The notes below the pieces were generated by a model. That model was not told where the DNA came from and ran no database searches. It worked only from the letters and a program-made list of their open reading frames with translations. A stretch of DNA of 64,000 nt from Candidatus Sulfotelmatobacter sp. (GTDB lineage: Bacteria > Acidobacteriota > Terriglobia > Terriglobales > Acidobacteriaceae). Below, piece after piece: positions 1 to 64,000 of this stretch (positions are counted from its first letter, which is position 1; each line of letters begins with the position of its first letter). The stretch covers positions 1 to 64,000 of the forward strand of contig JASHNU010000080.1 in assembly GCA_030041475.1 (NCBI GenBank). The letters are read 5' to 3'. A program made the translations under genes and the position numbers.

Positions 1-939
1 ACCGGGGCAACCTGCAACAATATCTCGTGGGACGTCGCGGGGACCGACACCCCGCTGGTTCCGATCACCGATCTGGGTACGGGCACTTACTTGGGCACCG
101 AAGGCGGTCTCTATCCCAACGGCAGCAACGTGATGCCGTCCGGTCACGATTCCGACGGTGTGGCCCTGGCGGACGCGATCCAGCCTCTGGACAGCGACGG
201 GAACCCGGACCCCGACGGCCAGTACGGTCTTCTGTCCCTCGGATTGTCTGTCACCTTCGAAAACTATTTTTACTTTCAGCAGGCGGGCACCGCAGATACG
301 TCTCTGAATTCACACCTGGTGCTGGTCAATGGCGCCAATCCCAATTTGACCGCAGCTCGCTACGCCAATCCCAGCGATCCGATTTGGAACACGGAGATGA
401 ATTACTTCCTGCCCCAGGCGGGCGTCACTGCCAACCAGATCGTGGCAGCCTGGGTGATGGTGATCGATGGCTATCCCACCGGTACATTCCCCAATGATAT
501 GACCACGCTGCAGAGCCAGTACGAGTCCATCGCCAATAACCTGACCTCGAAGTTCCCCAATCTGAAGTTGGCGTTCTTTTCCTCGCGCGACTACTCGGGT
601 TATTCCAATGGAAGAGTGCAACCCGACGATCCCGAACCCTACGCCTACGAAACCGCATTTGCCGTGCGCGGCATGATTGAAGACCAACTCAATGGCAACT
701 CCAATCTCAACTACAACCCTGCCAACGGGCCGGTAGTGGCGCCCTGGCTGAGCTGGGCGGACTACGACTGGGCCAATGGAATGATCCCGCGCAGCGATGG
801 ACTGGTCTGGACCTGTCAGGATTTCCTCAATGATGGCACGCACAACTCGCTGCCCGGGGGGCGCGAGAAGGACGCCAATCTGTTGATGAACTTCTTCAAG
901 ACGGACGACGCGACCACGCCCTGGTTCCTGGCGCCGTAG
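1..939 (+). CDS. SGNH/GDSL-type secreted hydrolase, 5' truncated
   Basis: The frame is open from base 1, so the N-terminus, including any signal peptide and the catalytic Ser block, lies outside the window. The visible 312 residues resemble the acidobacterial/planctomycete SGNH-like hydrolases: a VNGA-type block, a segment FPNLKLAFFSSR, then PEPYAYETAFAV and RSDGLVWT. Near the C-terminus DGTHNS matches the SGNH block V Asp-x-x-His, which supplies the catalytic Asp and His (the usual form is DGTHPS). It probably deacylates or de-esterifies an extracellular polymer; the substrate is not visible. The assignment rests on family memory and motif order. Confidence 0.72.
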   Translation, partial: TGATCNNISWDVAGTDTPLVPITDLGTGTYLGTEGGLYPNGSNVMPSGHDSDGVALADAIQPLDSDGNPDPDGQYGLLSLGLSVTFENYFYFQQAGTADTSLNSHLVLVNGANPNLTAARYANPSDPIWNTEMNYFLPQAGVTANQIVAAWVMVIDGYPTGTFPNDMTTLQSQYESIANNLTSKFPNLKLAFFSSRDYSGYSNGRVQPDDPEPYAYETAFAVRGMIEDQLNGNSNLNYNPANGPVVAPWLSWADYDWANGMIPRSDGLVWTCQDFLNDGTHNSLPGGREKDANLLMNFFKTDDATTPWFLAP

Positions 940-1207
940 CTTGCGCAAGTATCCGTAGAAGTTTCCAAAACCGGAGCGCGGGGGTTCGCAATTTTTCGGG
1001 ATCCCCGCGCTGCTTTGTTTGCGTTCAAGCGGGCTGGTGCACGAAGTCCCGGCCGATGGACAGCGGGCTGCGCGCCGGCTCCGTAGAATCCCGAAGCATG
1101 TTGTACTGACGACAACACCCTCGTTGCAAAGCAACCCCTCGTCGTGTGTTTTCGAACCGCAACACAACCAACCCCTAAAATCCTAGACAGTCGGAAGGTG
1201 TTCCAAG

Positions 1208-3400
1208 ATGCTGGTATCCATTCGAAGGACTTTGGCAGCTCGTTCTTTTGCGTTTCTAGGGATGTTGTGTCTGTTCAGCGTGGCTGGGTTTACCCAGTCC
1301 AGCCGGACCCCAGAGTCCAAGCCGTCCACCAGTGGCGCGAACCAGGCGGACATCTCAGTCATTCAGCACATCATTTTCATCATCAAAGAGAACCGCAGCT
1401 TCGATAACTACTTCGGCCAGTATCCTGGAGCCGATGGCGCGACCAGCGGAATCCTCTCTACAGGGCAGACGATCCCCTTGGAACACACGCCCGACCAGGT
1501 CGTCGATATAGGCCACGACTGGACGTCTGCCCTAACGGCGATGGACAACGGCGCTATGGATCAGTTCGACTTGATCCTCTATGGAAACGTCAACGGTTCA
1601 CTCATGAGTTATTCTCAGCTCACCCAGCAGGACATTCCCAATTACTACACGTATGCGCAAAACTTCGTACTTTCCGACCATACGTTTTCGTCGCTGCACG
1701 GGGAGAGTTTTCCCAATCACCTTTACACCATCGCCGCCACATCCGGGGGCGTCTTCACGGTTCCACTGGCTCTAGGTTCGCAACAGGCTGCTTACAACTG
1801 GGGTTGTGATCTTCCTTCCGACTATGCCGTTCGGGTTATGGACGATGAAGGCGACGTCTCAGAGTCCTTCCCTTGCTTTGATTTCCAAACCCTTGCCGAT
1901 AGCCTGGAAAATGCCGGGATAAGCTGGAAATACTACGCGCCTCCTCAGGGCACGCAGGGATACCAGTTTTCCACTTATGACGCGATCAATCACATTCGTA
2001 ACTCACCCCTCTGGGAAGAAGACGTAGTGCCGGATACGCAATTCGCCACCGACGCTGCCAGCGGCAATCTGCCCGCGGTAAGCTGGCTGGTGACTGGGCC
2101 GAATAGTGAGCATCCGCCCAATAGCACCTGTCAGGGCGAGAATTGGACAGTCCAGCAGTTGAATGCCCTCATGCAAGGGCCAGATTGGAGCACTTCCGCA
2201 GTCTTCCTCACGTGGGATGACTTCGGCGGCTTCTATGATCACATGCCGGTACCTACGGTAGACGAGTTCGGTTTGGGGCCGAGGGTTCCGATGCTCATCA
2301 TCTCCCCTTATGCCCAGGCTGGGTATATCTCTCACACCCAATATGAATTCTCTTCCGTACTGAAATTTATCGAGGAGCGCTTTGGGCTGCCGGCACTGTC
2401 GGACCGGGACGCTAACGCCAACGACACCACCGACAGCTTCAATTTCAACCAATCGCCGATTGCACCCCTGGTGCTAAACGCTCAAACCTGTCCCATCCAA
2501 TCCGCATCGAACATGTATTTTGGCCCGCAGGTCGTGGGCACCGTGAGTTCGGCCAATGTTCTGACTTTGACCAACATTCGCACCGCACCGATCACCGTGT
2601 CGAATGTCGCCATCACGGGCAATTTCGGTCAGAAGAATACTTGCTCGACGCTGGCGGTGGGCGCGACCTGCCAGATCCTGGTGATGTTCAAGCCCAAACA
2701 GACAGGCCCTCTCACCGGAACGTTGACGATTACGGATACTGATGTCACCAGTCCGCAAGTGATCAGTCTTCAGGGTACGGGCAGCGAGGTCAGCATCACA
2801 AACTCCAAATACCCCGGCGTCAACTTGGGCACAACCTATGTTGATTCCCAGTCCACAGCTACAGTAGTGCTGAGCAATTATGGAGCGTTGCCCCTGCCCA
2901 TTACCAGCGTCGCAACCGTAGGGGATTACTCGCAAACCAACACCTGCGGCAGCAGCGTAGCCGCCGGCGGTTCCTGCACCATTACCGTCACTTTTAGCCC
3001 CACCACCGCGGGTACACTGTACGGGAACCTTGTCGTAACCGACGGCGACGCGGCCAGTCCGAACACTGCCAGGCTTTACGGCGTCGGGAGCTCGACCTTG
3101 CTGGCTCCGACCTTTTTGAACTTCGGCTCGGAGTACGTCAATGACACCAGCAAACCCAAAACCGTCTCGCTAACCAACGTGGCCACAACTCCGTTGAACA
3201 TCGGCAGCATCGTGGCGAGCACGAATTACGCTGAGACCGACAATTGCGGCACCCTATTGGCAGGCGGCACCGCTTGCACGATTACGGTTACGTTCATACC
3301 AAGTCAGACGGGAAGTCTGCCGGGCACCCTCACAATTTCCGACGCTGACATGAACAGCCCGCACATCATAAAACTGTCCGGAACGGGAGTCAGTCCTTAG
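1208..3400 (+). CDS. Secreted phosphoesterase (AcpA/phospholipase C family) with three ASH repeats
   Basis: 730 aa. A signal peptide (about residues 1-30) precedes a phosphoesterase domain (about 52-425) with the family signature [11 protein letters not shown] near 60-70, [13 protein letters not shown] (probable nucleophile Ser), [11 protein letters not shown] (metal ligands) and [13 protein letters not shown]. This family includes acid phosphatase AcpA and bacterial phospholipase C; the actual substrate cannot be read. The last 300 residues are three choice-of-anchor-D/ASH repeats of about 100 aa, each with a Cys pair and ending in LxGxG. It is the first of three paralogues in tandem (with 5436-7637 and 7739-9928). 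The ATG start lies downstream of a GGAAGG-like site. Confidence 0.88.
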
Positions 3401-3784
3401 AGCTCTGTGGTATTGAAAACCGGGCAGATCGCGTGTTGAAACTGCCCGATGCTTCTGGGCCCAGAATCTTCGAGCTTCTTCAGGTGCAATCCTGGAGAAG
3501 CTCAACTTTTTTCCGCGACCAGGGAGGCCGTTCCACCCGTAAAACGTCCGTGCAGGGCGCGCGCTCCACAGAACCCAAGAATTCCTGACGTGGACGAATT
3601 GCCTGGGGGTACAGATCGCAGGCCGAATCGGCGCACTCAGATGAAAATTCTTTCATGTTGTGAAAGCTACTGAAATCCCTGTATAGTCTTCGCCGCGCTC
3701 GAAGTTGGAAATAAGGCCTCGTTTTACGTTATCCCCCGAACGATTTACTGTCACATACCTGACCGCAACCAGGGAGAATTGAGC
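3401..3784 (+). other. Intergenic region with a candidate regulated promoter
   Basis: 384 bases without a convincing gene between the first phosphoesterase and the PQQ-like protein. The proximal half shows nothing recognisable. The distal part carries iterated TGAAA/TTTCA half-sites and a -10-like TATAGT, described separately. Confidence 0.6.
3642..3687 (+). promoter_or_regulatory. Candidate operator TGAAA-N4-TTTCA plus promoter
   Basis: TGAAA-ATTC-TTTCA at 3642-3655 is a palindrome, and further TGAAA half-sites occur at 3661 and 3671, so half-sites recur about every 9-10 bases. A -10-like TATAGT lies at 3682-3687, with a weak -35 (TTGTGA, 3658-3663, 18 bp spacer) overlapping the sites. The same palindrome at the same distance precedes the PQQ-like gene at 18618. 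The function is inferred from position only. Confidence 0.4.
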
Positions 3785-5380
3785 ATGCCCCGTTTCATCC
3801 GTTGGACTTCGGTCTCGCTTCTAGTGACACTGGCTGCCAGCATGCTGGCTGCGGCCCAGGTGTCGGTTACCACCTACCACTACGACAATTACCGCACGGG
3901 CTGGAATTACAGCGAGTCTGTACTCACAGTTGCCGCCCTGCAGAGTTCGACGTTCGCGGTGCTGGGCAAGATCACGCTCGACGATCAGGTGGATGCCCAA
4001 CCGTTAATCGTGCCCGGTGTCACTATCACTGCCGGCAATTTCCAGGGCGTGCACGATGTGGTGTATGTGGCCACTGACAACAACACCATCTACGCCATCG
4101 ATGCGGATAAGGGCACGGTGCTCCTGAACCCGAATTTTGGGCCACCGGTGGTCCGCCCGTTGGGTTGCGGCAAGAACAATCCAGACGTGGGCATCAACTC
4201 GACTCCGGTCATTGACCTGAGCAGTAATACGTTGTACGTAATCATCTACACGCAGCAGTCCACCGGCCCGGCATATTTTATTCACGCTCTCGACCTGGGC
4301 AGTCTGACCGACAAAGTCACGCCCCAGTTGGTGGCCGCCTCTCATACGCTCGACAACGGAACCACGTACACCTTCAACGCCACTTACCAGCGGCAGCGTC
4401 CCGCGCTCTTGTTGGCGAATGGAAATGTGTACGCGGGTTTCGGCAGTTTCTGTGATCTTTCTCCGAATCTATCGCGAGGCTGGCTTCTGGGATGGGAAAC
4501 GGGAACTTTAACTCCCATCGAGGACAATCAGATCCTTGACACGCAGGCGACATCGGCAAAGAATTTTTTCCTCTCCTCGATCTGGATGTCGGGTTACGGA
4601 CCCGCCGCGGATGACTCCGGCAACATTCTGTTCGTCACCGGCAATTCCGATCCGAGTGGCACAGCCTACGACGGTGTAACCGACATTGAAGAAAGCACGA
4701 TCGCGGTATCGCCGGATCTGAGCACGGTGGTCGACTTGTTCACTCCCAGTAACGTGGCGAGCCTGGATGAACACGACAATGATTTCGGTTCTGGTGGGGT
4801 GATGGTTCTCCCCGATCAGCCCGGTTCCATTCCGCATCTGGCAGTAGCCGCGGGCAAGACCGGACAGATGTTCTTTATGAACGAGGACGATCTCGGCGGA
4901 TTCTCCACCACGGGCAACAATGTGCTCGGCACCTACGATATCGGCGCCTGCTGGTGCGGAGAGTCCTATTTCGTCGATCCGGTGGATGGAAACGCCCGGG
5001 TGGTCAGCAGCGGCGGGACCAGCGTCATGGTGTGGGAAGTGCAGACCTCCACAACTCCTTCGCTGACCAATGTCACGAGTTCTCCGGCGATCAATGTACA
5101 CAATAACGGTTTCTTCACGACGGTTTCGTCCAATGGAACCGCCAGTCCTATCATCTGGGCGCTGGCGCGGCCAGCCCCGGGAGTTCCTGCCCTCGATCTC
5201 TACGCTTTTGCTCCCGACCTGGGAGGAACCACTATGACGCAACTTTGGAAAGGCGCCGCCGGAAGCTGGGTAAAAGGCGGCACGAACCCGAACATCGTTC
5301 CCGTCGTAGCCAACGGTAAGGTTTACGTAGCGTCGTACAAGGAACTTGCCATCCTCGGATTGAAATCCAAGGCACGTTAA
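3785..5380 (+). CDS. Secreted PQQ-like beta-propeller protein
   Basis: 531 aa from the ATG at 3785, which has AGGGAGA 7-8 bases upstream; a TTG two codons earlier is the alternative. A signal peptide (about 1-25, ending AAAQ) is followed by the paralogue signature TYHYDNYRTGWN and repeated propeller strands such as VVYVATDNNTIYAIDAD. The fold resembles PQQ-dependent dehydrogenases and BamB, but I see no evidence of cofactor binding, so an enzymatic role is not claimed. Related proteins occur at 16559 and 18618. It ends 55 bases before the second phosphoesterase and is probably co-transcribed with it. Confidence 0.78.
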   Translation: MPRFIRWTSVSLLVTLAASMLAAAQVSVTTYHYDNYRTGWNYSESVLTVAALQSSTFAVLGKITLDDQVDAQPLIVPGVTITAGNFQGVHDVVYVATDNNTIYAIDADKGTVLLNPNFGPPVVRPLGCGKNNPDVGINSTPVIDLSSNTLYVIIYTQQSTGPAYFIHALDLGSLTDKVTPQLVAASHTLDNGTTYTFNATYQRQRPALLLANGNVYAGFGSFCDLSPNLSRGWLLGWETGTLTPIEDNQILDTQATSAKNFFLSSIWMSGYGPAADDSGNILFVTGNSDPSGTAYDGVTDIEESTIAVSPDLSTVVDLFTPSNVASLDEHDNDFGSGGVMVLPDQPGSIPHLAVAAGKTGQMFFMNEDDLGGFSTTGNNVLGTYDIGACWCGESYFVDPVDGNARVVSSGGTSVMVWEVQTSTTPSLTNVTSSPAINVHNNGFFTTVSSNGTASPIIWALARPAPGVPALDLYAFAPDLGGTTMTQLWKGAAGSWVKGGTNPNIVPVVANGKVYVASYKELAILGLKSKAR

Positions 5381-5435
5381 AGCAGGCACTCATGAACGCG
5401 AGCTTAAGCCTAAGATTCTCTGGTAACTGAGGCAA

Positions 5436-7637
5436 ATGCTCACGGAGAACGGATTCGACCGAATGCAATCAAGGGTACTCAGACACGCACTCTGTTCTAT
5501 TGTCAGTTTGCTTGCCTTTGTCTGCCTGGCGGTTTTTGCGGCGGCTCAAACCGCTGACGTCAAGCGCTCCGGCAAAGGCTCTAACCAGGGCGACATCACG
5601 GTCATCCAACACATCATCTTCATCATCAAGGAAAATCGCAGCTTTGATGAGTATTTTGGCCTCTTTCCCGGCGCCGATGGTGCAACCAGCGGAACCACTT
5701 CAACGGGCCAGGTGATGACTCTGGAGCACACCCCCGACGAGGTGGTTGATATGGGCCACGACTGGACTTCTGCCATCACGGCGGCCGACGGCGGCAAAAT
5801 GGATCAGTTTGACATAATCCTCGACGGTGACCTGAACGGGGAATATCTGTCCTATTCCCAGATGGCCCAGGCTGATATTCCCAACTACTACTCGTATGCG
5901 CAAAATTTTGTCCTCGCGGACCATATGTTCTCCTCACTCCACGGACCCAGCCTCCCGAATCATCTGTACACGATCGCCGCACAGGCGGGTGGCGTTATCA
6001 CCGTTCCCGCCGCTCCAGGGTCGCAGAATCTCAGCAATTGGGGATGCGATTCGCCGACCGGTTCCCACGTCACGGTGATCGACGAGGACGGCGACATCTC
6101 CCAGGCGTTCCCCTGCTTTGATTTCCAGACCCTCGCGGATTCTCTCGCGACTGCCGGAATCAGTTGGAAATATTACGCACCCCCGGAAGGCATGCAGGGA
6201 TATGAATACTCGACGTACGATGCGATCAATCACATTCGGAATTCGTCAGTTTGGACCGAGAATGTGGTGCCGGATACGCAATTCGTGACCGACGCTGCCA
6301 GCGGGAACTTGGCGGCAGTAAGCTGGCTGGTCACCGGACCGGGTAGCGAACACCCGCCCAACAGCACGTGCCAGGGCGAGAACTGGACGGTGCAGCAGCT
6401 CAACGCCCTCATGCAAGGGCCGGACTGGAATACCGCCGCGGTTTTTCTCACGTGGGATGATTTTGGCGGTTTCTACGACCATGTCCCGCCGCCCTACGAC
6501 GATGAGTACGGCTTGGGGCCTCGCGTCCCGCTCCTCATCATCTCTCCCTACGCGCAACCCGGGTACATCTCGCACACGCAATACGAATTTTCGTCTGTGT
6601 TGAAGTTCATCGAAGACCGCTTCGGATTGACGCCGCTGACGGAAAGAGACGCCAATGCCAATGACACGACCGACAGCTTCAATTTCAGCCAGAACCTTAA
6701 TCCGCCGCTCGTCCTGACCCAGCGGGAATGTCCCATCAATGCAGCCTCGAACGTTTACTTCGGCGGACAGCAGGTGGGCACTACGAGCCCCCCGTATGCT
6801 GTTGCCGTAACCAACGCCCGCACGACCACGCTCACAATATCCAAGATCGCGATCAGCGGCGAATTTGCGCAGACGAACAATTGCAAGAATCTCGCGCCGA
6901 ACGCCAAGTGCAACATCAATGTAACCTTCAAGCCCACGCAGACTGGACCTCAGAGCGGAACCCTTACCATCACCGATAGCGATGCAACCAGCCCCCAGGT
7001 TGTGAGCCTTCAGGGAACGGGCAGCGAACTGAGCATAACCAATTCTGCATACCCCGGCCTCACCTTCGGCACGATCAACTTGAATGTTCAGTCCACAAAG
7101 AACGTGACTCTTACCAATAACGGAACTTCCCCTCTGACCATCACCGGAGTCTCGACAGTTGGCGATTTCTTGCAAACCAACACTTGCGGAACGAGCCTTG
7201 CGGGGAACGGGTCGTGCACGATCTCGGTCACCTTTGCGCCCACGCAATCGGGCATGCGGATTGGAAATTTATGGATTTCTTCTGACGACCCGGCGACCCC
7301 GCAAACCTTGCGCCTCAGCGGCACCGCGGAAGGGGTCTCCGTGAGTCCCGCAACCTTGAAATTCGGGAAGCAGAAAGTTAATACCACGAGTCCTCTCCAG
7401 ACAGTTACGATAAGCAATCTGGGCGCCAGCGCCGTGAATGTCGGCACCATTACCGCCAGCGGCGATTACGCGCAGACGAATAACTGCGGCGCATCGCTCC
7501 CGGCAAACGGCCAATGTACAGTGAGTGTCACTTTCACGCCCACAGTTGCCGGAGGACTGCAGGGTACGGTTACAATCACCGACAGCGCCGATGACCCGTC
7601 GACGGTGGCGCTGTCGGGGACAGGAGTTAACCCTTAA
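5436..7637 (+). CDS. Secreted phosphoesterase (AcpA/phospholipase C family) with three ASH repeats, paralogue 2
   Basis: 733 aa from the ATG at 5436, or 724 aa from the ATG at 5463 (MQSRVLRH). The signal peptide ends near VFAAAQ. The catalytic domain keeps [35 protein letters not shown] and [13 protein letters not shown]. Three C-terminal ASH repeats with paired Cys follow, ending LSGTGVNP. It is clearly a tandem duplicate of the 1208-3400 gene, with whole blocks such as [16 protein letters not shown] identical. Short intergenic gaps on both sides and no terminator suggest it is part of a 3785-11938 transcription unit. Confidence 0.87.
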
Positions 7638-7738
7638 ACGCACGGATATGATTTTCGAGCTTCTCCTGGCAAACAGGCCAGCAGTGGCTCAACTTGTTTC
7701 AGCCCAGGGAAAACCGCCACCAAACCGAGGAAACGTCT

Positions 7739-9928
7739 ATGGCGCCCGTCTTGAAGCGAAGCTGGTCTGGAATCTTCCATGTAACGTTATCCGTTTTTTT
7801 CACCCTCCTTGCCGTCGCCTTCCTGGGCGGGTCCGCGCAGGCTCAGGCCAGGAGTACTTCCAAGGCCCGCAAGCAGGCAGACATCACGGTCATTCAACAC
7901 ATCATCTTCATCATCAAAGAAAATCGCAGTTTTGATAACTACTTCGGACTGTATCCAGGAGCCAATGGTGCAACCATGGGAACGACTTCCACGGGCCAAG
8001 TCATTCCGTTGCGTCACACTCCGGACCAGGTTGTGGACATCGATCATGAGTGGCTTGCCGCCCTCACGGCCGTGGATAACGGTAGTATGGACCGGTTCGA
8101 CTTGATCCCCAACGGCGACATTAACGGGCAGTATCTCGCGTATTCCCAGCTTACACAGGCCGACATTCCCAATTACTACAGTTACGCACAGAACTTCGTG
8201 CTGGCCGACCAGATGTTCTCCTCCGTGCACGGGGACAGCTTCGAGAATCATCTCTACATCATTGCAGCACAAGATGGCGGGGTAGCAACGCAGAAGCCGG
8301 GAATACCTCAGTCCAGCTCGTGGGGGTGCGACGCTCCTGCCGATTTTCTGGTGCAGGCGATCGACGTGGATGATGGAGTTATCTCTGAAGTATTTCCTTG
8401 CTTCGATTTTCAAACGCTCGCGGACAGTCTCGACAATGCCGGGATAAGCTGGAAATACTACGCCCCTACTCAAGGCGAAATGGGCTATGTATACAACACC
8501 TACGACGAGATCAACCACATTCGCAATACCTCCCTCTGGACGGAACATGTGGTGCCGGATACGCAATTTGTCACTGACGCGGCCAGCGGGAATCTGGCGG
8601 CGGTAAGCTGGCTGGTGACCGGGGTGAATAATGAGCATCCGCCCAACAGCACCTGTGAGGGAGAGAACTGGACGGTGCAGCAGCTGAATGCTCTTATGCA
8701 GGGGCCGGACTGGAGCACTTCCGCCGTCTTTCTCACGTGGGACGATTTCGGAGGCTTTTATGATCATGTGGCGCCGCCGCCGATGGACATTTTCGGCTTG
8801 GGGCCGAGAGTACCGATGCTCATCATCTCCCCTTATGCCCAGCCCGGTTACATCTCCCATACTCAGTATGAGTTCGCTTCCGTGCTCAAGTTCATCGAAG
8901 ACCGCTACGGTCTGACCCCGCTGACGGACAGAGACGGCAATGCCAACGACACGACCGACAGCTTTGACTTCAGCCAGACGCCGCTTTCGCCGCTGATTCT
9001 GCAGCCGCAGACTTGCCCCATCCAGGCCGCCTCGAACATTTATTTCGGAGGACAGACCGTCGGCACCTCGAGCCCCCCCTACGTTTTAACTTTGAGTAAC
9101 ATTCGCACGACTCCGATCACCGTATCGAATATCGCGATTAGCGGAAACTTTGCCCAGACGAATAAATGCAAAAGTCTCGCGGTGAACGCAAAGTGCAACA
9201 TTAGCGTCACCTTCAACCCGTTGCAGGCTGGACCTCTGACGGGAACGCTGACGATTACCGACAGTGACACCACCAGTCCACAGGTGATCGCGCTGCAAGG
9301 CACGGGAAGCGAAGTCAGCGTTTCGAATTCTCTCTACCCGGGCATCATGTTTTCCGGCACTGCCTTGCTGGGCACCACTTCGGCGCCTCAAAACGTGTCC
9401 GTAACAAACCAGGGGACCACTCCGCTATCGATCACCGGGATCAGCACAGTCGGAGACTTCACGGAAAGCAACACTTGTCCAACCCTCCTTGGTCTCTCGG
9501 ATTCGTGCAGCATCAGCGTGAGTTTTGCACCCACCACTTCGGGAGTGCGCTACGGAAACCTCGTGATCTCAGACAACGACCCAGCCAGCCCGCAGACCGT
9601 GCGTTTGACCGGCACCGGCACTGCGGTCGTGGTCAAGCCCGTAAAACTGAATTTCGGCGATCAAGCGATCAATACGAGTAGCGCGCCGGAATCTGTCACA
9701 ATCGAAATCTCGGGCGTCAACGCGGTGAATCTGGGCGCCATCACAGCCAGCCCTGGTTATGCCGTGACGAATACCTGCGGCTCGTCCATTGTGGCAGGCG
9801 GAAAATGTAAAATCGAAGTCACTTTCACTCCCACTCAAACCGGAAGCGTGGCTGGCACGCTTACCATTAACGACGCGGACTTCAGTAGCCCGCAGATTGT
9901 TACTTTGTCAGGAACAGGGACCCAGTAG
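7739..9928 (+). CDS. Secreted phosphoesterase (AcpA/phospholipase C family) with three ASH repeats, paralogue 3
   Basis: 729 aa from the ATG at 7739, with GAGG 8 bases upstream; a TTG at 7694 would extend the frame without a clear ribosome site. The signal peptide ends near GSAQAQA. The same architecture as its two upstream paralogues is present: [35 protein letters not shown], then three ASH repeats. The nucleophile-region motif is [13 protein letters not shown], where the Pro conserved in the other two copies (FPNH, LPNH) is Glu, so activity or specificity may differ. The gene is 33 bases upstream of the FG-GAP gene. Confidence 0.86.
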
Positions 9929-9961
9929 TCGCAGCCCAAAAGTCAATTATGGAGAAAAGCC

Positions 9962-11938
9962 ATGCGCCCACACTTCACAAGAATTCCGCCCTGTTCGAAT
10001 CTGGCAGTAAGGCCAGGACGGAAAGTTTCTGTTGCTGTTTGCTTCGCAGTCGTGTTTCTGTTTAGCGAAGCAGTTTTCGTCAGCAACCCATCATCCTCTC
10101 TGGCAAGCAACTCCAGTAAGAGTAACGACAACGTGCACTCCGCACCAGCAGGCCTTACAAGTCTGCCTCCGGCGGCTCAGTCAGGCATTTCCGCAAAGCT
10201 GGGACGCGATCTGCCCGGTTACCAGGCCCGGGCTTGGCGAGGACGGGTCGAGGTCGCCAATGCGCCGCATAAGCTGGCTGTGGATTTCACTGCGCAGGGA
10301 CTGGAACTGCGCCGGGGGAGCCAACTCTGGAAAATCGCCTTAAGCGGCTATGGTCACGGAGACGATCTAAGAATCGTGCGTCCCGCCGCTCCCCGAGCGG
10401 ATGGCAATCGAGTGGAGTACCGGCGCGGAGCGCTGACGGAATGGTATGTGAACGGCCCGCTGGGTCTTGAGCAGGGGATCACGCTGCACAAGCGAACCGG
10501 GAAGGCTCAGGGCCAGCCCTTAGTCGTCGCCTTGGCAATGGAGGGGAGCCTGAAGGCATCTGTCGATGACAATCAGACTGGCTTAACGCTGACCAGCGGC
10601 GAGGGTCAAGCAGTGTTGCACTATGGTGGCCTGTCCGCTTACGACGCGAGTGGAAGGAAGTTGCCAGCGTGGCTGGAGGTGAAGGGATCGCGGTTATTGC
10701 TGAAGGCTGATGACACCAACGCTCGCTACCCGGTGGTGGTCGATCCTTTTGTACAAGAAGCGGAGCTGACTGCGTCGGACGGCATAGCGAACCAGGAAAT
10801 GGGTGCGTCCGTGGCGGTTAGCGGGAATGTGGTGGTGGCTGGTGCGCCCGGGTGCCTGAGTTGCGGTTTTACGGGTGTGGCATATGTGTTCGTCGAGGGG
10901 ACAAGCGGCTGGGCGAACATGACGCAGACGGCCGAGCTGACCGCTTCCGATGGCGCCGTAAATAACCAGTTCGGCTTCGCCGTAAGCATCAGTGGCGAAA
11001 CTATAGTCGTGGGATCGCATGGGACCGATGGCGGGCAGGGTGCCGCCTACGTATTCGTTGAGCCCGCCACTGGTTGGACGAATATGACGGAAACCGCGAA
11101 GCTGACTGCTTCCAATGGCAAGCCGGGCCAGTTGTTGGGCCGTTCCGTATCCATCAGCGGAAATACGGTGGTGGCGGGCGCGCCTGGAGTGAGCCTGGCC
11201 AACAGAGAACAGGGCGCTGCGTACGTATTCGTCGAGCCCGCCAGTGGTTGGGCGAGCATGACGCAAACGGCCGAGCTGACGGCCTCCAACGGAGTGGCTT
11301 ACCAGGAAATGGGTTACTCGGTGGGTATTGACGGGAATACGGTAGTTGCAGGGGCCCCCAGCCCAATTGGCGACGAGAATACTACGCCGGGAGCGGCCTA
11401 TGTCTTTGTCGAGCCCGCAACCGGCTGGGCAAGTATGACCCAGACTGCCGAGCTGACCGGTTCGGATACGGTGAACGGTGACCGCCTGGGCAACTTTGTG
11501 GCGATCAGCGGCGGCACGGTCGTTGCGGGAGCGCCTCTAGACACACCCGGCTCCTTCCTCCAGCAGGGGGCGGCTTACGTATTTGTCGAGCCCGCGAGCG
11601 GCTGGGCGAGTATGACTCAAACCGCCAAGCTGACTTCTTCGGACGGCACAGCTCGCAGCTATTTCGGAAGGGGTGTCGCCATCAGCGGCGACGAAGTGGT
11701 GGTTGGAGCGCCCAACCAAACCGTCGACGGCAACACCAGCGAGGGCGCGGTATACGAATTCACCGAGCCTGCGACGGGTTGGGTCGACATGACCGAGACC
11801 GCTGAGTTGGACGTCCTACATGCCGGAAAGAACGACATCGTGGGTACCCGCGTGGGCGTCGATGGCGCCACCATCGTAACCGGAGCGTATGGCGGGAATA
11901 AGGAGGGCGCGGCCTTCGTCTTCGTGGATACAGACTGA
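9962..11938 (+). CDS. Secreted FG-GAP seven-repeat beta-propeller protein
   Basis: 658 aa; the ATG is preceded by GGAG. An N-terminal hydrophobic segment (about 20-40) and an all-beta domain ending at RYPVVVDPF are followed from about residue 262 by seven repeats of about 56 aa. These start A(E/K)LTxSDG, contain GxSVxISGxxVVxGAP and end AAYVFVEPxxGWxxMTQT. Seven units fit a closed integrin-alpha-like propeller. It is probably an exported binding or adhesion protein with no visible catalytic motif. It is the last gene of the phosphoesterase/PQQ run, just before a terminator. Confidence 0.8.
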   Translation: MRPHFTRIPPCSNLAVRPGRKVSVAVCFAVVFLFSEAVFVSNPSSSLASNSSKSNDNVHSAPAGLTSLPPAAQSGISAKLGRDLPGYQARAWRGRVEVANAPHKLAVDFTAQGLELRRGSQLWKIALSGYGHGDDLRIVRPAAPRADGNRVEYRRGALTEWYVNGPLGLEQGITLHKRTGKAQGQPLVVALAMEGSLKASVDDNQTGLTLTSGEGQAVLHYGGLSAYDASGRKLPAWLEVKGSRLLLKADDTNARYPVVVDPFVQEAELTASDGIANQEMGASVAVSGNVVVAGAPGCLSCGFTGVAYVFVEGTSGWANMTQTAELTASDGAVNNQFGFAVSISGETIVVGSHGTDGGQGAAYVFVEPATGWTNMTETAKLTASNGKPGQLLGRSVSISGNTVVAGAPGVSLANREQGAAYVFVEPASGWASMTQTAELTASNGVAYQEMGYSVGIDGNTVVAGAPSPIGDENTTPGAAYVFVEPATGWASMTQTAELTGSDTVNGDRLGNFVAISGGTVVAGAPLDTPGSFLQQGAAYVFVEPASGWASMTQTAKLTSSDGTARSYFGRGVAISGDEVVVGAPNQTVDGNTSEGAVYEFTEPATGWVDMTETAELDVLHAGKNDIVGTRVGVDGATIVTGAYGGNKEGAAFVFVDTD

Positions 11939-11961
11939 ACCCTGCTTCCAGGCAACCTGCG

Positions 11962-12000
11962 GCCGCGGGCGACAACTTTCCGTCGCCGGCGGCTTTTTTT
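11962..12000 (+). terminator. Intrinsic terminator after the FG-GAP gene
   Basis: A 12-bp GC-rich stem (11962-11973 with 11982-11993, one internal mismatch) and an 8-base loop are followed by seven T residues. It lies 23 bases after the stop codon and separates this run from the convergent glycoside hydrolase. Confidence 0.85.
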
Positions 12001-12024
12001 CGTTAATCAGGACGAAATACCCGG

Positions 12025-13278
12025 TTATTGGTGTGCCCCCTGCGCCTCGAGCAGCACCGGCAATTCCCCAAGGTCGATTGTGCTTCCGCTCCACGCGGAC
12101 TGCTCCCCTGAAATCCTGGTGAGCGTGGCCGCTCCCCAGGATTTGGGCACATCGAACTTCGCGTTCCGCCTCTCATTCCACAGGATCCAGGCGTTACGGC
12201 CGGATTCGCGTGTCAGTTTGCAAACCCAGTTTTCGTCCGCCTGCCTTTCGCATGACTCCAGGCGCGAGCCAATCATCCACTTTTGAACCTCACCATAGGC
12301 GCGAGCCGAGTTGGTTGCGGTGGCCTGGTCTTCCTCGGTAAAGGGGATGCTGTCGTGGCCGTCATCATCCCATGCATACCAGTAGAAACGATCGACACCA
12401 GCCGCCCAGTTCAGGATGTATGCTCGCGCCGCCCATCCTGGGGCCTGCTCCACCAGATCGATGGGATCCGTCAGTGGATTTCTGATCCAGCCAGACTCTG
12501 TATTCCAAAGGGGCTTATCGCCGACGCCGTACTTCCGCATCAGCTCCTTCGCGGGCAGAATGAGTTCCAGCATGGTCTCCGGGCGGTGGCGGACGTAAAA
12601 GTGGTATCCAATAATGTCCGCATACTTGCCGCCTCCCAGTTGCAGATAGCGCTCCAGCCAGTCCAATCCGTTCGCGTTGACCGGCGACGGAGAAATGACT
12701 TGGATGTTAGGGTCGACCTGCTTCAACGTGGTGTAGGCCTCTCGCGCCAGCTCCAGCATGCGCTCGGGAGTACCGATCTCACGATTTCTGGGAAGATTGG
12801 GTTCGTTCCAGATTTCGTAATAGAAGATCCGACCCTTGTAGCGCATCGCCTGAGTGCGGATAAACGTTCGCCAATCTTCCAGATTCCCGATATCTCCCAC
12901 GATCGCAGTGTGGAACCGGTCGCGAACCGCCCACTCCGGGGTTTCGCCGAATGGCAGCAGCAGGTCGACGTGATGTTTCTCGGCAAGCTCGACTTCGCGG
13001 TCGAGAATGTCCCATTGCCATTCGTTCTTGCGGATTTCCACTTGCGGCCAGTGAACCTTCGCATCCCACAACCGCCAACTACCGAATGGAACCGAAGGCC
13101 ATGGAGTTGTCCCAAAGGCACGATGAATGTGCAGACCGAAAAGCTGGGCGGGTACCGCATTCGCCGGGGCACTCAACTTCATAGGCCCGGACGGTGATTC
13201 AGAGGGCAGCGACAGAGACGTGGAAGTAATGAGAAGCCAGGCTACTGCAATTCCATAGAGCCAGGGGTGTGATCGCAT
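12025..13278 (-). CDS. Secreted clan-A glycoside hydrolase (GH39/GH5-like)
   Basis: 417 aa from the ATG at 13278 (MRSHPWLYG); a TTG eight codons upstream is less likely. An N-terminal hydrophobic helix serves as signal or anchor. The TIM-barrel motifs are visible: YYEIWNEPN contains the acid/base Glu of clan GH-A, and PLWNTESGW contains the probable nucleophile Glu, with YADIIGYHFYV between them. A beta-sandwich-like tail follows. It is homologous to the catalytic part of the gene at 23332. The stop is 127 bases... from the next minus gene's 3' side region is simple: the GT4 gene lies just upstream, so the pair may be co-transcribed. The substrate is unknown. Confidence 0.75.
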   Translation of the reverse strand: MRSHPWLYGIAVAWLLITSTSLSLPSESPSGPMKLSAPANAVPAQLFGLHIHRAFGTTPWPSVPFGSWRLWDAKVHWPQVEIRKNEWQWDILDREVELAEKHHVDLLLPFGETPEWAVRDRFHTAIVGDIGNLEDWRTFIRTQAMRYKGRIFYYEIWNEPNLPRNREIGTPERMLELAREAYTTLKQVDPNIQVISPSPVNANGLDWLERYLQLGGGKYADIIGYHFYVRHRPETMLELILPAKELMRKYGVGDKPLWNTESGWIRNPLTDPIDLVEQAPGWAARAYILNWAAGVDRFYWYAWDDDGHDSIPFTEEDQATATNSARAYGEVQKWMIGSRLESCERQADENWVCKLTRESGRNAWILWNERRNAKFDVPKSWGAATLTRISGEQSAWSGSTIDLGELPVLLEAQGAHQ

Positions 13279-13328
13279 TTGCTTTGCTACCGCGTCTATC
13301 AAGGCTTTCCGGCGACCATTATAGTCTT

Positions 13329-14507
13329 CTACCGGCCTTGCATGGCTCGCTGGTAAATGTTGATCAACTGGGGATAGTTCCTCTCGGCGGTGTACTTGGC
13401 CTCGTACTCCCGGCGGGCTTCCCTTCCCATAGCGCGCATTTCATCCGGATGCCCCCATGCCCATTCCACTTTGCGCGCGAGGTCGGCCGGATCGGCGGGA
13501 GTGAAATGCAGCCCGGTTCGGCCGTCCGCGACCAGTTCCTGCATCACTCCCATCCGGCTGCAGATCACCGGAGTGCTGCAAGCATAAGACTCTGCGATCG
13601 CCATGCAGAAAGTCTCGTACCACTCGCTCGAAATCACCATGACCCGCGCACGGTTGATGGCTGCCAGGGTTTCCTCGCGCGGCAACTGACCCTTGAATTG
13701 GACGTTGGCCAGCCTGTCGCGAGCAGCCTGTTCCTCTAACTGCTTCTGATCCGGACCTCCGCCGATGATGAGCAGCGGAATGGAAGCGGGCAGACGCTTC
13801 CAGGCTGCCAGTATTGTGCCCACTCCTTTTTCGGGGGAGAGCCTCCCCACAAACAAGGCGTACTCCCCGTCGCCGGTACGGGCGCCCGGGTCGGGAGAAA
13901 CGAAGTTGGGCTTGACGAAAATCTTTTCTTTCGGGAGCCCGCTTTCAGAGAACTTGTCGCGGGCAAACTCACTCAGGGCCACATAGCAGGAAATCTCGCG
14001 TTCCCAGGTATGGCGCAGGCGATGGGTGGCCAGCATCAAAGCCACAATCGCTGTCGCGGAACTCGAACAGTGGTAGCACTTGTGTTTCACTCCCCGCCAC
14101 AACGAGTTTTCCACACACTCTTCACAAACTTTGCCATCGCGGAAGAACGTGCCAGCCGGGCACATCAAACGGTAGTTGTGCAGCGTCTGCACTACCGGCA
14201 CTCTGGCCTCGGCGCACGCTGAGTAGATGGAAGGCGAGATCATGACGAAGGTGTTATGAACGTGGGCGATGTCGGGCTTCTCGCGTTGCAGCAATCGCAG
14301 GAAACTGCGCCGCGAGTCCGAGGCCCACACCGTTCCTTTGGCCAGGCTGAGCCGCCGCATTCCCTTGTAAGACTCCACGTCCCAGTTGGTGCGACAGTAG
14401 GGAATCACCTGATGCCCGGCGCGTTCCAACATGGACCGCTCCTGCTCAAAAACGGCGTCCTCACCTCCGGGTTGCTGGTAGGTGTTGTGAACCAGAACGA
14501 TCTTCAG
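13329..14507 (-). CDS. GT4 family glycosyltransferase, probable CTG start
   Basis: About 392 aa. The first ATG (14432) lies inside a conserved block: upstream in frame the protein reads KIVLVHNTYQQPGGEDAVFE, the typical GT4 N-terminus. No ATG, GTG or TTG occurs between this block and the upstream in-frame stop. A CTG at 14507 sits about 6 bases after GGAGG and is the best start. Other motifs are a Cys-rich segment (CPAGTFF...CEEC...CYHC), FVGRLSPEKGV and the EX7E retaining-GT motif in EWYETFCMAIAE. It probably transfers a sugar from a nucleotide donor during exopolysaccharide assembly. Confidence 0.8.
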   Translation of the reverse strand: MKIVLVHNTYQQPGGEDAVFEQERSMLERAGHQVIPYCRTNWDVESYKGMRRLSLAKGTVWASDSRRSFLRLLQREKPDIAHVHNTFVMISPSIYSACAEARVPVVQTLHNYRLMCPAGTFFRDGKVCEECVENSLWRGVKHKCYHCSSSATAIVALMLATHRLRHTWEREISCYVALSEFARDKFSESGLPKEKIFVKPNFVSPDPGARTGDGEYALFVGRLSPEKGVGTILAAWKRLPASIPLLIIGGGPDQKQLEEQAARDRLANVQFKGQLPREETLAAINRARVMVISSEWYETFCMAIAESYACSTPVICSRMGVMQELVADGRTGLHFTPADPADLARKVEWAWGHPDEMRAMGREARREYEAKYTAERNYPQLINIYQRAMQGR

Positions 14508-14843
14508 AGAATCCTCCGGAGTCCCTCCATGCGTTGGCTGCAGGAAAGCGCCTCTGCCTCTGCAGGACGCGCGATCCTGCCCTTGTCTGTTTGACCGACG
14601 GCGCGCGTGTCTTCAGGATTGCCACGAAATGCTATGTCTGGAGGGGAGCCAAGTCAAGTGAACGACGGGTAGGTTGGGAGTCAAACGTCGTGCCTCTTGC
14701 TCTAGCGTTTGTATAAAAAGGCGCCCGCGTTTGCGATAGGTGTGATTATTCGCATCGTCAACCTAGCGTATTGACCATAGAGGAGACGATAAGGGAGTGC
14801 GTGATACGAGGTCATCATGGCCGCGAGGACTCGGACAACCGAC
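14508..14843 (-). other. Intergenic region upstream of the GT4 gene
   Basis: 336 bases with no credible gene. It holds the ribosome site for the CTG start and one good sigma70-like promoter facing the GT4 gene (14732-14760). Nothing else is recognisable. Confidence 0.55.
14732..14760 (-). promoter_or_regulatory. Candidate sigma70 promoter for the GT4 gene
   Basis: Read on the minus strand, TTGACG (14760-14755), a 17-base spacer and TATCGC (14737-14732) form a plausible promoter. It implies a leader of about 215 bases before the CTG start, which is long, so a nearer promoter is not excluded. Confidence 0.4.
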
Positions 14844-15920
14844 CTAATGCCGCGACACATGCCGCCTAAAGCAGCCTGCAATCATGTCCTGGGTTATAGC
14901 AGTCCGTCCCTCTACGCCTTGCGGCGTCACCCCATCGCTCACGCCCTCGGTTCCGCTGCAATGGTCTATTCGAGTTACGGAATATCCGGCCGTTTGACTG
15001 GAGTTAGTGAACTGTTCGTAGAAAAACTCCCCTTGCGCGGCTGAGTTGTTCTGCACCTTGTCAACGTTGCTGCATAGCCAACCGGCCATCGCCGTTTGGG
15101 GATAGGAAAAGCTGGGGTCAGCCGTTCCATCCACGATGCTCATGGCCTTCCAGCTTTGGTTGGAGGCCTGCGAAGTCGGGCTTCCGCCATTGCACGTAGG
15201 GTCGGCGGTCCAGTTGTCAATCGCCGTGATGTCCCCCCCGACATAAGCTGGACTGTCTGGCCATGGCGAGCCATTGCAGCCGAACTGGCCAGCCGGACAT
15301 ACGGTACTGATGGGGGCATTGGGTACCACGCAGCCCTGTTCAATATCCCCGAACACCGGCCCGGACAACAGTTCCAGTTTATCCAGAAAGTTCGCCGCCC
15401 CGTACCAGGCCAGCGAATACGCAACAGCACCCGACCCGGCGCTATCTCCTTGCGAGCACATTCCGCCACCACGGTAAAGGTTCTGGAAAACATAATTCAG
15501 GAATGTAGCCGGACGACAGGCGCCCATCTTTATACTGGGAGTATTGCTGCCGCCAGTCACTTCCCATGCTGAATCCCAGACCATCTGCACCACCCGGAAA
15601 CCATCCTCCAAGTACTGCTCAGCATAGGCGGAACCTCCACTTGCATTCGTTCCTGCCCCGCCTTCAAGAAGCACAATCGTTCCAGTTGGGAGTCCCGCGG
15701 GGTCTTCGAAACCGTAGGTAAATCCGATGTCGTCAGTGCTCGGACAGCTCATCTGCGCCTGAAAACAAGTCATCCCCGAGGAAAAGCCGCTGGGGCACAA
15801 TGGCAGTTGGTCGACGACGCTAACCGTACCGAGCGGCAGGGGTGCACGCTGGGCCTGGGTAGCGGTGAAAGAGCCCGCCACAAGGACAACAATCAGAACT
15901 GGGAATAGCCTATTCTTCAT
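14844..15920 (-). CDS. Secreted alpha/beta-hydrolase-like protein
   Basis: 358 aa from the ATG at 15920, which has GAAGG 8 bases upstream; an ATG six codons earlier is possible. A signal peptide (about 1-24, ending ATQAQ) leads into a mature protein with at least ten Cys residues, suggesting disulfides and extracytoplasmic location. GDSAGSGAVAYSL carries a Gly-x-Ser-x-Gly nucleophile elbow, and HCSGTEGV near the C-terminus could hold the catalytic His. An esterase or lipase-like role is inferred; I cannot name the family. Confidence 0.6.
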   Translation of the reverse strand: MKNRLFPVLIVVLVAGSFTATQAQRAPLPLGTVSVVDQLPLCPSGFSSGMTCFQAQMSCPSTDDIGFTYGFEDPAGLPTGTIVLLEGGAGTNASGGSAYAEQYLEDGFRVVQMVWDSAWEVTGGSNTPSIKMGACRPATFLNYVFQNLYRGGGMCSQGDSAGSGAVAYSLAWYGAANFLDKLELLSGPVFGDIEQGCVVPNAPISTVCPAGQFGCNGSPWPDSPAYVGGDITAIDNWTADPTCNGGSPTSQASNQSWKAMSIVDGTADPSFSYPQTAMAGWLCSNVDKVQNNSAAQGEFFYEQFTNSSQTAGYSVTRIDHCSGTEGVSDGVTPQGVEGRTAITQDMIAGCFRRHVSRH

Positions 15921-16320
15921 ATTCAAGACCTTCATCATGATTCTGAGTCCCGATTACGAATCGGACTTACTCCACACGAGCAATTGCGCTGCCAAACATA
16001 GTATGTCTGTACTGCAAGAAACTCCTACATCCTGCAGTGGCTGACTAGATTGCCTTTTGCACGCGACTGCGGTCAAGATGAAAGAACTTGCACTCGCCGA
16101 AAAATGAATGGCAAGGGGAAAGAAAAAACCGCGCCAAATCAATATCGCGCAACGCCTCGATATTTTACCGTCTTCGGCGGTTACAATGCAGCAATGTGGA
16201 GGCATTCCGCCCGACCCGTGATGGTTCGGTCCGACGAGATCTGCTCAAGACTCCGAGTTGGAGAACTTTGGAGAACTACGGAGTCAGAAACGACAGCGAT
16301 TCGGTAGTTGCAGTTTGGTT

Positions 16321-16391
16321 GTCATTCCGAACAAGCGTTTTTTGCGCCGTGAGGAATCTGGGCGAGCCGCGCGACGCGTTGCGCGGCTTTT
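16321..16391 (+). repeat. Dispersed repeat with hairpin (GTCATTCCGA type)
   Basis: The segment starts GTCATTCCGA and contains GAGGAATCTGGG, the layout of an intergenic repeat I associate with acidobacterial and related genomes. A perfect 8-bp stem (16365-16372 with 16381-16388) followed by TTTTATT could also terminate transcription. A related element lies near 33620-33790. Confidence 0.45.
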
Positions 16392-16473
16392 ATTAGGAAA
16401 AGCTGCGACGCACTAATCGCGCGGTTGGCTCGCTGCCTCATCAAACTGCACCATCACCGGCGATTCTCAATGA

Positions 16474-16502
16474 TTGCGGGGAAGCTGCGGGAAGCATATA
16501 AT
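16474..16502 (+). promoter_or_regulatory. Candidate promoter for the PQQ-like gene at 16559
   Basis: TTGCGG (16474-16479), a 17-base spacer and a perfect TATAAT (16497-16502). The leader would be about 50 bases to the ATG at 16559. Confidence 0.55.
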
Positions 16503-16558
16503 CCCTCTCCATTACTCCCCCGGAAGTTCGTAGCGTTTCTTCCACGAAGAAGGAAAAT

Positions 16559-18331
16559 ATGCGATTCCTCCACCGCCAGGTAGTGCGTGCGCTATCCATT
16601 TGGATGAGCTTAGCGGGCATCTTCGTGCCGCAAGGCATGGGTCAGAGCTGCGTCGCCGTCACTACGTATCACAACGACAATTTCCGCACGGCCCAGAACC
16701 TGTCTGAAACGGTGCTCACTCCGGCCACAGTCAGCAGCGTGATGCGAATGTTTTCCACTAAAACAGTGCTCGACGGATGGTCGGTCGCGCAGCCACTCTA
16801 TCTGCCCCAGACTCCCATCAATGGCGGCGTGCATAACGTGGTATTCGTGGCGACCCTGAATAACAGCGTATATGCTTTCGATGCCCAGTCGGGAATCCTG
16901 TATTGGCATTGGCAGGGGGCGTTGGGGCCGCCCGACACTACACCGTTTACGGCAGCGACCGGCTGTACGGACTCCAACTTTGGGATGAACCCAAGCGGTG
17001 GAGCTGGGATCGTAGGAACTCCGGTCATCGATACCTCGATTTCGCCGCCGGCCATCTACTTCGTCACCAAGGAATTTGACAACGGCACCACCCACAACCT
17101 GTACCTGCACGCCGTTGACACCTCAAGCGGCAACGAACTGAGCGCCCCAATTGCGCTGGCTGGCTCGGTGCTGAATCAATCAGGCGCGACGGTGACATTT
17201 TCCGCCACGAACCAGATGTCACGCCCCGCTCTGCTGCTATCGAACGGGACGATTTACGTGGGGATTGGGTCGGTGGGATGCAGAGAAGTTTCAAATTACG
17301 GCTGGGTGATGTCCTATACGTTTTCGATCGCAAACGGATTCGTGCAGCAAAATGTGTTCAACACTACGCCTGACCTGGCGGCTGCCGGGGGCGGGCCTCC
17401 CTACGCTAACGGCGGGATTTGGGGCGCGGGCGGAGGTCTGGCGGCCGATGCCAGCGGCAATATCTACTTTGATACCGCCGACGCCAACAATTATTACTTG
17501 AATCCCAAGGGCTGGCAGGGAACGGATTTCGGAGACAGCATCGTCCAGCTAACTCCAAGCCTGGGCGCACCCACTTCATCGGCGAACTATTTCACCCCCT
17601 ATAACGATCGCCTCCTGTACAACAACGATCTCGACCTCGGCTCTACTGGTGTGTTGCTGCTACCCGACCAGCCTGCAGGCAGTACGCTGCCCCCGCATAT
17701 CTTGATCGGCTACGGCAAGGCGGAAGAGATCTATGTGGTCAACCGGGATAATATGGGTGGTCATGCCGGACCCAAGGGGCCCAACAACATTTTGCAGGAC
17801 GTTCCCAATCCGACCACCGAATCGTGCGCGACTGGCAACGTTCAATTTACACAATGTGCGCAACAAAAAGGCACTTGTGGTTGGAACGCACCCGTGTTTT
17901 GGAACGACAATATTTATTTTTCCTCGAATCCGGGGCCGCTCCTCTCTTATGCGTGGAATCCCTATAGCGCAAGCATCCCTCCAACTCCTCTCGCGGCATG
18001 CCCCACGATAGAACCTGGGTTTTCCAGTGGCAACTACACCTCCTCTGGAAGCCCGTCCGTGTCTGCCAATGGGAACAGCGGGGGACTTCTCTGGGTGGTC
18101 ACCTGGGTAAACCATCGAGTGGCAGCGTTGCGGGCATTTGATGCAACGACCTTGGCCCAGTTGTTTGAAGCCGGCGTGGGCAGCGCAGGCGGCTATCCGA
18201 CGCCGACGATTGCCGATGGTGAGGTTTTCGTGGCCACCAAGGAACATCTGTACGCCTTCGGCATCAAGGGTGAATCGGGATGCAAAAGCTCCGACAAGGC
18301 TGCCGGAGTTCGAGCCGCGCCCGCCCGTTGA
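16559..18331 (+). CDS. Secreted PQQ-like beta-propeller protein
   Basis: 590 aa; the ATG has GAAGG upstream. A signal peptide (about 1-28, ending GMGQ) precedes the paralogue signature TTYHNDNFRTAQN and propeller strands such as VVFVATLNNSVYAFDAQSG and HILIGYGKAEEIYVVNRDNMGG. It is homologous to the proteins at 3785 and 18618 but longer by insertions. Several Cys residues fit an oxidising, extracytoplasmic location. The annotation is by fold only; PQQ binding and catalysis are not shown. Confidence 0.77.
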   Translation: MRFLHRQVVRALSIWMSLAGIFVPQGMGQSCVAVTTYHNDNFRTAQNLSETVLTPATVSSVMRMFSTKTVLDGWSVAQPLYLPQTPINGGVHNVVFVATLNNSVYAFDAQSGILYWHWQGALGPPDTTPFTAATGCTDSNFGMNPSGGAGIVGTPVIDTSISPPAIYFVTKEFDNGTTHNLYLHAVDTSSGNELSAPIALAGSVLNQSGATVTFSATNQMSRPALLLSNGTIYVGIGSVGCREVSNYGWVMSYTFSIANGFVQQNVFNTTPDLAAAGGGPPYANGGIWGAGGGLAADASGNIYFDTADANNYYLNPKGWQGTDFGDSIVQLTPSLGAPTSSANYFTPYNDRLLYNNDLDLGSTGVLLLPDQPAGSTLPPHILIGYGKAEEIYVVNRDNMGGHAGPKGPNNILQDVPNPTTESCATGNVQFTQCAQQKGTCGWNAPVFWNDNIYFSSNPGPLLSYAWNPYSASIPPTPLAACPTIEPGFSSGNYTSSGSPSVSANGNSGGLLWVVTWVNHRVAALRAFDATTLAQLFEAGVGSAGGYPTPTIADGEVFVATKEHLYAFGIKGESGCKSSDKAAGVRAAPAR

Positions 18332-18485
18332 ACCGGCGTCAACGCATCGGCTGTAAGTGGTTCTCAAGCGAGGATTTCATTTTCTTTTAACAGCGCAGTT
18401 ACAGACCAGAAAGATTTACGGCTTAGCATTATGGTCGAACTTCCCAGCGTCGCAGCGGTGCCCTGAAGGGTTTGTGTGTTACAGA

Positions 18486-18531
18486 TGAAAATATTTTCAC
18501 ACTATGCCAGCCGATCAAAATTTCATAGAAT
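18486..18531 (+). promoter_or_regulatory. Perfect 14-bp palindrome TGAAAATATTTTCA plus -10-like site
   Basis: TGAAAATATTTTCA (18486-18499) is a perfect palindrome. TAGAAT (18526-18531) begins exactly 40 bases after the palindrome begins, the same spacing as at 3642/3682. The -35 region is weak, which would fit activator-dependent transcription of the PQQ-like gene at 18618. This is inference from two matching sites. Confidence 0.42.
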
Positions 18532-18617
18532 AGCCGCCGCCTGAAGTTAATAAGAAGTTTAAGCTGATTCGGCCGATCCCAAACCCCGCACTGAAAAGGG
18601 GCCCCGGAGTTGCGTAA

Positions 18618-20255
18618 ATGCAAGTGCTCAAGGTGTCCGTTCCCCGGCTCGTCTTTACCGCTTTCCTCCTCGCCTGCTTTCTCCTGAACAGTGCATCTCG
18701 GGCAAGCTCGCAGAACGTATTAACCTATCACTACAACAATGCCCGCACCGGACTCAACGCAGCCGAAACCACTCTCACCCTGGACAACGTGAATTCGACC
18801 ACGTTTGGCAAGTTATTCACCCTCCGGGTTGACGGCAAGGTCGACGCCCAGCCTTTGTATCTGTCAGCCGTTCCCATTCCGAACCATGGTACGCACAACC
18901 TTCTCATCGTGGCCACCGAACACGACTCGGTCTACGCTTTCGACGCCGACACCGGCGCTCAAATCTGGCACACCAGCGCACTCCAGACTGGCGAAACTCC
19001 CTCCGATGATCGTGGCTGCCTGCAGATCAGCCCCGAAATCGGAATTACCTCGACTCCCGTCATCAGTCGGCCCGAAGGGTCGAACGGCGTTATCTATGCC
19101 GTCGCCATGTCCAAGGATTCTTCGGGCAATTACTATCAGCGCCTCCACGCTCTCGACGCCACCAGCGGCGATGAACTCTACAACGGCCCGGTCGACATTG
19201 CCGCCGAATTTCCCGGCTCGGGCGATGACAGCTCCGGCGGCTTCGTCGTTTTCGATCCCGCCCAATATGCCGAGCGTGCCAGCCTTCTTCTCATAGACAA
19301 TCTGGTTTACCTGGCCTGGACTTCGCACTGCGATATCCGCCCCTATACCGGCTGGATCATGGGTTACAACCTGACTACCCTCGCCCAAGAGACTGTCCTT
19401 AACGTCACTCCCAACGGCCAGCAGGGCTCTATCTGGGGTTCCGGCACCGGCCTCGCCGCGGACAATTCCGGCAATATCTTTTTTCTCGACGCCAACGGCA
19501 TCTTCGATACCACGATGAATTCCGGGGGCTTTCCCGACAGCGGCGACTACGGGAATGCCTTCATTAAGCTTACGACTGCCAAGGGTCTTGCCGTCGCCGA
19601 CTATTTTGAAATGTACAACGGCCCCACCGAAAGTGATGATGACCTCGACTTCGGCTCCGGCGGCGCTATTCTCCTGCCCGACATGCAAGACGCTTCCGGC
19701 ACCACCTGGCAACTCGCCGCTGGCGCCGGTAAGGATACCAATCTTTACCTCGTCAATCGCAACTCCATGGGAAAGTACAATTCCGCCAGCAACAACATCT
19801 ACCAGGAACTCTCCGGAGTCTTGCCCGGCGGCATGTGGTCGATGCCCGCCTTCTTCAACGGCCGGCTTTACTACGGCCCCACCGGCCAGCCTATCTCTGC
19901 CTTTCAGTTTAAGGACGCGCTCCTGCTCGCTGCTCCCGTGGCCAAAACCAACAACAGCTTCCGCTACCCCGGAGCCACTCCCAGCATCTCCTCCAACCAA
20001 AGTGAGAACGGGATCGTGTGGGCGGTGGACAACTACACCTACGCCATCTTGTACGCCTACAACGCCATCACCCTGCAGCCGTTATATAACAGCGATCAGG
20101 CCGCGAATGAACGCGATCGCTTTGGCGCCGGCAACAAGTTCATCACTCCCCTCATCATCAACGGCAAAGTCTACGTTGGTACCACCACCGGCGTCGGCGT
20201 CTTCGGTCTGCTGCCCACCGGCAGCAATAGCCGCTCGAGTCAGCCATCCCAGTAG
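18618..20255 (+). CDS. Secreted PQQ-like beta-propeller protein
   Basis: 545 aa; ATG with CCGGAG 8 bases upstream. A signal peptide (about 1-31) leads to TYHYNNARTGLNAAE, the signature shared with the 3785 and 16559 proteins, and to propeller strands LLIVATEHDSVYAFDADTG and ATPSISSNQSENGIVWAVD. Third codon positions are unusually rich in C, which opens long shadow frames such as 19555-20310. This differs from the flanking paralogues and could mean different expression level or history. No catalytic residue can be assigned. Confidence 0.77.
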   Translation: MQVLKVSVPRLVFTAFLLACFLLNSASRASSQNVLTYHYNNARTGLNAAETTLTLDNVNSTTFGKLFTLRVDGKVDAQPLYLSAVPIPNHGTHNLLIVATEHDSVYAFDADTGAQIWHTSALQTGETPSDDRGCLQISPEIGITSTPVISRPEGSNGVIYAVAMSKDSSGNYYQRLHALDATSGDELYNGPVDIAAEFPGSGDDSSGGFVVFDPAQYAERASLLLIDNLVYLAWTSHCDIRPYTGWIMGYNLTTLAQETVLNVTPNGQQGSIWGSGTGLAADNSGNIFFLDANGIFDTTMNSGGFPDSGDYGNAFIKLTTAKGLAVADYFEMYNGPTESDDDLDFGSGGAILLPDMQDASGTTWQLAAGAGKDTNLYLVNRNSMGKYNSASNNIYQELSGVLPGGMWSMPAFFNGRLYYGPTGQPISAFQFKDALLLAAPVAKTNNSFRYPGATPSISSNQSENGIVWAVDNYTYAILYAYNAITLQPLYNSDQAANERDRFGAGNKFITPLIINGKVYVGTTTGVGVFGLLPTGSNSRSSQPSQ

Positions 20256-20467
20256 CTTCGATAGCGCGGCGGCACCTGATTTCTCCGTAGGGATCCGTGT
20301 AAACCTGTGACGCCGAGCTTGTAGTGTCCTTCCCCTCCCCGCATCCCTGTGCTTGATCGCGCCCGCAATGGTGGTGGAGTGGTGGAAGGGCGATATCGAG
20401 GGGCACGTCGACCGCAAAGGCAAAGTCAAGGCAGCGGGCAGGAGTGTTCGCTTCCACACGTGCCGGA

Positions 20468-22753
20468 CTACTGCACGATTTGGACGACGGTGGTGGAACT
20501 GGGGAGATAGCTTGCGCTGCCTTGATAGTTCGCCTGCACGGTAAAGGAACCGGTCTTGGTGAATGTCGTGTCCAGCACGGCGGAGCCGCTGGTTAATGTC
20601 ACCGTCCCCAGGATCGTCTTGCCCGCTTTGAATTGAACTTTGCCTGCGGGAAGGGGCAGGCCGGCGGGGGCAGCGACGGTCGCGGTCAGCGTGACCATTT
20701 GATTCACACTGGAGGGATTGGGCGAAGAGACCAAGGCTGCGGCGGTTGCAGCTTTGCTTACGGTCTGGGTGAAGACTGAGGAGGTGCTGGCGGCGTGACT
20801 GGAATCGCCGCCGTAAATTGCGGTGATCGAATCGGTGCCGGCGGCGAGTTGGGTGGGTTGGGTAGTGTAGGCGGCGATGCCGTTGCTCAGGTTTCCGGTG
20901 CCGAGCGTCGCCTTGCCGGACTTGAACGCCACTGTGCCGGTGGGTGTGCCGGTGGGGGATGACACTGCGGCGGTGAAGGTTACGGCTGTACCGTAGTTGG
21001 AAGGATTCTGCGATGAGGAATTGATTGCGGTCGTGGTGCTGAAGAGATTTCCAATCGCAATGAGGTGTCCGGCGTTTTCGCCGTATATGGTGCCATCTCC
21101 GCCCATCGAGGTTGGCGTATAGCCTGCGCTGATGGAGCGTTCGAGAAAAATCTTCTGCACAGATGTGCCGCCTTGTTGAATGGCGTAGAGGTATCCGTCT
21201 TCGTTATCAGCATAAACGACACCGTTGACATCCACGGCGGCGGCGTTGACGCACCACTCGTAGCCATCGGGATGGCCGCGGTTTGTACTCATGTCCTGAT
21301 ACTGCCACTGCGGAACCAGATTCGAGTCAAGCTGTGTGATGTAGTAAGGTCCGGGCGGCGCCTTGGGGCACCAGGTGGGGTTGTTGCAATACGATCCGTT
21401 GTCGTAGTGATTATCTTTGATGATTACCGAGTAGGTGCCATTGTTGGGATAGATGGCGGGAGTGGTGTCCCAGCCGAAAGTGTAGTTGGCCAGGTAAGAT
21501 CCGGTGGAGTCGAACTGGAGGAGATGGCCGCGACCGTAGTTGTAACCATCGTTAACGCCGAACAGAATAGTGTTATCGGGCGCGACCATGGGCGAGGCGG
21601 ATGCCTCATCGGAAACGATGCCGGGGCCCATTACGTTCTGGGTTGGATCAAGGCCGGTCGCGCCGTAGATGCTGCAGCCATCGGGCTGACCGTCGGGCGG
21701 CAACAAAATGTTGCAGCCATCATCGAGGATCCCCACCAGCGAAGTGGCCCAGCGCAGGCTGAGATCAGCAGTGTTCAAGGCGAGGATGTAGGAATTGCGT
21801 CCGCGGAAATGAGCCCTGGCCACGGTGTATACAGTGGAACCGTCGGCGGAAATCGCGGGGGCAACGTTGAGACCGGGGCGCTGGGTTCCGCAAGGGATAC
21901 TCTGAGGCACAGCGGTCGCGCTGGGCGGCCACGGTAAAGCACTTTCAGGAAAGTTTCCCAGGCAGGTTGTCGCCGCGTCGGGCAGCCACGACGTGTAGGT
22001 CGCGGTACTAATGGCGCCGGTGGCTGACACTTCCACGATCCAGGAGTTGACCACGTCGCTATCCCACGGCCAGGCCAGCACCACCTGCATCACGTTGTAA
22101 TAGATGTTGCCTTGGGCGTCGGCGGTCAAGCCGCCGGAGACGAACTTGGTGGGATCTTCGGTGGCGCCGAAGGGATTGATCTGCTGAAGGACGACGCCGG
22201 TCGTTTGGTCGAGTTGATAAATAGTTCCCCCGGCGCCGGGAACGTAAATATAGGTTTGCGCGAGCACGGGCTGAAAGAGTGGCTCCCAGCCGCCGAGAGC
22301 GTAGTCGTTCGGAATGGGAGTCCAGTCGGAGGCAAAGTTCCACACGGGGACGAGTTGCCCGTTTTGCCATTGCAAATCGGTTTCGTTCCAAATTTCTGTG
22401 TTCCAGTCGTTCGGACCACAGGGATACGGCTGGCCTGACCCCGGAGGGTCGCAGGAAACATAGGTCCCAGTCTTAAACATCATGTAGACGTTGTTGCCAT
22501 TCACAAGAGGAACCTGGTAGTGCATCAGCAGAGAGCCGCCGGATTCCGCCATCTCCTGGGAGGTAAAGGGGTCGAAAATCTGATCGGAAAGTTTGCCCTG
22601 CAGGTCTTGACCCGCTACCGGCAGAAAGCCAGTGTGTTGTGGATTCTGTCCCCACTGCGGCCAAGCCGGGGAACTCTGTGCCCGCACCAAGTCGGTGGAC
22701 ATCGCAGACAAAAGCAAGGCGGCAGGAACCAAGCACAGACGGAGTACCCGCAA
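20468..22753 (-). CDS. Secreted PQQ-like propeller protein with two C-terminal Ig-like domains
   Basis: 761 aa from a TTG at 22753, which follows GGAGG by about 5 bases and gives a clean signal peptide (MRVLRLCLVPAALLLSAMS...). A TTG ten codons earlier is the longer alternative. The body (about 40-610) shows propeller-like strands, for example YTVARAHFRGRNSYILALN and GVVYADNEDGYLYAIQQGG. Residues 620-761 form two Ig-like repeats of the kind TAVTFTAAVSSPTGTPTGTV...Y.GDSSHAAS. It is probably a surface or exported binding protein. Confidence 0.75.
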   Translation of the reverse strand: MRVLRLCLVPAALLLSAMSTDLVRAQSSPAWPQWGQNPQHTGFLPVAGQDLQGKLSDQIFDPFTSQEMAESGGSLLMHYQVPLVNGNNVYMMFKTGTYVSCDPPGSGQPYPCGPNDWNTEIWNETDLQWQNGQLVPVWNFASDWTPIPNDYALGGWEPLFQPVLAQTYIYVPGAGGTIYQLDQTTGVVLQQINPFGATEDPTKFVSGGLTADAQGNIYYNVMQVVLAWPWDSDVVNSWIVEVSATGAISTATYTSWLPDAATTCLGNFPESALPWPPSATAVPQSIPCGTQRPGLNVAPAISADGSTVYTVARAHFRGRNSYILALNTADLSLRWATSLVGILDDGCNILLPPDGQPDGCSIYGATGLDPTQNVMGPGIVSDEASASPMVAPDNTILFGVNDGYNYGRGHLLQFDSTGSYLANYTFGWDTTPAIYPNNGTYSVIIKDNHYDNGSYCNNPTWCPKAPPGPYYITQLDSNLVPQWQYQDMSTNRGHPDGYEWCVNAAAVDVNGVVYADNEDGYLYAIQQGGTSVQKIFLERSISAGYTPTSMGGDGTIYGENAGHLIAIGNLFSTTTAINSSSQNPSNYGTAVTFTAAVSSPTGTPTGTVAFKSGKATLGTGNLSNGIAAYTTQPTQLAAGTDSITAIYGGDSSHAASTSSVFTQTVSKAATAAALVSSPNPSSVNQMVTLTATVAAPAGLPLPAGKVQFKAGKTILGTVTLTSGSAVLDTTFTKTGSFTVQANYQGSASYLPSSTTVVQIVQ

Positions 22754-23331
22754 TCGAAATCCTCCGGGGAAGATATCTTGCAACTGATTTGCACGGGGGC
22801 CGGGGCTGGACGGATGGTTGCGGACAGCGCGAATCCGTCGCCAAAGTCTGGACAGTCTGTCCCACGCGCCAATGCGGTGTCAAGGTGCAGGAAGTTGCAG
22901 TTAGTGGAGGTGTTTGCGTGGACCGATCTGAGTCCGGGCGTGCCTATAGCCATGCCGTTCAGAGCGAGTGGCTTCAGCCGCTGATGTCATGCGGCGGCTG
23001 AAGCCGTCCTGAGTTGGGGGCGCGTGCGGCATGCCTGAAGGCATCCCCTGATACAAATCCTGTCTGATCTGAGGCCCAATCTGCGGCGAGGGTGGGGTCA
23101 GAACGCAATCGAAAAGACCGGCCACTTTCAAGCCCAAATCGCGAGATTTCTGCACATAAGCCTCCACACTTTAGTGCGGCCGGCTGATGGCCCAAATACC
23201 AAATCCGAACAGTGCATTAGTCGGCGGCGGGACCTGCCCTTCCGGAATCTAGCTCATGAGCGCCGTTCCACTCACAATGGCCCTGTCATGAAGACGTAAG
23301 CAAATCCGTTATTAAGGGTCAAACAAATACC
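22754..23331. other. Divergent intergenic region with inverted repeats
   Basis: 578 bases between divergently transcribed secreted-protein genes. No credible coding frame is present. The central part (about 22930-23060) is a cluster of palindromic units, given separately. I could not identify strong promoters for either flanking gene. Confidence 0.5.
22970..23005. repeat. Inverted repeat (GGCTTCAGCCGC type)
   Basis: GGCTTCAGCCGC (22970-22981) and its exact complement (22994-23005) flank a 12-base loop. A second short palindromic unit, GCATGCCTGAAGGCATC, follows at about 23028. This looks like a dispersed REP-like element common in acidobacterial intergenic DNA. Confidence 0.55.
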
Positions 23332-24933
23332 ATGAGCAAACTCCTCCCCCAAAGAGCGCTCTGTCGCCTAGCTTTCCTCTTTTTACTTCCAATGCTGGCC
23401 GGCGTTGCGGCCGGTCAGCTCAGCGTAAGCACAACCGACATCAGCTTCGGTACGGTTGACGTGGGCAAAAGTCAGAGCTACTCAGTAACGCTGACCAACA
23501 CCAGCCGCTCGACCATAAAGGTCTCTAACGTCGCCGTATACGGAACCGGTTTCAGTGTGGAGGGACTTACCACCCCCCTGATCCTGGATGCCGGCAAGAG
23601 CTCAACCTTCAGCGCGGTCTTCGCTCCGGAAACGGCGACTAGCTCGCATGGAGGGCTGGTAGTCATCAGTGACGCCGGCGATTCTCCGCAGCGGGTCACG
23701 CTCACCGGCACAGGTTGGGTACCCGTCAGCTCAACTGTTCCGGGTACGTACATGGGGCTCGTCTTGCATCCCGAAGTCCTCACCGGCCGGGTTCCATGGC
23801 CGACGATCTCATTCGGAAGCATGCGGTTGTGGGCAACGCTGACGCAGTGGGCAGTTCTGAATCCTTCCGACGGTACCTATGACTGGACGGAGTTGGACAG
23901 CTGGTTAGACATGGCAGCGGAGAACGGAAAAACTGACCTGATCTATACCTTCGGAGTGGTCCCACAATGGGCTTCTTCCAAACCTAATGATCAAACCTGC
24001 GTTTCGCCATCTTCTGCGGCCGGCTCCTGCGACCCTCCTTATGACGTGAACCCTGACGGTTCGGGAACCGACCAGATCTGGCAAAACTTTGTCACGGCTC
24101 TGGTCAGCCACGCCGCGGGCAGGATTAAGTATTGGGAAATGTGGAACGAGCCGGATTGTCCGTATGAATGGAACGGAACGAATGCCCAGTTGGTGAGAAT
24201 GGCCAAAGACGCCTACGCCATCATTAAGGCATCGGACCCCACGTCACAAGTCACGACGCCCAGTGTAGTGGATGCGGGATCAGGGCGCAGCATTGACACA
24301 TGGCTGCCCGCATACCTGGCCGCCGGCGGGGGCGCTTACGCCGATTTTGTCGCCTTCCACGGGTACATAAATCCCGCACTCGGACAGCAACCGGAAGCGA
24401 TCACTTCAACCGTTGATCAAGTCACTTCCTCGATAACCGGCTCCAGCCTGGCTGACAAGGCAGTATGGAACACCGAGGGTGGCTGGACACAGGACAGCAA
24501 CCTCCCGAATGCTGAGATGGAAGCTGCGTTTGTCGCGCGCGTCTATCTCCTGCAGTGGTTCAAGGGGATTGGGCGCTTCTACTGGTTCCAGTATGGCAAC
24601 TCGACCACCGGAACTTTGTGGACCTCCAGTGGAAACAACGCAGCGGGAACGGCATATGCACAGGTCTACGACTGGCTTGTCGGTGCGACCCTGACCGGCC
24701 CGTGCTCGGCGGCGGGAAGTGTCTGGACCTGCAGCTTTACCAAGCCAGGTGGCGTCCAGCAACAAGCCGTATGGGATGCCTCACAGACGTGCAACAACGA
24801 AGGCTGCACGACCTCGAATTACACGCCAAGCTCGGTCTACACGAAATACACAGACCTGGCGGGAAGTGTTACCTCGTTTGCACCGGGAGCGACAATAAAG
24901 ATTGGCGCTGAACCGGTGCTGCTGGAGAATTGA
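23332..24933 (+). CDS. Secreted glycoside hydrolase (clan A, GH39-like) with N-terminal ASH domain
   Basis: 533 aa. A signal peptide (about 1-27) and one choice-of-anchor-D/ASH domain (about 28-128, ending LTGTGW) are fused to a catalytic TIM barrel. YWEMWNEPDC carries the acid/base Glu and AVWNTEGGWTQD the probable nucleophile Glu. The block VPWPTISFGSMRLW matches TPWPSVPFGSWRLW in the 12025 gene, so the two are paralogues. The ASH domain resembles those in the three phosphoesterases, suggesting domain sharing across this island. It has no strong ribosome site; AAGGG lies about 14 bases upstream. Confidence 0.78.
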   Translation: MSKLLPQRALCRLAFLFLLPMLAGVAAGQLSVSTTDISFGTVDVGKSQSYSVTLTNTSRSTIKVSNVAVYGTGFSVEGLTTPLILDAGKSSTFSAVFAPETATSSHGGLVVISDAGDSPQRVTLTGTGWVPVSSTVPGTYMGLVLHPEVLTGRVPWPTISFGSMRLWATLTQWAVLNPSDGTYDWTELDSWLDMAAENGKTDLIYTFGVVPQWASSKPNDQTCVSPSSAAGSCDPPYDVNPDGSGTDQIWQNFVTALVSHAAGRIKYWEMWNEPDCPYEWNGTNAQLVRMAKDAYAIIKASDPTSQVTTPSVVDAGSGRSIDTWLPAYLAAGGGAYADFVAFHGYINPALGQQPEAITSTVDQVTSSITGSSLADKAVWNTEGGWTQDSNLPNAEMEAAFVARVYLLQWFKGIGRFYWFQYGNSTTGTLWTSSGNNAAGTAYAQVYDWLVGATLTGPCSAAGSVWTCSFTKPGGVQQQAVWDASQTCNNEGCTTSNYTPSSVYTKYTDLAGSVTSFAPGATIKIGAEPVLLEN

Positions 24934-25369
24934 TGGAGGTTCGACGGGAGCGAGTTAGTCTCATCGGATCGACCATGCCTGCGGAAGCTTGACCAGCAGA
25001 GGTGAGTGGTAAGTTGTGAGTCGCTGCTGATTAGTGGTTCGTGATTACGAGCAGATCACGAACCACTACCCACAGAAGTAAAATTTCCATCGACTGGCAC
25101 AGAACTCCCCGGCCGTGCCCTTTCCTGCCACCTTCGATCAGAGTCCGTGACGAATTAAGCTTGTCCTGGGTCGCCGGACTCGATTGCCCAAAGCATAGCA
25201 ACCCAACAGGGCGAAGGAATGCTGGTTTACGCCAGCCGGTTGCTCTCATTTTTCTGTCCAGATTTTGGCCGACGGGAATTTCGAATGCCTTCGCCGAACC
25301 ATCATTTTGCTCTGCTGCACCATCATTTCTGACGAGCATTTTTCAGCACGAGGACTTTCACGAGGAGAA
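24934..25369 (+). other. Intergenic region with a large palindrome
   Basis: 436 bases upstream of the Nudix gene. Apart from the 25032-25068 palindrome I see no gene, RNA or clear promoter. Confidence 0.5.
25032..25068. repeat. 14-bp perfect inverted repeat
   Basis: TAGTGGTTCGTGAT (25032-25045) and its exact complement (25055-25068) surround a 9-base loop. No T-tract follows on either strand, so a REP-like element is more likely than a terminator. The preceding bases (GTGAGTGGTAAGTTGTGAG) are similar in character to the arm. Confidence 0.6.
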
Positions 25370-25837
25370 ATGGCTAGTTCATCCCGCTGGCGGTCGCTCA
25401 AGCGATTTGTCTTTTCGGTCTTATCGCGAAACGGAGTCGCAGTGTATTCCCGCTTCCCGATTTTCGGTGCCCTGCGCGCCTCGGTCGCCGTCATCCGGAA
25501 CAATCAGCTCATCCTGGTCATCGAGCGCAGCGACGGCCGCGGCCTGTCACTGCCCGGAGGATTTACTCATCCCTGGGAAACACCCGAGCAAACCGTACTG
25601 CGGGAGACCGTCGAGGAAACCGGATTGCACGTAAACCAATCCACGTTTATGTTCGAATATAAGACCACCCTAGACGTCCCTTGCGTTATTACAGTTTTCC
25701 AGCTGGAAGCATCTGGCGAGCTGCGCGATTCCTGGGAAGGCTCGCCGCGCTGGCTTCCTTTGGCTGAGATCCAGCCCCGGCTGCTTCCCAGTCAACGGCA
25801 GATCATCGATCGACTTCTACCTGCACAGAATTGCTAA
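25370..25837 (+). CDS. Nudix hydrolase
   Basis: 155 aa from the ATG at 25370, preceded by GAGGAG; the frame extends upstream to 25265 without a better start. The Nudix box is intact apart from one relaxed position: Gly-x5-Glu-x7-Arg-Glu-Thr-x-Glu-Glu-x-Gly-Leu across GGFTHPWETPEQ and TVLRETVEETGL. It should cleave a nucleoside-diphosphate-linked substrate with a divalent metal; the substrate is unknown. Its TAA stop (25835-25837) overlaps the stop codon of the convergent antiporter gene, leaving no room for a separate terminator. Confidence 0.87.
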   Translation: MASSSRWRSLKRFVFSVLSRNGVAVYSRFPIFGALRASVAVIRNNQLILVIERSDGRGLSLPGGFTHPWETPEQTVLRETVEETGLHVNQSTFMFEYKTTLDVPCVITVFQLEASGELRDSWEGSPRWLPLAEIQPRLLPSQRQIIDRLLPAQNC

Positions 25838-27141
25838 GCGGTCATTCGCCCTGCAGACGCAGCCCCTAAGGTGTGCACTGGTGCTTCCTGCGCCGCAGCC
25901 CTTGCCGGCGCCTCGCGCAAGACGCTGTCGGGGCAAATCCAGTCCAGCAGCGGCGTGGCCATGAAGGTTGTGGCCAGGGCCATAATCACCATCATGCAGA
26001 ACAACGCCGGCGAAATAACCTTGATGTCGAGGCCGATATCGAGGATCACCAGCCCCATCAGCCCGCGCGTGTTCATCAGCGTGCCCAGTCCGGCAGCCTG
26101 CCGCCAGCTCATTCCGCTGAACCGCGCCGCTGCGATGGAACCTCCCAGCTTGCCTGTGGCCGCTACCAGGATGATGAGCCCGCAATAAAACCACATCGTC
26201 GGGCCTTTAACCAGACCGATATTGGTACGCAGCCCGACAAATGCGAAGAACAGTGGCAACAACAGCGTCACCGTGACGGTTTCAAAACGGTCGAGCACGT
26301 AGCGGACAAATTTCGGTTCCTTGGGCATGATCGCGCCCATCAGGAACGAACCGAAAAGAAGATGAATTCCCAATCGCTCGGTACACAAGGCGGAGGCCAG
26401 CGCCAGCAGGATCAGAAATGCCATGGCGTTTTCGCTGATCTCGCCATGCCTGCGAAACATGTGCTCGAAGCCGCGCAGCAGGTAGCGCACGCCGTATACC
26501 ATGACCAGGCCGAACAGCACGATCCCGCCCAGCGTCATCCAGATGGAACCGGTCTGGTGTGCCGAGCGGATCAGCACAACAATGTAAGCGAGAATGCACC
26601 ATCCGCTCACGTCATCGACCGCAGCGGCGGCGATGGCTACGCTTCCCAGCATGCTCTTCACCAGGTTCCGGTCGATGAGAATGCGCGCCAGAACGGGAAA
26701 TGCCGTGACGCTCATGGCCGCACCCATGAACAGGGCGAAATTGGTGAACGACACGCCGTCGTCGGAAAGCCGCGGATAAAGATAGACGGCCAGCAGCGAA
26801 GCCAGCAGGAACGGAGCCGTGATGCTGACGTGGCTCACCAGAACGGCGGCGTGGCTCTGATGCTTCAGTTCCCTGGGATCAATCCTCAGGCCGACCAGAA
26901 ACATGAAGACGACCACGCCCACCTGGCTCAGGGCGTTCAGAAACCCCAAGCTCGAAGGCGGAAATAAATAGGCCGATACCTGCGGCGCAATCCAGCCCAG
27001 CAGCGAAGGACCCAACAGAATGCCGGCGAACATTTCGCCCACCACGCGTGGCTGGTGAAAATGGCGGAACAGGTTGCCGATGACGCGGCATACCGCCAGA
27101 ATGACCGTGATCTGAAGAACCAGCGTGAACAGGTTCGGCAT
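25834..27141 (-). CDS. Cation:proton antiporter, CPA2 family
   Basis: 435 aa from the ATG at 27141. About 12 hydrophobic helices cover residues 5-405. Typical CPA2 features are HQPRVVGEMFAGILLGPSLLG, LARILID, AAAAVDDVSGW with the paired Asp of the ion-binding helix, and MNTRGLMGLV. It probably exchanges K+ or Na+ for H+ at the inner membrane. There is no TrkA-N domain; a short 30-residue cytoplasmic tail ends the protein. The start overlaps the preceding gene's stop as TGATG, so translation is probably coupled to the 27141-27725 gene. Confidence 0.9.
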   Translation of the reverse strand: MPNLFTLVLQITVILAVCRVIGNLFRHFHQPRVVGEMFAGILLGPSLLGWIAPQVSAYLFPPSSLGFLNALSQVGVVVFMFLVGLRIDPRELKHQSHAAVLVSHVSITAPFLLASLLAVYLYPRLSDDGVSFTNFALFMGAAMSVTAFPVLARILIDRNLVKSMLGSVAIAAAAVDDVSGWCILAYIVVLIRSAHQTGSIWMTLGGIVLFGLVMVYGVRYLLRGFEHMFRRHGEISENAMAFLILLALASALCTERLGIHLLFGSFLMGAIMPKEPKFVRYVLDRFETVTVTLLLPLFFAFVGLRTNIGLVKGPTMWFYCGLIILVAATGKLGGSIAAARFSGMSWRQAAGLGTLMNTRGLMGLVILDIGLDIKVISPALFCMMVIMALATTFMATPLLDWICPDSVLREAPARAAAQEAPVHTLGAASAGRMTA

Positions 27142-27725
27142 CAACGGACTCCCTTGGGCACAGCAACAACCTTCCGTTCAGCCCGGAAGGCTACTACGTT
27201 GCATGACGGGCAATCGGTCACTGAGAAGGTGCCGTTCAGAACATCGGCCCCTGCCTGACGGTCCAGGGCAGCGAGCAAGGTAAGCGGGTGGGCGCTGTTG
27301 CAGCGACCCTCGGCTGCAGCTCCTGCCGCCGGATATTCTGCCGCAAGACTTTCGGAGGATGTCAGGGCAGCTCGCAGCGTGCTTCCCTCAAGCGTGCCGG
27401 AACCGCTGATCTTCATTGGGCTCTGCGATTCGTTGGGAACGCTCAACGTGAAGTTCTTGCCGGATTGCGAAATCGCGAGCGTTTTAACTGCCGCAGCCAG
27501 AACCTGGTCGCAGGGCGCGAAAGTCGTCTGCGTGGGCGCGACCTGCACCCTCCATGTTCCGTCGATTGCCGCTGGAGCCGTCAAACCCCGTCCAGCCTTA
27601 AGCACTCCCACCAAACCTAGCAATGGGACAACCACCAGCAGGGCGTAGGCCAGAACGAAATTTGTTTTCGAACCTGCCACAGTTGCAATCACCGGATGGC
27701 GAATAGGGTCTTCGCCAGAAAGCAA
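27141..27725 (-). CDS. Unknown single-pass membrane-anchored protein
   Basis: 194 aa if started at the TTG at 27725; the start is uncertain because no ribosome site is visible and the upstream stop is only 4 bases away. One helix (about 22-44, FVLAYALLVVVPLLGLVGVL) anchors a soluble domain with four or five Cys residues (FAPCDQ, GRCNSAH, DCPSCN), probably outside the membrane. I do not recognise the family. It sits between halogenase-type genes and the antiporter with overlaps on one side and a tiny gap on the other, so it is a member of the same operon. Confidence 0.62.
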   Translation of the reverse strand: MLSGEDPIRHPVIATVAGSKTNFVLAYALLVVVPLLGLVGVLKAGRGLTAPAAIDGTWRVQVAPTQTTFAPCDQVLAAAVKTLAISQSGKNFTLSVPNESQSPMKISGSGTLEGSTLRAALTSSESLAAEYPAAGAAAEGRCNSAHPLTLLAALDRQAGADVLNGTFSVTDCPSCNVVAFRAERKVVAVPKGVR

Positions 27726-27729
27726 GGGC

Positions 27730-29076
27730 TTATGCCGGACGGAATGCGTTGGCCGTCAGATCGCCCAGCAGCTTGTGCCAGGGATGCTTTTCGTTGCGCT
27801 CGACCTCGGCAACCATGTTGCGCATCTTCTCCAGCACCGGCGGCGTTGCGTCATCATACACGTCGCCCTGCAGGAGCTTCAGCACATCCAGACGATACCT
27901 GGTGTCATTGATGAAATATGTGAACAACACGTTGAGCCGGTAGTAGACCGTGATGAAGTCGTACCAGTTCTTAGTACCCAGCCGCAGCGTGTTCTCGTAG
28001 GTGGCAAAACTCTCGCGCGAGAAATCATTCTTCTCGAGCGCTGCCAGAATGTCTTTGTGCGCGAAGCGCGAGCTGTTCAGCGCGATGCTCACTCCGGTCG
28101 AAAAGATGGGATCGACGAAGCGTCCCGCATCGCCGACCATCAGGAAACGGTCGCCGCACAGCTGCTTCATGGCGTAGCTGTAGTCGCCCTCATCCTTGAA
28201 TGGACGGATACGGTCGGCCTTGCGCAGCGTCTCTTCGATCATGGGACGCGTGCCCACTGAACTCCAGAAAAACTTCTCGCGGTCTTCCTTTGACTTGGCG
28301 AAGTTCTTTTTCTGCGTCACCACGCCGAGGCTAGTGACGTCGTCGGTGATCGGAATCTGCCAGATCCAGGTGTTCGAAATCGGCAGGAAGTGAATGTAGA
28401 TGTAGTCCAGGTTCGTGTCGCGCTTGGCGAAGACCTTGCGATCGTAGCCGGCAAACCAGGAGTGAATCGCGTACTGGTCGAAAACCGTGTCCTGAATCTT
28501 GAGCTTCATCTGGTTGCCCAGGAAGGTATTGCGCCCGCTGGCGTCGACCACCATCTTTGCGCTAACGCCCAGTTGCTTCGAGCCCATCTGGAAGCGAACG
28601 ATCGGCTCCTTGGGGCCGAAATCCACCTCGCTCACCTTGATACCGTCGTAAACCGTCGCGCCCAGTTTGTGCGCATGCTGCAGGAGCAGCAGGTCGAACT
28701 TGCCGCGATCCACGTGGTAAGTGTGATTCTTGTCTACACCCGGCTGCTGGCGCTCTTCGAAGCGAATGTCGACGTTGCAATCCGCAGACAGTCCCTCGAG
28801 GTCGTGCACGTAAGGCGTCTTCTTGTCGTCGGTCGTCCAGACGGCGCCGTACTTCTTGGGGAATTTTGCGGCTTCCATCTGCGGCAGGAAATCGAGATCC
28901 TTGAATACTCGCGTCGACGATGGAACGAGCGACTCGCCGACGTGCGGCCGCGGGAACAGTTCGCGCTCGAACACCACACAGTTCACCCCGGCCTTGGCCA
29001 GGTAGCAGGCCATGGACGATCCCGCCGGCCCGCCTCCGATAATGGCTACATCAAAATCCGGTTTCGTGATAACCAA
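27730..29076 (-). CDS. Flavin-dependent halogenase-type oxidoreductase, copy 2
   Basis: 448 aa from a TTG at 29076, preceded by GGGAGGA; the frame runs on to 29124 but the TTG aligns with the start of the neighbouring paralogue (VITKPDFD / VLTKPDFD). The FAD motif GGGPAGSSMA is at residues 11-20, followed by PRPHVGESLVPS. The halogenase markers TWIWQIP (WxWxIP) and FVDPIFSTG (FxxPxxSxG) are present, as is KKYGA with a possible catalytic Lys. It would use reduced flavin from an unlinked reductase to halogenate an unknown substrate. About 70% identical by eye to the adjacent copy. Confidence 0.8.
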   Translation of the reverse strand: MVITKPDFDVAIIGGGPAGSSMACYLAKAGVNCVVFERELFPRPHVGESLVPSSTRVFKDLDFLPQMEAAKFPKKYGAVWTTDDKKTPYVHDLEGLSADCNVDIRFEERQQPGVDKNHTYHVDRGKFDLLLLQHAHKLGATVYDGIKVSEVDFGPKEPIVRFQMGSKQLGVSAKMVVDASGRNTFLGNQMKLKIQDTVFDQYAIHSWFAGYDRKVFAKRDTNLDYIYIHFLPISNTWIWQIPITDDVTSLGVVTQKKNFAKSKEDREKFFWSSVGTRPMIEETLRKADRIRPFKDEGDYSYAMKQLCGDRFLMVGDAGRFVDPIFSTGVSIALNSSRFAHKDILAALEKNDFSRESFATYENTLRLGTKNWYDFITVYYRLNVLFTYFINDTRYRLDVLKLLQGDVYDDATPPVLEKMRNMVAEVERNEKHPWHKLLGDLTANAFRPA

Positions 29077-29126
29077 CGCTTCCTCCCAGAATTTCTTTGG
29101 CTCGCTCCAAGCTTCGCTTTGCAAAG

Positions 29127-30497
29127 CTACATCTGACTGGCTTGCTTGAAGGCGTCTACAGTCATATCGCCCAGCAGCTTGTGCCAGGGATGCTTCACAT
29201 TCTGCTCGACTTCCGAGACCATCTTCTTCATCTTGTCGAGCACCGGCGGCGCGGCATCGTCGTACACGTCCCCTTGCAGCAGTTTCAAGACATCTAGCCG
29301 ATAACGCGGGTTGCCCACGAAATAAGTGAACAGGACGTTCAACCGGTAATACACCGAGATGAATTCGTACCAGTTCTTCGTGCCCAGGCGGAGCTTGGTT
29401 TCATAGTCCTTGAAGCTCTCGCGCGAGAAGTCGTTGCGCTCCAGCGCGCTCAGAACGTTGATGTGCGCAAAGCGCGAGCTGTTGAGCGCGATGCTGACGC
29501 CGGTCGAGAAAATCGGGTCCACAAACCTTCCCGCGTCGCCCACCAGCATGAAGCGGTCACCGCAGAGCTGTTTCATGGCGTAGCTGTAATCGCCTTCATC
29601 CTTGAAGGGATTCATCTGGTCCGCCACCTGTAATTTCTCGCGCAGCAGTGGGCGCGTTCCCACCGCATTCCAGAAGAACTGTTCGCGATCCTGCTTCGAC
29701 CTGGCGAAATTCTTCTTCTGCGTCACCACTCCGATGCTCGTAACCGAGTCGGTGATCGGAATCTGCCAGATCCAGGTGTTGGAGATGGGCAGGAAGTGAA
29801 TGAAGATGAAATCCAGCTGCGCGTCTTTCTTGGCGAAGGCGCGGCGGTCGTAACCGTCGAACCAGGTGTGAATGGCATACTGATCGAACACCGGGTCTTT
29901 GATCTTCAGCTTCATCTGATTGCCGAGGAACGTGTTGCGCCCGCTGCAATCGATGACCATCTTGCAACTCACGCCCATTTCGCGGTTGCCCATCTTGAAG
30001 CGCACGATGGGCTCTTTCGGACCGAAATCCACTTCATTCACTCTCACGCCTTCGTACACCGCTGCGCCTAGTTTGTTGGCATGCTGCAATAGCATCAGAT
30101 CGAACTTGCTGCGATCCACGTGGTAGGTGTACTCGCGGTCCACGCCTTCCTGCTGGCGCTCGTTGAAGCGGATTTCAACGTGCGATCCGGGATTGATCTC
30201 TTCGTTATCGAATCCCCCCTGGAAGGTCATGTCATACGCGCCCTGGTCTTCGGCGGTCCAGGCGGCGCCAAACTTATGGGGAAACTTGGCTTCCTCCATC
30301 TGGTCGAGAAAATCGAGGTCACGAAACACTCGCATCGCTGAGGGCACCAGAGATTCGCCCACGTGCGGCCGAGGGAATAATTCACGCTCAAAAATCACAC
30401 AATTCACTCCCTTTTTCGCCAGGTAAGCGCCCATAGAGCCGCCTGCGGGTCCGCCGCCAATGATGGCTACGTCGAAATCCGGCTTTGTAAGAACCAA
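29127..30497 (-). CDS. Flavin-dependent halogenase-type oxidoreductase, copy 1
   Basis: 456 aa from a TTG at 30497, with AAGGAG about 7 bases upstream. It has the same layout as its tandem copy: GGGPAGGSMG FAD loop, PRPHVGESLVPS, TWIWQIP, GDAGRFVDPIFSTG, and KFGAAW in place of KYGAVW. The halogenase-diagnostic motifs are intact, but no partner flavin reductase or biosynthetic enzyme is adjacent, so the substrate is open and a hydroxylase role is not excluded. It is the first gene of a four-gene minus-strand operon with a promoter at 30599-30628. Confidence 0.8.
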   Translation of the reverse strand: MVLTKPDFDVAIIGGGPAGGSMGAYLAKKGVNCVIFERELFPRPHVGESLVPSAMRVFRDLDFLDQMEEAKFPHKFGAAWTAEDQGAYDMTFQGGFDNEEINPGSHVEIRFNERQQEGVDREYTYHVDRSKFDLMLLQHANKLGAAVYEGVRVNEVDFGPKEPIVRFKMGNREMGVSCKMVIDCSGRNTFLGNQMKLKIKDPVFDQYAIHTWFDGYDRRAFAKKDAQLDFIFIHFLPISNTWIWQIPITDSVTSIGVVTQKKNFARSKQDREQFFWNAVGTRPLLREKLQVADQMNPFKDEGDYSYAMKQLCGDRFMLVGDAGRFVDPIFSTGVSIALNSSRFAHINVLSALERNDFSRESFKDYETKLRLGTKNWYEFISVYYRLNVLFTYFVGNPRYRLDVLKLLQGDVYDDAAPPVLDKMKKMVSEVEQNVKHPWHKLLGDMTVDAFKQASQM

Positions 30498-30598
30498 TGT
30501 ATTACTCCTTTGGAGGACTTAAAAAAGATGGGGTGCTGTCTTAGGCTTTAGTGCCTTAGGTTGTGGGGGAATGACCTACGTATACCACTTGTGCAATC

Positions 30599-30628
30599 AC
30601 TATGACCGGTGTCTGCAATCCCTGTCAA
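30599..30628 (-). promoter_or_regulatory. Candidate promoter of the halogenase operon
   Basis: On the minus strand a perfect TTGACA (30628-30623), an 18-base spacer and CATAGT (30604-30599) lie about 95 bases before the TTG start of copy 1. Confidence 0.55.
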
Positions 30629-30791
30629 GGAGACCTTTTACTCCATTTCAGTGCTCCCCCTTGGTAATCACGGGGTGGTTACCGCCGCCCGGGCAGCACA
30701 GGTGTAGTAAAGGACTCTCCGCGCTGGTGGCCTTCCGGCGCGTGTTCAGATTGCTTGCGCCCAGTTTTCCTTTTCGCAAAACTGCCCTCAT

Positions 30792-30809
30792 ATGGCACTC
30801 TAGTGCCAT
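30792..30809. promoter_or_regulatory. Palindrome ATGGCACT-CT-AGTGCCAT
   Basis: Two 8-base arms complement each other perfectly across a 2-base spacer, 18 bases in all. A possible dimer binding site in the region between the LuxR gene and the halogenase operon. The sequence TAGTGCC also occurs near 30549. Confidence 0.4.
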
Positions 30810-30827
30810 TTACGAGGCTTGGCGTGT

Positions 30828-30841
30828 GAGACTAAAGTCTC
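30828..30841. promoter_or_regulatory. Palindrome GAGACT-AA-AGTCTC
   Basis: Two 6-base arms with a 2-base spacer, 19 bases downstream of the first palindrome. It shares the 2-base spacer but not the arm sequence. Confidence 0.3.
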
Positions 30842-31062
30842 TCCACCGTGTGCCTCTGGACGGGTTCGTCAAAGGCACTGCAGGCAACACCGAACTGGCG
30901 TTTCCAATTCAGCCGTTTCGCGTCGCTCGATGCCCCCAGTCTTGCGCCACTACTGAGTGAGCAGTTTACAGAGGCACGCTGATGCTCAGCACACGTTGTT
31001 CGGCATCGTGCCAAGTCGTCAATTACCCGCTGTCTTGGGAGATCAGGGAGACATAAATAAGA

Positions 31063-31890
31063 ATGCCGCAGCCTCTTACTTTCTTGCCGGGGAACTCCGA
31101 AAGAATACGGGTACTCGCCGCCGACAGCACGCGCATGAGCAGCCAGTTGCTGGCCGAAGCGTTGGCGCAGGAGCGTCAGTTCGAGGTTACCGGCATGGAT
31201 CCTCAACCATCGTCCATTCTGGAGGCGATCGCGCAACAGAAGCCGGATATCGTGCTGGTCAGCTCGGCTCTGGAAGGCTCGGCCACGCTAGGCTTTGAGC
31301 TCACTCGCCGGGTCCGCAGCTCGCACGCCTCGACGCGCGTCATCCTTCTTATGGACAGCTCGACCCCATCTGCAGTGGTGGAGGCGTTCCGTTGCGGAGC
31401 GCAGGGAATTTTCTCGCGCACCCAGTCCGCGAAGACGCTGGCCAAGTGCATCAGGAGCGTTCATCAGGGCCAGGTTTGGGCCAACAGCGCGGAACTCACT
31501 TTTTTGCTGCAGGCTCTGCGTGAAGCTGCTCCCATGCGCATGGTGGATTCGCACGGTGATGCCATCCTTTCCAAACGTGAGCAGGACGTCGTTCATTGCG
31601 TGGCCGAGGGACTCTCGAACCGCGAGATCGCTAGCCGGTTGAAGCTCACTGAACACACGGTGAAAAATTATCTGTTCCGCATCTTCGACAAGCTGGGTGT
31701 TTCCAGTCGCGTGGAAGTTGTGCTTTACGCCTTCCGTTTCCGCAAGGATCTCGTCGGATCTCCGTCACCAAAGGAGTCTGCTGAGTCGGTGGGTCCGGTG
31801 GGCAAGCCGGCCAAATCCAACGGGAGCGCGCCGAGGCCAGTCCGACCGGTAGATGCTCTGCCTGAGCTCGCCGTTCGAGGCCGCAGCTAA
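31063..31890 (+). CDS. LuxR/NarL-type regulator with degenerate receiver domain
   Basis: 275 aa. A receiver-like domain (about 15-135) precedes a LuxR helix-turn-helix (about 168-225; LSKREQDVVHCVAEGLSNREIASRL...HTVKNYLFRIFDKLGV) and a Pro/Ser-rich tail. The receiver lacks the phosphorylation residues: PDIVLVSSAL has Ser where the phospho-Asp should be, the acidic pair is reduced to one Asp (VLAADS), and the conserved Lys position reads GIFSRT. It therefore probably does not respond to a histidine kinase. It is divergent from the halogenase operon and may regulate it. Confidence 0.85.
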   Translation: MPQPLTFLPGNSERIRVLAADSTRMSSQLLAEALAQERQFEVTGMDPQPSSILEAIAQQKPDIVLVSSALEGSATLGFELTRRVRSSHASTRVILLMDSSTPSAVVEAFRCGAQGIFSRTQSAKTLAKCIRSVHQGQVWANSAELTFLLQALREAAPMRMVDSHGDAILSKREQDVVHCVAEGLSNREIASRLKLTEHTVKNYLFRIFDKLGVSSRVEVVLYAFRFRKDLVGSPSPKESAESVGPVGKPAKSNGSAPRPVRPVDALPELAVRGRS

Positions 31891-31976
31891 ACACGGAACA
31901 GAAGGCAATTCAGAACATCGGGATCCAGGTGCCACGCTGAATTTCCCCACTCACTTTCTGCGCTCACTTTACTCGT

Positions 31977-33536
31977 TCACTGGGGCAAGCGAAAGCTGAG
32001 CGTCACCCGCGTTTCCATCTCGGCGGGATGACCGTCTGGCGCGCGGGGCTTGAATCGCCACTGCTTCACCGCATCCATGGCAGCGCGGACCAGCAGCGGC
32101 TGCCCGCTGATCACCTGCATGTCCTCGACCGAGCCATCCCGTGCAATGCGCACATCGAGCACGACCACGCCTTGAATCCCTTGCTGGCGCGCTTCCCGGG
32201 GATAGTCGGGTTCCACGCGACGCACCAAGCTGTTTTCGGCATCTTCCTCGGGCAACTGCACGACCGGGTTCGTCATGGAGCGTTCTTGTTCGGACTGTGC
32301 TGGCATGGTCGCGGACAGTGTCAGCGCCTTTGCTGACGATTTCGTTCTTTCGTCCTGCGCTTGCGCCTGTTGCCCGGGCGTGATGCGGAATACTTCCTTA
32401 TCGTTTTCGTACACCACCAAACCACCCGGCGGAGGCAATGACGATGATGGCGCGTTCCGTGACCGTGCAGCCGTCGTCCCGGCAGCGTTCGTTGCTCCAT
32501 CTGCAGCGGGTTGCCCTTGCTGACTCGCAGCCGGATTCGACACCTTGGGCTCGGGATTGCTCGCTGCCGCCGTCGAGCGAACGTCCTTGTGCGATCCCGC
32601 TCCCGGCCCGCGCGCTCGAGTCGAGTCGGATTGAATCCAGCCCAGCCGCGCCAGCGCCAGCACTCCCATTCCGATCGCGCCCAGCAAAACTGCCACACCC
32701 AGAATTCCAGTCACAATTCGGACTGCACGGCCGGGACGCACTCTGCCCACAGGGCCCCCTCCCGATTCCACACCCACCTTAGTGTCGTAACCTGCCAAGA
32801 AGAACGGCACATCGTCGGCGAGATGTGGAGAAAAAGGGACTTCGGAATCGGGCCCACTCTCGCGGATAGGCGCGCGTGCAGGCGCCGCTTCGCGAACACT
32901 CTCGGCAGTAGACGGCACTTTCTGCATCGCGTGTTCCACGTTCTTGAGCACACGCTGCGCCAGAGCCTCCAATGTGCGGGAGTCGCGCTCCCCAAACGCC
33001 GCCGGACGCGTGGCAAACGCTTCCAGAACACCCACCAGGTCCGGCCCGTGGGCCAGAGGCAGCACGATTATGGAACGCACCCCCAACTGGCGCGAAGCCA
33101 CCACATCCGCGCGCGAATCAACCTCGGCATCGTTGCAAACCTGAATTTGCCCCGTCCGCACGCATTCGCCCGACAACCCGTGACTGGCATCAAGCCGCGA
33201 CCCCAACTCCGGAGCCGTGTTCCCGCTCGTAGCCCGACACACCAGTTCCTGATCGCGCTTCAATGCGATCGCGGCCCCGCTCGCCCCGGTCGCCAAACAA
33301 GCCTGTTCCACAATTTCATTGAGCACGATGTCGAGAGCCAGGTCGGAGGAAAGTTCGGGCGGCAAACCTGCCGCCCGCGCCGCAAAGCGTGCCCGGAGTT
33401 CGGCAAAATCGCTCTCGATGGCGGGTGCGTCTTGTGGTTTATCGGCAGATGAGGGATTTGGACTCAAAGAATCATGGCCCCGCAGCGCAGAACACGCAGC
33501 ATAATCGGCAAGCTTCTGAGCGCAGTTTCCGCCCAA
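31977..33536 (-). CDS. GAF-transmembrane-TonB C-terminal fusion protein
   Basis: 519 aa from a TTG at 33536; a TTG at 33467 is an alternative and there is no nearby ATG, so the start is uncertain. A GAF domain (about 60-200) is followed by one transmembrane helix (about 272-298), a Ser/Ala/Pro-rich linker, and a TonB C-terminal domain (about 430-519; RRVEPDYPREARQQGIQG, AVKQWRFKPR). The GAF side would be cytoplasmic and the TonB domain periplasmic. No ExbB/ExbD genes are adjacent. It may couple a cytoplasmic ligand or redox signal to energy transduction; this is inferred from architecture. Confidence 0.8.
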   Translation of the reverse strand: MGGNCAQKLADYAACSALRGHDSLSPNPSSADKPQDAPAIESDFAELRARFAARAAGLPPELSSDLALDIVLNEIVEQACLATGASGAAIALKRDQELVCRATSGNTAPELGSRLDASHGLSGECVRTGQIQVCNDAEVDSRADVVASRQLGVRSIIVLPLAHGPDLVGVLEAFATRPAAFGERDSRTLEALAQRVLKNVEHAMQKVPSTAESVREAAPARAPIRESGPDSEVPFSPHLADDVPFFLAGYDTKVGVESGGGPVGRVRPGRAVRIVTGILGVAVLLGAIGMGVLALARLGWIQSDSTRARGPGAGSHKDVRSTAAASNPEPKVSNPAASQQGQPAADGATNAAGTTAARSRNAPSSSLPPPGGLVVYENDKEVFRITPGQQAQAQDERTKSSAKALTLSATMPAQSEQERSMTNPVVQLPEEDAENSLVRRVEPDYPREARQQGIQGVVVLDVRIARDGSVEDMQVISGQPLLVRAAMDAVKQWRFKPRAPDGHPAEMETRVTLSFRLPQ

Positions 33537-33619
33537 AATTGCGCATTGTCAATGGCTCCTCTCCCCTTAGCCCCCATCGTCTCAATTCGAATCTCGGTGT
33601 CTTCATTAATTCTTATCGG

Positions 33620-33790
33620 ATGCGTTATCCCGAGTGGAGCCGCTTTTCCGGCGGAGCGAGAGCCCGCCCTGCGCGCTTCCTCGCGAAGCGAGGAGAGTCG
33701 AACGGGAGCCTCCCGCTCCCAATCAGCTGTCTTAAGAGAGGAGATCCCTCGGCCCGCCGGATAAAACGAGGGCCTTCGGGATGACACGCT
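33620..33790. repeat. Dispersed palindromic repeat region
   Basis: Located in the 295-base gap between 33537 and 33831. It contains TATCCCGAG, a perfect hairpin CCTCGC-GAA-GCGAGG (33679-33693), AGATCCCTCG and ends ...CCTTCGGGATGAC, the reverse of a GTCATCCCGAAGG...GAGGGATCT repeat. It resembles the 16321-16391 element. No protein reading frame is supported. Confidence 0.5.
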
Positions 33791-33831
33791 GGAAATAGGT
33801 CAGGCAAGCGTCGCCATATAATCACCCCTTG

Positions 33832-34437
33832 ATGCGAATCGTGTTCTTCCCCACACCCGCCGATTTTCGCCGCTGGCTCGAAGCTAACGGCCGGAACCAG
33901 GCCGAACTCCAGGTTGGCTTTTACAAGAAGTCATCGGGAAAGCCGAGCATCACCTACCCAGAGGCCGTAGACGAAGCTCTCTGCTTTGGCTGGATCGGCG
34001 TCCGCAATAGCATTGACGCCGACTCTTACCGCGTCCGCTTCACGCCACGCAAGCCGAAGAGCCAGTGGAGCGCCGTGAACATCCGGCATGTCGAAAGGCT
34101 CACCAAAGCCAGGCGCATGCGGACCGAAGGCCTGAAGGCATTCGAAGGCGCGACCGAGCAGTCGCGCAAATACTCGTACGAGCAGCGCCATCACGCCACA
34201 CTGCCTGCGGCACACGAACGGCGATTTCGCGCCGCCAGCAAAGCCTGGGCCTTCTTTCAATCCCGGCCACCGTGGTACCGGCGCACGGCCACGTTCTGGA
34301 TTGTCAGCGCAAAGAAAGAAGAAACCCGTCAGAAACGCCTGGCCACGCTGATTGCCGATTGCGCCCGCGGCCAACTGGTTAAGCCGCTGCGCAGACCCGC
34401 GGGTGCGAAACGTGGTTCCAAAACGGAAGAGGAATAG
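33832..34437 (+). CDS. YdeI/OmpD-associated family protein
   Basis: 201 aa from the ATG at 33832 (a TTG lies immediately before). The start is leader-poor with no clear ribosome site. The sequence follows the YdeI-type family: a segment ELQVGFYKKSSGKPSITYPEA, EALCFGWIG, RFTPRKPKSQWSAVN, and the C-terminal block FWIVSAKKEETRQKRLA. Members have been linked to peptide or bacteriocin protection, but the biochemical function is not established. It is a monocistronic gene upstream of ugd. Confidence 0.8.
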   Translation: MRIVFFPTPADFRRWLEANGRNQAELQVGFYKKSSGKPSITYPEAVDEALCFGWIGVRNSIDADSYRVRFTPRKPKSQWSAVNIRHVERLTKARRMRTEGLKAFEGATEQSRKYSYEQRHHATLPAAHERRFRAASKAWAFFQSRPPWYRRTATFWIVSAKKEETRQKRLATLIADCARGQLVKPLRRPAGAKRGSKTEEE

Positions 34438-34593
34438 AGACGAGGAAAGAGACAGTGACAGTTTTTTTATGATCGTAATGGTAGTCTTTTCTCAGGTGTT
34501 CGACGCTGCAACGTTTCGAGATCTCCCGGCCGGAGCCGGCCCTGAACCCTGAAACTTTGCAGCCTTGCAACTCTGCAGCCTCGGAGAGTAAAC

Positions 34594-36024
34594 ATGCGGA
34601 TCGCAGTGGTGGGCTCCGGGTACGTGGGACTGGTCGCGGGTGCCTGTTTTGCCGACCTCGGGCACGACGTCATTCTGGTGGATAACGACCAGCACAAACT
34701 GGTCGCGCTGCGCAACGGGCAGGTGCCCATTCACGAGAATTTTCTGCCGGAATTGCTGAACCGGCACCGCGGCCGCCGCCTGCAGTTTTCTGACGACTTG
34801 CAGGAAGCAGTGCGCCAGAGTGCGGCGATCTTCGTTGCCGTCGGCACGCCACCCACCGAAAGCGGCGAAGCCGATCTTTCTTACGTTGAATCGGTTGCGC
34901 GCGAAATTTCCGGCGCCATCGAGAGCTATAAGGTCATTGTCGAAAAGAGCACCGTTCCCGTTTACACGAGCGATTGGGTGCGCAAGATTATCCTGCGCAA
35001 CGGCACCAACCCCGAACTGTTCGACGTCGCCTCCAATCCCGAATTTCTGCGGGAAGGCACTGCCGTCACCGATTTTCTCTTTCCCGATCGCATTGTGGTT
35101 GGCTGCGACTCCGAGCGCTCGGCCGACGTGTTGCGCGAAATCTATGCCCCGCTGACCTGCACCAACAAAGAAGACAGTTACTACCAGCGCGCCGACTCTA
35201 TCCCGCAGCCGGATCGCGCAACCATTCCCGCGCCGCTGTTCGTCACCACTACCAAGAGTGCGGAACTGATCAAGCACGCCTCCAACGCTTTTCTTGCCAT
35301 GAAGATTTCTTTTATCAACGCAGTGGCATCGGTTTGCGAATCGGTCGGAGCTAACGTGAACCAGGTGGTCCAGGGCATCGGCACCGATTCACGTATCGGC
35401 CCGCGCTTTCTGAATCCTGGCATCGGCTATGGCGGCTCCTGCTTTCCGAAAGACGTCATGGCTTTTCGTGCCGTGGCCCGCGAATCCGGCTACGAATTCC
35501 GCCTGCTCGATGAAGTCATGCGGATCAACGAAGAACAGCGCCAGCGTTTCCTGCGCAAGGTGCGCAGCGCGTTGTGGACGCTGCGGGGCAAGCATCTTGG
35601 TGTGCTCGGACTCGCCTTCAAGGGCGGGACCGACGACATCCGCGAATCGCCCGCAGTTTTTCTCGTGCAAGCCCTGTTGCAGGAAGGCGGCAAGATCACG
35701 GCCTACGATCCCGCTGCCATGGAGCGCACGCAAGAGATCCTCGGCTCGGGCATCCGCTACGCCAATTCGGCTTACGAAGCTGCGCAAGGCGCCGACGCTC
35801 TGCTCATCCTCACCGAGTGGGAGGAGTTCGCCAATCTCGATCTCAGCCGCCTGCGCAGCGAGCTCCGCTACCCCATCGTCATTGACGGCCGTAACCTGTA
35901 TGATCCCGAGGTGATGGCTGCCCACGGATTCACCTATTACAGTGTGGGCCGTGCGGCCTGCCATCCCGACGGCGTTCCTGCAGCCACGCTGAAAAACGGC
36001 CCGGGCAATGGAACCAAGAAGTAA
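34594..36024 (+). CDS. ugd: UDP-glucose 6-dehydrogenase
   Basis: 476 aa; ATG preceded by GGAGAG. It oxidises UDP-glucose to UDP-glucuronate with two NAD+ in the cytoplasm. The N-terminal Rossmann motif is GSGYVGLVAGACFADLGHDV; the catalytic Cys lies in GIGYGGSCFPKD (about residue 283), with the helix AFLAMKISFINA before it; the C-terminal UDP-binding domain contains GLAFKGGTDDIRESPA. Length is normal. It lies 12 bases upstream of the UDP-xylose synthase-type gene, making a two-step nucleotide-sugar operon. Confidence 0.95.
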   Translation: MRIAVVGSGYVGLVAGACFADLGHDVILVDNDQHKLVALRNGQVPIHENFLPELLNRHRGRRLQFSDDLQEAVRQSAAIFVAVGTPPTESGEADLSYVESVAREISGAIESYKVIVEKSTVPVYTSDWVRKIILRNGTNPELFDVASNPEFLREGTAVTDFLFPDRIVVGCDSERSADVLREIYAPLTCTNKEDSYYQRADSIPQPDRATIPAPLFVTTTKSAELIKHASNAFLAMKISFINAVASVCESVGANVNQVVQGIGTDSRIGPRFLNPGIGYGGSCFPKDVMAFRAVARESGYEFRLLDEVMRINEEQRQRFLRKVRSALWTLRGKHLGVLGLAFKGGTDDIRESPAVFLVQALLQEGGKITAYDPAAMERTQEILGSGIRYANSAYEAAQGADALLILTEWEEFANLDLSRLRSELRYPIVIDGRNLYDPEVMAAHGFTYYSVGRAACHPDGVPAATLKNGPGNGTKK

Positions 36025-36036
36025 CGGCAACCGAGC

Positions 36037-36996
<960 letters not shown>

Positions 36997-37033
36997 CTGA
37001 ACCCGGCCGTTTTGCTGCCGCGACGCGCGATTT

Positions 37034-37408
37034 CTAACGATTGAACTTGCTCAGCTGAAGGTAGTCGAGGCCCAACAAGCACAAGTATGCGGCCAGCGTG
37101 GACAGACCTGCCAGAGCAATCCGGGATCCAGTTTTGCTGTGCGCTCGAACCCCAATTGCAATCGCAACGGTCAATGCGATTGCCGTCAGGAAACCCAGGA
37201 TAGTGGGCAGCAGAAGAGACCTTTGAGAGAGAGCTATAACGAGTACAAGCCCATATTGGACTCCAAAAGCCGCTATCGCGACCGGCTCGCGCGGTTCCTC
37301 GATGGACCGCGCGGACCAAACGTAATGCCATAACGCAAGCACTCCAGACACCATACCCAGCGTTGCGAGAAGCACGAGCCCTATCGCCAAGAGCATTTGC
37401 AAATCCAT
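37034..37408 (-). CDS. Small membrane protein of unknown function
   Basis: 124 aa with four predicted transmembrane helices (about 5-27, 43-61, 65-87 and 95-115) and few charged residues outside loops. The sole ATG at 37408 has GAGGA immediately upstream, too close to be ideal. I do not recognise the family. It is convergent with the UDP-xylose synthase-type gene. Confidence 0.55.
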   Translation of the reverse strand: MDLQMLLAIGLVLLATLGMVSGVLALWHYVWSARSIEEPREPVAIAAFGVQYGLVLVIALSQRSLLLPTILGFLTAIALTVAIAIGVRAHSKTGSRIALAGLSTLAAYLCLLGLDYLQLSKFNR

Positions 37409-37598
37409 TCCTCGATTCTGCCAGAGGACATTCCTAGATCGCCAGATTACGGTGGGTAGCGGCCCAGGAGAGCTTCGGGGTGGCAGTCTCCTGAGCTGGG
37501 AGGGGAACGGCGAGCATTAGCAGGAGAATCAAATCGTTTCATACCGCTTGGGCGAACGATTCCCTGCACAGAGAGCGGTGGTCAACGATGAAAGTTGA

Positions 37599-38843
37599 TT
37601 AGTTGGAGGAGCCGGCTTTCTCGACGAAGTCGGTGAGCTTTTTGACGTTGTCCTGCTGTTCTTTCGTCTTCAGTTCGAAGACCACACCCATGCCGTAGCC
37701 GGGATGCGAAGCCTGCACTGTACCGCGCACTCGCAACTTCATCTCGTAGGTGCGCACCAGGATCTCCACCGAACAACCCGAGGGAAACGGGAGGTTGACT
37801 TCCAGGTAGCATCCGCCGGAGCTGAGATCGGTCAGGCAGCAATGATTGGGAACCGATGTGCCGGTGCGATAGACTTCGGCCCCCAGCCGGCAGGAGTAGC
37901 GGGTCTGCGTGCGCCGATTGTCGCGATCGGCGTTTGCTTCGGCGCGTTGCTGCTGCGCTTCGAGCGGCATCACTTCGTGATCCGCTGACTTGTGCGGCGA
38001 CGTCTTGTGAGCGGAGCCCTGCGCGGTCTCGTGCTTGGATTCGTGGGACGGCTGGACAGCTTCGCCGCGCCCGCCACCATGCGATTCTTTGCCGGCTCCG
38101 ACGGCTGCCGGCTGCAGTGGTTCTTCCACTTCAACAGTGACGTCCGGCAGTTGATCCTGCTTCGCATCGGTGGGCAGATTGGCGGCGAGAAATTCCTGCA
38201 GCAATCGCTTTGAGCTCTTCGGCACGTCCACAAATTGCACGCCGGCGCGGCCATTCCAGTCCTGCCAGATCACCAGCCCTGACAAGCGCACGGTCGAGGA
38301 CTGCCCCGGAAGCTTGAACTGAAAATAAACTTTGCTGGTGGGGGGCACCTTCTTGCCGAAACGCACCGACATGCCATCCTGGGCCAGGTTCACCAGCGTG
38401 GCCTTCTCCTGCTGCACGTTGGCGTAATCGATGGTGGCGTGTGTGTGTACAGCCGCGCGGGCGTTCTTGCGCTTTTCCTTGCGCATCACAGCGCGCGCCG
38501 CACGCAGGCTGCTCAAGGCCCGGTCGTAAGTGACGGGCTTGTAGAGAACGAAATTTACGCCCAGCGAGAAGATTTCCCGGATCGTGTCCTGGCTGGGGAC
38601 GACGGCAACCGCCAGGGTCGCATCGTTCATGCGCGAGGCGCGGGTCTCGCGCAACAGCGCGATCACCTCAGCGTCGGACTCCCCGTCGACGATCACCACG
38701 TCAAAGCGTTCCTGCGCCAGCCGAAAGGCAGCGCGCGAGAAGTCCGGGCAAGACTCGACCCTAATGCTGAGTTCCCCGAGAACCCGGCGCAACACCTGGG
38801 CCGCCGCCTCGTCCGCACACACCAGCAGGGCAGATAGAGTCAT
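37599..38843 (-). CDS. REC-PilZ-PilZ response regulator
   Basis: 414 aa. An N-terminal receiver domain (about 1-120) keeps an acidic residue pair (CADE), the phospho-acceptor Asp in VVIVDGES and the Lys in YKPVT. A first PilZ-like domain (about 128-225) has NLAQDGM in place of the D/NxSxxG motif. A charged His/Ser-rich linker follows, then a second PilZ (about 308-405) with canonical RTQTR (RxxxR) and DLSSGG, so c-di-GMP binding is expected there. It is divergent from the minor-pilin operon, suggesting, by inference, a role in pilus control. Confidence 0.85.
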   Translation of the reverse strand: MTLSALLVCADEAAAQVLRRVLGELSIRVESCPDFSRAAFRLAQERFDVVIVDGESDAEVIALLRETRASRMNDATLAVAVVPSQDTIREIFSLGVNFVLYKPVTYDRALSSLRAARAVMRKEKRKNARAAVHTHATIDYANVQQEKATLVNLAQDGMSVRFGKKVPPTSKVYFQFKLPGQSSTVRLSGLVIWQDWNGRAGVQFVDVPKSSKRLLQEFLAANLPTDAKQDQLPDVTVEVEEPLQPAAVGAGKESHGGGRGEAVQPSHESKHETAQGSAHKTSPHKSADHEVMPLEAQQQRAEANADRDNRRTQTRYSCRLGAEVYRTGTSVPNHCCLTDLSSGGCYLEVNLPFPSGCSVEILVRTYEMKLRVRGTVQASHPGYGMGVVFELKTKEQQDNVKKLTDFVEKAGSSN

Positions 38844-39201
38844 GGCTGACCCACATCGTAAAAGTCCGTCAGTTCCGCCGACAAGTTACCGGGGTCATCG
38901 TCCGCAGGCGCCAGGGCGTGTAAGTGATGTGATTTCAACCCATGACCTCAGTAACCCTTCGCATGACAAAGGGCCATGGTCAGGGCATTGGACCGTCGTG
39001 CTTTGACGCCACTCCCACCCCTTCCTAGGATGAGACTTACGCGATGAAAGATCGCGCCTTCCCAGTTGTCTGCGAGGAGAGCGCGGTTTCCCCTGTTTGG
39101 TGTCGCCCGCTGCGGACAGGGTCCCAAAAGGCAGCGGATCTTCACCTTGGCGCAGGAGGGAGAGCGTCGACCGAGTCGCATCTCCCGAGTGAAAGAGACT
39201 T
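38844..39201 (+). other. Divergent region between REC-PilZ gene and pilin operon
   Basis: 358 bases. It contains a sigma70-type promoter toward the pilins (39003-39031) and, in the roughly 160-base leader, a small hairpin CGCGAT-GAAAG-ATCGCG (39040-39056). I looked for a GEMM c-di-GMP riboswitch signature and did not find it. Confidence 0.55.
39003..39031 (+). promoter_or_regulatory. Candidate promoter of the minor-pilin operon
   Basis: TTGACG (39003-39008), a 17-base spacer and TAGGAT (39026-39031) give a long leader of about 165 bases before the first pilin ATG. Confidence 0.5.
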
Positions 39202-39837
39202 ATGAGACTGAGAAACAGTCGCGGGTTCACGCTATTGGAAATGATGATTGTCATCGCGATCGGCCTGACCATGGCAGGAGTCACGATGATGGCGCTCATG
39301 CCCTTGTTCACCAAGAGCCACGTCGACCGGGCGTATGACACTACCCTGTCGGCAATCCGCACCTACCGAAACCTGGCCATCGCGCAGAGCAACCGCTATA
39401 TTCTCGTTCCCTCTGCTCCGGGGACCATCACGGTACAGTTCTGGGCTTATGTGGCTCCGCCGGCCGTGTCCCCGGCTCCCTACACGGTGGCGACCATCAA
39501 CCTTCCGCCGGATGTCGCGTTTACGACAATTGCAGGCTTTCCTGCGCCCGGCCCCGATAGCATTGGCGCCGGGAACAACCCCATCTATTTCCAGAACACG
39601 ATGAGCGGCGTGACCGCGAACTGCAACGTGGTCGAAGGTGGCCAGCCCTGCGTTGTTTTTTATCCCGACGGATCGGCGCAGGATGACGCCCAAAACTACA
39701 TCAACGGCGTTCTCTACCTCAACCAATCGGGTAATCTCCTCTCCTCGCGCGCCATCGATATCTGGGGCACAACCGGACGCGTGCGGGGATGGCGGTTGTA
39801 CACCCCCAGCGGAGTGGCCACTTGGGAGCAACAATGA
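39202..39837 (+). CDS. Type IV pilus minor pilin, GspH/FimT-like
   Basis: 211 aa. The prepilin peptidase site is RGFTLLEMMIVIAIG: cleavage after Gly leaves Phe1 and the conserved Glu5, followed by the hydrophobic helix. The soluble domain is beta-rich. It is the first gene of a four-gene operon of prepilin-like proteins; its stop overlaps the next start as ATGA. It probably primes assembly of type IV pili or a related secretion pseudopilus. Confidence 0.87.
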   Translation: MRLRNSRGFTLLEMMIVIAIGLTMAGVTMMALMPLFTKSHVDRAYDTTLSAIRTYRNLAIAQSNRYILVPSAPGTITVQFWAYVAPPAVSPAPYTVATINLPPDVAFTTIAGFPAPGPDSIGAGNNPIYFQNTMSGVTANCNVVEGGQPCVVFYPDGSAQDDAQNYINGVLYLNQSGNLLSSRAIDIWGTTGRVRGWRLYTPSGVATWEQQ

Positions 39838-40433
39838 CGCAACGAATCTTAAGACGACGCCGCCAGCGCGGCTTCACGCTGATTGAAACCATGATCGCGG
39901 TCGCGCTCATGGCTATCGGGATCCTCACCCTGGTTGCGACCTTCGGCGAAGCCGTGGGCGCCACGCAGTACGCGGAACAGAACATGATCGCGCGCCAGAA
40001 GGCGCTGCAGGCGCTGGAAAGCGTCTACACCGCGCGCAACACTTCGCAGCTGACCTTCGCGCAGATCGCCAACACCACCAGCGGTGGCATTTTCGTCGCC
40101 TCCGAGCAAATGCTGTGCGCCGGGCCCGACGGTCTGGTCAACACCACCGATGACGTCAACTGCCCGGCCAGCGGCCCCTGCGCCGCCGGACCGGAATGTA
40201 TCGTTCTGCCTGGTCCGGATGGAGTTCTGGGAACGGCCGACGATGTTCCATTCAGTCTGGCCAATATGACGCGCTCGATCAACATCACCAATGCCTTGAA
40301 CCCGGACGGCAGCCTCAACACGACCTTGAAGATCGTCACCGTGACGATCACATACGTCACCAACGGAGCGACAGCGGCGGGACCGGCGGCCATTCGCACC
40401 TATACGATCAACGCGCTGGTGGCTTCCACCTAA
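39834..40433 (+). CDS. Type IV pilus minor pilin, PilV-like
   Basis: 199 aa from the ATG at 39834, overlapping the previous stop by 4 bases. RRGQ-type basic leader, then RGFTLIETMIAVALMAIGIL with the Glu5 of mature prepilins. The middle carries two similar acidic segments, GPDGLVNTTDDV and GPDGVLGTADDV, which resemble calcium-binding Asp-rich repeats. It is translationally coupled to the upstream GspH/FimT-like gene. Confidence 0.86.
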   Translation: MTQRILRRRRQRGFTLIETMIAVALMAIGILTLVATFGEAVGATQYAEQNMIARQKALQALESVYTARNTSQLTFAQIANTTSGGIFVASEQMLCAGPDGLVNTTDDVNCPASGPCAAGPECIVLPGPDGVLGTADDVPFSLANMTRSINITNALNPDGSLNTTLKIVTVTITYVTNGATAAGPAAIRTYTINALVAST

Positions 40434-40447
40434 GAGTAATGGGGAAC

Positions 40448-41554
40448 ATGAAGATGCACAGACAAAATGCGGCGCGGGGCTTTACGTTGCTGGAACTGAT
40501 GGTTTCCATGGCCGTGGGCCTGATCGCGATGGCGGCCATGGCCATGCTGTTCAAGAGCGGGATGAACTCGACCATATTCGTGACCCAGCGCATCGAGACC
40601 CAGGACAACCTGCGCGCGGCCATGGACCTGATGGTGAAAGACATCAGCCTGGCGGGCGCAGGCATGCCCACAGGAATTCAGCTGCCCTACGGCGTGGGCA
40701 ACAACGGAGTCTCGAAGTATGGCTGTGACCAGACCGGAACCTGCCACGTCCCCAATGGCCTTTACCCGAGCAACACTAACCCCAACTACATGTACGGCAT
40801 CAATCCCGGCTACCAGGACGGCGTCGAAAATAACGCGGCCATCGCTGCGGCGCCGGCGCCTGCCTTCAGCGACAGCATTACGGTGGTCTATTACGATTCC
40901 AACGCGCTTTACCCGTTGTCGAGCTACGCGGTGAGTTTTGTCGCCGGCAGCAATGGTACCCAGATCACCCTCACCAACCCCGGCACCCTGCCTTCGATCA
41001 TCTCCAACGGGTTTCTTAATGTGGGCGACTTGATCATGATTACCGGAGGTGCCAACACCGCTGTAGGGGAGATCACGACCTTAAGCGCAACCAGCGCCAG
41101 TGTGGGCGCTAACGGCACCATCACCTTCGCCAATAACGACCCTTTGAATATCAATCAGAGTGGGGCAGCCAGCGGCAATCTCAAGGCGCTGGCCAACGCC
41201 GGCGGGACATACAACGCTACCCGCCTGTATGCGATTAGCTACTATCTGTCGGTTCCCACAGCAGTGGGGCAGACTCCTCGCCTGATGCGCCAGGTCAACG
41301 GGCTGACCCCGTCGCCGGTGGCCGATGACATTGTTAACCTGCAGTTTGCTTATGACAATTTCAACTCCACCACCGATTTGCTCGATTCTAACCAGCCCAA
41401 TCCCCTCGGTGCCGGCGAATCCCCCAACAACATCCAGAAGGTGAACATTTTCATCATGGGGGAAAGCATCCTGAACAACCAGAAGAACTCGCAGAACTTG
41501 TATCTGGCCACCGATGTCAGCGCCAGCAACATGGCTTATCGCAATCCCTATTAG
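40448..41554 (+). CDS. Type IV pilus minor pilin, PilW-like
   Basis: 368 aa from the ATG at 40448 (ATGs at 40439 and 40454 are possible; GGGGAA lies just upstream of the last). RGFTLLELMVSMAVGLIAM is the prepilin signature, and RIETQDNLRAAMDLMVKDI matches the PilW N-terminal pattern. The remaining 300 residues are beta-rich, Asn/Thr/Gly-rich and probably surface exposed. It lies 14 bases after the PilV-like gene. Confidence 0.85.
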   Translation: MKMHRQNAARGFTLLELMVSMAVGLIAMAAMAMLFKSGMNSTIFVTQRIETQDNLRAAMDLMVKDISLAGAGMPTGIQLPYGVGNNGVSKYGCDQTGTCHVPNGLYPSNTNPNYMYGINPGYQDGVENNAAIAAAPAPAFSDSITVVYYDSNALYPLSSYAVSFVAGSNGTQITLTNPGTLPSIISNGFLNVGDLIMITGGANTAVGEITTLSATSASVGANGTITFANNDPLNINQSGAASGNLKALANAGGTYNATRLYAISYYLSVPTAVGQTPRLMRQVNGLTPSPVADDIVNLQFAYDNFNSTTDLLDSNQPNPLGAGESPNNIQKVNIFIMGESILNNQKNSQNLYLATDVSASNMAYRNPY

Positions 41555-41613
41555 GACGCTTGATTAGGAAACGCTGGATTCGGAAAGGCTCGGGGAGAGC
41601 AGGAGAACTGATC

Positions 41614-44600
41614 ATGGGACACGCTAAACATAGCTCGCAGAAAGGTTTCACGCTGATCGCAGCCCTTCTCATCATGGTGCTGCTGTCGGGCGTGGCGGCT
41701 GGCCTGCTTTACATGGTCTTCGGCGAAGTCAAGATGGGCGGCAACGATCTGGAGGCCCAGCTGGCTTACTACGGAGCCGAGTCAGGGATGGAAAAAATGA
41801 CCTCGGACCTGGGCGCGCTGTATCAGACCTCGCAGGCGCCGCAAGCTACCTCGATCACCGGCATAGGCTGTCCGTCCACACCCTGCAACAATTACCCCAC
41901 CAGTGCCATGGTTGGCAATATCTCGTATCCGGTTTATACGGTCAGCTTCCTGAACCAGAACCCCAACCAGACAGCCAGCTCCCCTCAACCGTATCAGAGC
42001 AACATCACGTCCGGCTCCAACGCGGGGCTCTATGCCCTAATGACCAACCTGCAGTTGAGCGTCACCGCCGTGCGACCGGCGGGAGCGACGGCCAGCATGA
42101 CGCGCACGATCTCAGTGGCCCAGGTCCCGGTCTTTCAGTTCGGCGTGTTCTGCGGATTTGACTGTAGCTACTTCGCCGGTCCTAACTTCAGTTTCGGCGG
42201 CCGCGTGCACACCAACATGAACCTGTTCCTGGCCGCCGGCTCCGATCTGGTTTTCAACGATAAGGTGCAGGCCTATAAACAGGTCATCACGTCCATGCTG
42301 GAGAACGGCTGGGCAACCTCGAGCGACTACGGCGGGACCATCTACATTCCCAGCGCCAGCAACGGATGCACCCTTACCTTCCCACCCACGGGGGCGAACT
42401 GCATCGCGCTTCCGGGCTCGGGAACAGTGCCGGGAGACGCCAGCTGGAGCGGCGGGTATCCCACGACGAACTCCTGCGCCGACTGTGGCGGCACGGCCAA
42501 CGCCAACTTCCCCAGCATTTCGCAGGGCACGTTTAACACGTACCTGGCCAACTCGATAACCGGCGTCACTAACATGCAGCTGCCCTTCGTGCAGGACAGT
42601 TGCACCAGCAATCCTCCGCCCTGCACCGACCCGATTTCGATTGTGCGCAAGCCGCTGACGGGCGAAAGTCCGACCAGCACGCTGGGCTCGGAGCGCCTGT
42701 ATAACAAGGCGCAGATCCGCATCCTGATCGCCGACGATCCGGCCGACCTGCACCCGGACTGGGCCGGAACCGACGCCTCTGACGTCCAGTTGCCCTACTA
42801 CTCGGCCGGCTGGAATACCGCTCCGTTCACCAATGCCGCCGTCACTTTGACCGGAGGCGTGGCCGGCGGCAATGCGGCCGCAACCGAAGCGCTGGGATTT
42901 GCGACCATTCCCGCTGTCGGACAACAGAGTCTCGGCTGGATTGCTCCCTATACCGATGCTGGCCAGGCGGGCTGGACCACGTGGCCGCTCATGGGCTCAA
43001 TCATCAACAATCCAACATGTAATGGCACGTCCGTCGGATGCGCTGTTGGAAGCGCGGGTGCTCCGATCGGTCCGTGGATCCGCGTAGAGTACTGTCCGGC
43101 CGCCAACACGACCTGCAGCTCGCACGCAAATTTTGTGGGCGTGACGCAGGAGTGGCTGAACCTGGGCTTCGGTCAGGTCTTCGACACGCCGCCGACTTGT
43201 CCGGGCTTCACGAACGCCGGTGCCGCCTGCTCCAACCTGGTCAATCGGAACGCCATTCTGATTCTGCAGCAGCTACAGCCGGGAGTCGTGCCGGGAGCTG
43301 CGACAGTGCCTTCCACGTCGGACTGGTATCCCATCAACCTCTACGACGTGCGCGAAGCTGAGATGCGCGACAACAACGTCCCGGACCTGAGCCTGAGCCC
43401 GGGAGCTGGGCAGGCGGGCAACGGCAACACCTTTACCTACTCGACCTGCTCGGTCAACGGCATCATGAGCGCGGTTGAGCTCGACGTGGGCAACCTGAAC
43501 CAGTGGCTGCTGGGCAATACCGGCCTGGGCACGGGCAAGCAGGTGAACTACACGAACGAGAACGGCTACGTGCTTTATTTCTCCGATCACCGTGGCATGA
43601 AGAAAGACCCGAATGCCTCCAACGGCGGACAGACCCCCGGCGGATCGACGGTCTATAGCGGTGAATCAGGGCTGGAAGACGTAGTCAACTCCAGCTCGAA
43701 TCTCACCTCGACCACGCAGGATGGCACTCTGGAACCAGCCACCTACTACAGTTACTCCCCTGAGGACGTGGATCAGAACGGGCTTCTGGACAACTGGGGA
43801 GAAATGAATCTTGGATACGGCTTTGGCCGGAACACCAACTCCAACCCTCTGAATTCTTACGTCCGGACGCCGGCAACTGCGCCGGTGCAAACTAAAGCGG
43901 GGGCCGCTGCGACCTATCAGACGTATCAGGATTGCGCGGCTGCCTACAACAACCCAGCCGCCAGTCAACCGGCTCAAATGTACCTGACCGATGCGGGAGA
44001 CCAGATGGGTATCGCGAACATGGTCACGGGCGCGCGCCATGCGCTGATGCTGGTGGATGGCGGCATGAGCGCCGCCGGAGTAAGCCCGCTGCCAGTCATG
44101 CCGGCGGCGGCCGCCGGCTGCGTGCAGAACGCGGCAAATCCGACCGCGTGCGGCGGATTCACCGTCGCCTCGGAAAACCCGGTCTATGTTCTGGGCAATT
44201 ACAACAGCGGTACCGCCGACACCTTCTTTACCGGCGGAGCGCAGGTGCCACACGCGGCGGCGTCGATCATCGCCGATACCGTTACCGTGTTGTCCAATCA
44301 GTGGAGCAACGCCATCAGCCTGCTCTATCCCACGACGATGGGCACCAAAATGGCCAACAACACCACAAACATCCGCAACACCACCGCTGACGCTTACTAC
44401 CGCATGGCGGTAGCCGCGGGTAAGAACATTCCTTTCCCGCAGCCCACCTGGACCAACGTGGCCAAGGACTTCGGGACCGACGGAGGAATGCACAACTTCC
44501 TGCGCTACCTGGAGACCTGGAACAACACCCTGCACTACAACGGGTCGCTGGTCAGCATGTACTACTCGGAATACAACACCGGCGTGTTCAAGTGCTGCAC

Positions 44601-44745
44601 GGTGGTGTACAGTCCGCCAACGCGTGACTTCTCTTTCGACACATTGTTCCTGAATCCGTCGAACCTGCCTCCGGCGACGCCCATGCTCCAGGACATCGTG
44701 AGCTTGAGCTACCACCAAAACTTCACGCCGGGCCAGACGCAGTAA
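41614..44745 (+). CDS. Large PilX-like pilus assembly protein
   Basis: 1043 aa from the ATG at 41614, which has AGGAG 8 bases upstream; a TTG at 41560 would extend the frame. The PilX-type N-terminus reads QKGFTLIAALLIMVLLSGV with YYGAESGMEKM after the helix; Ile-Ala replaces the usual Glu5 context. It is several times longer than PilX of Pseudomonas or Neisseria, and the extra 900 residues (many Asn, Gly, Thr and paired Cys) have no family I recognise. No PilY1 gene is present, so this protein may carry the tip/adhesin role. Confidence 0.78.
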   Translation: MGHAKHSSQKGFTLIAALLIMVLLSGVAAGLLYMVFGEVKMGGNDLEAQLAYYGAESGMEKMTSDLGALYQTSQAPQATSITGIGCPSTPCNNYPTSAMVGNISYPVYTVSFLNQNPNQTASSPQPYQSNITSGSNAGLYALMTNLQLSVTAVRPAGATASMTRTISVAQVPVFQFGVFCGFDCSYFAGPNFSFGGRVHTNMNLFLAAGSDLVFNDKVQAYKQVITSMLENGWATSSDYGGTIYIPSASNGCTLTFPPTGANCIALPGSGTVPGDASWSGGYPTTNSCADCGGTANANFPSISQGTFNTYLANSITGVTNMQLPFVQDSCTSNPPPCTDPISIVRKPLTGESPTSTLGSERLYNKAQIRILIADDPADLHPDWAGTDASDVQLPYYSAGWNTAPFTNAAVTLTGGVAGGNAAATEALGFATIPAVGQQSLGWIAPYTDAGQAGWTTWPLMGSIINNPTCNGTSVGCAVGSAGAPIGPWIRVEYCPAANTTCSSHANFVGVTQEWLNLGFGQVFDTPPTCPGFTNAGAACSNLVNRNAILILQQLQPGVVPGAATVPSTSDWYPINLYDVREAEMRDNNVPDLSLSPGAGQAGNGNTFTYSTCSVNGIMSAVELDVGNLNQWLLGNTGLGTGKQVNYTNENGYVLYFSDHRGMKKDPNASNGGQTPGGSTVYSGESGLEDVVNSSSNLTSTTQDGTLEPATYYSYSPEDVDQNGLLDNWGEMNLGYGFGRNTNSNPLNSYVRTPATAPVQTKAGAAATYQTYQDCAAAYNNPAASQPAQMYLTDAGDQMGIANMVTGARHALMLVDGGMSAAGVSPLPVMPAAAAGCVQNAANPTACGGFTVASENPVYVLGNYNSGTADTFFTGGAQVPHAAASIIADTVTVLSNQWSNAISLLYPTTMGTKMANNTTNIRNTTADAYYRMAVAAGKNIPFPQPTWTNVAKDFGTDGGMHNFLRYLETWNNTLHYNGSLVSMYYSEYNTGVFKCCTVVYSPPTRDFSFDTLFLNPSNLPPATPMLQDIVSLSYHQNFTPGQTQ

Positions 44746-44760
44746 ACTGCCGTGATTTGA

Positions 44761-44800
44761 CGCCCCGGCCCGCGAAAACGCAGGCCGGGGCGTTTTGTTT
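44761..44800 (+). terminator. Intrinsic terminator of the minor-pilin operon
   Basis: A perfect 10-bp stem (CGCCCCGGCC, 44761-44770, with 44783-44792), a 12-base loop and the tract TTTTGTTT, starting 15 bases after the stop codon. Confidence 0.9.
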
Positions 44801-44909
44801 GAACCTCACGCCCTGGAAGGACAAGAAGATCGATTGCGCTGCATTTCCACGGCCGAACTGAATTCGTCTACACTTCCTCCACCTAAGTTTCTTGCGTGGA
44901 GGAATCCCT

Positions 44910-45521
44910 TTGCCTGGCATTCGCGCTATTTTCTGGGACGTCGGCGGCGTGCTGCTCACCAATGCCTGGGACCGCACGCAGCGCACGGCGGCGCTCGAGC
45001 ATTTTCATCTCGATGAAGAAGAGTTCCATGACCGGCACGAGTTGGTTGTGTCGTCGTTCGAGCGGGGGAAGATCACACTCGACGAATATCTGGACCGCAC
45101 CGTCTTCTACCGCGCACGGCCGTTCACCCGCGAGGCATTTCGCGACTACATGTTTTCCCTGTCGCAGCCGTTTCCGGAGGTAATTGAGTTCGCTCGCACC
45201 CTCAGAGACTCGGGCAAATACTTCATGGGAACAATCAACAACGAGTCACGAGAACTGAATTATTACCGCATTGAAAAGGGCGGCTTACGCCAGATCTTCC
45301 AGTTGTTCATTAGTTCGTGCTTCGTTGGCTTTCGCAAGCCGGAAAAAGACATCTACCGGCTAGCCTTGGAAACGACGCAGATTTCCGCCGAAGAGTGCTG
45401 CTTCGTCGATGATCGCGCGCTGAATCTGGAATGTGCCGTGAAGCTGGGCATGCAGACGATCGAGATGCAGACGATCGCACAGTTGCGGGAAGATCTGGAC
45501 AAACTGGGAGTGAGGGCGTAG
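44910..45521 (+). CDS. HAD-superfamily hydrolase
   Basis: 203 aa from a TTG at 44910, which follows GGAGG by 7 bases. Motif I is IFWDVGGVLLT: the nucleophile Asp is present but the residue two places on is Gly rather than Asp, as in the DxGG subgroup. Motif III Lys is in FRKPEKDIY and motif IV is CFVDDRALN; a helical cap lies between. It is probably a small-molecule phosphatase or dehalogenase-like enzyme; the substrate is unknown. The gene has its own ribosome site and follows the pilin terminator. Confidence 0.85.
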   Translation: MPGIRAIFWDVGGVLLTNAWDRTQRTAALEHFHLDEEEFHDRHELVVSSFERGKITLDEYLDRTVFYRARPFTREAFRDYMFSLSQPFPEVIEFARTLRDSGKYFMGTINNESRELNYYRIEKGGLRQIFQLFISSCFVGFRKPEKDIYRLALETTQISAEECCFVDDRALNLECAVKLGMQTIEMQTIAQLREDLDKLGVRA

Positions 45522-45651
45522 CGCGCCGTCGCACCGCAGGAGCTAAAACCGCCGCTTTGCATCCGCTTTACGCGGCGCTGAAGGGCCCGCTGTGCCACGG
45601 TGCCTTTGCACGGAGCGTACTGTCACGGGCCGGTCTCGCCTTCTGTGCGGC

Positions 45652-46620
45652 TTAACTCTTCCGCGGTTCGCGGGTCTTGACGCCGGTGTTTGGTGGAGCG
45701 TCGGATTCCTGCAAGGAGAAACCGAGGTCACTCGACCAGCAATCCGCGGCCAGCTTCCATTCTCCGTTGCTCTGCCGCGCGCACACCCACAAATACTTGC
45801 CGCGCTCTTCGCGACGCTTACCGGCCGCGCCCGGAACCAGAGCCTTCCAGCGTCCGGCTTCATAGGCCAGATCTCCGGCAATTTCGACCCGCAGCGGGTC
45901 CATTTCCACGTCTCCCATGCCGGCGTCGAGTGCGCCAAAGAAGAATTCGCGCACCGCTGCGGCGCCGCGGATGGGCGGATAGTTTGAGCGAAGCACCAGC
46001 GCATCGGCGATGTAGAGATCCAGCAGATCATCGAGATGCTTGGTATTCGAGGCCAGCACCCACTCCTGGGTAATGCGCCGCACGGCCGCTTCGGCGCGGC
46101 TCATATCGCCGCGCAGGGCGGCAGACGGACGCATACGCTCGGCTTCGCGCACCGGATCCGTGCCGCGCGCAGGCGCCGCTTCGGAGCCTCCGGGAAAATA
46201 GTGGTAGTGATGGTGGTAATGGTGCGTTTCGGCCGTCACCGCACGGTTGGAACCGGATGCGCTGCCCGGCTGACGCTCGGGAGGAAACGATGCCGAGAGT
46301 GGCGTCGCCCTCAACCCGGAATGTGGCTCAGGCAGAGCCGTGCCACACTTGCCGCAAAATCGATTGCCTCCGCGATTGCGGTAGCCGCAAACTTCGCAGA
46401 GGCCCACCGCGGAATCGTCAAGACCGCCGCCTTCGTTTTCCCCAATATCGTTCCCCGCGAAATCCTGCGCGGCGAAGTCGTTCAACGCGTCGTGAACGGA
46501 CTGCTCGGCGTCGATTTCGGTGGCCAGGCGCTTGGCGGCTTCAAGCGCCGCGCTGATGGGGTCGACAGCGGGACGGCCGCGCCGCATGTCAGAGTGTGTG
46601 GGCTTGCGCTCTTTTTCCAC
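45652..46620 (-). CDS. Zinc-ribbon, His/Tyr-rich, SnoaL/NTF2-like protein
   Basis: 322 aa from a GTG at 46620, with GGAAGAG about 5 bases before it. A CxxC-x10-CxxC zinc ribbon (about 74-92; CEVCGYRNRGGNRFCGKCG) is followed by a His/Tyr-rich run THHYHHHYHYF (about 131-142) and a C-terminal SnoaL/NTF2-like domain (about 178-305; ITQEWVLASNTKHLDDLLDLYIADALVL). The order is a cytoplasmic metal-binding region fused to a small ligand pocket. Function unknown; metal sensing or storage is only a guess. Confidence 0.72.
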   Translation of the reverse strand: MEKERKPTHSDMRRGRPAVDPISAALEAAKRLATEIDAEQSVHDALNDFAAQDFAGNDIGENEGGGLDDSAVGLCEVCGYRNRGGNRFCGKCGTALPEPHSGLRATPLSASFPPERQPGSASGSNRAVTAETHHYHHHYHYFPGGSEAAPARGTDPVREAERMRPSAALRGDMSRAEAAVRRITQEWVLASNTKHLDDLLDLYIADALVLRSNYPPIRGAAAVREFFFGALDAGMGDVEMDPLRVEIAGDLAYEAGRWKALVPGAAGKRREERGKYLWVCARQSNGEWKLAADCWSSDLGFSLQESDAPPNTGVKTREPRKS

Positions 46621-46702
46621 GGATCTCTTCCAGTCGATCGGTTTGGGGTCGCGCTATGAACTGCGCGCTCTATCTCGAGTCATTCTAGCCCAGGCGGCTG
46701 CC

Positions 46703-47158
46703 CTACCGGCTGGAAAACTCGATCTTACCTTCGGTCTCGGTGGGCACTCCATTGCAGGTTGCGGGCCGGTAGCGCCATGTGCGAACGGTCTGCAGCACGC
46801 GGCGATCGCGAGCAAGGCCCGCGCTCTCAAGAATCAACGGGCTATGCACGCGGCCATCCGTACCGATGATGAAACTGACCTTCACTTTCTTGCCCAGCCC
46901 GGCGGGAGTGAAGAGGGGATCGGGAGTGGTGAGAGCCTCGGGCGGCTGAACGTCTTCGCAATCGGGGAGAGCGCTGAGGTGAGGCACCGCAACAAACTCA
47001 GCCGCGCGCGCCAGCGTGGCTGTAATTTGGGGTGGGCGCTGCTGCAACAGCGCTGAACGCGAAGAAGGCACAGCCGTCGTCGACGCAAAGCCGACGGCAC
47101 AGACAGACTCCAGCAGGATCGGCAGCCAGATGCGACGAGGCCAGATGCTGCGAAGCAT
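46703..47158 (-). CDS. Small TonB C-terminal domain protein
   Basis: 151 aa from the ATG at 47158, which has AAGGA about 8 bases upstream; a TTG seven codons earlier is the alternative. A hydrophobic N-terminal segment (about 8-30) anchors or exports a TonB-C-like domain (about 75-150; KKVKVSFIIGTDGRVHSPLILESAG and VRTWRYRPATCNGVPT). It lacks a long Pro-rich spacer, so it may not span the periplasm as classical TonB does. It is 82 bases upstream of the zinc-ribbon gene. Confidence 0.7.
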   Translation of the reverse strand: MLRSIWPRRIWLPILLESVCAVGFASTTAVPSSRSALLQQRPPQITATLARAAEFVAVPHLSALPDCEDVQPPEALTTPDPLFTPAGLGKKVKVSFIIGTDGRVHSPLILESAGLARDRRVLQTVRTWRYRPATCNGVPTETEGKIEFSSR

Positions 47159-47372
47159 ATCTCGTTCCTTCTCTCCCAAGCGACCGAGGCACCGGCTGTG
47201 ACGTATTCCCGAGAGACAGGCAAATATCGGACCACCCTCGGAGCCGAAAATGTATCACATTTGCAACGAGTTGCCGACCGAGAATGAGGCGCTGGACCCG
47301 GCGTATGTGAAACCGGTTGCACAAGCAGCGCGGTCTCTTGCGGCTCAACAAATCCGGGGCGCGATCGTTTTG

Positions 47373-48239
47373 TTATGTGGTGGAGCGCATCAGAGTCAGC
47401 AGCGTGATTTCCGGCGGGCAGTTGAAGCGCACCGGAATTCGGAGGGTCCCCAGGCCGGCGTTGGTGTAGAGCGTGAGCGGGCCGACCGTATACAAACCCT
47501 GTATGTACTTTCGCCCCAGCTCGGGCAGGTAGAGAGGGCCAACCAACGGAATCCGGACCTGGCCCCCGTGGGTGTGCCCGGAGAGTTGCAGGTCAATGGG
47601 ATGGCGCGACACGTAATCAGCGTAGTCGGGCTCGTGTGCCAGAAGAATCGTGGCTTCGTCGCTTGGGATGCCGTGCAGCGTCGTGCCAAGGTCGGAGGCG
47701 TGGCCCAAGACATCGTTAACGCCCGCGAGCCAGAAGCGGGATCCGTTTTGCTCGATGGCCACCGATTGGTTGAGCAGGACGCGAATTCCACGCGCCTGCA
47801 GTGCTCCGATAACGAGGCGCGGGGCGGTAGAGACGTCGTGATTACCGAGAACGGCCCAGAGCCCATGTGGTGCCTGCATCTGCCGCAGTAGCTCGGAGCA
47901 AGGCTCGGCGACCGCGGCATCTTTTTCGCGGTTGTAAGGCACGAGCGACAGCGAAACAAAATCTCCGGCCAGCGCAATGAGATCAGGGCGCAGATCGTTG
48001 ATCATGCCGATGGCGGCATGCAAAGGGTGGACGGAGAAGTGAGCATTGTAGTGGAAGTCGCTCAAAAGCGCGATCGTGAAACCGTTGAGGCGTTCGGGCC
48101 AGCGGCGCAAGGCAATGTGCTGGCGCACGATGCGCGGGTGGTTCGGCTCCAGCAGGATCGAGTCGGCAGCCAGAGCGGCGGCCCCGGCAGTTGCCGCGAG
48201 ACCGATAAATCTGCGTCTGGTGATGGGAAGAAAAGCCAA
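47373..48239 (-). CDS. Tat-exported calcineurin-like metallophosphoesterase
   Basis: 288 aa from a TTG at 48239, which places the twin-arginine motif TRRRFIGLA near the N-terminus; a GTG at 48329 gives a 318-aa form. The binuclear metal motifs are all present: LSDFHYN (DxH), LAGDF, GNHD, a later His in LLAHEPD and GHTHGG. It resembles the YkuE/YaeI-type exported phosphoesterases. The longer start is only 11 bases after the TonB-dependent receptor's stop, so the two probably share a transcript. Confidence 0.85.
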   Translation of the reverse strand: MAFLPITRRRFIGLAATAGAAALAADSILLEPNHPRIVRQHIALRRWPERLNGFTIALLSDFHYNAHFSVHPLHAAIGMINDLRPDLIALAGDFVSLSLVPYNREKDAAVAEPCSELLRQMQAPHGLWAVLGNHDVSTAPRLVIGALQARGIRVLLNQSVAIEQNGSRFWLAGVNDVLGHASDLGTTLHGIPSDEATILLAHEPDYADYVSRHPIDLQLSGHTHGGQVRIPLVGPLYLPELGRKYIQGLYTVGPLTLYTNAGLGTLRIPVRFNCPPEITLLTLMRSTT

Positions 48240-48340
48240 TCGGTTCGGAATCCTTACACGACTTGGGATGGTGAGATGAACCCTGCCATCCCAGAATAAC
48301 CTGAGTGCGCGGATCAGGGGATATCGCACGCGATCCCCGA

Positions 48341-51244
48341 TCAGAAGCTGAACGTAGCGATCAGATCGAGGCGGCGATTCGCCGCCGTGCTCGGCGAATA
48401 CGGTCCTCCCAGCAGCGCGTTGGAAACGTCAAAGAGGTGCGAGCTGAGGACGGCATTTGGGTTGGCGACGTTGACGTTGTTGAACACGTTCCGCACGCTG
48501 ACGCCGAGGGAGAGGTTGTAACGGCGATCGGAACTGGAGGAAAACGACATGCCTCCTCCACCGCCACCGAAGAGCGGGCCACGCGGGCCACCGCCGCCAG
48601 CCGTGCGGCCACCACCACCGCCGGGACCCCCTCCCTGGCCTTGGCCAGCTGGAGCCTTCGTGCTGGGGCCGAGACCGAACGTCTTGGTGAGGCGCACATT
48701 CATGACGAAATGTCCGGGGCCCGTGCCGTAATTGATGGGAATCGTCGACTGCCCGGGACACGGCGTGGCGTTGAAGGCACCGAGAGGCGTTGAGTAGATC
48801 GTGGCTGTGCTGCAGGTAGCCCCAGCGGCGAACGCTGGACGATCGTTGTACTGATTATCGCCATTCAGGTCATAGGGCGAAGTGATGTTGAAGGGAGAGC
48901 CGGAGCTGACGATCATGAATGGGCTCAGGCGAATCAGGTAGGGCAGCGCAAAGCTGCCGCCAAAGAACAGGCGGTTTCTGACGTCGAATGAGGCGCGGCC
49001 CCAATCCTGGCTCAGGTTGTAGGAGTTCGAGGGAAAGCTCGAGACACCGGACGTGTCGCTGTTGGCGAAGTTGAGCACGTAGTAGCCGAACACTTGTACC
49101 TTGGACGCGAACCTGACATTCGAAATCAGCATGAGCTGATTCTGCTTGAAATTCGCTTCGGAGACGTAGCGGTAGAGATTGCTCGCGGGAATCGGACAGC
49201 TCGGATAGCAAGGCGTTCCCGGAAACGGGGCCTCGGCGTTGATGGTGACGAACTGATCGAAGCCGCGCGAGTTCAAATAGTTGACCGTCAGGGTCGCAGA
49301 TTTGGCGATCTGCCGCTCGACGCTGAGTGCGCTCTGCACGGTGTAGGGCGCATGCAGCCTGGGGCCGATCTGATATGTGGTGGATGCGCTCGAGCTGGCC
49401 GTGCCACAGCTCGAGATGGGAACGGTCAAAGGCTGGTCGAGACCCGGGTAGCAGGCGGGGTTGCTGATGACGAACTCTTGCTGCGTGACGCCGTTCAGGC
49501 GTTGCGCCTGCAGAATCTGCCCGAGCTGAAAGCGGTCATAAAAGATGCCCGATCCGCCGCGGATCACCACAAGGGGGGGTGCGCTGCGGCCATGCACGCC
49601 CCAGGCGAAGCCCAAGCGCGGGGCCCAGTCGTTGTGGTCGTGAATCACGTTCTGCGCTTCGAAGCGCATGCCAAAGCTCAGCGTGACGTTGGGCTTCACG
49701 CGCCAGTCATCCTGGAAATAGGGTTCGGCGTCGAAATAGGTGACCTGGGCATTGGGCGAGCCGGTAGTGATGGCCAGCTGCGTGGGCTGCGGGGTTGCAG
49801 CCTGGAACGCAGCCAGCGTGGGGAACGTGAACGTGCCGTTGAATCCACTGGTGGAATAGTTCGTGTCCTCGGTGCCGCGAACACGTGCGCCGAACTTCAT
49901 GGTGTGGTTGCCGGAAATGACCGACGTGTAATTCTGGATTTCGTAGGCGTTCTGCTGGTCGTTCAGATCGCCAGCGCCTGACCCACCGCCAATGAAGTTG
50001 CCGACTACGTTCGTGGCAGGATTGATATCGGCCGGATTCTGGATGGTGCCGTCGCGAAGGTACTGGAAACGGGTCTCGTTGACGACCCTCGTGCCGAAGA
50101 CCTGGGTGTCGCTGATCTGCACCGTGTCCTCTGTGGATTTCGAGTTGTAGGCCTGACTGGCCAGATAAAGCTGATTGGCGGGTGCAGCGGAAAACGAAGG
50201 ACCGCCACCGCCGCCACCGCCGGCCACGCCCAGGTTGCCGGTTGACGTATCGCGGTAGTACTGGTAGCGCACGGTCAGCGTGTTGTTTTTCGTGATGGCC
50301 CAATCCAAGCGCGGAGCAAGGTTGGTGCGCTGCTCGGGGCTGGGGAGGGATGAGATGAGTGGCGCCCCCGTCGTCGGATCGACCGCGTTAATGGCGGAAA
50401 CATCGGCGGTATCGCGGCGCTGGAAACTGAGGAAGAACGAGGAACTCTTGTTGATGGGACCGCCGACGCTTCCGTTGAACAAAGTGGAGTGGTAAGGCGG
50501 CACGCCAGCAACAAAAGGATTGGGCGAATTGAAAAGGGAGTCGTTGCCATCGGCCAGTAGCTGTCCGTGCAGTTTGTCGGTACCGGGCTTGGTGAAGATT
50601 TCGATGCGGCCGTAGCCCAGCTTGTCATATTCGGAAGAAAACGGATTCTGATTGATGCGGATTTCGCGGATCGACGACTTGGGAGGAAGCTGGCCGGCGG
50701 TGAAGCCGTCAATGTACATCTGGCCGCCGTTGGGGCCGGCGGAAGGTCCGGCGAGAGCTTCCAGATCGGACTGCAATTCGTCGGGATCGTCGGGCAGAGC
50801 TTCCAGTTCCTTGCCGGAAATGGTGATGGCCCCGGCGTTGTTCGAAGGATTGACGTCAACCGTCGGCGCGGTGTCGGAGACTTGCACTTTCTGCGTCTGC
50901 ACCTCGATCGACATGGAGACGTTGAGGCGCAGTGGCTGATCGGCGATCGCGATGTTGTCGTTCTCGTAGAGAACAAATCCTTCCGCAACGACCGTCAGCG
51001 AGTACTTCCCTGCCGGAAGCGACTTGAACTCATAGAAACCCTGATTGTTGGTCTGAGCGGTGAGCGGGGATCCCGTCTGCGGTGTGAGAGCCGCTGTCGC
51101 GCTCGTGATGGCAGCTCCCGAAGGATCGGTGACTTGCCCGCGAAGAGCACCCGTGGGAACTGGCGCAGTTTGAGCGAATGCCACGGCCGTGCTCAGTAAA
51201 AGTATGAGTCCGAAAGAAATACGCATGGAGTAATAAGCCTTCAT
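48341..51244 (-). CDS. TonB-dependent receptor with carboxypeptidase-regulatory-like domain
   Basis: 967 aa; ATG at 51244, with a second in-frame ATG at 51226. A signal peptide ends AVAFAQ, then a carboxypeptidase-regulatory-like domain (about 30-115; GALRGQVTDPSGAAI...GFYEFKSLPAGKYSLTV) leads into a plug-like region and a long outer-membrane barrel with a C-terminal aromatic (ATFSF). A strikingly Gly-rich stretch (about residues 866-900) lies near the C-terminus, probably a loop. The substrate is unknown; polymer uptake would fit the secretome island but is not shown. Confidence 0.88.
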   Translation of the reverse strand: MKAYYSMRISFGLILLLSTAVAFAQTAPVPTGALRGQVTDPSGAAITSATAALTPQTGSPLTAQTNNQGFYEFKSLPAGKYSLTVVAEGFVLYENDNIAIADQPLRLNVSMSIEVQTQKVQVSDTAPTVDVNPSNNAGAITISGKELEALPDDPDELQSDLEALAGPSAGPNGGQMYIDGFTAGQLPPKSSIREIRINQNPFSSEYDKLGYGRIEIFTKPGTDKLHGQLLADGNDSLFNSPNPFVAGVPPYHSTLFNGSVGGPINKSSSFFLSFQRRDTADVSAINAVDPTTGAPLISSLPSPEQRTNLAPRLDWAITKNNTLTVRYQYYRDTSTGNLGVAGGGGGGGPSFSAAPANQLYLASQAYNSKSTEDTVQISDTQVFGTRVVNETRFQYLRDGTIQNPADINPATNVVGNFIGGGSGAGDLNDQQNAYEIQNYTSVISGNHTMKFGARVRGTEDTNYSTSGFNGTFTFPTLAAFQAATPQPTQLAITTGSPNAQVTYFDAEPYFQDDWRVKPNVTLSFGMRFEAQNVIHDHNDWAPRLGFAWGVHGRSAPPLVVIRGGSGIFYDRFQLGQILQAQRLNGVTQQEFVISNPACYPGLDQPLTVPISSCGTASSSASTTYQIGPRLHAPYTVQSALSVERQIAKSATLTVNYLNSRGFDQFVTINAEAPFPGTPCYPSCPIPASNLYRYVSEANFKQNQLMLISNVRFASKVQVFGYYVLNFANSDTSGVSSFPSNSYNLSQDWGRASFDVRNRLFFGGSFALPYLIRLSPFMIVSSGSPFNITSPYDLNGDNQYNDRPAFAAGATCSTATIYSTPLGAFNATPCPGQSTIPINYGTGPGHFVMNVRLTKTFGLGPSTKAPAGQGQGGGPGGGGGRTAGGGGPRGPLFGGGGGGMSFSSSSDRRYNLSLGVSVRNVFNNVNVANPNAVLSSHLFDVSNALLGGPYSPSTAANRRLDLIATFSF

Positions 51245-51307
51245 TCCTTCAATTCCATTTCTTATGAATTCAAATTAAGGAGATCCTTGGCGCACATCGT
51301 TAGACGG

Positions 51308-52534
51308 TCACTGATTCCCCGTGTCACCGTTGGGGGCGCCTCCCAGGCTCCAGGGCGCGAGCGTCATAGCATTGGGAGCCGCTTCAAGAATTGGTTCGAC
51401 GCCGCTGTAGAGTTTGACGACGGTGCCGCCAGAGGTGAGCATGCCTTCGGTCGCTAGGATGGCAAGCGCATCTCCCTTATGCAGTTCAGCCAGCTTGACG
51501 GTGGGAGCAGAGTCGAGCATGCGCTGAAGTCCGCTGCCCCCGGGGCGCATTGCGCCTGCTCCGCCTGACACGCCGGACTGGCCGCCAGTAGCGGCACCGG
51601 TCTGACCGCCGGGCGGATTGCTTCGCGGGGATGCTGATGCAGATGCATCGACGGCGCCACCTTGCTTGGCCCGTTTCAGGATGAAAGCCATGCGTTGCGC
51701 CATGTCGGCCGGGATCTGATGCAGCTGCGAATCAGAAGTCACCTTGAGTAGCACGCTTTTCTTGCTCAGCACATCCTGAACGGTGATGGTGTTGGCGCTT
51801 GCGTCCACCGATTTGACAGTGCCTTCGACGTAAGGAAACGTGCCGGTAACGATTTCTGCGGCGGTGAAGTCGTTGCCGTCGGGGCTGCGGTCCCCGCGAG
51901 CGCGGAGTTGGTCGTTGACGTGGATCGCCTGCAAGGTGCTGGGTTGGGCAGCTTCAAAACTGGCGGAATCAGGCGCGTAGCGCCGAATCACCGTGCTGCT
52001 GCTGATATGAACCGTGACGAGTTTCCTGTCACCCACGAGGCTCGGGATCGAAATGGTCACCGCGCCCGTGGAAGCGTCCACCGCGCTGACCAGGCCTCCG
52101 ATGCCGCGCTTCTGCCAGTCCTGGCGAATCTGATCGCTGACGGCAGCGACGGCAGAACGCGTGATCACGATGATTTCGAGGGCCTGAATCGATTTGCCGT
52201 CGTCGGAGCCGGGGCCGCGGGCGCGGATCGTGTCGCCGACTTGCAGGTCCTGCAGGGCGAGTGGGGTGGCGGTTTTGACATCCGTGGACCCGGGCTGGAG
52301 GCGCAGTATGCGAGCGTTGGGCTGCACCGCGACGGCGACTTCAGGCCCCGACGTTGGCGTCAAAGTAAGGGCATTCCCGTTGATGCTTTTGATGGTGCCG
52401 ATGCTCTTGGCAATCGTGCTCTGGCCCGCCGCCTGAGGTATGGCCGAAGTCCTACCGACCGCAGATGGGAAGCCGACAGCAGTTATGAGTGCGAAAAGCC
52501 TCGTTAAAGACAAAACTGATTTGCGTACGTTCAT
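51308..52534 (-). CDS. Secreted DUF5666-like repeat protein
   Basis: 408 aa. An N-terminal signal peptide (about 1-30) precedes three OB-like repeats (from about 43, 144 and 230), each with the pattern GTIKSINGNALTLTPTSG...NARILR and LQVGDTIRARG. A Gly/Ser/Pro-rich segment (about 290-345) and a last small block follow. The repeats match the DUF5666 style seen in acidobacterial exported proteins; function is unknown. It is 63 bases upstream of the TonB-dependent receptor and on the same strand, so may be co-transcribed. Confidence 0.7.
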   Translation of the reverse strand: MNVRKSVLSLTRLFALITAVGFPSAVGRTSAIPQAAGQSTIAKSIGTIKSINGNALTLTPTSGPEVAVAVQPNARILRLQPGSTDVKTATPLALQDLQVGDTIRARGPGSDDGKSIQALEIIVITRSAVAAVSDQIRQDWQKRGIGGLVSAVDASTGAVTISIPSLVGDRKLVTVHISSSTVIRRYAPDSASFEAAQPSTLQAIHVNDQLRARGDRSPDGNDFTAAEIVTGTFPYVEGTVKSVDASANTITVQDVLSKKSVLLKVTSDSQLHQIPADMAQRMAFILKRAKQGGAVDASASASPRSNPPGGQTGAATGGQSGVSGGAGAMRPGGSGLQRMLDSAPTVKLAELHKGDALAILATEGMLTSGGTVVKLYSGVEPILEAAPNAMTLAPWSLGGAPNGDTGNQ

Positions 52535-52770
52535 AACCTTCCATCTTTAGTTTAAATGCTTCATGCGGCGGAACTGCGTGATTTACAAAGTTTTACCCAA
52601 TCAGCATGAAGCGCTTCTGAAGAAAACGCTGACTGTCACGGGCGACGAAGGCGGGCGGTCATCCAGAGTGGCAATAGACGGGGCCCGAGCGCGGCAGTTA
52701 CGATTTTTCTTAATCGGCGCGTGGAACGTTTTGGCCAGCGAAATCTTGGCAGTCGTAACTCTGGCAATCA

Positions 52771-53469
52771 ATGAGTGTCTTCATCCCGCGTGGTTTTCTG
52801 TGCTGGGTCCTGGTAGCGGTTCTACCGTCTTCCTTGCTGGGCCAAGCTCCGTCCCAAACTTCCGCGGTCCCGTCGGCCGTTCTGCATACGCAGGGCGGTG
52901 TGTGGGTGAATGAATATGAGGCGCACGATTCATCCTCCATTTTCTCCGGCGATCTGATCGAGACTAAACCCGGGTTTTCTGCCACGTTGACACTAGATGG
53001 AACCGAGGTTCAGATTCAGCCGCAGTCGGTACTGAAGTTTCAGGTAGACTTCCTCGAGTTGGACCATGGCAGCGTTGCGGTAGGAACTTCAAAGGCTTTC
53101 AGGGTAAAAGTAAATTGCCTCACCGTGATTCCCGTCGTGAATGAATGGACGCAGTACGAAGTGACCGATGTAAGCGGCACCGTGCAGGTGGCGGCGCGCA
53201 AACTGGACGTTAACGTTCGGCGCGAAGGCGGTAAGGCCAAGCCGACGCTGGAATCTACCGTCGAGCAAAAAGCCAGCGTAAAGGAAGGACAACAGGCCAG
53301 CTACGGTGAGTCGGAAACCTGCGGAGCACCGGAACGGCCGACCAGCCCGGGCAACGGAGTAAACCCCAAGTGGATCGAGATCGGCGGAGGGGTGGGTACG
53401 GGCATTCTGCTGTGCCTTGTCGTGTTTTGCCACGGCAGCAAAACTCCGGTCAGTCCAGACTCGCCTTAA
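52771..53469 (+). CDS. FecR-like domain protein
   Basis: 232 aa. A signal peptide (about 1-25) is followed by a FecR-type beta-helical block (about 35-125; TQGGVWVNEYEAHDSSSIFSGDLIETKPG and LKFQVDFLELDHGSVAV) and a C-terminal transmembrane segment (about 200-220; GGGVGTGILLCLVVFCHG). No ECF sigma factor is adjacent, so a classical FecIR role is unlikely. It is divergent from the DUF5666-like gene, and its ATG has no clear ribosome site. Confidence 0.68.
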   Translation: MSVFIPRGFLCWVLVAVLPSSLLGQAPSQTSAVPSAVLHTQGGVWVNEYEAHDSSSIFSGDLIETKPGFSATLTLDGTEVQIQPQSVLKFQVDFLELDHGSVAVGTSKAFRVKVNCLTVIPVVNEWTQYEVTDVSGTVQVAARKLDVNVRREGGKAKPTLESTVEQKASVKEGQQASYGESETCGAPERPTSPGNGVNPKWIEIGGGVGTGILLCLVVFCHGSKTPVSPDSP

Positions 53470-53511
53470 TGCCGCTCGTTCCCCCGAAAATTTTCTTTTC
53501 TCTCGAATCTT

Positions 53512-54720
53512 CTACAGAATTCGTTCGTGCGTATAGCCGGCGGAGACGAGCGCCGCGAGCAGTTCGGCAATGTGATCGGGACCGCGGGTTTCCATAGTGA
53601 TGTCAATGGCGGTGTCGCCGAGATTCACGCCGTGGTAGGCACGGTCGTAGGCGGTCTCGACGATGTTGGCCCGATGCTCGGCCAGGATTCCAGTCAGGCG
53701 ATGCAGTGCGCCGGGATAGTCGGGCAGATGGACGCGCAAGCGAACCAGGCGACCGTCTTTCAGCAGCCCGCGTTCGATGATGCGGGCGAGCAACGTGACA
53801 TCGATATTGCCGCCGCAAACCAGCACGGCAACTCGTTTGCCGCTGAGCGGGAGTTTGCGGTTTAAGACTGCAGCCAAAGCCGCGGCGCCCGCACCTTCGG
53901 CCAGGGTTTTTTCGCGTTCCAACAAAAGAAGAATCGCGTTGGCGATTTCTTCCTCTTCAACGGTCGCAATGCCATCCACGTATTTTTGAACCAGCGGAAA
54001 AGTGCGATCACCGGCGCGGCGTACGGCGATACCATCGGCGATCGTCTTGGCCGAGTCAAGCGTGATCGGCTTGCCTTCCGCGATGGCGGCTTTCATGGAG
54101 GGAATTTTCGCAGGCTGCACGCCGAAGACTTTCACCGCAGGATTGGTTTCCTTCACGGCGCAGGCGATCCCGCCGATCAGACCTCCGCCGCCAATGGGAA
54201 CGACGATGGCTTCGATGTCGGGATTCTGTTCGAGAATCTCCAGGCCGAGAGTTCCCTGCCCCGCAATGACCGCGGCGTCGTCAAAGGCGTGGATGAGTGT
54301 GAGGCGGTCCTGCTGCGCGACCTGGAGCGCTTTCTCAAAGGCTTCGTCGTAATTGGCGCCGTGCAGGATCACGTCGGCGCCGTAGGAGCGAGTGGAGGAA
54401 ACTTTGGTCAGCGGCGTTGGCAGGGGCATGTAGATGCGGGCCTTGATGCCGTGTTTGCCCGCGTGATAAGCGACTCCCTGCGCGTGGTTTCCTGCGGAGG
54501 CGGCGATGACGCCGCGGGCGCGCTCGTCGGCGGTAAGACTGAGGAGTTTGTTCAGAGCGCCACGCTCCTTGAATGCGCCGGTGCGCTGCTGATTGTCGAG
54601 CTTGAGGAAGATGGAATTGTGGGTGAGGCCGGAAAAAGTCTCCGAGTGCGTGCAGGGCGAGACGCGAATGTCGCCGCGGATGCGGGCTAGCGCGGTCTGG
54701 ATGTCGGAAAGCTGGATCAT
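53512..54720 (-). CDS. ilvA: Threonine ammonia-lyase with C-terminal ACT domain
   Basis: 402 aa. It deaminates threonine to 2-oxobutyrate, the entry to isoleucine synthesis or threonine catabolism. The PLP Lys is in TGAFKERGA (about residue 51); ASAGNHAQGVA and the phosphate-binding GGGGLIGG are present. A single ACT domain (about 327-400; RLRVHLPDYPGALHRLTGIL) ends the protein, as in the ~400-aa class rather than the E. coli IlvA with two regulatory domains. The symbol is by family; tdcB is the alternative. Confidence 0.92.
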   Translation of the reverse strand: MIQLSDIQTALARIRGDIRVSPCTHSETFSGLTHNSIFLKLDNQQRTGAFKERGALNKLLSLTADERARGVIAASAGNHAQGVAYHAGKHGIKARIYMPLPTPLTKVSSTRSYGADVILHGANYDEAFEKALQVAQQDRLTLIHAFDDAAVIAGQGTLGLEILEQNPDIEAIVVPIGGGGLIGGIACAVKETNPAVKVFGVQPAKIPSMKAAIAEGKPITLDSAKTIADGIAVRRAGDRTFPLVQKYVDGIATVEEEEIANAILLLLEREKTLAEGAGAAALAAVLNRKLPLSGKRVAVLVCGGNIDVTLLARIIERGLLKDGRLVRLRVHLPDYPGALHRLTGILAEHRANIVETAYDRAYHGVNLGDTAIDITMETRGPDHIAELLAALVSAGYTHERIL

Positions 54721-54775
54721 GGATAAGGATTAATCTTACATGCACGGCAGGGGCTAACCGCCGACGGTCTTCCTG

Positions 54776-56233
54776 TCACGAGGCGAATGGCCGCACATCC
54801 GAGAGCGCCGAAACGGGCCGCTCCGTGGGCTTTGCGAGATAAGCGTTGACCCCAGCGGCGGCTTTGCGGCCTTCGGCGATAGCCCACACCACCAGCGATT
54901 GACCACGGCGCATATCGCCGGCAGCGAAAACTCCCGGGATCGATGACATGTAGTTCTCGTCGGTGGCGACGTTGCCGCGATGGTCGAGTTGAACACCGAG
55001 TTGCTCGATCATGCCGCCGCGCACAGGACCAAGGAAGCCCATCGCGATCAAGACGAGGTCAGCCGGCAGGGTGAACTCAGTGCCGGGAATCGGCTCGAAT
55101 CTTGGCGGAGGGCCAACGCGCACGGCGTGCAGTTGGGAGACACGGCCTTCGGAATCACCGGTGAATTTTGTGGTGGCGATGCTCCAGTCGCGAACGCCTC
55201 CTTCTTCGTGCGCCGCTTCGGTACGCAGTTGCAATGGCCAGAGTGGCCACGGCGTGAGCGGTGAGCGCTCCTCGGGCGGCTTGGGCATGATCTCGAACTG
55301 ATGCACGGAGAGCGGTCTCTGGCGATGACAGGTGCCGAGGCAGTCGGCCCCGGTGTCGCCCCCGCCGATGATGACTACGCGCTTGCCGGTCGCGAGAATT
55401 TCGGCGGCGGGATCGACAGTATCGCCAAGGCAGCGCTTGTTCTGCTGCGGCAGAAACTCCATGGCGAAGTGAATGCCCTTGAGTTCTCGTCCGGGAACGC
55501 TGAGATCGCGAGGATGCTCGGCCCCGCCGGCGAGAACGATGGCGTCGAAGTCGCGACGCAGAGTCTCGACAGGAACGTTCTTCCCGACTTCTGCGTTGGT
55601 GACGAATTTCACGGCTTCGGCCGACATCTGCTCGAGACGGCGGTCGATGATGTGCTTCTCCAGTTTGAAATGCGGGATGCCATAGCGCAACAGTCCACCG
55701 ATGCGGTCGTTTTTCTCATACACCCGAACCTCGTGGCCGCTGCGGCAGAGTTGCTGCGCGGCGGCGAGTCCGGCCGGACCCGAACCGACGACGGCCACTT
55801 TTTTCCCGGTGCGATGTTTAGGCGGCTCTGGAGCGATCCAGCCTTCGAGAAATCCGCGCTCAACGATGTTTTTCTCGTTCTGCTTGATCGTGACCGACGG
55901 CTGGTTGATGCCGAGCACGCACGAGGCCTCGCAGGGCGCGGGGCAGACTCGGCCGGTGAATTCAGGAAAATTGTTGGTGGCGTGCAACTGGCGGACGGCG
56001 TCTTTCCAACGGCCGCGAAAAACGAGGTCGTTCCAGTCAGGGATGAGGTTGTTGACGGGGCATCCGGTCTGGCAGAAAGGGACGCCGCAATCCATGCAGC
56101 GCGCACCCTGTTTGCGCAGTTTGTCTTCGGGCAAATCCTGATAGATTTCGAACCAGTCATTGACGCGCTCGGCCACGGCGCGCCGCGGGGCCAGTTCGCG
56201 TGAGTAGTCGATGAAGCCGGTGGTCTTACCCAT
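54776..56233 (-). CDS. gltD: Glutamate synthase small subunit
   Basis: 485 aa from the ATG at 56233 ([10 protein letters not shown]); the start overlaps the gltB stop by 8 bases, so translation is probably coupled. It passes electrons from NADPH to the large subunit. The N-terminal Cys cluster [15 protein letters not shown] binds Fe-S clusters, [16 protein letters not shown] is the FAD motif and [14 protein letters not shown] the NADPH motif. The length is normal for the family. Confidence 0.95.
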
Positions 56234-59200
56234 TTTGCACCAGCCCGTGCTGCACCAGCCCATCTGCGACCTGCTCAGCTTCTGCGCTGGCGACTGGCAC
56301 CGCATCGAGAATAGAAGTGGCTCGACCCGGGACGTAATTCTCAGCGCGGCGCGCGACTCCGAGGACCCGCTTGAATTCGTGCGGGAAAACTTTGATGAAA
56401 CGCGGCAGCGCATCCCGCCAGTGGTCGAGAATCCATTGCCCGCGGCGGCTCGAAGTGAGCAGCGCATGGCGCCTGACGAGATCGCGCAAGATGCGCTCGT
56501 CTTCCGCGTCCAGCACAGGCTCGATATCTACGGATTCGAGATTGCAGCGTTTTTCGGTGAAATCTCCCAACTCGTCGAAGACGTAGGCGATGCCTCCGCT
56601 CATGCCGGCGGCGAAATTGCGGCCGCAGGCACCGAGGACGGCGACCATACCGTTGGTCATATATTCGCATCCGTGGTCGCCGACGCCTTCGACGACGGCG
56701 GTCGCGCCAGAGTTACGAACGGCGAAGCGTTCACCGGCCACTCCGTTGAAAAAGGCTTCGCCGCTGGTGGCCCCATAGAGGGCAACGTTGCCGATGATGA
56801 TGTTTTCTTCCGCCGCGAAGGTGGAAGCGCGTGGAGCGTAGATGACGAGCCGGCCGCCGGAAAGTCCCTTGCCGACGTAGTCGTTGGCGTCGCCTTCGAG
56901 CGTAAGCGTGACGCCCCTGGCGAGGAATGCCCCCAGACTTTGTCCGGCGGAGCCCGAGAGATGAATACGGATGGTGTCGTCGGGAAGGCCGGCGGAGCCG
57001 TAACGGCGCGCAATCTGGCCGCTCAGAATGGTCCCGACAGAGCGGTGGATATTGCGCACGGGCAAATTGATTTCAACCGAGTTCAAGCTCAACAGCGCGT
57101 CGAGGGAGTGCTCGACAAGTTGATGGTCGAGCGCACGCTCAAGACCGTGATCCTGGGCGTGCACGCACCGGTGTGCTACGCGCGACGGAACGGTCGGATT
57201 GTAGAGAATGGCGGAATAATCGAGGCCGTGGGCTTTCCAGTGATCGACGGCGGGAGCGATTTCGAGCATCTCGACACGTCCGACCATTTCATCTACGGTG
57301 CGGAACCCGAGTTCGGCCATGTGTTGCCGCACCTGCTCCGCGATGAAGAAGAAGAAATTGATGACGTGCTCGGGCTGCCCTTGAAACTGTTTGCGCAGCA
57401 CGGGATCCTGCGTGGCGATGCCGACGGAGCACGTATTGAGATGGCATTTGCGCATCATGACGCAGCCCATCGCAATAAGCGGCGTGGTGGCGAAGCCGAA
57501 CTCTTCCGCGCCGAGCAGTGCGGCGATGACGACGTCGCGGCCGGTCTGCAGCTTGCCGTCGGTCTGCAGCCGGACGCGGCTGCGGAGATCGTTCAGCAAG
57601 AGAACCTGCTGCGTTTCAGCGAGGCCAAGCTCCCACGGAATGCCGGCGTGCTTGATCGAACTGAGCGGCGAAGCGCCGGTGCCACCGCTGTCGCCGCTGA
57701 TGAGGATGACGTCCGCGTGCGCTTTGGCGACGCCCGCGGCGACCGTGCCGACACCAACTTCAGCGACGAGTTTCACGGCGATGCGCGCCTGCGGATTGAC
57801 GTTTTTCAGGTCGTAGATCAGCTGCGCGAGATCTTCGATGGAGTAGATGTCGTGATGCGGCGGCGGCGATATGAGGCCAACGCCGGGAATTGAGTGGCGC
57901 AAGCGCGCGATGACTTCGTCAACTTTATGGCCGGGGAGCTGGCCGCCCTCGCCGGGTTTGGCACCCTGCGCCATTTTGATCTGGAGTTCGTCGGCGTTGA
58001 CCAGATAGTTGGCGGTTACGCCGAAGCGTGCCGAAGCAACTTGCTTGACGGCACTGCGCCGCAGATCGCCGTTGTCGTCGCGTTTGAAGCGCTCTTCGTC
58101 TTCCCCACCCTCGCCGGTGTTCGATTTGCCGCCGATACGGTTCATGGCGATGGCCAGCGTTTCGTGCGCTTCCTTGCTGATCGAGCCGAATGACATGGCG
58201 CCAGTGGTGAAGCGTTTGACGATTTCTTTCGCGGGCTCGACTTCCTCGAGTGGGACGGGCTGGCTCGTCTTTTTGAATGTCATCACGCCCCGCAGCGTGC
58301 AGAGTTGCGCGCTCTGGCGGTCGATGAGGTCGGTGTACTCCTGAAAAGTCTTGAAATTTTCCTGGCGCACGGCCTGCTGCAGCTTGCTGATGGTGAGCGG
58401 ATTCAGCAGGTGATATTCTCCGTCGACGCGCTGATGATAGTTGCCGCCGACCGCGAGTTCGGTCTCAGACTCGGTGAGGGGACGGAAGGCGAACTCGTGA
58501 TTGAGTTGCGCCTCGCGGGCGACGACGTCGAGACCGATGCCTTCGAGGGGCGAAGTTGTGCCGGCGAAATAGGTGTCGATCAATTCCTTGTTCAGACCTA
58601 TGGCTTCGAAAACCTGCGCGCCCTGATAGCTCTGCAGCGTGGAGATGCCCATCTTCGAAAAAGTCTTGAGCAGGCCTTTCTTGACCGCCTTCAGGAATCG
58701 TTTGACGGCCAGTTCGGGGGTCACGCCTTCGCCCAGTTCACCGCGCCAGGCAAGGTCTTCCACGCTTTCGAGCGCGAGATAGGGATTAATGGCACTGGCA
58801 CCATATCCGCTGAGCAGAGCGAAGTGCATAACTTCGCGCGGCTCACCGGACTCGGTAATGAGCGCGACCTGGGTACGGGTTTCCTCGCGCACGAGCAGGT
58901 TATGCACGGCAGCGAGCGCGAGCAGGCAAGGAATCGGTGCGTAGTCTTTGTCGACGCCACGATCGGAAAGAATGAGCAGCGTGTATCCGGCGCGGACGGC
59001 CTGCGAAGCTCGCCGGCACAACTCTTCCAGAGCGCGCCGCAGGCCGGTTTCCCCTTCGACCGGACGGAAGAGGGCGGGCAGCGTCGTGGCCAGCAGATCG
59101 CGGTAGGAAACGCGGCGCAGCTTCTCAAGCTCACGATTGGTGAGCAGAGGGTGCTCGAGCTTGAGCATGTGGCAGTTTTCCGGCGCTTCTTCCAGAATGT

Positions 59201-60905
59201 TGCGCTCGCTGCCGATGTAGCTGATCAGCGACATGACCATCTCTTCGCGGATGGGATCGATGGGCGGATTGGTGACCTGCGCGAAGAGTTGCTTGAAATA
59301 GTTGAACAGCGACTGTGGTTTGTCAGAGAGACAGGCCAGCGGCGTGTCGGTGCCCATGGAGCCGACCGGCTCTTCGCCGCTGAAAGCCATGGGGCCCAGA
59401 ATCATCTTCAGATCTTCGTCGCTGTAACCGAAGGCGCGCTGGCGGCGGAGAAGCGTCTCGGCGTCGGGAAAATGCATGCGCGAAGGCTCGGGCAGATGAT
59501 CGATCGTGATCTGATTCTGTTTGAGCCACTCGGCGTAAGGCTGGCGCGAAGCAAGCTCGTGCTTGATCTCCTTGTCGGAAACGATGCGCCCGGCGACCGT
59601 GTCGACCAGGAACATTTTCCCTGGCCGCAGGCGACCTTTGTGCCTCACCTGCTCGGGCGCAACATCAAGCACGCCGACCTCTGACGCCATAACCACCACA
59701 TCGTCATGAGTTACGACGTAACGGCCCGGGCGCAGCCCGTTGCGGTCGAGCGTGGCGCCGATAACGCGGCCGTCGGTGAAGGCGATAGCGGCGGGACCGT
59801 CCCAGGGCTCCATCATGCAAGCGTGGTACTCGTAGAAGGCGCGCTTCTCCGCCTTCATGTGTGGATTGCCCGCCCATGCTTCGGGAATGAGCATCGCCAT
59901 CACGTGAGGAAGGCTACGGCCGCCCTGAAAAAGCAGCTCGACGGCATTGTCGCAGTTGGCCGAGTCGCTGCCGTCAGGAGCGATGATCGGATAAAGCTTT
60001 TTCAGGTCTTCGCCGAAGAGCGGAGATTTCAGGAGCGACTGGCGCGCGTACATCCAGTTGACGTTGCCGCGGAGCGTGTTGATCTCACCATTGTGTGCGA
60101 CGTAACGGTAAGGATGCGCGCGCTGCCAACTCGGGAAAGTGTTGGTGGAGAAGCGCTGGTGCACCAGGCACAATGCACTGACCACCTCGGGATCGGAGAG
60201 CTCTCGGTAGAAGTTGGCGATCTGTGGGGCAAGAAGCAGCCCCTTGTAGACGATGGTGCGGCAGGAGAGCGACGGGATGTAGAACGTCTCCGCGTCTTCC
60301 ATGCCGGAAGCGCGCACCTCATTTTCGGCGCGCTTGCGCACGACGTAGAGCTTGCGCTCGAAGGCGTCTTCTTCCATGCCGGGCGCGCCCTGCACGAAAA
60401 TCTGCTGGATGTAAGGCTGCGACGCCCGCGCCACGCGCCCGATGGCCGAGGCATAGACCGGGATGTCGCGCCAGCCGAGGAGCGTGAGGCCCTCCTCACG
60501 GACGATGCGTTCGAGAATGCCTTCGCACTGCAGGCGCGGATGCTTTTCGACCGGCAGAAAAACCATGCCGACGGCATAGCAACCGGGCTGCGGCAGGGTA
60601 AAGGCAAGTTTTTCGCATTCGCGAGCGAAAAACTTGTGCGGAATCTGGATGAGAACGCCAGCGCCGTCGCCGGTCTCGGGATCGCAGCCGCAGGCGCCTC
60701 GATGGGTCAGGTTGAGGAGAAGCTGGATGCCCTTCTCGATGATGTCGTGGCTTTTATGCCCGGGAATGCTGGCGACAAATCCGATGCCGCAGGAATCGTG
60801 CTCGTGCGCAGGATGATAGAGCCCTTGTGCAGGCGGAAGGCCGCGCGGCGCATGGCCACGGTGCGGCATATCGGATCGCGGGTTTGGCGGCATCATGTTG
60901 GACAT
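56226..60905 (-). CDS. gltB: Glutamate synthase large subunit
   Basis: 1559 aa. It makes two glutamates from glutamine and 2-oxoglutarate. The N-terminal amidotransferase nucleophile is the Cys at about residue 39 in [10 protein letters not shown], so a propeptide of about 38 residues must be removed. The FMN/Fe-S synthase domain includes [14 protein letters not shown] and the cluster [12 protein letters not shown]; a C-terminal Gly-rich beta-helix ends the protein. It is the first gene of gltBD and is divergent from a LysR regulator. The start ATG at 60905 lacks a strong ribosome site; ATGs at 60896 and 60893 are possible. Confidence 0.96.
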
Positions 60906-60960
60906 CGTGGTCCAAACTCTGGAGCGACGAACTGGATTGCTTCCAAATCATTGTTCAGGC

Positions 60961-60977
60961 CTGCCTCAGCGAGGCAG
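60961..60977. promoter_or_regulatory. Hairpin in the gltB leader
   Basis: A perfect 7-bp stem CTGCCTC (60961-60967) with GAGGCAG (60971-60977), 56 bases before the gltB start. It could be an operator or an RNA hairpin; no T-tract follows. Confidence 0.3.
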
Positions 60978-61144
60978 CGACGTATCCGGCTCTTTTCCTC
61001 CGGAACACCTGTTCGTCCTTCTTTGATAGCGCGTCGATTACGGCAATGTACAACGCAGAATTTCGATGCGTGGGATGCAAATTTTCGAGCCATGACTGCA
61101 GGTGAGTTTCACGAGGAATTAGCGGTGCAGCACGCAGAGTCCGC

Positions 61145-61150
61145 TATAAT
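61145..61150 (+). promoter_or_regulatory. -10 element for the LysR gene
   Basis: A perfect TATAAT 25 bases before the ATG. No good -35 is seen 16-18 bases upstream, so the leader would be short (about 18 bases) and activation may be needed. Confidence 0.35.
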
Positions 61151-61174
61151 TCAGACCTTAACTCTCTCAAAGCG

Positions 61175-62074
61175 ATGGATTTCGACCAGCTCATTACGTT
61201 CCTGGAAGTTGCCCGGCAGGGAAGCTTTTCTCGCGCCGGCGAGAAGGTCTTCCGCTCGCAGTCGGCGGTCAGCGCCCAGATCCGGCAACTGGAGCAGGAG
61301 TACGGCGACCGTCTTCTGGACCGCTCCGGTAAGACGGTGAAGCTGACCCCGGCGGGGCAGGTTTTCTACGAGTATGCGGAGCGGTTAAAGAACCTGCGTG
61401 ATGAATCGCTGATGGCGGTCGCCGACCACAGCGGCACGCCGCGCGGCACACTGAAGGTGGGTGCAAACGAAGCTACCTGCCTTTACGTTCTGCCGGAAGT
61501 ATTCGCTGAATACTGCCGCCGCTACCCTCCAGTGCAGATCAGTATTTACCGCAACTTCACATACAAAATCGTAGAGAAGCTGGAAAATGGATCGGTCGAA
61601 GTAGGTGTGCTCACGCTGCCGGTCACATCCCCGAGCCTGAAAATACATCCCATTTTTCGCGACAAGCTGACGCTGATGGTGAGCCCGAAGAATGCCCTCG
61701 CCAAGCACAAGACCGTGCCGGTCAGCGAAGTGGTGAAGCACCCGCTGCTCTTCCCCAAGACCGGGCACACGCGCCGGCTGCTCGACAAGCTTTTTCGTCC
61801 CTATAGCTCTGAGCTACAGGTGCGCATGGAGCTGCCGAGCATTGGGATGATCAAAAGCTTTGTGGCAGCCGATCTCGGCGTGTCGCTCATCAGTGCTTCA
61901 TTCGCGCGGGATGAAGTGGACGCGGGTCGTGTGAAGTTGATCGATCTCGAAGATGTGGAGCTCTATCGCGAGCTCGGCCTTGCCTACCGGCGCGATCGCA
62001 CGCTCTCCGTGGCAACGACGGCGTTCATCCAACTGTTGCGCCAGTTAACCATGGGCAAGAAGAACGAGGCCTAG
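61175..62074 (+). CDS. LysR-family transcriptional regulator
   Basis: 299 aa. A winged helix-turn-helix (about 1-60; MDFDQLITFLEVARQGSFSR...SQSAVSAQIRQLEQ) precedes an effector domain (about 90-290) with a GTLKVGANE...YVLPEVFAEY start. It is divergent from gltB, as gltC is in Bacillus, and its 3' side faces the APS reductase/siroheme operon. Either nitrogen (GltC-like) or sulfur (CysB/CysL-like) control is possible; the sequence does not decide. Confidence 0.88.
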   Translation: MDFDQLITFLEVARQGSFSRAGEKVFRSQSAVSAQIRQLEQEYGDRLLDRSGKTVKLTPAGQVFYEYAERLKNLRDESLMAVADHSGTPRGTLKVGANEATCLYVLPEVFAEYCRRYPPVQISIYRNFTYKIVEKLENGSVEVGVLTLPVTSPSLKIHPIFRDKLTLMVSPKNALAKHKTVPVSEVVKHPLLFPKTGHTRRLLDKLFRPYSSELQVRMELPSIGMIKSFVAADLGVSLISASFARDEVDAGRVKLIDLEDVELYRELGLAYRRDRTLSVATTAFIQLLRQLTMGKKNEA

Positions 62075-62097
62075 CTTTCGCCCCGACGGTGACTCTG

Positions 62098-62126
62098 AAG
62101 GGCACGGCTTGGAGCCGTGCCCTTTT
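62098..62126 (+). terminator. Intrinsic terminator of the LysR gene
   Basis: A perfect 12-bp stem (AAGGGCACGGCT, 62098-62109, with 62113-62124) and a 3-base loop, with the stem's final TT continuing into TT. It follows the LysR stop by 23 bases. Confidence 0.85.
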
Positions 62127-62160
62127 CGCGGAGGACAACAGCGACCACACTTGAAGTTTC

Positions 62161-62913
62161 TTATCCGCAAGTTTTCGCAACCGTTGCTTTTTCTTGTCCA
62201 ATCGCACTCGGGGCCGACTCAATGATGTGCAACCCACACTCGGTCTTCGAAAACCCGGACCAGCGGCCGGCGCGCGCGTCTTCTCCGGGACGGACGGCGC
62301 GCGTGCAATGCGTGCAGCCGATGCTGGGGTAGTCCTGGTTGTGCAGCTCGTTGTACGGGACGTCGTAATCGTGGATGTAGCGCCACACCTGTTTTGAGGT
62401 CCAATCCACGATGGGATTGATCTTCACCACGCCGAATTTTGCATCCCACTCAATTCTTCGCGCGGCCGAGCGCGCTACGGTTTGATCGCGGCGAATGCTG
62501 GTGATCCAGGCGTCTAACCCGGCCAGTTTGCGGCGCAGCGGCTCGACTTTGCGCAGATTGCAGCAGCGGTCCGGGTCGCGGCTCCAGAGCGCCCCTCCGT
62601 GCAGTCGTTCCTGTTCTTCTGGCGACAGAGCGGAATAGACTCTCTCGATTGCGATCCCGTATTTCGCTTCAACACGCTCCATCAGGGTATAGCTTTCAGC
62701 AAACAAGAATTCCGTGTCGATAGTAAAGACACGGAAGTCGGCTGACACGCGCGAGGCGATATCGATCACGACCATTCCCTCGGCGCCAAACGCGGACGAA
62801 ATGGCGACGCGGCTGCCGAATGTCTCGAACGCCCAGGAGAGCGTGCGTTGCGGAGTCCAGCTGTCGGCCAGCGGCTGCGGTTCTGCGAGGTCGAATTTGA
62901 GCTTGTCGTTCAA
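62161..62913 (-). CDS. cysH: APS (adenylylsulfate) reductase, [4Fe-4S] type
   Basis: 250 aa from a TTG at 62913 that overlaps the cobA stop as TTGA and follows GAGGAG by 8 bases; the much longer open frame upstream is a shadow of cobA. It reduces activated sulfate to sulfite. SSAFGAEGMVVID is the PP-loop-like region, the CysCys pair RCCNLRK plus GCTHC supplies the cluster ligands of the APS-reducing subgroup, and KTECGLH holds the catalytic Cys. The cluster motif favours APS over PAPS. Confidence 0.92.
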   Translation of the reverse strand: MNDKLKFDLAEPQPLADSWTPQRTLSWAFETFGSRVAISSAFGAEGMVVIDIASRVSADFRVFTIDTEFLFAESYTLMERVEAKYGIAIERVYSALSPEEQERLHGGALWSRDPDRCCNLRKVEPLRRKLAGLDAWITSIRRDQTVARSAARRIEWDAKFGVVKINPIVDWTSKQVWRYIHDYDVPYNELHNQDYPSIGCTHCTRAVRPGEDARAGRWSGFSKTECGLHIIESAPSAIGQEKATVAKTCG

Positions 62914-63698
62914 GGGATTGGCTCCTCGTTGACGGTTGTGTCGGCTGTGACGTCGACAGCGGTGATAAACGGTTGTGCGAATGAAACGGGATCGGCAAAG
63001 CGCACAACTTTGCCGACCATGAGCAGCGTGGGCGATGGGAAGCGCGGCGCGCTTGACAATTCGGCAATCGTGGTGAGATGAGCCCGCTGATTCCGGGTCG
63101 TGGCCTGAGAAACGATGGCGCAAGGAGTGTCGGCGGATACGCCAGCGGCTTTCAACTTGCCTGCGATCTCCGGATAATTCTGCCCGGGCATGTAGATAAC
63201 CAGCGTGGCGCCGCTTCCGGCGAGCCGCGCCCAGTCCGCCGCTTCGCTGCCCTCCGCCCGATGGGCGGTGATGAACACAAGCGCGGAGGATGCGCGCCGA
63301 CGTGTAAGCGGAATCGCCGACGCCGCGGCCGCTCCCAGAGCCGAAGTCACGCCAGGCACAACTTCGTACGGAATGTTGGCGGCACGCAGGGCTTCAATTT
63401 CTTCTCCAGCCCGGCCAAAGATCAGAGGATCGCCGCTTTTCAGGCGCACCACTCGCAGGCCTGAATCCGCCAGAGCGATCATCAGAAAATTGATTTCTTC
63501 CTGGCGGATTTTCTTGGTGCCGCAGCGTTTGCCAACGTTATGGACCTGCGCCGTGGGAGGAATTAGTTGTAGAATCTCGGGCGCAACCAGATCGTCGTGC
63601 AGCACGGCGTCGGCGGTGCGCAGCAGACGCATTGCCTTGAGGGTGAGCAGTTCGGGGTCGCCCGGGCCCGCTCCTACGAGATAGACCTTGCCTGTCAT
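62910..63698 (-). CDS. cobA: Uroporphyrinogen-III C-methyltransferase
   Basis: 262 aa. It methylates uroporphyrinogen III twice with S-adenosylmethionine to give precorrin-2, on the route to siroheme. VYLVGAGPGDPELLTLKA is the N-terminal signature and GDPLIFGRAGEE the second conserved block. It is coupled by a 4-base TTGA overlap to cysH downstream and lies 20 bases after the cysG-type fragment. The siroheme made here would serve sulfite reductase, which fits the gene's neighbours. Confidence 0.93.
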   Translation of the reverse strand: MTGKVYLVGAGPGDPELLTLKAMRLLRTADAVLHDDLVAPEILQLIPPTAQVHNVGKRCGTKKIRQEEINFLMIALADSGLRVVRLKSGDPLIFGRAGEEIEALRAANIPYEVVPGVTSALGAAAASAIPLTRRRASSALVFITAHRAEGSEAADWARLAGSGATLVIYMPGQNYPEIAGKLKAAGVSADTPCAIVSQATTRNQRAHLTTIAELSSAPRFPSPTLLMVGKVVRFADPVSFAQPFITAVDVTADTTVNEEPIP

Positions 63699-63718
63699 TT
63701 TCTCTTTCTTCTTTCTCT

Positions 63719-64000
63719 TCAGGGCAGTCGTTGTCCCGCTCCTTTGGCAGCAACCTCGGGCGTTTCAGCCAGCGCCGCCTCGACCGCTTCGCGACTGGCG
63801 AGAGAATGCAGCAAGTCCAGCTTGCGCTCCTTGTCGAGATCGCTCGCGAGAATGCGGCGACGGATCTCGCCCAGCTCGGCCACCCAGGCGGCATATCCGG
63901 GGCCGAACTGCTTTTCGAGTTGTCGGCGAATCTTCTGCGCGAGCGACGGGCTCTGGCCGGCGGTCGAGACTGCAATCTGCAGGTCGCCGCGGCGCACCAC
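63719..64000 (-). CDS. Precorrin-2 dehydrogenase/sirohydrochlorin ferrochelatase type, truncated by the window
   Basis: Only the C-terminal 93 codons are inside the window; the frame runs off the right edge. RRGDLQIAVSTAGQSPSLAQKIRRQLE matches the middle-to-C-terminal part of the CysG-N/Met8p family that oxidises precorrin-2 and inserts iron. It is the first visible gene of the siroheme/APS-reductase operon; the NAD-binding part lies outside. Confidence 0.82.
   Translation of the reverse strand: MVRRGDLQIAVSTAGQSPSLAQKIRRQLEKQFGPGYAAWVAELGEIRRRILASDLDKERKLDLLHSLASREAVEAALAETPEVAAKGAGQRLP

Follow-up and report, generated by a model that had tools for sequence, protein, structure and literature searches.

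Four minus-strand genes of a Candidatus Sulfotelmatobacter sp. contig, encoding two tandem halogenases (Hal1 and Hal2), a small anchored protein (ORF3) and a CPA2 antiporter (Table 1), are probably best explained as part of a split, carrier-bound pyrrole pathway combined with a protective membrane module; the homologies and motifs, the gene order, the co-occurrence across genomes, the complete cluster of L176, and the pairing and fusion of ORF3 with the antiporter are shown directly, whereas we infer the substrate, the halogen number, the action in trans, the subunit role of ORF3 and the self-protection. The operon would most likely halogenate, in trans, a pyrrolyl-carrier NRPS starter, because its enzymes are kin to PltA, Mpy16 and ChlB4, candidate pyrrole-forming genes lie on another contig of the same genome (C60), halogenases and PltE-like dehydrogenases occur together in 19 genomes, and a distant relative (L176) encodes the same functions in one cluster.

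Table 1. Features of the operon and its upstream region
Feature	Position	Strand	Detail
hal1, PltA-type FADH2-dependent halogenase	29127..30497	minus	456 aa, TTG start
hal2, second PltA-type halogenase	27730..29076	minus	448 aa from TTG 29076
ORF3, single-pass anchored protein with a predicted small beta barrel	27141..27680	minus	four conserved Cys; GTG start preferred
cpa2, NapA-like CPA2 cation/proton antiporter	25834..27141	minus	435 aa; Asp-Asp + Lys motif
Intergenic region between divergent hal1 and NarL-like gene	30498..31062	none	likely promoter region, judged from anatomy
Divergent NarL/LuxR-type response-regulator-like gene	31063..31890	plus	possible regulator

The reading frames of the four genes were confirmed as a sequence-only reading of the window (the whole 64,000-nucleotide stretch analysed) had given them, and within the window no biosynthetic gene adjoins the operon, as it had also stated. 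An SD-like AAAGGAG (30511-30505) precedes hal1 and GGAGG precedes the TTG start of hal2; the two halogenase genes are 50 bases apart, and ORF3 and cpa2 overlap by one base in a TGATG junction. Both of these spacings agree with the sequence-only reading, but its gap of 4 bases between hal2 and ORF3 is doubtful, as it assumes a start at TTG 27725. By sequence comparison GTG 27680, which leaves a gap of 49 bases, is the likelier ORF3 start, because 5 of 12 homologous frames (L041, L042, L043, L046, and L047) have at most three open codons upstream of the ATG that precedes the helix; the starts in the remaining homologues were our own choice. Judging from its anatomy, the intergenic region is the likely site of the operon promoter, and the divergent NarL/LuxR-type gene is a possible regulator of the operon. 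Four relatives (L042, L044, L045, and L046) carry a homologue of this gene ~0.5 kb upstream of their hal1.

The four-gene arrangement, whose conservation elsewhere had been put forward as a check, is not due to chance: of the 13 tandem relatives that were fetched, 12 keep the order with all four genes, and the 13th retains a reduced ORF3 fused to the antiporter. The linkage persists over many genomes while the flanks change, and a search of plasmids returned a single relative at 61% and none closer. No published description of this operon was apparent from titles and abstract openings on halogenase, pyrrole, Acidobacteria, and antiporter topics, a set from which subscription literature is mostly absent, and the available portion of PMC8269204 holds nothing on antiporters or Acidobacteria.

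By sequence, Hal1 and Hal2 (75% identical to each other) belong to the PltA/Mpy16/ChlB4 group, a kind of chlorinating enzyme that modifies the building blocks of antibiotics. The best solved relatives of Hal1 over its full length are PltA (PDB 5dbj, 1.4e-173), Mpy16 (5buk, 1.7e-169), and ChlB4 (7fco, 1.3e-164), and those of Hal2 are, in order, ChlB4, PltA, and Mpy16. That ChlB4 heads the list for Hal2 speaks against a pyrrole substrate and makes another tethered aromatic possible. Both proteins show GGGPAG (FAD motif GxGxxG) as well as WIWQIP and FVDPIFSTG, in line with the WxWxIP and FxxPxxSxG motifs reported earlier as separating halogenases from related monooxygenases. The lysine of FPxKxGAxWT is invariant in all 14 sequences, aligns with a lysine of the PltA chain, and marks the catalytic position equivalent to PltA Lys73. 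ChlB4, which acts on an ACP-bound 6-methylsalicylyl group, is a carrier-dependent enzyme of variant B. PltA, Mpy16, and Bmp2 are labelled as this variant in the available part of PMC8407142, where tetra- versus di-bromination by Bmp2 is set by Y302, F306, and A345 and the triple mutant carries S, V, and W. The equivalent positions read T/I/W in the operon halogenases and S/V/W in PltA, Mpy16, and ChlB4, all of the small-or-aliphatic/Trp type, and a Bmp2-like tetrabrominase was rejected because the residues found do not match Bmp2 at these three positions.

Two further assignments were also discarded. Hal1 and Hal2 match the Pfam model Trp_halogenase at 98.8 and 105.6 bits (cut-off 21), but the resemblance to tryptophan halogenases lies in the model name only, with PrnA aligning over the FAD part alone (~3e-7 versus 1.4e-173 for PltA); p-hydroxybenzoate hydroxylases align with the FAD motif only. 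For Hal1 and Hal2, no NCBIfam model rose above its cut-off among the best 25 of 44 and 25 of 52 matches, in which CmlS came first at 158.9 and 175 bits against a cut-off of 900. In a halogenase tree that includes P. protegens and W. vitaminophila enzymes and holds no tryptophan halogenase, hal2 forms a clade of 18 operon copies and the hal1 position is occupied by two different lineages, type-B hal1 grouping with the enzymes of L085 and L087. The AU test rejected a clade uniting all hal1 genes (p 5e-44, 57 rows); this group was named after the first tree had been seen. The operon differs from the pyrrolyl-carrier dihalogenases PltA and Mpy16, and from ChlB4, in its two tandem diverged copies, its association with ORF3 and an antiporter, the use of two distinct lineages at the hal1 position, and the location of the pyrrole-forming genes on another contig.

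In this genome halogenases are found on contigs C51 and C94 and the pyrrole genes on C60, which holds no halogenase. The C60 dehydrogenase has the prolyl-ACP dehydrogenase 4irn as its top PDB match (4.6e-143), and the C60 ligase finds its best single-enzyme match in the L-prolyl-carrier ligase 6o6e (1.3e-108), its pocket region resembling that of P. protegens PltF, unlike those of two neighbouring A domains. A discrete carrier (C60:8647-8916) with an IDSL motif shows weak PDB matches to 2my5 (3.5e-7) and PltL (2n5h, 2.4e-4) and is absent from the genome's 12 PF00550 carrier-domain matches, among them those in the C60 NRPS modules and in long C43 frames. By homology, the ligase, prolyl-carrier dehydrogenase, discrete carrier, and halogenase of a plt/mpy-type halopyrrole pathway are all present, here split over at least two loci; the C60 part belongs to an NRPS region, beyond which lie genes for polysaccharide export. 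The non-adjacency of halogenase and pyrrole genes in this genome counts against the pathway; a halogenase does lie physically inside the pyrrole cluster in L085, L087, and L176. In G004, nothing matching the query set turned up in L177 and L178, which cover ~32 kb of the DNA that separates the halogenase operon from the pyrrole genes.

Across 61 genomes, a halogenase was found in 22 and a PltE-like dehydrogenase in 21, with both in 19, one alone in 3 and 2, respectively, and neither in 37 (Fisher 9e-11); the corresponding counts within the genus are 19, 3, 2, and 13 (Fisher 1.9e-5), and both values overstate significance because the genomes are related. Some genomes have one half of the pathway only, which counts against it: a halogenase is present with no PltE-like gene in G011 (98% complete), as is the tandem operon in G007 and G028 (86 and 88% complete), and G025 (96% complete) holds a PltE/F/L set and NRPS with no halogenase. 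L176, from the same class, carries acad, cpa2, orf3, hal, ligase, and carrier genes on one 10.6-kb contig, all pathway functions together with ORF3 and the antiporter falling within ~7 kb. Genes for hal, acad, A, and PCP lie together in L085 and L087, and L082 holds a partial A, a carrier (recognized by eye), acad, two hal genes, and cpa2.

We hypothesize that the PltF-like ligase of C60 would load L-proline onto the discrete PltL-like carrier, and that the dehydrogenase would oxidise the prolyl group to pyrrolyl-S-carrier, both roles being assigned by homology. Hal1 and Hal2 would take FADH2 from an unlinked flavin reductase, together with O2 and halide, and would halogenate the tethered ring in trans on the C60 carrier, probably once or twice, before the halopyrrole is used by the C60 NRPS. 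The similarity of the enzymes to ChlB4, which is as great as to PltA, and the 12 carrier-domain matches besides the discrete carrier would also suit action on another tethered aromatic, for instance a polyketide of the 6-methylsalicylyl type or an aromatic residue bound to one of the NRPS carriers. We consider this unlikely, since PltE-like genes track halogenases across genomes, PltE/F/L-type genes adjoin halogenases in L085, L087, and L176 (PltE-like and carrier genes do so in L077/L052), and type-B hal1 clusters with the L085/L087 enzymes. Far less probable is the proposal of the sequence-only reading, a free-standing unit acting on untethered substrates and functionally coupled to ion transport. 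It would account for a window without adjacent biosynthetic genes and for the conserved gene order, yet the closest solved relatives are of the carrier-dependent type, a carrier, ligase, and dehydrogenase are encoded in the same genome, and the L176 block sits inside a proline-to-pyrrole cluster, so the stand-alone interpretation was abandoned.

The assignment of the fourth gene to the CPA2 antiporters stands: its product is NapA-like and matches Pfam Na_H_Exchanger at 189.4 bits, with 155.7 bits against the NCBIfam CPA2 model TIGR00932, below the curated cut-off of 238.3. Its Asp-Asp motif suggests an exchanger of the electrogenic type. As in NapA, the motif includes a lysine, and the predicted fold of a fused homologue (L068) matches NapA with a Z of 42.4 over 383 residues. 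ORF3, correctly described earlier as a Cys-rich membrane-anchored protein, carries a single predicted helix and conserves four Cys; among 21 sequences, two of these never vary and the other two are present in at least 90%. Neither Pfam nor NCBIfam gave a match to it at 1e-3. The globular part of its predicted model (pLDDT 84) may resemble avidin/calycin-type small beta barrels and the PvdP N-terminal barrel, with Z about 10-11 against several unrelated barrels including designed ones and a best Foldseek E of 1.3e-3; ORF3 differs from these in its membrane anchor, its four Cys, and an identity of 9-20% among the matches listed. Because ORF3 lies next to cpa2 at every one of the 10 places found across the class and its helix is fused to the antiporter in two lineages (L059 and L068), gene context suggests that the two proteins form a two-part antiporter, of which no description was found in the papers searched. 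Such an antiporter would differ from NapA in an extra N-terminal helix supplied by ORF3 in trans, or fused as in L059 and L068. An N-terminal extension helix is likewise present in NHA2 (PDB title 7p1i).

The antiporter would act as a NapA-like Na+(K+)/H+ exchanger with ORF3 as accessory subunit, the pair guarding ion and pH balance against a lipophilic, protonophore-like product. Pyrrolomycins and marinopyrroles are proposed as protonophores in the available parts of PMC12942903 and PMC12670696. By analogy, self-protection against a halopyrrole is plausible, because halopyrroles are proposed protonophores and CPA2 genes recur near PltA-type halogenases, as they do in 11 of the 46 loci from other phyla (~1e-12 if a background of 1% is assumed, a binomial value that likewise overstates significance because the loci are related). 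This association spans four phyla, although two of these contribute just one locus apiece. In 5 of the 8 actinobacterial genomes checked, the closest relative of the window antiporter is a protein other than the CPA2 linked to the halogenase. The antiporter and ORF3 could instead be an ordinary housekeeping Na+/H+ exchanger, placed in the operon by chance or regulatory convenience. We regard this as possible but doubtful: at 3 of the 10 places where the pair occurs (L173, L174, and L175) the stretch examined contains no halogenase, and the window copy is the sole NapA-like CPA2 match in its genome at 1e-15, but the linkage is held across many genomes with changing flanks and in L176, and CPA2 genes also lie near halogenases in other phyla. 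The earlier claim of a link to ion transport thus keeps its conserved antiporter linkage and is qualified by the recurrence of CPA2 in other phyla and by the halogenase-free pairs. More tentatively, the single helix of ORF3 could serve the exchanger as an additional transmembrane helix and the barrel of ORF3, in the periplasm, could bind or sense a small lipophilic ligand, halopyrrole makers having recruited ORF3-CPA2 (plain CPA2 in other phyla) against their own protonophore-like products, and halogenation having moved out of the biosynthetic cluster so that it now acts in trans; we would not yet favor this combined scenario.

The split pathway, which we favor, would give what looked like an orphan halogenation unit a testable place in the halopyrrole biosynthesis of a soil lineage that is largely uncultured. 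It also makes ORF3 a candidate antiporter subunit. Mining for pyrrole clusters in the expectation of a halogenase inside the cluster would miss the split type. The recurrent association of halogenases with antiporters could account for the self-protection of bacteria that make protonophoric halopyrroles.

The four genes that the sequence-only reading had placed in one operon are present as described on the minus strand of the window (C51:1-64000 in a genome of 4.63 Mb and 112 contigs): two halogenases (hal1 and hal2, 75% identical), the anchored one-helix protein ORF3, and a CPA2 antiporter whose gene overlaps ORF3 by one base (TGATG). From the reading frames, GTG 27680 is more probably the ORF3 start than TTG 27725, because 5 of 12 homologous frames open no more than three codons upstream of the ATG just ahead of the helix; in the remaining homologues the start nearest the helix was picked by hand and gives no independent evidence on the start site. 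At the divergent regulator, the receiver-like domain reads PDIVLVSSALEG where, going by NarL, we presume the phospho-acceptor Asp to lie, and it is therefore possibly an atypical receiver. Homologues of this regulator flank the operon in several relatives.

Coordinates of features in the window and in related loci
Feature	Position	Strand	Remark
hal1	window 30497-29127	minus	
hal2	window 29076-27730	minus	
NarL-type regulator	window 31063-31890		divergent from hal1
Three frames with a common TYHxxNxRTxxN stretch close to their start	window 3779-5380, 16559-18331, 18618-20255		scattered left of the operon
Third PltA-type halogenase, then P450-like gene (L060)	G000:C94:10108-12912		own genome
ORF3 helix fused in frame to antiporter N-terminus	L059:11159-12634		ORF3 barrel lost
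ORF3 helix fused in frame to antiporter N-terminus	L068:8465-9949		separate fusion, ORF3 barrel lost
SGNH-like and MBOAT-like frames (by eye)	L082:2216-4754		between pyrrole genes and halogenases

The solved proteins closest to hal1 by sequence are the halogenases PltA (1.4e-173), Mpy16 (5buk, 1.7e-169) and ChlB4 (1.3e-164), and those closest to hal2 are ChlB4 (3.3e-174), then PltA and Mpy16. The halogenase motifs do not vary among the 14 aligned relatives, nor does the catalytic Lys position, which we take to be the equivalent of PltA Lys73. An excerpt of PMC8407142 describes Bmp2 as a tetrabrominase that stops at dibromination when changed by Y302S F306V A345W. At these positions, inferred from alignment with an offset of 3 between PDB chain and paper numbering, both hal1 and hal2 carry T, I and W, which resembles the S, V and W found in PltA, Mpy16 and ChlB4. 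The genome holds three PltA-type halogenases in all, the third (62% identity) lying on contig C94 ahead of a P450-like gene, and one Flavin_Reduct-family match, on C64, so that reductase is also unlinked to the operon. The C94 P450-like gene matches (62-65%) P450 regions inside NRPS clusters of five genomes (G018, G010, G004, G013, G025); the NRPS on contig C60 of the own genome has a Pfam p450 region.

Among 61 genomes searched, hal1 was matched at 1e-3 in 43, mostly weakly, and a close halogenase (E below 1e-180) occurs in 22, own genome included, the next-best genome standing at 1e-50. Loci were fetched from 19 of the 21 others (G007 and G027 were left out). Thirteen carry tandem halogenases, 12 of them in the full hal-hal-ORF3-antiporter order; in the thirteenth (L059, genome G018) ORF3 is cut to its helix and fused to the antiporter. 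Each of the other six has one halogenase, and the stretch fetched around it (with almost no left flank in L051) contains neither ORF3 nor antiporter; this halogenase adjoins carrier and acyl-CoA-dehydrogenase genes in L052 and L054 (two such genes in L052) and an NRPS in L049. A genome-contig scan (80 of 146 loci kept) covers partly the same genomes, so the two counts are not independent; here a CPA2 gene lies within stored flanks at 21 of 34 acidobacterial loci, 19 of which also have ORF3. The remaining two are L068, with the helix fused to the antiporter, and L082, where no ORF3 was detected within stored flanks.

In a 108-row halogenase tree built by a quick method, operon hal2 forms one clade of 18 rows, and two lineages occupy the hal1 position. 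Type A (the window and relatives, 11 rows) sits near hal2, and type B (L055-L059, L075, L080) clusters with the lone halogenases of L085 and L087, which adjoin dehydrogenase, ligase and carrier genes. A single hal1 group, defined once the first tree had been seen, was rejected (AU p 5e-44); therefore either the pairing of two different halogenases has more than one origin, or hal1 has been exchanged.

Matches to the L085 dehydrogenase (71%) and ligase (66%) lie on C60 of the own genome, followed by a discrete carrier, NRPS modules (A-T; P450-A-T-TE; and, on the two sides of a join between fetched stretches, C-A and A-T-TE pieces) and genes for polysaccharide export; C60 (24 kb) has no close halogenase. 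The dehydrogenase is closest to the prolyl-ACP dehydrogenase 4irn. The best single-enzyme match of the ligase is the L-prolyl-carrier ligase 6o6e (1.3e-108), above which rank multidomain synthetases whose scores add two stretches. Its substrate-pocket stretch follows that of the prolyl ligase PltF of P. protegens (NHAPLHFDLSV...WYSVPS...GPTETNVC), which two other C60 A domains do not follow. The discrete carrier is absent from the genome's 12 PF00550 matches and matches 2my5, a 'peptidyl carrier protein' (3.5e-7), and PltL (2.4e-4). Homology and genomics together make pyrrole-type halogenation the well-supported candidate step; action in trans, product, halide and number of halogens are what we infer.

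A gene like the prolyl-carrier dehydrogenase PltE (E at most 1e-100, identity 51-77%) occurs in 21 of the 61 genomes, at best 52-53% in G022 and G034 and as a partial match in G009 and G016. Both genes are found in 19 genomes, the halogenase alone in 3, the PltE-like gene alone in 2 and neither in 37 (Fisher 9.4e-11); within the genus the counts are 19/3/2/13 (p 1.9e-5), and in genus genomes at least 90% complete 13/1/1/5 (p 0.002), with thresholds set after earlier matches were seen and p values made too small by relatedness. Fourteen of 16 tandem genomes, own included, have the PltE-like gene, the two without it being 86% and 88% complete. Exceptions are G011 (98% complete), with a single halogenase and no PltE-like gene, and G025 (96%), with the whole pyrrole and NRPS set in L156 and no halogenase. 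Halogenase and dehydrogenase share one contig in G004, about 58 kb apart. The most direct pointer to the wider context of the block is L176, from another family of the class, where 10.6 kb hold halogenase, ORF3, antiporter and dehydrogenase on one strand and ligase and carrier (two unread bases) on the other. L082 (Bryobacterales) has two halogenases and a CPA2 gene, from which a dehydrogenase, a carrier recognised by eye and a partial ligase diverge.

The C60 NRPS cluster (L147/L148) also has a polysaccharide-deacetylase gene, and after the cluster come the export genes Poly_export and Wzz, a hint of an acylated or decorated polysaccharide or of shared regulation. The SGNH-like and MBOAT-like frames of L082 would fit transfer of the acyl group to an envelope polymer, as would the GDSL, O-antigen ligase and sulfotransferase genes nearby in L052.

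The window antiporter carries the Asp-Asp and Lys of NapA, motif roles that we assume; among copies in acidobacterial and gemmatimonad loci the first Asp is missing only in L059, L082 and L089. The predicted structure of the L068 fusion (pLDDT 83) aligns with NapA at Z 42.4 (rmsd 3.2 over 383 residues) and with NHA2 at Z 35.8; its N-terminal helix (residues 3-30), which derives from ORF3, is left without a counterpart. For ORF3 by itself the model shows a single helix and a small barrel (pLDDT 84), whose predicted likeness to avidins, designed barrels, an amine dehydrogenase domain, Cap15 and PvdP (Z 10-11) is fold resemblance only. Across 299 genomes of the class, with 12 candidates scored per genome among matches listed, ORF3 was found at least 10 times in 9 genomes, every time adjoining an antiporter gene; three of the ten places (L173-L175) lack a halogenase across the 14-20 kb examined. 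The contig of L173 has the length (355,069) of the L087 contig, which would put L173 about 70 kb away from the pyrrole cluster of L087. Inspection by eye places a receiver-domain-like gene a few kb or less from each of these three pairs.

Beyond the Acidobacteriota, 11 of 46 loci have a CPA2 gene within their stored flanks, which reach up to 7 kb to either side: nine in Actinomycetota, one in Gemmatimonadota (L089, where ORF3 has diverged) and one in Pseudomonadota (L140, 32% identity). Eleven genomes searched other than the own have 1-5 such genes each, so chance linkage would be near 1% or less; at 1% the binomial value is about 1e-12, the loci being partly related. When eight actinobacterial genomes were compared, the window antiporter had its closest relative in the linked CPA2 in three of them; in the other five it did not. 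Since the halogenase-linked actinobacterial antiporters are mostly without the first Asp, and no ORF3 was detected beside them in stored flanks, their recruitment was probably independent.

We interpret the operon as a new arrangement of a familiar type of enzyme: pyrrole-type halogenases in tandem, which probably act in trans, tied to an antiporter that likely has two parts. Pyrrolomycins and marinopyrroles appear as proposed protonophores in excerpts of PMC12942903 and PMC12670696, and protonophoric halopyrroles would give a putative reason for the presence of an antiporter in the operon.
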